Positions 1 through 35,731 of a DNA stretch of 35,731 nt are shown piece after piece. The notes beneath the pieces are model-generated. The model worked only from the letters and a program-made list of their open reading frames with translations, was not told the origin of the DNA and did not search any database. The number at the start of each line of letters is the position of its first letter. Position 1 is the stretch's first letter. The position numbers were made by a program, and so were the translations under genes. The stretch is from Betaproteobacteria bacterium (GTDB lineage: Bacteria; Pseudomonadota; Gammaproteobacteria; Burkholderiales; JACQAP01): positions 1-35,731 of the forward strand of contig JANXPQ010000002.1 in NCBI GenBank assembly GCA_025357235.1, in the 5' to 3' direction.

Positions 1-19
1 TATCACTATGAAATCTATT

Positions 20-2204
<2,185 letters not shown>

Positions 2205-2280
2205 GGTCTTCTCCTTATGTTTCATGTTTCTTTCCTGATCACAAAGCGGTGTGGCGCAATTGCGCATCGGCATATTAACC

Positions 2281-2308
2281 GGCAACTCCTCCGACCGGAG
2301 GCGTTGCC
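2281..2308 (-). terminator. stem-loop downstream of the Tsx-like gene (no clear U tract)
   Basis: GGCAAC-x-CCTCC-4nt-GGAGG-x-GTTGCC inverted repeat in the gap between 2335 and 2204. Confidence 0.4.
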
Positions 2309-2334
2309 GTCTGGTGAATCCCCCGCGTCCCGGC

Positions 2335-3204
2335 TCAGAAGTGGTACTCGGCCCGGATCATCGGCGTTTTCGCAAAGGCGCCACTGCCTGCGGGACCCTC
2401 GTGATCGTTGCCGAACTTGTTTTTCCAGTATTCATATTCGAGACCTACCTTGAACGTGCCCTTGGGGCCTCCCATGACCTGCCCGACGTCCAGCATGATC
2501 GCCCCGTCGAAATGGGTTTCCGGTACGGTTCCGCCGCCAAATTCGTCAGTACCTTTGGCGGCGATGTAGTCGAAATAGCCCTGGAAGCTGAATGGCGAGT
2601 CGCCGATGGGGATGCCCCAGACGATATCCAGCTCGGGATGTGTTTTGTAGAAATAGCGGCCGTCAATGCCAATGGGTGCATTGCTCTCGCCCAGCACCAG
2701 CACGCTGACATTGAGGAAACCGGGCACGTCCATCATCAGCGTCGGACCGGCCACGAGCATGCGCTTTTTGGAGCTGTAACCAACATCGTTCTTGGTGTTC
2801 CAGTCAAAGCCGAAAGTACCCCCGATGCCGCGCACGAAGGCGAATTTGTAATCGCCGCCGGTAACCTTGCCCAGATCAACGGTATTGCGATAGACCACGT
2901 ACGCTTCCTGCGCGCCCGCGGTGCTGTTGCCTGCCGACGGATCCTTGCTGTCGGACATGAGCAGGTCGACGTTGAAGAAATTCACGCCGTACTTGTAGCC
3001 GCTCGCGTGCTGGAAATCGATGATGTGCTTGGTGACGTTATCCGGATCGAACGGCTCTCGAAACCTGGTGCCGTAGCGCCAGCCGATCGAGGTATCGCTC
3101 CATTCCGCCGCGGCCGCATCCTTCACGCCCGCGCCGAGTCCAGATCCCACCGCCACAATGCCGACCACGAGGGCCGTCGCCAGCTTTCGATATGTCCCGC
3201 TCAT
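2335..3204 (-). CDS. Tsx-like outer-membrane nucleoside/purine channel (outer envelope protein)
   Basis: N-terminal signal sequence, alternating beta-barrel-like strands, C-terminal ...IRAEYHF aromatic terminus; located with purine transport genes. Confidence 0.75.
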   Translation of the reverse strand: MSGTYRKLATALVVGIVAVGSGLGAGVKDAAAAEWSDTSIGWRYGTRFREPFDPDNVTKHIIDFQHASGYKYGVNFFNVDLLMSDSKDPSAGNSTAGAQEAYVVYRNTVDLGKVTGGDYKFAFVRGIGGTFGFDWNTKNDVGYSSKKRMLVAGPTLMMDVPGFLNVSVLVLGESNAPIGIDGRYFYKTHPELDIVWGIPIGDSPFSFQGYFDYIAAKGTDEFGGGTVPETHFDGAIMLDVGQVMGGPKGTFKVGLEYEYWKNKFGNDHEGPAGSGAFAKTPMIRAEYHF

Positions 3205-3576
3205 TTGTAAAACTCCCTAGAAGTCTTCAAGCCCATGAACCGCCGCCGGGAAAGTCGGCATCCCCTTTTTAACCGGCAACGCGCAAGCACCTCATCGGAA
3301 CGCGCGATTGCATCCAATAAAATGCACTGAATGGATACTCTGCAATCCCTATGCCACGGGAATTCAAATAGCGCTGCGGGCGTGCACGGACAGTCAAAAC
3401 ATGGACTTAAATTATTCTCCGGCACCGCGCCCGCGCTTCAAAATGAAGCCTGCGCAGTGCGCGCGTGTTCACCAATGGTGCGATGCGGGGGCGATGGCGG
3501 AGGGAGGGGAGAGCGCACGCGGGCGAACATGGACGGCGGGCATGGTGCAACAAGGGGAGCCGCGTCAGGCAAAGAC

Positions 3577-3584
3577 TGTATACA
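3577..3584. promoter_or_regulatory. TGTATACA palindrome, candidate GntR-family operator
   Basis: Perfect palindrome followed by cTTTTTcGACCG; near-identical arrangement recurs at 7630-7637 next to the GntR gene. Confidence 0.45.
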
Positions 3585-3608
3585 CTTTTTCGACCGCTGC
3601 CCCAGCCG

Positions 3609-4118
3609 TCAGAGCGCGATCGATTCGATCAGGTAACGTCCGGGCAACGCCGCCACATCGCAGTTTTCCCCGGGCCCGGCGCGATCGACGACCAGAAAAT
3701 CGCTGACCGTGCCGAGCGAGAGCAGCGGATGGTGCCAGACGCCGCGCCCGTAGTTCACGCCCTGGCGGCCATTGCTCATAAAGGCACAGGGTTCGCCGGG
3801 CCGGCCATCGGGTCCGTCCGCCGCCACGACGATCAGAAAAGGAATCACGCCCATCGGCATGAAGGCCTGGCTGCCCAGCGGATGGCGCTCGACTTCCGAC
3901 ATCTGCAACGGGAAGCGCACCGGCTGGCCGCGAAATACGCTGAGCGCCGCGCGGCCGTCCTGCATCAGGACGTCGATTTTGGCGAGGTCGTTGAAGCGCA
4001 TGGCCGTGCCGTCGTTGATGGCGAAGGAACGCGATGCGTCGGTCTCGATCACGTCGCCGAAGCGCGCGAACCCTTCGCGCGTGAGCGGCCTGACTTCCAG
4101 CACCCGCGGCGCGTTCAT
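3609..4118 (-). CDS. allA: ureidoglycolate lyase
   Basis: [79 protein letters not shown] motifs. The start codon overlaps the allantoicase stop (ATGA). Confidence 0.93.
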
Positions 4119-5134
4119 CGCCGCCCCGGGGAGACCTGCCCCCACAGCCGCAAGCGGCTCACGCCGCCGTCGGGAATGATGTTGAAGCGCACGTGCGTGA
4201 TCGGTCCGAGCGCGCCGATCTGCTCCGCGAATACGTGTACCGCGTTCATCGACAGCTTCTGCTCGGGCAGCAGCACCGGCCAGAACATGCTCTGCGTGAC
4301 CAGCGCCTCGTCCGGCACGTTCTTCGCGTTGGTGGCCTGCAGCGAGCAGCGGTCGGGATAGTTGCCCTTGAAATGCGCCGTGTCGACTTCGATCCTGCGG
4401 ATGATGCCAGGCCAGCCCAGCGCGATCACGGTCCAGTCGTTGCCCGGCTCGCGGCGGCGGCGCGTTTCCCAGCCGTCGCCCATGTTCTCGCCACGCCCGG
4501 GTGCGAGCAGGTTGATCGGATTGCCGAAGTGCGCATCGTTCCACGCCACCGGACGGCCGCCGTTCTCGATGGCAACCAGGTCATAGAGCGTGTCGCCGCC
4601 GCGCTGCGACCAGTCGCGCGCGACTTCGCCGTAGACGCGCAGGCGCGCGATGCCGCCGTCGGGATAGATGTTGAGCCGCAGGTGGCTCCATATGCGTGGG
4701 TCGGCAATCGCAGGATAGTGGTGCGTGTTGCCGGCAAGCTTCATCGGCGCGAGCAGCTCGACCCATTCGGCATCCGCACCGGGGTCGCCCTCCGACAGGC
4801 AGGCCTCGATCGAAGCCGCGGGCGGATAGTTGCCGGTGAAATGGCTGGTGTCGATGTCGAACCCGCGTATCGCCCCGGGCAGGCCCAAACGGATCACGCA
4901 GAAGTCGTGGCCGGGCCCGCGCCGGCGCCGCGTCTCCCAGCCGTCCATCCATTTGCCGTTGTCGTCGTATTTGCCGGCGACGAACACCGCGGCGTCGCGC
5001 GCCAGCATGCGCTCCTTCGGCGCGAAAAATTCGTCGCTCGCCGAAAGCGCCCTGGCGCCGATGCGCGGATCGGCCAGGTTCACGCAACGGCGCACGAAGT
5101 CCGGCGCGTTCGATGTACTTTGACTGTCTGTCAT
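4115..5134 (-). CDS. alc: allantoicase
   Basis: Two repeats of the type [42 protein letters not shown] and [43 protein letters not shown], characteristic of allantoicase. Confidence 0.95.
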
Positions 5135-5153
5135 TGACCGCTCCTTGCCGCCG

Positions 5154-5666
5154 CTACTCTCCGATCAGGTCGTGCAGGCGGAAGCCCGCGATACGCGCGA
5201 TTTCCCGCAGGCAGGCGCTGAATTCCTGATCCGCGGAATGCGCCAGCCGCTGTTCCAGTTGCGCGATGACGTGCGCACGCGTGAGTCCCCGTACCGCAAC
5301 GATGAACGGGAAGTCGAATTTCTTCCGGTAGGCGGCATTCAAGTCCTGCAGCCTGGCGAACTCTTCCGGCGTGCAGCGATCCAGTCCGGCTCCGGCCTGC
5401 TCGCTGCGCGACGCATCGGTCAGCTGCCCGTCCACCGCAAGACGGCCCGCGAGTTCCGGATGCGCGCGAATCAGCGCGAGTTGCTCTGCGTGGCTGGCAC
5501 CCGCGACCACCGCCTCCATTGCCGCATGCAGCCCATCGCGCGACCGGAACGGCCGCGCCTTCCACGCCCGTTCCGCAACCCACGGCGAATGCTCGTAGAT
5601 GCCGCCTAGCTGCGCGATGAACGCGTCGCGGTCCATCGCATCGATTTGCCGGATCGAGATCCTCAC
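5154..5666 (-). CDS. uraD: 2-oxo-4-hydroxy-4-carboxy-5-ureidoimidazoline (OHCU) decarboxylase
   Basis: [46 protein letters not shown] motifs. A GTG start at 5666 overlaps the puuE stop (GTGA); an alternative ATG is at 5636. Confidence 0.93.
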
Positions 5667-6598
5667 GCCGGCGCACGATAAGGGTGATGCTCGACCCAAT
5701 GCCGGGCGATTTCAACGCGCCGGCAGATCCACACATTGTCGTGTTTCTGCACGTGGTCGAGAAAACGCACCAGCGCGGCGATGCGCGCCGGACGCCCGGC
5801 GAGCCGGCAATGCAGGCCGATCGACAGCATTTTCGGCGCCGACTCCCCTTCCGCATAAAGCACGTCGAAGGCATCTCTCAGATAACCGAAGAACTGGTCG
5901 CCGCTGTTGAAGCCCTGCGCGGTGGCGAACCGCATGTCGTTGGTATCGAGCGCATACGGCACGATGAGCACCGGCCTGTCGCCCACCAATTCCCAGTACG
6001 GCAGGTCGTCGCTGTAGGAATCCGCATCGTAAAGAAATCCACCGTATTCCGCGACCAGGCGCCGGGTATTCTCGCTGGTGCGCCCGGTGTACCAGCCCAG
6101 GGGGGCTGCGCCGGTAACGCGGCGGATCGCCTCCACCGCCAGGCGGACATGTTCGCGTTCGGTACTTTCGTCCACACCGTGATAGTTGATCCAGCGCCAG
6201 CCGTGACTGGCAATCTCGTGGCCCAGAGCGGCCATCGCAACCACGGCTTCCGGATTGCGCGCCACCGCCATGCCCACCGCAAATACGGTCAGCGGCAACT
6301 GGCGCTGCTCGAACAGCCGCAGCAGCCGCCAGAGCCCTGCGCGACTGCCGTATTCATACAGCGACTCCATGCTCATATGCCGGGCGCCGACGAAAGGCTG
6401 CGCGCCGACGATCTCGGAGAGAAATATTTCCGAGGCCGGGTCGCCGTGCAGCACGCTGTTCTCCGCGCCCTCCTCGTAGTTGAGCACGAACTGCAGCGCG
6501 ACGCGCGCCCCGCCCGGCCAGCGCGGATGCGGCGGATTGCGCCCGTAACCAACCAGGTCGCGCGGATAGCCGGGGTCGAATGGTCCGGGGGCGTTCAT
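5663..6598 (-). CDS. puuE: allantoinase PuuE (polysaccharide-deacetylase fold)
   Basis: YPRDLVGYGRNPPHPRWPGGARVALQFVLNYEEGAENSVLHGD, EIASHGWRWINYHGV, GWYTGRTSENTRRL, DADSYSDDLPYW motifs. Confidence 0.96.
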   Translation of the reverse strand: MNAPGPFDPGYPRDLVGYGRNPPHPRWPGGARVALQFVLNYEEGAENSVLHGDPASEIFLSEIVGAQPFVGARHMSMESLYEYGSRAGLWRLLRLFEQRQLPLTVFAVGMAVARNPEAVVAMAALGHEIASHGWRWINYHGVDESTEREHVRLAVEAIRRVTGAAPLGWYTGRTSENTRRLVAEYGGFLYDADSYSDDLPYWELVGDRPVLIVPYALDTNDMRFATAQGFNSGDQFFGYLRDAFDVLYAEGESAPKMLSIGLHCRLAGRPARIAALVRFLDHVQKHDNVWICRRVEIARHWVEHHPYRAPA

Positions 6599-7404
6599 GC
6601 CGTCACACCGAGGATCCGGGCAAGGTCGATTCTCTCATTGTCGTCTTCCAGCTTGAGCCTGCGCTCGATGGCGAGCAAGTGCCGGTCCATGCGCTCCGCC
6701 GCTTTGCGCGACTCGCCGTCGACAATGAGGTCGATGAGCTCGTTGTGCTCTTCGCTGGCGCAGGGAATGCTGCCGGGACTTTCGTAGAGCGCGATAATCA
6801 GCGAGCAGCGCGACACCAGTTCGGTGAGGTAGCGCAGCAGCACTTTGTTGGCCGCCGCTTCCGCCAGCATGAGATGGAACTCGCCGCCGAGGCGAATCCA
6901 GGCGGGGCGGTCGCCGCGATGCAATGCGGCGTCTTCCTCCTTCACCAACTGGCGCAGCCGGACGATCTGCGGCCTGGTGGCCCGCATCACCGCCAGCGGC
7001 ACGATCGCCGCCTCGATGGCGCGGCGGGCGATGAAGATTTCGCGGGTTTCCTGCGGTGTCGGGCGGGCGACGATCGCGCCGCGGTTCGGGCGCAATTCGA
7101 TGATGTGTTCATGCGCGAGCCGTTGCAATGCCTTGCGTACGATGGTACGGCTCACCTTGAACAGCTCGCAGAAAGTCCCCTCGGTGAGTTTCGTGCCCGA
7201 CGGCAGGCGCTGGCTCATGACGGCGTTGAACACCGAATCATAGATGCGCCGGTCGGTCCCGGACAGGCCGCGCTTCGCCTTGGCGCGAACCGCCCCCGTA
7301 ACGCGCACAGGCGGCCTCGCCGGTTTTTTCCCGGCCCGCCTCGCGCTTTTGCTATTCTCCATACTGGTCACGGCTGCAGGAATTCCGGCGTTGTTGCGTG
7401 GCAT
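6595..7404 (-). CDS. GntR-family (FadR subfamily) transcriptional regulator
   Basis: wHTH: IYDSVFNAVMSQRLPSGTKLTEGTFCELFKVSRTIVRKALQRLAHEHIIELRPNRGAIVARP, plus an FCD-type C-terminal domain. Alternative start at 7362. Stop overlaps the puuE start (ATGA). Confidence 0.93.
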   Translation of the reverse strand: MPRNNAGIPAAVTSMENSKSARRAGKKPARPPVRVTGAVRAKAKRGLSGTDRRIYDSVFNAVMSQRLPSGTKLTEGTFCELFKVSRTIVRKALQRLAHEHIIELRPNRGAIVARPTPQETREIFIARRAIEAAIVPLAVMRATRPQIVRLRQLVKEEDAALHRGDRPAWIRLGGEFHLMLAEAAANKVLLRYLTELVSRCSLIIALYESPGSIPCASEEHNELIDLIVDGESRKAAERMDRHLLAIERRLKLEDDNERIDLARILGVTA

Positions 7405-7629
7405 GCATATTGCAAAACACGGAGACGGCGTTCAAGTTTCGGCAATATTCGTTGCGACAAAATTCGCGATGATTGTACACGACGGATTCCGGCTCGCCAG
7501 CGCGACGGCGGGCAGGCGCCCCGTCGCAATGAAGGCGAAGGCGCGGGTCAGGATTGGTGCGGATGGCCGGAGCGCCGCCCCAGCATGGCGCATTCGGCCG
7601 GGCTGGAATGCGATGCCCGCGCTATATTA

Positions 7630-7637
7630 TGTATACA
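7630..7637. promoter_or_regulatory. TGTATACA palindrome, candidate GntR operator upstream of uraH
   Basis: Lies in the divergent gntR/uraH intergenic region directly after an AT-rich -10-like TATATTAT; same flank as the 3577 site. Confidence 0.5.
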
Positions 7638-7674
7638 GTTTTTGACCGGAGGCGCGGCACACGCACTGTTTCCG

Positions 7675-8022
7675 ATGGGAAAACTCACCACGCACGTTCT
7701 CGACACGGCACACGGCCGCCCCGCGGCCGGCATGCTGATCGAACTGCGCCGGCTTCCGGCGGATGAAGTCATCTTCTCGGCACGCAGCGATGTGGACGGA
7801 CGTTGCGCACGCCCGTTGCTCGAGGGCGCATCCTTCATCCCCGGCGAATACGAACTGGTCTTCCATACCGCCGATTATTTTCGCGCGCTCGGCGTGAAGC
7901 TTTCCGATCCGCCCTTCCTCGACCGCGTCGTGCTGCGCTTCGGCCTCGCCGGCACCGACCAGCACTATCACGTGCCATTGCTGGTGTCGCCGTGGAGTTA
8001 CTCCACTTACCGCGGCAGTTGA
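7675..8022 (+). CDS. uraH: 5-hydroxyisourate hydrolase (transthyretin-like)
   Basis: MGKLTTHVLDTAHGRPAAGM and C-terminal HYHVPLLVSPWSYSTYRGS signatures. Confidence 0.97.
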   Translation: MGKLTTHVLDTAHGRPAAGMLIELRRLPADEVIFSARSDVDGRCARPLLEGASFIPGEYELVFHTADYFRALGVKLSDPPFLDRVVLRFGLAGTDQHYHVPLLVSPWSYSTYRGS

Positions 8023-8024
8023 AC

Positions 8025-9494
8025 ATGGCGCAGCGCACCCATATCCGGTTCATCCTCGACGGCGAAGTCGTCAACGTCCACGACATTGCGCCGACGGTCA
8101 CGCTGCTCGAATACCTGAGGGAGAAGCTCGGCCGCACCGGCACCAAGGAAGGTTGCGCCGAGGGAGACTGCGGCGCCTGCACGGTAGTGATCGGCGAACC
8201 CGCCGCCGGAAAAATCAGCTATCGCGCGATCAACTCCTGCATCCGCTTCCTGCCCACGCTCGACGGCAAGGAAATCGTCACCGTGGAAAACCTGAAGGCC
8301 GCCGACGGCGGGCTGCATCCGGTGCAGCAGGCGATGGTCGACCACCACGCCTCGCAATGCGGCTTCTGCACCCCCGGCTTCGTCATGTCGCTGTTCGGCC
8401 TGTATCTGAACGAAACGGCGCCGCAGCGCGAAGATGTCGTGCGGGCGCTGTCGGGAAACCTGTGCCGCTGCACCGGCTACCGGCCGATCATCGATGCCGG
8501 CTGCCGGATGAATGACTATGCGCATCCGGCGTCCTGGAGCCGTACCTATGCGCGCGACACGAAGCGATACGAGGCATTGCAGGCCATCGCCGCGACCGAC
8601 ACCGTCTCGCTCGGCGGCGGCGCCGGTTATTGCGCGCCGGTCTCGATCGACGAGCTCGCGCGGCTCTGCGCAGACAATCCGCAGGCGTTGCTGCTCGCCG
8701 GCGGTACGGATGTCGGCCTCTGGGTCACCAAGCAGTTGCGCGATCTGCCGATGCTCATCTATACCGGCAACGTCGCTGAGTTGAAGAGCGTACGCGAAGG
8801 CGGCAATGCCATCGAGATCGGTGCAGCGGTCAGCCTCACCGACGCCTATGCGGCAATCGTTGCACGCTATCCCATGCTGGCGGAGCTGGCGGAGCGTTTC
8901 GGTTCGCCCCCGGTGCGCAATTCCGGCACGCTCGGCGGCAACGTCGCCAACGGCTCGCCGATCGGCGATTCCATGCCTTTCATGCTGGCCCTCGGCGTCA
9001 CCGTGAAGCTGCGCCGGGCCGGCGGCGAACGCGAAATGCCGCTCGAGGATTTCTATCTCGGCTACCAGAAGAAGGCACTGCAACCCGGCGAGTTCGTCGA
9101 AGCCGTGCGCATTCCGCTCTCGCCCGCGGGGCGCCGCTTTGCCAGCTACAAGATTTCCAAGCGTTTCGACCAGGACATCTCCGCGCTTTGCGGCGCTTAC
9201 GCGTTCGACCTCGACAACGGTCGCATCGCGAAAGTCCGCATCGCCTATGGCGGCATGGCGGCCGTACCGAAGCGCGCACTGCAGACGGAGGCGGCGCTCA
9301 CCGGCCAGCCCTGGTCGCGCGCCGCCATGGAAGCCGCGCTGCCCGCGCTCGCGCTGGATTACGCGCCGCTCTCCGACATGCGCGCCAGCGCCGGATACCG
9401 CATGCAAGTCGCGCAGAACCTGCTGCTGCGCTTCTTTGCCGAGCACAGCGGCAAACCGGTGCCGACCCGCGTGACCGAACTCGAGGAGCATTAA
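8025..9494 (+). CDS. xdhA: xanthine dehydrogenase small subunit (2Fe-2S and FAD domains)
   Basis: GCAEGDCGACTVVIGE and CGFCTPGF...GNLCRCTGYRPI iron-sulfur motifs; LLLAGGTDVGLWVTK and GGNVANGSPIGD FAD-domain motifs. Confidence 0.96.
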   Translation: MAQRTHIRFILDGEVVNVHDIAPTVTLLEYLREKLGRTGTKEGCAEGDCGACTVVIGEPAAGKISYRAINSCIRFLPTLDGKEIVTVENLKAADGGLHPVQQAMVDHHASQCGFCTPGFVMSLFGLYLNETAPQREDVVRALSGNLCRCTGYRPIIDAGCRMNDYAHPASWSRTYARDTKRYEALQAIAATDTVSLGGGAGYCAPVSIDELARLCADNPQALLLAGGTDVGLWVTKQLRDLPMLIYTGNVAELKSVREGGNAIEIGAAVSLTDAYAAIVARYPMLAELAERFGSPPVRNSGTLGGNVANGSPIGDSMPFMLALGVTVKLRRAGGEREMPLEDFYLGYQKKALQPGEFVEAVRIPLSPAGRRFASYKISKRFDQDISALCGAYAFDLDNGRIAKVRIAYGGMAAVPKRALQTEAALTGQPWSRAAMEAALPALALDYAPLSDMRASAGYRMQVAQNLLLRFFAEHSGKPVPTRVTELEEH

Positions 9495-9846
9495 GTGTCC
9501 TGTTCCGCTAATTCACGGCTGAAAACCCGACGAGAATCGGTGCCATGCGGTGTTACGAGTCCTTGCCGTGCGCGTCGGAGGGCGGAACAGGGTTCCCTCC
9601 GGGATGTGACCCCGAAGTCGCGCGTAGACCGGCGATTGACGCACATTGGCCAGCGCCACGGTCGCATCCCCGCAATCGGGGCCCCTGCTCCACGTTTCGC
9701 CGGCCCCTGCCACTGTCAAGGACTCGCGCCTTGCCCGACACCGATTTCGCGGGTTTTCCAACCGGTGTCAATTGGCGTTCGGATCGATCAACGAGCCGGC
9801 ATTCACAGCGTCGGCGACCGCCCGCGAATTAGCGGAACAGGACACT
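9494..9846. mobile_element. MITE-like non-coding element with perfect 21-bp terminal inverted repeats
   Basis: AGTGTCCTGTTCCGCTAATTC at 9494-9514 and its exact reverse complement GAATTAGCGGAACAGGACACT at 9826-9846. Further internal inverted segments at 9521-9542/9739-9758 and 9556-9565/9717-9726. No credible transposase ORF. Confidence 0.8.
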
Positions 9847-9849
9847 AGC

Positions 9850-12195
9850 ATGCCCGAACTCGTCCACATCTCGGTAGCCGGCCAGCCGTTGCCGCACGAA
9901 GGCGCGCCCTTGCATGTCAGCGGCGCGGCGAACTACACCGACGACATTCCGCTGCCGGACAACGCGCTGCATGTCGCGCTCGGCATGAGCACGATCACCC
10001 ACGGACGCATCAAGTCGATGGACCTTGCAGCAGTCGCCTCTGCGCCCGGCGTGGTGGCCATAGCCACCGCGTCCGATGTGCCCGGTTCCAACCTGATCGG
10101 TCCGGTGTTGCACGACGACCCGATTTTCGCCGAGTCGCTGGTGGAATTCGCCGGCCAGTCGCTGTTCGGGGTCGCGGCGACTTCGTACGGCGCCGCGCGC
10201 CGTGCGGCAAAGCTCGCACGCATCGAGTACGAAGAACTGCCGGCGATCCTCGACGTGCGCAGCGCGCTCGCGGCGAAAAGTTTCGTCGTGCCCACGCAGA
10301 CCCTGCGCCGCGGCGATCCCGAAGCGGCCATCGGCCACGCACCGCACAAGCTGAAAGGCAGCCTGGAACTCGGCGGCCAGGAACACTTCTATCTGGAAGG
10401 CCAGGTGGCGGTAGCGGTGCCGCAGGAAGACGGCGGCATGCTGATCTACAGCTCGACGCAGCACCCGACCGAGGTGCAGCACATGGTCGCGCTGGCACTG
10501 GGCAAGAAATCGCACGAGATCGTCGTGCAGTGCCGGCGCATGGGCGGTGGCTTCGGCGGCAAGGAAAGCCAGCCGGGACAATATGCCTGCGCCGCCGCGG
10601 TGATCGCCGCCCGCACGCGCCGTCCGGTGAAGCTGCGCCTCGATCGCGATGCCGACATGATCATGACCGGCAAGCGCCATGATTGCCTGATCGAGTATGA
10701 AGCGGGCTTTGATGACAACGGCCGTATCACCGGCGTAAAAATCATGCTCGCCTCGCGCTGCGGTTTTTCCGCGGATCTTTCGGGGCCGGTCAACGACCGC
10801 GCCATCTGCCATGTCGACAACTGCTATTTCCTCGAGCATGTCGAAATCGTTTCGCACCGCTGCAAGACCAACACGGTGTCGAATACCGCGTTCCGCGGCT
10901 TCGGCGGCCCGCAAGGCATGGTGGCGATCGAGGCGGTAATGGACGACATCGCGCGCAAGCTGCGCCGTGATCCGCTGGACGTGCGCCGCGCCAATTTCTA
11001 CGGAACCACCGATCGCAACATCACGCCTTACGGCATGGTGGTGGAGGACAACATCATCCCGCGCATCGCCGACGAACTCGAGGCGAGCAGCGATTACCGC
11101 GAACGCCGCCGGCGCATCCAGGAGTTCAATGCCGAAAGCCCGGTCCTGCGGCGCGGCATCGCGCTCACGCCGGTCAAGTTCGGCATTTCGTTCAACGCCA
11201 CGATCTACAACCAGGCCGGCGCGCTGGTGCACATCTACACCGACGGCAGCGTGATGGTGAATCACGGTGGCACCGAGATGGGACAGGGGCTGTACACCAA
11301 GGTCGCCCAGGTGGTCGCGAGCGAATTGCAGATCGACATTTCCCAGGTCCGCACCAGCAGCACCGATACCAGCAAGGTGCCGAACACGTCCGCCACCGCC
11401 GCTTCATCCGGTGCCGACCTGAACGGCAAGGCGGCGCAGGCGGCCTGCCAGACGCTGAAAGGCCGGCTGGCTGCGCTCGCCGCGGAGAAATTCGCAGTGC
11501 CAGCCGACACCGTGCGTTTCGCCGCCGGCAAGATCCTCGCCGGCAGTCACGTCATCGAATTCGGCGCACTGGTGCGCGAGGCGTACGCGGCACGCATCTC
11601 GCTGTCTTCCACCGGTTACTATAAGACACCGAAGATCCACTGGGACAAAAAAACGCTCACTGGGCGGCCCTTCTTTTATTTTGCCTATGGCGCCGCGGTA
11701 TCCGAGGTCGCCATCGACCTGCTCACTGGCGAGACCAGGCTGCTGAGGGTGGATATCCTGCACGACGTCGGCCGCTCGCTGAACCCGGCGCTCGACATCG
11801 GCCAGGTCGAAGGCGGCTTCGTGCAGGGCATGGGCTGGCTGACCTCGGAAGAACTCGTGTGGGACGCGCGCGGGCAGTTCAGGACGCACGCGCCTTCAAC
11901 TTACAAGATTCCCACGGCGGCGGACTGGCCGAAAAAATTCAACGTTCATTTGCTGGCGGACGCACCGAACCGCGAAGACACCATTTTTCGTTCCAAGGCA
12001 GTCGGCGAGCCGCCGCTGATGCTGGCGATCTCGGTACTGCATGCGATCCGCGACGCCTGCGCGAGCAGCGAGTCAGGCGCGATGCCGGCGCTGGTGGCAC
12101 CCGCCACGCCCGAATCCATCCTGCGCGCCCTTGCATCGCTGACGATTGCCCCCGCCCCGCAACCCGTTGCGGCCCTGGCAGGAGCCCGCGCATGA
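9850..12195 (+). CDS. xdhB: xanthine dehydrogenase molybdopterin-binding subunit
   Basis: GGFGGKESQPGQYACAAA, NTAFRGFGGPQGMVAIEAVMDDIA, GGTEMGQGLYTK, KAVGEPPLMLA motifs. Start at MPELVH; the ORF-track start at 9646 lies inside the element. Confidence 0.95.
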   Translation: MPELVHISVAGQPLPHEGAPLHVSGAANYTDDIPLPDNALHVALGMSTITHGRIKSMDLAAVASAPGVVAIATASDVPGSNLIGPVLHDDPIFAESLVEFAGQSLFGVAATSYGAARRAAKLARIEYEELPAILDVRSALAAKSFVVPTQTLRRGDPEAAIGHAPHKLKGSLELGGQEHFYLEGQVAVAVPQEDGGMLIYSSTQHPTEVQHMVALALGKKSHEIVVQCRRMGGGFGGKESQPGQYACAAAVIAARTRRPVKLRLDRDADMIMTGKRHDCLIEYEAGFDDNGRITGVKIMLASRCGFSADLSGPVNDRAICHVDNCYFLEHVEIVSHRCKTNTVSNTAFRGFGGPQGMVAIEAVMDDIARKLRRDPLDVRRANFYGTTDRNITPYGMVVEDNIIPRIADELEASSDYRERRRRIQEFNAESPVLRRGIALTPVKFGISFNATIYNQAGALVHIYTDGSVMVNHGGTEMGQGLYTKVAQVVASELQIDISQVRTSSTDTSKVPNTSATAASSGADLNGKAAQAACQTLKGRLAALAAEKFAVPADTVRFAAGKILAGSHVIEFGALVREAYAARISLSSTGYYKTPKIHWDKKTLTGRPFFYFAYGAAVSEVAIDLLTGETRLLRVDILHDVGRSLNPALDIGQVEGGFVQGMGWLTSEELVWDARGQFRTHAPSTYKIPTAADWPKKFNVHLLADAPNREDTIFRSKAVGEPPLMLAISVLHAIRDACASSESGAMPALVAPATPESILRALASLTIAPAPQPVAALAGARA

Positions 12196-13757
12196 ACGAC
12201 AGGCTTGTCACGCCGCGATTGCAGTTGCGCGGCATCACCAAAAGTTATCCGGCGGTGGTCGCCAACAACAATGTCGACCTCGAAGTCCGACCGGGCGAAA
12301 TCCATGCGGTGCTGGGCGAGAACGGCGCGGGCAAAAGCACGCTGATGAAAATCATCTACGGCGTCACTCGCCCCGATTCCGGCGAAGTGCTGTGGGAAGG
12401 CCGGCCGGTACAGATCGCCAGTCCCGCCGAGGCGCGCAGGCTCGGCATCGGCATGGTGTTCCAGCATTTCGCGCTGTTCGAAACCCTGACGGTGGCCGAA
12501 AACATTTCGCTGGCACTCGACGAGCGCATCAAGCCGGCGAAGCTGGCGCCGCGCATCCACGAAGTCTCGGAAAACTACGGCCTGCCGATCGATCCGGACC
12601 GGCTGGTGCACAGCATGTCGGTGGGCGAGCGCCAGCGCGTCGAGATCGTGCGCTGCCTGCTGCAGAATCCGAAACTGCTGATCATGGACGAGCCGACCTC
12701 CGTGCTGACGCCGCAGGCGGTGCTGAAATTGTTCGAAACCCTGCGCCGGCTCGCGGCCGAGAGCTGCTCCATACTGTATATCAGCCACAAGCGCGACGAA
12801 ATCCAGGCCCTGTGCGACAGCGCGACGGTGTTGCGCGGCGGCCGCGTAACCGGCACCGCCCGGCCGAAACAGGAAACAGCAGAGAGCCTCGCCAAAATGA
12901 TGATCGGGTCCGACCTGCCTGAATGCCGGCTGCAGCCGCACGAACCCGGCGAGGTGCTGCTGCGCATCGACCGGCTTACGCTGAAGACGCTCGATCCGTT
13001 CGGCATCAACCTGCGCGCGATCAGCCTTGCGGTGCGCAGCGGCGAAATCGTCGGCATTGCCGGTGTGTCCGGCAACGGCCAGAAGGAATTGCTCGCGGCC
13101 TTGTCCGGCGAAATGCCATCGGGAAAACCGGAATCGATCATGCTCGGCGAGACCGCGGCGGGCCATCTCGATCCCGCGCAGCGGCGCGCGATCGGCTTCG
13201 GCTTCGTGCCGGAGGAACGCCTCGGACGTGGCGCGGTGCCGGCGCTGAGCCTGGCCGAAAACGCGCTGCTCACCGGCAGCCACTGCAAAATAGTCAACGG
13301 CAGCATGGTCGAGCACGGCCTGATCCGCCACAAGGTCGTGCGCGGTTTCGCGCGCGACGTGATCAGCCGCTTCAAGGTGAAAAGCCGCAACGAACAGGCG
13401 GCCGCGTCGAGCCTGTCCGGCGGCAACCTGCAGAAATTCATCGTCGGCCGCGAAACCATGCTCGATCCGAAAGTCATCGTCGTCGCGCAACCGACCTGGG
13501 GCGTGGACGTCGGCGCCTCCATGCTGATCCGCCAGTCGCTGATCGATCTGCGCGACCGTGGCGTCGCCGTGCTGGTGATCTCCGAAGAGCTGGACGAGTT
13601 GTTCATGATCTGCGACCGGCTGGCGGTGATCGCCGAAGGCCGGCTGTCGCCACCGGTGCCCTCCGCCGGAACCAGCGTCGAAAAAATCGGTGCCTGGATG
13701 GGCGGCCAGTTCGCCGATGCCGAGTCCGACAAATCCGTGGAAGCCGCCCATGCTTGA
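12192..13757 (+). CDS. ABC transporter ATP-binding protein (two ABC domains; BMP/nucleoside transporter type)
   Basis: Walker A GENGAGKSTLMKIIYG, signature MSVGERQRVEIVRCL, Walker B LLIMDEPTSVL; second ABC domain with LSGGNLQKFIVGRE. Start overlaps the xdhB stop. Confidence 0.95.
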   Translation: MNDRLVTPRLQLRGITKSYPAVVANNNVDLEVRPGEIHAVLGENGAGKSTLMKIIYGVTRPDSGEVLWEGRPVQIASPAEARRLGIGMVFQHFALFETLTVAENISLALDERIKPAKLAPRIHEVSENYGLPIDPDRLVHSMSVGERQRVEIVRCLLQNPKLLIMDEPTSVLTPQAVLKLFETLRRLAAESCSILYISHKRDEIQALCDSATVLRGGRVTGTARPKQETAESLAKMMIGSDLPECRLQPHEPGEVLLRIDRLTLKTLDPFGINLRAISLAVRSGEIVGIAGVSGNGQKELLAALSGEMPSGKPESIMLGETAAGHLDPAQRRAIGFGFVPEERLGRGAVPALSLAENALLTGSHCKIVNGSMVEHGLIRHKVVRGFARDVISRFKVKSRNEQAAASSLSGGNLQKFIVGRETMLDPKVIVVAQPTWGVDVGASMLIRQSLIDLRDRGVAVLVISEELDELFMICDRLAVIAEGRLSPPVPSAGTSVEKIGAWMGGQFADAESDKSVEAAHA

Positions 13758-14859
13758 ACTCGAGCCGCGGCCGGAACCTTCGCGCGTCATGGCCTACGCG
13801 TCGCCGCTGCTGGCGGTGGTGCTGACGCTCGTCTCCGGCTATCTGTTGTTCTCGCTGCTCGGCAAGGATCCGGCACAGGCTTTCGTCGTATTCTTCATCA
13901 AGCCGGCGTCGACGCTCTATGGCCTGGGTGAGCTCTGCCTGAAAGCCACGCCGCTGATGCTGTGCGCGCTCGGGCTCGCGCTCGGTTTTCGCGCCAATGT
14001 ATGGAACATCGGCGCCGAGGGCCAGCTCACGCTCGGCGCCATCGCCGGCGGCGGCGTGGCGTTGTGGCTGCACGACGTGCAAAGCGCATGGGTGCTGCTG
14101 CCGCTGATGCTGATCGCCGGCGCACTCGGCGGCATGGCATGGGCGGCGATCCCGGCGTTCCTGCGCACCCGCTTCAACACCAACGAAATCCTGGTCAGCC
14201 TGATGCTGGTCTACGTCGCCAAGCTGCTGCTGTCGTGGCTGGTGCACGGACCGTGGCGGGATCCGCAGGGTTATAACTTTCCGCAATCACCGATGTTCCA
14301 CGAGGCGGCCTTGCTGCCGCTGCTCGTCGAAGGCGTGCGCACCAACATCGCCTTCCTCATCGCGTTGGTGCTTGCCGCGGTCTCGTGGGTGTTCGCCGAG
14401 AAAACCTTTGCCGGTTTCCGTTTCAAGGTGGCCGGCCTCGCTCCCGCGGCGGCGTCTTATGCGGGATTCAGCGAGAAGCGCAATGTCTGGCTGGCGCTGA
14501 TGATCGGCGGCGGTGCCGCCGGACTGGCGGGCATCGCCGAAGTCGCCGGCCCGATCGGCCAGTTGCAGCCGTCGATTTCACCGGGTTACGGCTTCGCCGC
14601 GATCATCGTCGCCTTCGTCGGGCGCCTGCATCCATTCGGCGTGGTGCTCGCCAGCCTGCTGATGTCGCTGCTCTACATCGGCGGCGAAACGGCGCAGATT
14701 CAGATGGCCCTGCCCGCGGCGATCACCGGCGTGTTCCAGGGCATGCTGCTGTTCTATCTCCTGGCGGCGGATCTGTTCATCAACTTCCGCCTGCGCTGGA
14801 AGACACGGCCTCACGGTTCGGCCGCGGCCATCCCGGTCGCATCGAAAGAAGCGGCATGA
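13750..14859 (+). CDS. ABC transporter permease (YufP-like)
   Basis: Multiple hydrophobic segments; ANVWNIGAEGQLTLGAIAGG and TNEILVSLMLVYVAK motifs. Overlaps the upstream gene. Confidence 0.93.
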   Translation: MLELEPRPEPSRVMAYASPLLAVVLTLVSGYLLFSLLGKDPAQAFVVFFIKPASTLYGLGELCLKATPLMLCALGLALGFRANVWNIGAEGQLTLGAIAGGGVALWLHDVQSAWVLLPLMLIAGALGGMAWAAIPAFLRTRFNTNEILVSLMLVYVAKLLLSWLVHGPWRDPQGYNFPQSPMFHEAALLPLLVEGVRTNIAFLIALVLAAVSWVFAEKTFAGFRFKVAGLAPAAASYAGFSEKRNVWLALMIGGGAAGLAGIAEVAGPIGQLQPSISPGYGFAAIIVAFVGRLHPFGVVLASLLMSLLYIGGETAQIQMALPAAITGVFQGMLLFYLLAADLFINFRLRWKTRPHGSAAAIPVASKEAA

Positions 14860-15782
14860 ACGCGGAGCAACTGATCCCGATCCTGGCGAGCACGGTCGGC
14901 GCGGCCACGCCGCTGGTGTATGCGAGCCTGGGCGAGCTGATCGTGGAACGTGCCGGCGTCCTCAACCTCGGCGTCGAGGGCATGATGCTGGGCGGCGCGA
15001 TTGCCGGCTTCGCGGTCACCAGCCAGACCGGCAGCCTCACGCTCGGCTTTGCCGCCGGCATGCTGGCCGGCATGGCGCTGGCGCTGCTGTTCGGTTTTCT
15101 CACACTGACCTTGCAGACCAACCAGGTCGCCACCGGGCTCGCGCTGACCCTGTTCGGCGTCGGCCTGTCGGCTTTCGCCGGCCGCAGTTTCGTCGGCACC
15201 GTGGTCGACGGACTCAAAGGCATCTCGATTCCGTGGCTCAGCGATATTCCGCTGATCGGGCCGCTGCTGTTCCGCTTCGACGTGCTGGTCTACGCGTCGC
15301 TGGCTCTGTTCATCGCCATGCAATGGTTCCTGAACCGCACGCGCGCCGGCCTGCTGGTGCGCGCCGTCGGCGAATCGCCGCAATCGGCGCACGCGATCGG
15401 TTATCCGGTCATTCTCATCCGCTATCTCGCGGTGCTGTTCGGCGGCGCCATGAGCGGACTGGCGGGCGCCTATCTGTCGCAGGCGATCACGCCGATGTGG
15501 GTCGAAGGCATGACCGCGGGGCGCGGCTGGATCGCGTTGGCACTGGTGGTGTTCGCCACCTGGAAACCGTGGCGCGTGGTGCTCGGCGCCTACCTGTTCG
15601 GCGGCGTCACCATCCTGCAACTGCATGCACAGGGATTCGGTGTCGCCATTCCGTCCGAGTTCCTGTCGATGCTGCCCTACATCGCTACCATCGTCGTGCT
15701 GGTGATCATCTGCCGCGACCCGAAGACCATCCTGCTCAACCAGCCGGTTTCCCTCGGCCAGCGCTTCCATCCCGACGCATAG
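14856..15782 (+). CDS. ABC transporter permease (YufQ-like)
   Basis: GELIVERAGVLNLGVEGMMLGGAIAGF and TNQVATGLALTLFGVGLSAF motifs. ATGA overlap with the upstream permease. Confidence 0.94.
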   Translation: MNAEQLIPILASTVGAATPLVYASLGELIVERAGVLNLGVEGMMLGGAIAGFAVTSQTGSLTLGFAAGMLAGMALALLFGFLTLTLQTNQVATGLALTLFGVGLSAFAGRSFVGTVVDGLKGISIPWLSDIPLIGPLLFRFDVLVYASLALFIAMQWFLNRTRAGLLVRAVGESPQSAHAIGYPVILIRYLAVLFGGAMSGLAGAYLSQAITPMWVEGMTAGRGWIALALVVFATWKPWRVVLGAYLFGGVTILQLHAQGFGVAIPSEFLSMLPYIATIVVLVIICRDPKTILLNQPVSLGQRFHPDA

Positions 15783-15798
15783 AAGGTCAAAAGCGTTA

Positions 15799-15840
15799 GA
15801 CACAGAGGACACAGAGAGAAGCGAGAGGACACAGAGGAAA
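15799..15840. repeat. purine-rich ACACAGAGG dispersed-type intergenic repeat
   Basis: gACACAGAGGACACAGAGagaagcgAGAGGACACAGAGGaaa. Confidence 0.6.
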
Positions 15841-15891
15841 ATGCAGCGAAGGACTGAGGGATGTAGTCAGCGCGAGGCACTGGTGTTCTTC

Positions 15892-15922
15892 CGTCACGAT
15901 CGTCACGCGTCACGCCGTCACG
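15892..15922. repeat. four near-tandem CGTCACG heptamers
   Basis: CGTCACG starts at 15892, 15901, 15908 and 15916, about 50 bp upstream of puuD. Confidence 0.7.
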
Positions 15923-15971
15923 ACTACACGGCCTATCAGGTTCACCGCACTCCGACTCCATCGAAAACGTA

Positions 15972-17171
15972 ATGGAAGCCTACATCCTCAACTGGCTGAA
16001 CCTGCTGGTGCGCTGGTTCCACTTGATCACCGGCATTGCCTGGATCGGCGCATCGTTCTATTTCGTGTGGCTCGACAATCACCTGCTCGCGCCGAAGGAC
16101 AAATCCGCGGCCGACAAGGGCGTGTCGGGCGAGTTGTGGGCGGTGCACGGCGGCGGGTTCTACAACGGGCAAAAATACAGGGTGGCACCGGCCACGCTGC
16201 CGGAACCTTTGCACTGGTTCAAGTGGGAGGCCTACACCACTTTCATTTCCGGTTTCTTCCTGCTCTGCCTGATGTACTACGTCAGCGCCGAGGTCTATCT
16301 GATCGATCGCAATGTCGCCGACATCGGCAAGGCCGCCGCCATCGCGATCGGCATCGGCACGCTCGTTGGCGGCTGGATCGTCTACGACCTGCTGTGCAAG
16401 TCGCCGCTCGGGAAAAACGACAAGGCGCTGGGCGGCGTGCTGTTCGTGCTCACTGTCGCCGCCGCCTGGGGGTTATGCCAGGTGTTCAGCGGCCGCGGCG
16501 CCTACATCCATTTCGGCGGCATGCTCGGCACCATCATGGTCGCCAACGTGTACTTCGTCATCATTCCCGGGCAGAAGGAACTGGTGCGCGCCAAGGTCGA
16601 AGGGCGCGAGCCCGATCCGATCCATGGCGTGCGCGGCAAGCAGCGCTCGGTGCACAACACCTACTTCACGCTGCCGGTGCTGTTCACCATGATCAGCAGC
16701 CACTATGCGATGACGTACGGCAATGCGCATAACTGGCTGGTCCTCGCGGGAATCGCCTTTGCCGGTGCGGCCATCCGCGTCTACTTCGTCGCCCGCCACA
16801 AGGGCCGCGCGTCGCCTTTGCCGGCGATCGCCGGCGTAGCCGCACTTGCGGTCGTCGCCTTTGCGATCGCGCCCGCATCCCGAAGCACCGTGACGTCAAC
16901 AGCAACACCAGCGGAAGAATTCGCACACGTCAGCACGATCGTGCAGGCGCGCTGCGCGGTCTGCCACGCACCGTCGCCGACCCAGCCCGGCTTCGCGGCC
17001 GCGCCGAAAGGGGTCATGCTGGATACGCCCGATCGCATCGCCGCGCAGGCCACCCAGATCAATCAGCAGGTGTCGAGCCGCGTGATGCCGCTCGCCAATC
17101 TGACCGGCATGACCGATGCGGAACGCGAGACCATCACACAATGGTTCGCGCATGGCGCATTGACCAAATGA
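15972..17171 (+). CDS. puuD: urate hydroxylase PuuD (membrane domain plus C-terminal cytochrome c)
   Basis: MEAYILNWLNLLVRWFHLITGIAWIGASFYFVWLDNHL, ELWAVHGGGFY, HIHFGGMLGTIMVANV-like region, and C-terminal CAVCH heme-binding motif. Confidence 0.95.
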   Translation: MEAYILNWLNLLVRWFHLITGIAWIGASFYFVWLDNHLLAPKDKSAADKGVSGELWAVHGGGFYNGQKYRVAPATLPEPLHWFKWEAYTTFISGFFLLCLMYYVSAEVYLIDRNVADIGKAAAIAIGIGTLVGGWIVYDLLCKSPLGKNDKALGGVLFVLTVAAAWGLCQVFSGRGAYIHFGGMLGTIMVANVYFVIIPGQKELVRAKVEGREPDPIHGVRGKQRSVHNTYFTLPVLFTMISSHYAMTYGNAHNWLVLAGIAFAGAAIRVYFVARHKGRASPLPAIAGVAALAVVAFAIAPASRSTVTSTATPAEEFAHVSTIVQARCAVCHAPSPTQPGFAAAPKGVMLDTPDRIAAQATQINQQVSSRVMPLANLTGMTDAERETITQWFAHGALTK

Positions 17172-18490
17172 ATGCACGCATGCCGTCACTGCGCGCCTAC
17201 CGCGGTTCGCTGCTGCATTTTCTCGGCGATCCGGGCGACGGCAATGAAGCGTCCGCCGTGCAGTATTTCGACGACGGCCTGCTGGTCGTGGAAAGCGGAT
17301 TGGTAAAGGCGGCGGGCGAAGCCCGCTTGCTGCTGCCGACTTTACCCGCGGGCCTGCAGGTCGTGGATTACTCCGGCCGGCTGCTGATGCCGGGTTTCAT
17401 CGATACCCACATCCACTATCCGCAGACCGACATGATCGCGGCCTATGCCGCGCAGTTGCTCGACTGGCTCGACGACCACGCGTTTCCGGCCGAGCGCCGC
17501 TTCGCCGATGCGGAGCACGCGGCGCAATGCTCCCGTTTCTTTCTCGACGAACTGATGCGCAACGGCACGACCACGGCGCTGGTGTTCGGCACCGTGCATC
17601 CGTGCTCGGTCGACGCCTTCTTCGCCGAAGCCGAGGCGCGCAACCTGCGCATGATCGCAGGCAAGGTGCTGATGGACCGCAACTGCCCCGAGTACCTGCG
17701 CGACACCGCGGAAAGCGGCTATCGGGATTCGGCGGCGCTGATCGAAAAGTGGGATGGGCGCGGCCGGCTGCATTACGCCATCACGCCGCGCTTCGCCGTC
17801 ACTTCGTCGGACGCGCAGCTCGAATCGGCCGGCCGCCTCGCCGCCGAGCATCCCGGCGTCTTCGTCCACAGCCACGTCGCGGAGAATCTCGACGAAGTGA
17901 AGTGGGCGCGAGAACTGTTTCCCCAGGCGCGCAGCTACCTGGACGTCTACGAGCGCTTCGGCCTGCTGCGCGAGCGCGCCGTGTACGCGCACTGCATCCA
18001 TCTCGACGACGAGGATCGGCGGCGCATGGCGCACACCGGCGCCGCCGCCGCCGTGTGCGCGACTTCGAACCTGTTCCTCGGCAGCGGCCTGTTCGATTTC
18101 GCGGCGGCGCGGCACGCCGGCATGCGCACCGGGCTCGGCACCGACGTCGGCGGCGGCACCAGCTTCAGCATGCTGCGCACGCTCGCCGAAACCTACAAGG
18201 TCGCGCAGATGGGCGGACACCGGCTCACGCCTTGGCGCAGCTTCTATCTCGCCACCCTTGGCGGCGCCATGGCGCTGGGTCTGGATGACCGCATCGGCAG
18301 CTTCGCCCCCGGGCGCGAAGCCGACTTCATCGTCCTGCGCATGGATTCCACGCCCCTGATCGCGCGGCGCATGAAGACCGCCCCCACGCCTGCGGAAAAA
18401 CTCTTCGCCTTGATGATGCTCGGCGACGATCGCGAAATCGGCGCAACTTACATCATGGGCGAGCGCGTCTGGAACACCCTGCCGGCTTGA
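17168..18490 (+). CDS. guaD: guanine deaminase
   Basis: MPGFIDTHIHYPQTDMIAAYAAQLLDWL, DRNCPEYLRDT, ITPRFAVTSSDAQLE, HSHVAENLDEV, GLGTDVGGGTSFSML motifs. ATGA overlap with puuD. Confidence 0.96.
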   Translation: MNARMPSLRAYRGSLLHFLGDPGDGNEASAVQYFDDGLLVVESGLVKAAGEARLLLPTLPAGLQVVDYSGRLLMPGFIDTHIHYPQTDMIAAYAAQLLDWLDDHAFPAERRFADAEHAAQCSRFFLDELMRNGTTTALVFGTVHPCSVDAFFAEAEARNLRMIAGKVLMDRNCPEYLRDTAESGYRDSAALIEKWDGRGRLHYAITPRFAVTSSDAQLESAGRLAAEHPGVFVHSHVAENLDEVKWARELFPQARSYLDVYERFGLLRERAVYAHCIHLDDEDRRRMAHTGAAAAVCATSNLFLGSGLFDFAAARHAGMRTGLGTDVGGGTSFSMLRTLAETYKVAQMGGHRLTPWRSFYLATLGGAMALGLDDRIGSFAPGREADFIVLRMDSTPLIARRMKTAPTPAEKLFALMMLGDDREIGATYIMGERVWNTLPA

Positions 18491-18497
18491 AATTCGT

Positions 18498-18671
18498 CGA
18501 CGCAAAGGACGCAAAGGAAGGGCAAGAAAGGACGCAAAGGAAACCAAGATCAAGAGAATTGAAAGTAAATGCCCGACATTCCGCGCCAGAACGGATATTG
18601 CCGAGCATGGTCAGCGAGCCACGGAATACTTTCCTCTCCTTTCTTTTGGTTTCCTTTGCGCCTTTGCGTTG
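18498..18671. repeat. inverted pair of ACGCAAAGG-type repeats
   Basis: 5' arm gACGCAAAGGACGCAAAGGaagggcaagaaaggACGCAAAGGAAACCAAG; 3' arm reverse complement cAACGCAAAGGCGCAAAGGAAACCAAAAGAAAGGA. Confidence 0.65.
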
Positions 18672-18741
18672 AGAAGTTGCTGTTTGGCATTCCCCCCTAC
18701 CCTCCGCGTTGGCTTTCTGCGTGGTCGCATACAATGGCGGG

Positions 18742-19710
18742 ATGAAAGATTTCCTGCCGTCCCTGGAAACATTACAATCCGCCGCGGCCATCGTTTATGA
18801 AACGATGGCACCGACGCCGCAATACGCGTGGCCGTTGCTGAAGGCAGCGGTCGGCGCCGAAATCTGGGTCAAGCACGAGAACCATACGCCGGTGGGCGCA
18901 TTCAAGTTGCGCGGCGGCCTGGTCTATTTCCGCGATTTTTCGCAGCAAGGCGGCCGTGCCGCCGGGGTCATCAGCGCGACGCGCGGCAACCATGGCCAGT
19001 CGGTGGGCTACGCCGCACGCAAGTACGGCTTTCCCGCAACGATCGTCGTGCCGCACGGCAACAGTCCCGAAAAAAATGCCGCGATGCGCGCCCTCGGTGT
19101 CGAGTTGATCGAGCACGGCGATGATTTCCAGGCGGCGCGGGAACGCGCGGCGTGGATCGCGCAGCAGCGCGGATTGCACATGGTGCCTTCTTTTCATCCG
19201 CTGCTGGTCCACGGGGTGGCGTCCTACTCGCTGGAACTGCTGCAGAACGTGCCCGATCTCGACGTCGCCTACGTGCCGATCGGCCTCGGCTCCGGCGTTT
19301 GCGGCATGATCGCCGCACGCAATGTACTGGGCCACCGCACGGAGATCGTCGGCGTCGTCTCCGAACACGCGCCCGCGTACGCGTTGTCGTTCGAGCAGCG
19401 TCACCTGGTCGAGCATCCGGTCACCACCCGTGTGGCTGACGGCATGGCCTGCCGCACGCCCGAGCCGGAGGCGCTCGAGATCCTGTGGCGCCACCTTGCC
19501 AGGATCGTGCGGGTCACCGACGACGAGATCGAAGATGCCATGCGGCTGATGTACTCCGCGACGCACAATGTTGCGGAAGGGGCGGGCGCGGCGCCGCTTG
19601 CGGCGGCATTGAAAGAGCGCGGCCGGCTTGCCGGCAAGAAAGCAGCCGTGGTGCTGAGCGGCGCGAACGTGGACCGTGACGTATTCGCGCGCCAGCTCGC
19701 AAAATCCTGA
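18742..19710 (+). CDS. PLP-dependent threonine/serine dehydratase-like protein
   Basis: WVKHENHTPVGAFKLRGG PLP-lysine region, SATRGNHGQSVGYAARKYG, GLGSGVCGMIAA and C-terminal VVLSGANVD. Confidence 0.9.
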   Translation: MKDFLPSLETLQSAAAIVYETMAPTPQYAWPLLKAAVGAEIWVKHENHTPVGAFKLRGGLVYFRDFSQQGGRAAGVISATRGNHGQSVGYAARKYGFPATIVVPHGNSPEKNAAMRALGVELIEHGDDFQAARERAAWIAQQRGLHMVPSFHPLLVHGVASYSLELLQNVPDLDVAYVPIGLGSGVCGMIAARNVLGHRTEIVGVVSEHAPAYALSFEQRHLVEHPVTTRVADGMACRTPEPEALEILWRHLARIVRVTDDEIEDAMRLMYSATHNVAEGAGAAPLAAALKERGRLAGKKAAVVLSGANVDRDVFARQLAKS

Positions 19711-19756
19711 CCGGCCTCTTGCCATGGCAACGCCATGGCGGGAAGATTCGCCTGCA

Positions 19757-20566
19757 ATGCCCGACCGGACCTCGACCATGTTGATTCGACCCCCTCTCCT
19801 GCTGCGCCTGGCCCTGTTCGGCGTCATCGCCTGCGCAGCGCTTACAATGCTGCCCCGCAGCGCGGCCTTCGCCGCGCCGGCGATGGCCATCTATCGCGGC
19901 GATGCGCCCGCCGCCGCCGGTGCGGGCCGCAGGATCGAGCTGCGGTTGAAGGCGGATGGCACGATGAGCCTGATCAGCGACTACCGGAACAACAAGGCGC
20001 CCATTACCGAAGACGGCCACTGGAACCCGATCTCCGTCGAAGCGATCGACGTCATCATCGAGCGCAAGGACGGCGTGGCGGTCGGCCCGAACACGCTGCA
20101 CTTTGTCAAACAGGGTGACGTCCTGCAGACCACAGCGGAATCCGCGGCCCAGTTCGGCAGCCAGGGACTGCAATTACGTCAGACGAAAGCTGCTGCGCCG
20201 CCAACGGCAGCGCCCGTCGTCGGCACGGCCAACGCCACCGGCTCATGGCGATGGGAAGGCCTGGTTTCTTCCGCCGACAAACTCGCGATCGAGCAACCGG
20301 AACGCTATACGCTGGACTTGCAAGGCGGCGGCAAAGCGCTGGTGCGCGCCGACTGCAATCGCGGCCAGGCCGCCTACAAATTCGACGGCCGCGCCATTGC
20401 CATCAGGATCTCGGGCATGACCAAAGTCGCCTGCCCGCCGGGTTCATTGTCCGAGCGCTATCTGAAGGCTCTCGAATCCGCGGTCGGCCAGCGCATCAGG
20501 GGAGACAATCTTTTCCTCGACCTGGCCGGTGGAGGCGGGACCATGAAGTTCGCGCGGGCCAGATAA
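19757..20566 (+). CDS. exported META-domain-like protein
   Basis: N-terminal hydrophobic export signal. C-terminal WRWEGLVS...YTLDLQGGGKALVRADCNRGQAAYKFDGRAIAIRISGMTKVACPPGS resembles META/DUF306. Start uncertain (19757 or 19778). Confidence 0.7.
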   Translation: MPDRTSTMLIRPPLLLRLALFGVIACAALTMLPRSAAFAAPAMAIYRGDAPAAAGAGRRIELRLKADGTMSLISDYRNNKAPITEDGHWNPISVEAIDVIIERKDGVAVGPNTLHFVKQGDVLQTTAESAAQFGSQGLQLRQTKAAAPPTAAPVVGTANATGSWRWEGLVSSADKLAIEQPERYTLDLQGGGKALVRADCNRGQAAYKFDGRAIAIRISGMTKVACPPGSLSERYLKALESAVGQRIRGDNLFLDLAGGGGTMKFARAR

Positions 20567-20567
20567 G

Positions 20568-20966
20568 ATGCCATTCGATCCGAAAGCACCCGGCGGTAAC
20601 ACCGCGCGCAACGTGCTGGGCGGACCGCTCGGCGAATGCGGAAGCAAGCCACTGACCGGTTTCTATCGCGACGGTTGCTGCAATTCCGGACACGACGATC
20701 ACGGCGTGCATTCGGTTTGCGCGCTGATGACGAAGGAGTTCCTGGAATTCTCCCTTGTGCGCGGCAACGACCTGAGCACGCCGATGCCGGATTTCGGCTT
20801 TCCCGGATTGAAAGCCGGCGACCGCTGGTGCCTGTGCGCCGCGCGCTGGCGCGAAGCGCTCAAGGCCGGCTGTGCACCGCGCGTCGTGCTGAACTCCACG
20901 CATGAGCGCACGCTCGATTACGTCAGCCTGGACGATCTGAAGAAGCACGCGATCGATCTTCAATAA
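20568..20966 (+). CDS. DUF2237 family protein
   Basis: NVLGGPLGECGSKPLTGFYRDGCCNSGHDDHGVHSVCALMT...FLEFSLVRGNDLSTPMPDFGFPGLKAGDRWCLCAARW. Confidence 0.88.
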   Translation: MPFDPKAPGGNTARNVLGGPLGECGSKPLTGFYRDGCCNSGHDDHGVHSVCALMTKEFLEFSLVRGNDLSTPMPDFGFPGLKAGDRWCLCAARWREALKAGCAPRVVLNSTHERTLDYVSLDDLKKHAIDLQ

Positions 20967-20972
20967 GATCAG

Positions 20973-21100
20973 AGGAAAAGTGAAAGGTGAAAGGTAAAAG
21001 CTGAAAGTGAAAAGCCCGCAAGCGCAGCCGTGCCGGGCCACACGGAAGGAAAGCTGCGCCTTTGCATTTCCACTTTTCCCTTTAACCTTTGACCTTTCGG
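20973..21100. repeat. inverted pair of GTGAAAGGTGAAAGG-type low-complexity repeats
   Basis: 5' arm 20973-21014 gaggaaaagtgaaaggtgaaaggtaaaagctgaaagtgaaaag; 3' arm 21066-21100 atttccacttttccctttaacctttgacctttcgg. Confidence 0.6.
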
Positions 21101-21249
21101 CTCGCCCTTCCGGGCAGTGAACTTCATGCCGCCTCGCGGTCAAAAACACCAGGGGCCACGGCACTGGCTACTAAAATCCGCTGACCGTGGTATTGTCGCC
21201 CTGCCGGAGCCGGCCTGCCCGCTTCGGGCCATGTTCAATCAGAGGAGCC

Positions 21250-21597
21250 ATGAGCATCAAGTTTCGCAGCAAAGAGTTGTCTCCCGCGGAAGCGTCGTTC
21301 CTGAAATGGCAGTACGGTTTCGACGAACAGGACGAACCGTTCGAGCGCGCGTTGTGGCAGGCCATCATGCGGGCCTGGGATGCCGATGCCTCATCGGAAA
21401 CAAATCCCCGCCACCTCGAACGCCTCGGCTGCGACGACGCTTATCCGGAGGAAGTCGCGCTTTACGTGAAATTCAAGTCCGAAGACAGCGACGCGTTGTG
21501 GAATGAGCTGATCCGCCGCGCCGGCCTGTCCGATCGCCGCACGACTAAAGTCGAACTGCCGGTCGATCGCCGGCGCCGCAGCGGCGCCCGGGCCTGA
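21250..21597 (+). CDS. hypothetical protein
   Basis: ORF MSIKFRSKELSPAEASFLKWQYGFDEQDEPFERALWQAIMRAWDA...; plausible RBS (agaggagcc) before the ATG. Confidence 0.65.
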   Translation: MSIKFRSKELSPAEASFLKWQYGFDEQDEPFERALWQAIMRAWDADASSETNPRHLERLGCDDAYPEEVALYVKFKSEDSDALWNELIRRAGLSDRRTTKVELPVDRRRRSGARA

Positions 21598-21617
21598 AGA
21601 CGCGCTTCCCGTTTCCC

Positions 21618-21639
21618 GTCCGCAGGCGTGCCTGCGGAC
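21618..21639. terminator. perfect hairpin GTCCGCAGGC-GT-GCCTGCGGAC, no T tract
   Basis: 10-bp perfect inverted repeat 20 bp after the 21597 stop. Confidence 0.35.
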
Positions 21640-21755
21640 AGCGCCGCCTGTACCCCTGATTTTGCCGGCTGTGTCGTGATTTCCGGCATTATCACGCCCG
21701 TCGATAGCGTGTAATCTTTGCGTCCACGTCCCTAAAAAAAGCGGAGGAACGCCCG

Positions 21756-21875
21756 ATGAGCGCGGCGGACATGAAAGCAAGGGAATTCCAGTCGTGGTCT
21801 TCGGTGGCGCCAGGTTGGCGCAAGCACGACAAGCGGCTCACCGGGGTCACCTGGATCGCATGGGGACGCAAGTAA
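21756..21875 (+). pseudogene. possible N-terminal remnant of a SAM-dependent methyltransferase
   Basis: RBS GGAGG then a 39-codon ORF MSAADMKAREFQSWSSVAPGWRKHDKRLTGVTWIAWGRK*. The WxSVAxGWxKHDxxL segment resembles N-termini of UbiE-like methyltransferases, but no downstream domain is present. Confidence 0.35.
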
Positions 21876-21901
21876 TGCAGGCGCTACATTCCTGAACCGG
21901 A

Positions 21902-22825
21902 ATGACTCCGCCACGCACCGACGGGCCGCGCTTCATGAGTGCAGGCGAAGCACTCACCGATTTCATCCGGCAGGAAAACGGCTATTGGCTGGCGCGCGCC
22001 GGTGGCGCGCCCTGGAATGTGGCTCGCGTCGTGGCGGGTCTCGGCATTTCCAGTGCGTTCGCGGGCAGCGTGAGCCGCGACAATTTCGGCGACGAGCTCG
22101 CCGCGCTCAGTCGCACGTCCGGACTGGACATGCGCTTCCTGCAGCAACACGAAAAGTCTCCGTTGCTGGCGATCGTTCACGAGACGTCGCCGCCGCGCTA
22201 TTACTTCATCGGCACCGACAGCGCCGATCTCGCCTTCGATCCGGCGCTGCTTCCGCATGAATGGGCGCGCTCGGTGGAATGGCTGCATTGCGGCGGCATC
22301 AGCCTCACGCGCGAGCCCTTGCGCGGCCGGCTGATCGGCCTGCTGGAAAACGCCAAGGCGGCGGGCGCGAAGGTGAGCTTCGATCCGAACTTCCGCAACC
22401 TGATGACCGCTTCCTACGACGCCACTCTCGTCCGCGTCGCGGGCCTGGCGGATGTGATCAAGGTTTCCGACGAAGATTTGCGCGGCCTGTTCCGCACGCG
22501 CGACGAAGCCGGCGCGCTGGCGCAGCTCAAGGCGCTCAATCCGCAAGCGGTCGTTATGCTCACGCTCGGCGCGCAGGGCGCGGAACTGCATGCAGGCGCA
22601 CAGCGCCTGCACCAAGCCTGCCCGACGGTTGAAATCGCCGACACGGTCGGCGCGGGCGACGCCAGCATCGGCGGACTGCTCTGCAGCCTGATAACCCGAC
22701 CCGGTGCGGACTGGTCGACGCATCTGCGGTACGCGGTCGCCACGGGAACGGCCGCGTGCCTGCGACCCGGCGCGGCGCCGCCGACACCCGTCGAGGTCGA
22801 AAGCGTTCTGGCGAAGATGGACTGA
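21902..22825 (+). CDS. PfkB-family carbohydrate kinase (fructokinase-like)
   Basis: GGAPWNVARVVAGLG, FDPNFR, ADTVGAGDASIGGLL signature. Confidence 0.92.
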   Translation: MTPPRTDGPRFMSAGEALTDFIRQENGYWLARAGGAPWNVARVVAGLGISSAFAGSVSRDNFGDELAALSRTSGLDMRFLQQHEKSPLLAIVHETSPPRYYFIGTDSADLAFDPALLPHEWARSVEWLHCGGISLTREPLRGRLIGLLENAKAAGAKVSFDPNFRNLMTASYDATLVRVAGLADVIKVSDEDLRGLFRTRDEAGALAQLKALNPQAVVMLTLGAQGAELHAGAQRLHQACPTVEIADTVGAGDASIGGLLCSLITRPGADWSTHLRYAVATGTAACLRPGAAPPTPVEVESVLAKMD

Positions 22826-22830
22826 AGCCC

Positions 22831-23904
22831 TTGCCCGACTTCCGCGACCCGCAATTCCTGCTCGACCACATCCGCCACACGATGGCGTTCTACCATCCGC
22901 GCGCAATCGATCCGCGCGGCGGGTTCTTCCATTTTTTCCGCGACGACGGCAGCGTCTACGACACAATGACCCGCCACCTGGTCAGCAGCACGCGGTTCAT
23001 TTTCAACTATGCGATGGCCTATCGCCGATTCGGCGATGCGGCGTACTCGCAGGCCGTGCAACACGGCCTGGCTTTCCTTCGCGACCGGCATCGCAATGCG
23101 TCGACCGGCGGCTATGCCTGGCTGCTCGACGGCGGGCGCATTGCCGACGCGACCAATCATTGCTATGGCCTTGCATTCGTCCTGCTGGCCTATGCCCATG
23201 CATCGATGGCGGGGGTGGAAATGGCACGCGCGTGGATCGGCGAAACCTTCGACCTGATGGAGCGGAATTTCTGGTCGCCGGCGTCCGGCCTGTACGCGGA
23301 CGAGGCGGCTGCGGACTGGTCGGCGGTCTCCCCATATCGCGGGCAAAACGCCAACATGCATGCCTGCGAAGCCATGCTGGCGGCGTTCGATGCCACCGGC
23401 CAGACACGCTATCTCGATCGCGCGGCGAAGCTGGCGCGCAACATCACGGTACGGCAGGCGGCGCTGGCCGACGGGCTGGTCTGGGAGCACTACCATGCCG
23501 ACTGGTCGGTGGACTGGGATTACAACCGGCACGACAAGACCAACATCTTTCGTCCATGGGGCTATCAGCCCGGACATCTTGCCGAATGGGCCAAGCTGTT
23601 GCTGATACTGGAGCGTCATGCCGATCGACTGGGCGATGCGCAATGGCTGGCGCCGCGCGCGGCCGAATTGTTCGACGCCGCAATGAAACACGCATGGGAC
23701 GACGAGCACGGCGGCCTCGTCTACGGTTTCGCGCCGGACGGCAGCCTCTGCGACGGCGACAAATATTTCTGGGTGCAGGCGGAATCGCTCGCAGCGGCGG
23801 CGCTGCTGGCAAAACGCACCGGCGACGAAAAATCCCCCGCGGGAAAAACCGACTACCACACCATGGGCGCGTGCTACGAAGTGCTCAACGTGGCCGGGAC
23901 ATGA
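22831..23904 (+). CDS. AGE-family epimerase/isomerase (N-acylglucosamine 2-epimerase-like)
   Basis: DPRGGFFHFFRDDGSVYDTMTRHLVSSTRFIFNYAMAYRRFG, GQNANMHACEAMLAAFDATG, PWGYQPGHLAEWAKLLL, DKYFWVQAESLAAAALL. Start assumed TTG at 22831, 5 nt after the kinase stop. Confidence 0.88.
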   Translation: MPDFRDPQFLLDHIRHTMAFYHPRAIDPRGGFFHFFRDDGSVYDTMTRHLVSSTRFIFNYAMAYRRFGDAAYSQAVQHGLAFLRDRHRNASTGGYAWLLDGGRIADATNHCYGLAFVLLAYAHASMAGVEMARAWIGETFDLMERNFWSPASGLYADEAAADWSAVSPYRGQNANMHACEAMLAAFDATGQTRYLDRAAKLARNITVRQAALADGLVWEHYHADWSVDWDYNRHDKTNIFRPWGYQPGHLAEWAKLLLILERHADRLGDAQWLAPRAAELFDAAMKHAWDDEHGGLVYGFAPDGSLCDGDKYFWVQAESLAAAALLAKRTGDEKSPAGKTDYHTMGACYEVLNVAGT

Positions 23905-23912
23905 TCGCGGCT

Positions 23913-25040
23913 TTAGCGACGAAACAAGGCCGCCGCACTGGCCAGCAACAAGACTGAAGCTCCCATCAACAGCGCGTTCATTCCATTTTTCGAATCGGCC
24001 ACCAGGCTCACCAGCAACGGGCCGACTATCTGTCCCACCGCGAAAGCTGCGGTCATCGCCGCGATCAGTCGCGATGCGTGATCGGGCGCCAGGATGCGCG
24101 CCTCCTGCAGGCCGGTCATGGTGGCCACCATGAACGTGCCGCCCACGCAGCACGCCGCAATCACGATACCGGCCGCGCCCGGCAGCAACACGGGCATCGC
24201 CACGCCGAGCGCCATGACGACGTGCGACAGTGCCCAGATGCGCCGATTCGACAGATGCGCCGCCAGCCGGCCGGCCAGCAGAGTCGAAACGAATGCCGCG
24301 CTGCCGAATATCGGCCAGGCCCAGCCGAACACCGCCGGGTCGGGAAGGATCTGTCTCGCCATGGCCGGCAGGAAGGTGCCCGGAATGATGTAGCCGAAGC
24401 CGAGAATTCCGTAGCAGACGATAACGAGCGCGTGCGTGCGCAGCCGCAGCGGCGAGGCCGCCGCTTTCGTTGCGGCTCGCGCCTGCGTCGCATCGCGATA
24501 GCCAGGCCAACACAAAACGGTGAGCAACAGCGCGATGGCGCCGGTCGCGACCCAGGCCTGGTCGGCCGACCATGACAGATTCAGGAACAACAGACAGAAT
24601 GCGCCGGTCAGTGCAGTGCCGAATCCGACGCCGCTGAACACCACGCCGCCGAGTTGTCCTCTACCCTGTGCCGCAAGCTGCCCGAGGATAAAGGACGAGG
24701 CGAATATCAGGACCCATGCGCTTACCACGCCTGCGAGTCCCCGCAGCAGCAGCCATGCGGCGGGATGATGAAAAAACCCCATGGCACCGGTGAGCAGGGC
24801 CACCGTCACCACTGAAAAGCGCACCACCGTCACCGTCGCCGCACGGATCCAGATCGCCGACAGCGCGCCGATAAAATAGCCGACATAATTCACCGAGGCC
24901 AGCAAGCCGGCCATGCGCAGCGTCAGGCCGTAATCCTTTTGCATCATCGGCAGGATGGGCGTGAACGCAAAGCGGCCGATGGCGATGGCCAGCGCAAGCA
25001 ATCCGGAAATCGCGAGTCGCCACGCGGAAGGTTTATTCAC
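23913..25040 (-). CDS. YbfB/YjiJ-family MFS transporter
   Basis: LALAIAIGRFAFTPILPMMQKDYGLTLRMAGLLASVNYVGYFIGAL and multiple TM segments. Confidence 0.9.
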   Translation of the reverse strand: MNKPSAWRLAISGLLALAIAIGRFAFTPILPMMQKDYGLTLRMAGLLASVNYVGYFIGALSAIWIRAATVTVVRFSVVTVALLTGAMGFFHHPAAWLLLRGLAGVVSAWVLIFASSFILGQLAAQGRGQLGGVVFSGVGFGTALTGAFCLLFLNLSWSADQAWVATGAIALLLTVLCWPGYRDATQARAATKAAASPLRLRTHALVIVCYGILGFGYIIPGTFLPAMARQILPDPAVFGWAWPIFGSAAFVSTLLAGRLAAHLSNRRIWALSHVVMALGVAMPVLLPGAAGIVIAACCVGGTFMVATMTGLQEARILAPDHASRLIAAMTAAFAVGQIVGPLLVSLVADSKNGMNALLMGASVLLLASAAALFRR

Positions 25041-25083
25041 TTCGAATTCTTGATTTGGTCAGTCTAGTAACAATACCCTAAAT

Positions 25084-25124
25084 CAACGCGTTCACCGCTC
25101 CCCCAAAAACAACGCGCTCACCGC
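25084..25124. repeat. 15-bp direct repeat CAACGCG(T/C)TCACCGC
   Basis: CAACGCGTTCACCGC at 25084-25098 and CAACGCGCTCACCGC at 25110-25124, one mismatch, 26-bp period. Confidence 0.6.
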
Positions 25125-25266
25125 AGAGGACGCGGATGGTTGAAGTCCTTATTTTCAATAGGTAGGCAGGATTCAGGGTTGCGCGGCCGCAAGCCTTGGA
25201 CTATAAGAACGAACCGGCGCGGCGGTGTGTTTCGCCGTTCCATAACAAGAAAACCGGAGGAGCTTC

Positions 25267-26955
<1,689 letters not shown>

Positions 26956-26962
26956 GCCGATC

Positions 26963-27385
26963 ATGGGAAAAGTCTTTCGCGTCGAATATCCAATCCGCTT
27001 CTCGCATTGCGATCCCGCCGGCCAGGTTTACTTTCCACGCTTCTTCGATCTGCTGCACGATGCGATGGAAGACTGGTTCAACCTCGGACTGCAGGAGCGT
27101 TTCGCCGACTTCCTGATGAAGAGGCAGCTCGGCACGCCGACGGTCGGCACGCAATGCGACTTCCTGAGCCCGGCGCATTTCGGCGACACGCTCGTCATCG
27201 AACTGTCGATTCTGCGGCTCGGCAACAGTTCGATCGAACTCGGTTTCAATGCCAGCATCGACGGGCGCGCGTGCCTGAAGTGCCGCCACACCATCTGCAT
27301 TTTCTCCAAGGAAACCCTGAAGGCGGTGCCGATTCCGGAAACACTGCGCAGCCGCATGCAGGATTACGTCGTTGCGGCCGGGTAA
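26963..27385 (+). CDS. acyl-CoA thioesterase (4-hydroxybenzoyl-CoA thioesterase-like hotdog fold)
   Basis: YPIRFSHCDPAGQVYFPRFFDLLHDAMEDWF active-site region. Confidence 0.88.
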   Translation: MGKVFRVEYPIRFSHCDPAGQVYFPRFFDLLHDAMEDWFNLGLQERFADFLMKRQLGTPTVGTQCDFLSPAHFGDTLVIELSILRLGNSSIELGFNASIDGRACLKCRHTICIFSKETLKAVPIPETLRSRMQDYVVAAG

Positions 27386-27576
27386 TCCGGGCGCCCTTCT
27401 GCCACGCCCTCCGCGGTTATGACGGGGAACTTTTCCGCGGATGACCTGCCTATAGTTCCATGACGATTCGCTCATCGGATCGTTGCCATTCCGGTTCCGC
27501 CCCAAGTCCGTTATTTCCTGACCGTCTGCGCTTCGAATCCACGGATCGCCGGATAGGCTCATCAAAGGAGAATCCA

Positions 27577-28038
27577 ATGAATACCGATATCTGGAAGATC
27601 ACTGCACTGACGCTGTTCCTGGCCTTTTTGCTGGCCGGCGCACCGATGACGTTTGCCGCCGAGAGTACCGGCGGCAAGACCACCGGCAAGGACGTTTCGC
27701 AAAAGATCGACGAGACGGCGCACGCGATCAAGAACTATTCCGCGGAGCAGCGCGATGAAGCCCTGAAGAACGCGAAAAGCGTCCTCGCGGACGCCGATGC
27801 GCGCATCGATCGTTTCGAAAGCAAGATGAACAGGGACTGGGACAAGATGAATGCTTCGGCGCGCAAGCACGCGCAGGATACGATGAAGATGCTGCGCCAG
27901 CAGCGCCAGGATCTGTCCCAGAGCTACGGCGAGTTGAAGCGCAGTTCCGCGAATGCCTGGGATGAGGTCAAAGAGGGCTTCGCGAAGAGTTACGACGCGC
28001 TGCGCGACTCCTTCTCGAAGGCGTCGAAGGAATTCTGA
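27577..28038 (+). CDS. hypothetical exported coiled-coil protein
   Basis: Signal peptide MNTDIWKITALTLFLAFLLAGAPMTFAA followed by charged helical sequence; RBS aaaggag upstream; followed by a terminator. Confidence 0.75.
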   Translation: MNTDIWKITALTLFLAFLLAGAPMTFAAESTGGKTTGKDVSQKIDETAHAIKNYSAEQRDEALKNAKSVLADADARIDRFESKMNRDWDKMNASARKHAQDTMKMLRQQRQDLSQSYGELKRSSANAWDEVKEGFAKSYDALRDSFSKASKEF

Positions 28039-28062
28039 GCCACAGTCCGCAGGCGCAGGAAA

Positions 28063-28086
28063 AGCCCGGGAAACCGGGCTTTTTTT
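28063..28086 (+). terminator. rho-independent terminator
   Basis: AGCCCGG-GAAA-CCGGGCT followed by TTTTTT. Confidence 0.9.
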
Positions 28087-28181
28087 CGCCCTTCGTCCAG
28101 ACGCGATTGACGGCTCCCGCACCGTAATTTTCGGGTTGTGCTAAAGTAGGTGTATATGCACGTTAATGGGGTTTTTCATAA

Positions 28182-28691
28182 GTGACCACCGCCACCATTG
28201 CCAGTCGTCCGAAATCTGCGCGAGCGGCAATGGCCGCCGGGAGCGCTGCGCAAAGCCCGCAACCGCTCGTCTGCACCGGGGCAAGGCTGCGCCGTCTTAC
28301 GCGGCGCATCACCGCGTTCTATGAGCACCACATGCGCGACAGCGGGTTGAAGCTTTCCCAGTACTCGCTGCTGGCGCAATTGTCGGAAGTTCCGCAGGCG
28401 TTGACCGCGCTGGCCGACCGCATGGAGATCGATCGCACGACGCTGACTCGCAGCCTGCAACCCTTGCTGGAACAAGGCTGGGTTGCGGAGTCGTCTGGTA
28501 CCGACGCGCGGCAGCGCCTGATCGTGCGCACTGCGAGCGGCACCCGCGCCCGCGACGCGGCGCGCAAGTATTGGCGGCAGGCCCAGCTCGCGCTCGAGCA
28601 GCACCTCGGCCGGGATTTCGTCGCCAACTTCCACGCCCAGCTCGATCAGGCCCTGTCGCGCCTCAAGCCCGCCCTTCCAGAGGATAACTAG
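28182..28691 (+). CDS. MarR-family transcriptional regulator
   Basis: LSQYSLLAQLSEVPQALTALADRMEIDRTTLTRSLQPLLEQGWVAESSGTDARQRLIVRT winged HTH; GTG start. Confidence 0.92.
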   Translation: MTTATIASRPKSARAAMAAGSAAQSPQPLVCTGARLRRLTRRITAFYEHHMRDSGLKLSQYSLLAQLSEVPQALTALADRMEIDRTTLTRSLQPLLEQGWVAESSGTDARQRLIVRTASGTRARDAARKYWRQAQLALEQHLGRDFVANFHAQLDQALSRLKPALPEDN

Positions 28692-28693
28692 CC

Positions 28694-29929
28694 ATGTCTT
28701 CCCGCAACGAAAACCGCTCCTACTGGTTCGTCGTCCTGCTCGCCGCCGCATTATTGATGGTCACCATGGGATCGCGGCAGTCGCAGGGTCTGTTCCTGTC
28801 GCCGCTCAATACCTCCACGGGACTCGGCATCGCCACCATCAGCCTGGCCATGGCGATCGGCCAGTTCGTCTGGGGCGCCGTGCAGCCGATCGCGGGGGCG
28901 ATTGCCGACCGCTACGGTCCGGGACGCGTACTCGTCGGCGGCATCCTCCTGCTCGCGCTCGGCTCGGCGATCACGCCGCTCATGACGACCTCCATGGGCC
29001 TGATATTTTCGCTCGGCATCCTGGTGGCGGCGGGCGCGGGCGCGGGAAGCTTCTCGGTGTTGATCGGGTCGGCCGCGCGGCACATGCCGCCGGAAAAACG
29101 CGGCATGGCTGCCGGCATCATCAATGCCGGCGGATCGTTCGGGCAATTCGTATTCGCGCCGATCACGCAAGGCCTGATCGGCGCGCTGGGCTGGATGGGT
29201 GCGATGTGGTCGATCGCCGGGATCGCACTGGCCGCCCTGCCGATCACCCGCGCGCTGCGTGGCAAACCCGTGACCGCCGCGGAAGCTGCGCGCTCGGTGG
29301 CCGCCAATCCCGCCGACAAGGGCATGAAAGCTGCGCTGCGCGATGCGATGAAGGATCGCAGCTACCTGCTGCTGCACGCCGGATTCTTCACGTGCGGATT
29401 CCATATCGCCTTCCTGATCACGCATCTGCCGGGGGAAGTACAGTTGTGCGGACTTTCGGCGCAGGTGGCAAGCTGGTCGCTGGCGATCATCGGCCTGTCC
29501 AACATCGCGGGCAGCCTGCTGGCCGGCTGGGGAACGCAACGCTATCGCAGCAAATATATTCTGTTCTGGATGTACAGTTCGCGCGCGGTGCTGATCCTGA
29601 TCTATCTCGCCGCGCCTAAAACTGCGCTGACGTTCTATCTCTTTGCTGCGGGCCTCGGACTGACCTGGCTTGCGACCGTGCCGCCGACTGCCACCATCGT
29701 CGGCAAGCTGTTCGGCACCCGCTACCTGGCCACCCTCTTCGGCCTGACGCTGCTGTCCCACCAGATCGGCGCTTTCCTCGGCGCCTGGCTGGGCGGACTT
29801 GCCGTCGTCAACCTCGGTGACTACACGGTGATGTGGTACCTCGATGCCGGGCTCGCCACCTTTGCGGCCCTGGTCAACCTGCCCATCCGCGAAGTGCCGA
29901 TCGCGTCACCCAGGCTGCAGGCCGCCTGA
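28694..29929 (+). CDS. MFS transporter
   Basis: 12-TM-like hydrophobicity; GAIADRYGPGRVLVGG loop; GIINAGGSFGQFVFAP. Confidence 0.92.
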   Translation: MSSRNENRSYWFVVLLAAALLMVTMGSRQSQGLFLSPLNTSTGLGIATISLAMAIGQFVWGAVQPIAGAIADRYGPGRVLVGGILLLALGSAITPLMTTSMGLIFSLGILVAAGAGAGSFSVLIGSAARHMPPEKRGMAAGIINAGGSFGQFVFAPITQGLIGALGWMGAMWSIAGIALAALPITRALRGKPVTAAEAARSVAANPADKGMKAALRDAMKDRSYLLLHAGFFTCGFHIAFLITHLPGEVQLCGLSAQVASWSLAIIGLSNIAGSLLAGWGTQRYRSKYILFWMYSSRAVLILIYLAAPKTALTFYLFAAGLGLTWLATVPPTATIVGKLFGTRYLATLFGLTLLSHQIGAFLGAWLGGLAVVNLGDYTVMWYLDAGLATFAALVNLPIREVPIASPRLQAA

Positions 29930-30002
29930 AACTTCAAGGGTTTCATCGAATCGCGTAAGATTCCCGGTCGCCGTCAATCACGGGCGCAATCCGGATTTCT
30001 TC

Positions 30003-30977
30003 ATGGCCGAGCAGGGCAACTGGGCGTTTCCGAAGGGCATGCAACCGCAGCAGGAGGAATTGCGGTTCGACCTGGACTCGGCGCTCGACGCAGTCGTGCA
30101 ACTGCGCTCGGAAATTCCCGAAGACGCCTTCACGGCCTCCATTCTCGGCACCGAACGCGCCGGCAACGGCATTGTCATCCGCGACAACGGCCTCGTCCTC
30201 ACCATTGGCTACCTCATTACCGAAGCCCGCAGCATCTGGCTGACGACCAATAGCGGCCTGGCGCTCGCCGGGTACCCGCTGGCTTACGACCAGGCCACCG
30301 GATTCGGGCTGGTGCAGCCGCTGGGCCGGCTGGGTGTATCGGCGCTGCCGCGCGGCAGCGCCTCCTCCTGCGCAATCGGTGACGACGTCATCGTCATCAG
30401 CCACGGCGGGCGGGCGCACGCATTGAAAGCGAAAATCACCTCCAAGCGCGAATTCGCCGGATATTGGGAATACGTGCTCGACGAGGCCGTGTTCACCGCG
30501 CCCGCGCATCCGCAATGGGCAGGTGCCGCGATAGTGGGAATGGATGGCCGGCTGCTCGGCATAGGCTCGCTGCTCGTGGAAGAGGCGTACGAGGGCAAAC
30601 AGGCGCAAGGCAACATGGTCGTGCCAATCGACCTGCTCGAACCGATCCTGGACGACATGCTGAAGTTCGGTGGCCCGAACCGCGCGCCGCGCCCGTGGCT
30701 GGGAATGTATGCGGCGCAAACGGGCAGCCAGGTCGTCGTCGGCGGACTGGCCGAGGCGGGCCCTGCACAACGTGCCGGCATCCGCCACGGCGACATTGTG
30801 CTCGAAGTTGCCGGCCAGCGCGTTGCATCCCTTGCGGACATGTTCCGCAGAATCTGGCAGCTCGGCGCCGCCGGCACGGCAATTCCACTGACGTTGGCCC
30901 GCGAAGGCTCGTTGCTCAACGTGAGCCTGCAATCGGTCGACCGCAACGACCTCCTCAAAAAACCTCAACTGCACTAA
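30003..30977 (+). CDS. trypsin-like/HtrA-like protein with C-terminal PDZ domain, probable pseudoprotease
   Basis: GNGIVIRDNGLVLTIGYLI (HtrA N-lobe without catalytic His), YDQATGFGLVQ, PAHPQWAGAAIVGMDGRLLGIGSLLV (no GNSGGP), then PDZ PWLGMYAAQ...AGPAQRAGIRHGDIVLEVAGQRVASLADMFRRIW. Confidence 0.8.
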   Translation: MAEQGNWAFPKGMQPQQEELRFDLDSALDAVVQLRSEIPEDAFTASILGTERAGNGIVIRDNGLVLTIGYLITEARSIWLTTNSGLALAGYPLAYDQATGFGLVQPLGRLGVSALPRGSASSCAIGDDVIVISHGGRAHALKAKITSKREFAGYWEYVLDEAVFTAPAHPQWAGAAIVGMDGRLLGIGSLLVEEAYEGKQAQGNMVVPIDLLEPILDDMLKFGGPNRAPRPWLGMYAAQTGSQVVVGGLAEAGPAQRAGIRHGDIVLEVAGQRVASLADMFRRIWQLGAAGTAIPLTLAREGSLLNVSLQSVDRNDLLKKPQLH

Positions 30978-30991
30978 CCCCCTCACCCCAG

Positions 30992-31019
30992 CCCTCTCCC
31001 CCGCCACCGGGGGAGAGGG
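30992..31019. repeat. CCCTCTCCCCC...GGGGGAGAGGG hairpin repeat
   Basis: Perfect 11-bp stem with 6-nt loop, preceded by cccctcaccccagc; a form seen dispersed in many proteobacterial genomes. Confidence 0.7.
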
Positions 31020-31202
31020 AGATGGAAAACCAGGCGACAGTTCGTCGCCGTCCGGCATTTCAGCTCCTTCTCTGCCCAGGGGAGGAACTCCGCCGACACG
31101 GCGTTGGCAGCGCCATCCGGGGCGGGCGGCGGAGCTTGGCACACTTCCCGCAATCGGCCGACTTTGTCGGTAACGTGTCCGTGTGCCCGGGGGATGAGGT
31201 GA

Positions 31203-33077
31203 TCAGCCGAACCCGAATCGCGCCGGCAGCCAGAGCGAAAACGCCGGTACGAATACGAGTACCAGGAGGGCGACGAACAGGACCGCGAGATACTTCGCCA
31301 TCGGCCCGATCACATCCTTCAGTTCGGTGCTGGTGATCGAGCAGGTGGCGAACAAACCCAGTCCGACCGGCGGGGAGAACAGCCCGAATCCCATCGCCAC
31401 CACCATGACGGTGCCGAAGTGCAGCGGCGAGACGCCGAGCTGCAGCGCGATCGGCGTCAACAGCGGCCCGAAGATGATCAGCGCCGGTGCCCCCTCGAGA
31501 ATCGCGCCGAATGCGATCATCAGCAGGGTCGAGGCGAGTACGAAGCCGTCGGCGCCGAAGCGGTGCCCCAGGTCCATCATGAACCCGGAAAGCTGCTGCG
31601 GGATCTGCTGGATGGTCAGCGCGAAGGACACGCTCGAAGCCGCCGCGACGATGAAAAGAATGCTGCCGGCCATCGACGCCGAGCGCACGAACAGGCGCAG
31701 CACGCTGTGCGCGTTCAGTTCGCGAAACGCCAGTCCGCCCACGACCAGCGCGTATGCCACCGCGAACGCGGACACTTCCGTCGACGTCGCGATGCCGGAC
31801 GTCACGCCTTTGCCGATCATCGCGATCATGACCAGTCCGACCAGTGCTCCGCCGATCAGCGGCACCATCGCCCGGCGCTTTTCGAACGCCGAGTCGGGAT
31901 CGATGCGCGAGCCGAAGGCGTAGGCCACCAGCGCGAGGGATAGCGCCATGAACGCCGCCGGCACCAGGCCGGCGATGAATAATCCGCCGATGGAAATGTT
32001 GGCGACGAACCCCATGATGATCATGTTGATGCAGGGCGGAATGGTTTCCGCCATGACTGCCGAGGCGGCCAGCAGCCCCGCGGCATCGTTCGGATCCTGC
32101 CGGGTGCGGCGTACCGCGGGCATGATGATGCCGCCAACGGCGGCGATGTCGGCGAGCTTCGAGCCGGACACGCCCGAAAAAAAAGCCGTCGCGGTGATGA
32201 TGATCAGGTTCAACCCGCCGCGCACGCGCCCGAACATGCGCAGCAACAATTCGATCAGCCGCGACGACATGCCGTTCGCCTCCATCAGCAGGCCGGCCAG
32301 CACGAAGAAGGGAATCGCCAGCAACACGAAATGATCCATGCCCGACAGCACCTGCTGCGAGTACACCAGCATCGGCAGCGAGGGATCGGCGAGAAAGTAA
32401 AGCAGCGCGGAAAACGCCAGCGCGAACGCGATCGGCAGGCCGGCGACGATGCTCAGCACGAAACCGGTGGCAAGCAGCATCATGGGTGTGGCCGCCTGCG
32501 CGGGCATTGCGGCATTCCAACTCCAGACTGCGGCGGCCATGACGACTGCCAAAGCCAGCGTGCCCCACACAGTCCCGCCCGGACCTTCGAGCGCACTGGC
32601 AATGCCGAACAGCAGCATGAGTGCGCTGCCGATCACGACCGGACCGATGTAGATCCACTGCGGCAGCCCGATCGGCGTAGTCTGGCCGCGCGAATCGGCG
32701 AACAGCGCGCAGGAAGACAGCAACAACGCAAGCGCAACTACGACGACGATCCAGTGGCAAAGCTGGATCAACACCGGGCGCCAGGCGGGAGGAAACAGGT
32801 TGCGGAAGCTGTCGATGCCGACATGCTGCGCGTGTGCCAGCGTCGTCGCCGCGCCGAGGAAGACCTGCATGCCCATCAGGGCGCGCGCAATTTCTTCCGC
32901 CCAGTCCACCGGATCGTGCAGGAAATAACGCCAGACGACCGAGCACAACACCACCAGCACGTCGGCGGCCAGCACCACGGCCGCGAAAATTTCCGTCGCG
33001 GCCAGCAGCCCGCCCAAGGCATGGTGCGCGGAGCGCGGCCTGGAAAACCGGGAGACGTAACTGGCGTTGTCTTTCAT
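31203..33077 (-). CDS. TRAP transporter fused DctQM (small plus large permease)
   Basis: N-terminal DctQ-like VVWRYFLHDPVDWAEEIARALMGMQVFLGAA, then DctM-like IPFFVLAGLLMEANGMSSRLIEL and AFFSGVSGSKLADIAAVGGIIMPA in one ORF. Confidence 0.92.
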   Translation of the reverse strand: MKDNASYVSRFSRPRSAHHALGGLLAATEIFAAVVLAADVLVVLCSVVWRYFLHDPVDWAEEIARALMGMQVFLGAATTLAHAQHVGIDSFRNLFPPAWRPVLIQLCHWIVVVVALALLLSSCALFADSRGQTTPIGLPQWIYIGPVVIGSALMLLFGIASALEGPGGTVWGTLALAVVMAAAVWSWNAAMPAQAATPMMLLATGFVLSIVAGLPIAFALAFSALLYFLADPSLPMLVYSQQVLSGMDHFVLLAIPFFVLAGLLMEANGMSSRLIELLLRMFGRVRGGLNLIIITATAFFSGVSGSKLADIAAVGGIIMPAVRRTRQDPNDAAGLLAASAVMAETIPPCINMIIMGFVANISIGGLFIAGLVPAAFMALSLALVAYAFGSRIDPDSAFEKRRAMVPLIGGALVGLVMIAMIGKGVTSGIATSTEVSAFAVAYALVVGGLAFRELNAHSVLRLFVRSASMAGSILFIVAAASSVSFALTIQQIPQQLSGFMMDLGHRFGADGFVLASTLLMIAFGAILEGAPALIIFGPLLTPIALQLGVSPLHFGTVMVVAMGFGLFSPPVGLGLFATCSITSTELKDVIGPMAKYLAVLFVALLVLVFVPAFSLWLPARFGFG

Positions 33078-33105
33078 GCAGCGTCCCCGCTTGCGCCGCG
33101 CTGGC

Positions 33106-34134
33106 CTAGCGTGCGGCGGCGACCGCCTGGAACAAGGGCTTCGTGGGCGGATACTGGTTCGCGAACGCTGGCCAGAGCTGCCTTTCCATCAGCTTGCGCA
33201 ACCCGTCGCGCTCCGGCTTCGCCATGGGATGGAAAACAATGCCCAGCTTCTTCAGTTCCTCGAACGCCGCGCGCCCCTTCTCCGCGGCCTGCGCGCGCTG
33301 ATACCGGCTCGCCTCCTGCGCCGCCTGCAGAAACGCCGGGCGGATGTCCGCGGCAATCTTGTCGAGCCCGCGCTTGCCGACTACGGCGACCATCGGCGGG
33401 AACAGATGCTCGGTCAGAAAACAGTGATGCGTCACTTCGTAGAGCTTGGTGGCGAGGACAGTCGAGGCGTCGTGCTCGAAGCCGTCGACCACGCCGGTCT
33501 GCACGGCGGTGTAAAGCTCGTTGAACGGGATCGGCGTGGGCACCGCACCCATGAGCTTGAAGGTATCGATGAAGGCGCTGGTCGGCAACACGCGCAGCTT
33601 CACGCCTTTCAGTTCCGCGAGCGATGTCACCGGCGCCTTGGTATAGACGCTGCGCGCTGCAAAGTGCGATCCCCATCCCATGATCGTGCACCCGGTGCGA
33701 TTGCGCAGGATTTCCGCGAGGCTCGCGCCCACACCTGCGTCGAGCGACCTGGCCATGTGCGCGTAGCTGTCGAACAAATAGCCCAGGTCCAGCATGCCGA
33801 ATTCGGGCGTTACCGTGGCCCAGATCGAGGAACCGGTCAGCATGATGTCGATCGAGCCGACCTTGACCTGCTGCACCACGTCGGCTTCCTTGCCGAGCTG
33901 GCTGTTCGGAAAAAAATCGGGCGTAAGCCGGGCACCCAGCGCGGTTTTCAGGTTGGCGGCGAAACGCTGGTACCAGATGTAGTGCGCCGAGTTCTGGTCA
34001 GCAGTCAGCGAAGAAGAAATGCGCAAGGCAATCGCATTGTCTGCGCGTGCCGTCACGGACAGTCCTGCTGCGGCCAATGCCGCCGTTGCCGAGGCGCCTG
34101 CAACAAAGCGTCGGCGCGACACCGATGTGGTCAT
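33106..34134 (-). CDS. TRAP transporter substrate-binding protein (DctP family), Tat-type signal
   Basis: MTTSVSRRRFVAGASATAALAAAGL twin-arginine leader; SQLGKEADVVQQVKVGSIDIMLTG; LKGVKLRVLPTSAFIDTFKLMGAVPTPIPFNELYTAVQTGVVDGFEHD. Confidence 0.94.
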   Translation of the reverse strand: MTTSVSRRRFVAGASATAALAAAGLSVTARADNAIALRISSSLTADQNSAHYIWYQRFAANLKTALGARLTPDFFPNSQLGKEADVVQQVKVGSIDIMLTGSSIWATVTPEFGMLDLGYLFDSYAHMARSLDAGVGASLAEILRNRTGCTIMGWGSHFAARSVYTKAPVTSLAELKGVKLRVLPTSAFIDTFKLMGAVPTPIPFNELYTAVQTGVVDGFEHDASTVLATKLYEVTHHCFLTEHLFPPMVAVVGKRGLDKIAADIRPAFLQAAQEASRYQRAQAAEKGRAAFEELKKLGIVFHPMAKPERDGLRKLMERQLWPAFANQYPPTKPLFQAVAAAR

Positions 34135-35396
34135 GTTCGTCCTTTGGGATAAGTGGCCAGGGGCATTTTTCTGCTTCTGCCGAGCAGCATCAATGCAATC
34201 GCCATGTTCACGAGATTGAAGGCAATGCCGTTCATGAATGCGGCCCGGTACGAACCGGTCAGGTCGAAGATCACGCCGGACATCCAGCCGCCCAGCGCCA
34301 TGCCCACCATGGTCGCGGTGAGCACGATGCCGATGCGCGTGCCGGCCTCCTTCGGCGAGAAATACTCGCGGATGATCATCGCATAAGACGGGACGATGCC
34401 GCCCTGGAACAGCCCGAACAGGGCCGAGATGACATAGAGCGAAGCGAGGCCGTCGAACGGCAGGAACAGAAACAGCGCGAAGCACTGCAGGCTCGACCCG
34501 ATCAGCAGCGTGCGCAATCCGCCGATGCGGTCGGAGATCCAGCCGAACACGAGGCGGCTGACGATGCCGCATGCAAGCAGCAGCGACAGCATCTGCGCGC
34601 CGCGCGCGGCGCCGTAACCAAGGTCCCCGCAATAGGCGACCAGGTGCACCTGCGGCATGGACATGGCGACACAGCAGCCTACGCCGGCGATGATCAGCAG
34701 GTTCTGCAATGCCAGCGGTGACATTCCCAGCGGACGAGCGCGGACTGCCAACACTTGCGTGGAGGCGGGTGCGTGGCCGTGTTCTCCCGGCGCCCGCCTG
34801 CGCAGCGTAAGCACCAGGGGAATCATGGTGGCCGCGCAGAAAATCGCGATGCCGAAGAAGGTGTGCCGCCATCCGCTGGTCTCGATGAAATGCTGCACCA
34901 CCGACGGCCACAGCGTTCCGGCGAGGTAGTTGCCGCTGGCGATGATGGCCACGGCGATGCCGCGCCTGCGGGCGAACCAGTGCGACGTATCGGCAAGCAG
35001 CGGCGAGAAGGTTGCCGAACTGCCGAAGCCGATGAGCAGGCCGTGCGCAATCGAGTATTGCCAGAGCGTGGAGGCCGAGGCGGCGGCGGCGTATCCAAGC
35101 GTGAGACAGAAGATGCCGATGATGACCGGGGCCAGGATCCCGAAACGATCCGACATCCGGCCCAGGACGATGCCGCCGACGCCGAAACCAAGCATCGTCA
35201 GCGTATAGGGAAGAGAGGCATCCGCGCGCGCCACCCCGAACTCGGCCTGCACCGCGGGCAACGCCACGACCACCGACCACATGCCGACCCCGCCGATGGT
35301 CGACAGGATCAGTGCCAGCACCAGCCGGGTCCACGCGTAAGTGGAATCCACCCCATCGCGCGCCACACCGCTGTTATTTTCTTGTTCGCTCCTCAC
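34131..35396 (-). CDS. MFS transporter
   Basis: VVALPAVQAEFGVARADASLPYTLTMLGFGVGGIVLGRMSDRFGILAPV; 12-TM-like. ATGA overlap with the DctP gene. Confidence 0.92.
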   Translation of the reverse strand: MRSEQENNSGVARDGVDSTYAWTRLVLALILSTIGGVGMWSVVVALPAVQAEFGVARADASLPYTLTMLGFGVGGIVLGRMSDRFGILAPVIIGIFCLTLGYAAAASASTLWQYSIAHGLLIGFGSSATFSPLLADTSHWFARRRGIAVAIIASGNYLAGTLWPSVVQHFIETSGWRHTFFGIAIFCAATMIPLVLTLRRRAPGEHGHAPASTQVLAVRARPLGMSPLALQNLLIIAGVGCCVAMSMPQVHLVAYCGDLGYGAARGAQMLSLLLACGIVSRLVFGWISDRIGGLRTLLIGSSLQCFALFLFLPFDGLASLYVISALFGLFQGGIVPSYAMIIREYFSPKEAGTRIGIVLTATMVGMALGGWMSGVIFDLTGSYRAAFMNGIAFNLVNMAIALMLLGRSRKMPLATYPKGRT

Positions 35397-35430
35397 CGGG
35401 GGGGATTGTGCCTGAATTACGAGAGAAGCG

Positions 35431-35524
35431 AGGTCAAAGCCAAACGGGGAAAGGGAAAAGTTCAGGGCTAACAGACCCTAAAGCAGCCTTCCTCTTTCAC
35501 CTTTTACCTTTCAACTTTCTCCTG
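35431..35524. repeat. low-complexity GGTGAAAGG-type inverted repeat
   Basis: ggtcaaagccaaacggggaaagggaaaag ... ctctttcaccttttacctttcaactttctcctg; related to the 20973-21100 repeat. Confidence 0.55.
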
Positions 35525-35625
35525 ATTTCTACAGTACGTTACAAAACTCCTGCAACCGGCCGCGTACCAATGCGTTAGAGCAGGCAGCACCATCCATTTC
35601 CAAGCCAAGCCAGGAGGGGCAGGTC

Positions 35626-35731
35626 ATGAACAAAATATCGATTGCGGTAGCAACCGTGCTAGCGATTACCCAAGTAAACGCTCACGCGTTCGAGGCGCTC
35701 GCCAATGTGGTTGGCGTATCGCCGATCACCG
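35626..35731 (+). CDS. partial CDS (N-terminus of an exported protein, truncated by the window end)
   Basis: RBS aggagggg, then MNKISIAVATVLAITQVNAHAFEALANVVGVSPIT..., signal-peptide-like. Confidence 0.65.
   Translation, partial: MNKISIAVATVLAITQVNAHAFEALANVVGVSPIT

Follow-up and report, generated by a model that had tools for sequence, protein, structure and literature searches.

A 353-bp mini-element with IS630-type ends between xdhA and xdhB in a betaproteobacterial genome

The xdh locus and its intergenic element

The window, by which is meant the whole stretch of 35,731 nucleotides that was analysed, harbors the genes for two subunits of xanthine dehydrogenase, xdhA and xdhB. The gap between them, from the TAA stop codon at 9492-9494 to the ATG at 9850, is filled entirely by a single element. 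Its length of 353 bp includes the A/T that is common to the element and its TA target. The features of the locus are as follows.

8007..9494, forward strand: xdhA, xanthine dehydrogenase small subunit (open frame, exact start not fixed); TIGR02963, 654 bits against a cut-off of 467
9492..9494, forward strand: TAA stop codon of xdhA, the last base of which, A9494, is the first base of the element's left repeat
9494..9846, forward strand: the element, very probably an IS630-group MITE of a long subfamily; perfect 21-bp terminal inverted repeat (TIR), relatives elsewhere in the genome, empty site in genomes G002 and G003
9494..9514, forward strand: left TIR, AGTGTCCTGTTCCGCTAATTC; the consensus, AGTGTCCTGTTCCGCTGATTC, is the right end of IS630 elements at loci L040 and L042
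9518..9570, forward strand: inner conserved left arm, CTGAAAACCCGACGAGAATCGGTGCC...GAGTCCTTGCCGTG; 91-92% identity in shorter copies, pairs with the inner right arm
9571..9705, no strand assigned: central hairpin module of the long copies only (this copy and that on contig C114); an alignment gap in short copies, with matches in unrelated families
9706..9758, forward strand: inner conserved right arm, CACTGTCAAGGACTC...CACCGATTTCGCGGGTTTTC; 88-94% identity in shorter copies
9826..9846, reverse strand: right TIR
9839..9842, forward strand: AGGA, candidate Shine-Dalgarno sequence of xdhB within the right TIR, 7 nt before the ATG at 9850
9846..9847, forward strand: right copy of the TA target, placed by analogy with the 12 IS copies that lie in CTAG
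9850..12195, forward strand: xdhB, xanthine dehydrogenase molybdopterin-binding subunit, 781 aa; TIGR02965, 1263 bits against a cut-off of 849.5

The two TIRs are perfect over 21 bp and 96% identical when extended to 25 bp. At the base composition of the window, only about 1.6e-5 perfect 21-bp inverted pairs would be expected at a spacing of up to 400 bp. An earlier, sequence-only reading of this DNA had described the perfect repeat bracketing the gap, together with two inner inverted pairs and the lack of a credible transposase frame. All three descriptions hold: the inner pairs are the conserved inner arms of related copies, and the element is non-coding, the long frames that overlap it either belonging to neighboring genes or having no support. 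As RNA, the full-length element has a predicted folding energy of -176 kcal/mol, compared with a mean of -139 for shuffled sequences (z = -6.5). Neither a sigma-70-like promoter nor an intrinsic terminator was found within it.

The same junction in two genomes of the same genus is free of the element, reading GAGCATTGAGCCCATG in G003 (within GAGCATTGAGCCCATGCCC) and GCGCATTGACGCCGATG in G002 (within GCGCATTGACGCCGATGCC), with 86-88% identity on both sides. The element at xdh is therefore an insertion. Its flanks consist of TA on the right (9846-9847) and TAA on the left, one base off, and so the target duplication is imperfect in this copy. The flanking AGCAT, formerly entertained as a target-site duplication, is rejected because the IS copies described below show CTAG/TA; under the IS630 assignment, the duplicated target would be TA.

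Related copies, IS630 relatives and insertion sites

Related copies of the element are found at three other loci of its own genome, on contigs C114 (357 bp), C349 (219 bp) and C374 (223 bp), which brings the full copies there to four with that at xdh. At least two more, with the same ends and inner arms, are present in G003, on contigs C31 (221 bp) and C5 (222 bp). The related copies thus range from 219 to 357 bp, and shorter relics exist besides the full ones. In their alignment, the outer arms measure 25 bp, the inner arms measure about 50 bp and pair with one another, and a segment preceding the right end changes quickly. Clean CTA/TAG flanks are retained at C349 and at C31 of G003, and the flanks of several other copies have decayed. 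Searches of plasmid and phage collections with the element (blastn) gave no match, and no TIR was found in viral contigs. On the same C31 contig (L038:659-1553), a HigB-type toxin gene (Pfam HigB_toxin) and a helix-turn-helix antitoxin-like gene lie between two partial element ends in direct orientation, as if solo ends flank a toxin-antitoxin pair.

The extra length of the xdh copy corresponds to the apex hairpin module of about 135 bp, which is common only to this copy and C114. The module contains GGTCGCATCCCCGC..CGGGGCCCCTGCTCC, a repeat that is also present in other families of the order. Of 120 genomes of the order, 10 carry the repeat as GGTCGCATCCCCGC..GGGGCCCCTGCTCC, and in some cases it makes up one arm of an inverted pair. 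The hairpin form at 9660-9691 of the window, GGTCGCATCCCC(2-12 nt)GGGGCCCCTGCTCC, is likewise seen in G074, G038, G050, G107 and others; across the 120 genomes it reaches at most seven exact copies per genome, some of them in inverted pairs. The simplest reading is that the long copies descend from an ancestor that took up this hairpin repeat a single time, an order of events that we infer.

The relationship with IS630 comes from the terminal repeats. A search for the consensus AGTGTCCTGTTCCGCTGATTC, with YR at two positions, gave exact matches in three database genomes. In two of them, Burkholderia sp. IMCC1007 (L040) and Cupriavidus sp. IDO (L042), it agrees at 21 of 21 bp with the right end of a 1163-bp element. 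Each of these elements contains a single ORF, of 368 and 363 aa respectively, with DDE_3 and helix-turn-helix domains. The ORF at L040 is an IS630 transposase by NCBIfam transpos_IS630 (NF033545; 263 bits against a cut-off of 100), and its plasmid-borne relatives are annotated as members of the IS630 family. Full-length IS630 elements with ends of the same type are distributed among Burkholderia, Cupriavidus, Methylibium and others, and 12 related IS copies of 1157-1164 bp, with this type of ends, all lie in CTAG. Tenzen and Ohtsubo 1991, as cited in PMC2170065, name the TA within CTAG in their title as the preferred IS630 target, and TA duplication with occasional imperfect flanks has been reported for ISY100 (PMC2170065). 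The third genome is a betaproteobacterial MAG (L041), where the repeat forms the ends of a mini-element of 164 bp. The search for full IS elements sharing the terminal repeat, proposed when that repeat had been left without a family, thus gives the element its family name, IS630.

The four genomes of the genus yielded no matching transposase; the closest candidates reach 29% (contig C575 of the element's own genome) and 47% (G001). The own genome is a draft of 582 contigs, and the candidate partners within it are limited to the 29% match and fragments at 36-46%. The 47% IS630 of G001 is ruled out as a partner by its sequence, as its ends, CTAGTGTAGTGCTTCG, differ. The partner IS may have been lost or may be unassembled. 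At G001:C86 (L051:915-2080), an IS630 relative with these same ends, the transposase matches in two pieces that meet at one point, perhaps reflecting a frameshift. A further peculiarity concerns the transposase frames at L040:6344-7450 and L042:5073-6164, which cross the right terminal repeat and end in SGTGH. Their TAG stop lies outside the element proper and is formed by the target TA and the following G, meaning that the CTAG target supplies the stop codon of the IS630 transposase.

All six full copies in the genus are located either in the stop codon of a gene or within 20 nt after it. The xdh copy sits at the xdhA stop codon itself, the C349 copy at that of an MFS transporter gene, where the stop TAG is composed of TA and the G of the element end, and the C5 copy of G003 at the stop TAG of a 2-hydroxyacid dehydrogenase gene. 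The copies on C114 and C374 lie 3 nt past the stops of a hydrolase gene and an SDR gene, respectively, and for the C31 copy of G003 this distance is 19 nt, after a gene with a cyclase domain. Background counts over 400 kb of G003, based on crude gene calls, put 13% of CTAG and 3% of TA sites in this zone from the stop to 20 nt beyond, or about 28 of 122 CTAG and 249 of 1944 TA once gene interiors are set aside. For sites outside gene interiors, the probability of six out of six in the zone is 1.5e-4 at the CTAG rate and 4e-6 at the TA rate, values that come from a small sample and a pattern spotted before testing, with some zone sites possibly inside neighboring genes. A preference for gene ends beyond background is suggestive only. 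Within positions 1-35731 of the window, CTAG is observed 8 times against 118 expected by composition, a depletion of around 15-fold, and one of these eight is made by the element. Much of the gene-end placement is explained by this scarcity of CTAG, together with the enrichment of the surviving sites at gene ends.

Identity and origin of the element

Since its ends are shared with transposase-bearing IS630 elements that lie in CTAG targets, the element is assigned, with high confidence, as a non-autonomous IS630-group (Tc1/mariner-like) MITE, presumably mobilized by an IS630 transposase in trans and inserted into TA at the xdhA stop. Four observations speak directly for the MITE: its TIR is identical to that of transposase-bearing IS630 elements, its copies are dispersed, sister genomes have an empty site, and the targets follow the CTAG/TA pattern. 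The terminal repeats of about 21 bp would have been recognized by such a transposase, supplied in trans, which would have excised the element and pasted it into the TA at the xdhA stop codon; these steps and their timing are what we infer. The sequence-only reading had likewise proposed a MITE-like mobile element, to be abandoned if the segment were conserved at this junction in relatives and never found elsewhere. The opposite was found: the element is multi-copy at unrelated loci and absent from the sister junctions, and its TIR is common to transposase-bearing elements.

The very stable fold, and the position between two subunits of one enzyme, are also what might be expected of a structured regulatory RNA or intercistronic attenuator that is native to the xdh operon and only looks like a MITE. 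G002 and G003 are nevertheless without the element at the same junction, its copies adjoin unrelated genes, its ends are of the IS630 type, and an Rfam search of 9300-10050 gave no match even at E = 1, all of which make a native RNA extremely improbable. The hairpin repeat of the central module, which other families of the order carry singly and as inverted pairs, would fit a REP/BIME or REPIN-type element with a RAYT (Y1) transposase as its mover. This too is highly improbable, given that the module is absent from most copies and that the element has outer ends of the IS630 type and TA/CTAG targets.

Within the assignment as an IS630-group MITE, the element could be an internally deleted IS630 copy or, instead, IS630 ends captured around unrelated hairpin DNA. 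A deletion derivative fits the 21 bp over which its ends are identical to the right end of the IS. Against it, the IS interior next to the termini, which at L040 continues as GTTGTTAACTGAACT from the left end and TGTTCGCG from the right, shows no similarity to the element in a by-eye comparison, and internal deletion is thus the unlikely course of the two. A remote origin from IS630 through deletion and decay is possible. The IS630-group MITE described here is a new family of a kind already known, set beside RUP and Correia/NEMIS by their descriptions.

Tolerance in the operon and comparison with known systems

The ends of the element bear on how it is accommodated between genes. At the left end, TA and the G of the element provide a stop for a gene that is hit in frame at a TA-containing stop codon. 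The right end reads AGGACAC-TA, by which a nearby downstream start codon gains AGGA at a fitting distance: the spacing from AGGA to the start is 7 nt at xdhB, 7 nt at L041 (GGACACTAATATG) and 8 nt at C374, where the gene encodes a GNAT protein. At L041, as read directly from the flanks, the two genes are one nt apart if the element is removed. The C349 copy lies at a convergent junction and C114 retains a native GGAGGAG, and so the supply of AGGA is not general to all copies. The insertion at xdh was probably tolerated because the ends leave the xdhA stop and put AGGA 7 nt before the xdhB start.

Within xdh mRNA, if it is transcribed there, the element would fold into a single long hairpin. 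The likeliest effect appears to be post-transcriptional, through hairpin processing and an altered xdhA:xdhB balance, and less a new promoter or terminator. In the predicted fold of the xdh RNA, AGGA pairs along its whole length with the left end. With 9480-9508 held unpaired to model a ribosome on the xdhA stop, AGGACAC opens in part: five of its seven bases become mostly unpaired, and both of its G residues mostly stay paired. Coupling through the hairpin is therefore no more than a possibility.

A broader and rather doubtful proposal, with which the folding agrees in part, is that IS630-group ends act as portable intercistronic joints, with the stem at xdh hiding the xdhB RBS until a ribosome terminating on xdhA opens it. 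CTAG, scarce and enriched at gene ends, would be targeted; entry would leave a stop of TA and G, and exit would supply AGGA just before the target, such that operons could be split with both genes intact. If true, an insertion of 350 nt would leave translational coupling in place. A literature search for an IS630 MITE carrying a stop codon and a Shine-Dalgarno sequence returned only a paper on a pneumococcal repeat, the available text of which does not describe this arrangement. The survival of scarce CTAG at gene ends, along with ends that re-create stop and RBS signals, offers a concrete reason for the tolerance of IS630-type mini-elements inside operons, and bears on the build-up of mobile DNA between co-transcribed genes.

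Among known kinds, RUP with IS630-Spn1 and the Correia/NEMIS elements come closest by description. According to PMC2229807 and PMC3049150, RUP (repeat unit of pneumococcus) is a Gram-positive repeat 107 bp long, with a TIR of 9 bp and copies that number about 108; like the present element, it is small and non-coding, with a TIR matching an IS630-family IS, a TA target and a proposed mobilization in trans. The present element differs in its size of 219-357 bp, its TIR of 21-25 bp, its few copies, its interior and the lack of a partner IS found in the genome. The Correia/NEMIS/CREE repeats of Neisseria share with it, by description, TA at the ends, a TIR of more than 20 bp, a long transcript hairpin and two size classes set apart by an internal segment (PMC2229807). 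CREE can create promoters and bind IHF and RNase III (PMC2649163), whereas no promoter-like site was found in our element. The L040-type IS630 elements (1157-1164 bp) agree with it in terminal repeats and in CTAG/TA targets but carry a transposase, which the mini-element lacks, and an interior that is unrelated by inspection. Finally, a hairpin repeat resembling those of REP/BIME resides inside the central module; unlike REP/BIME, however, the element has outer ends of the IS630 type, and among its copies only the two long ones contain this repeat.
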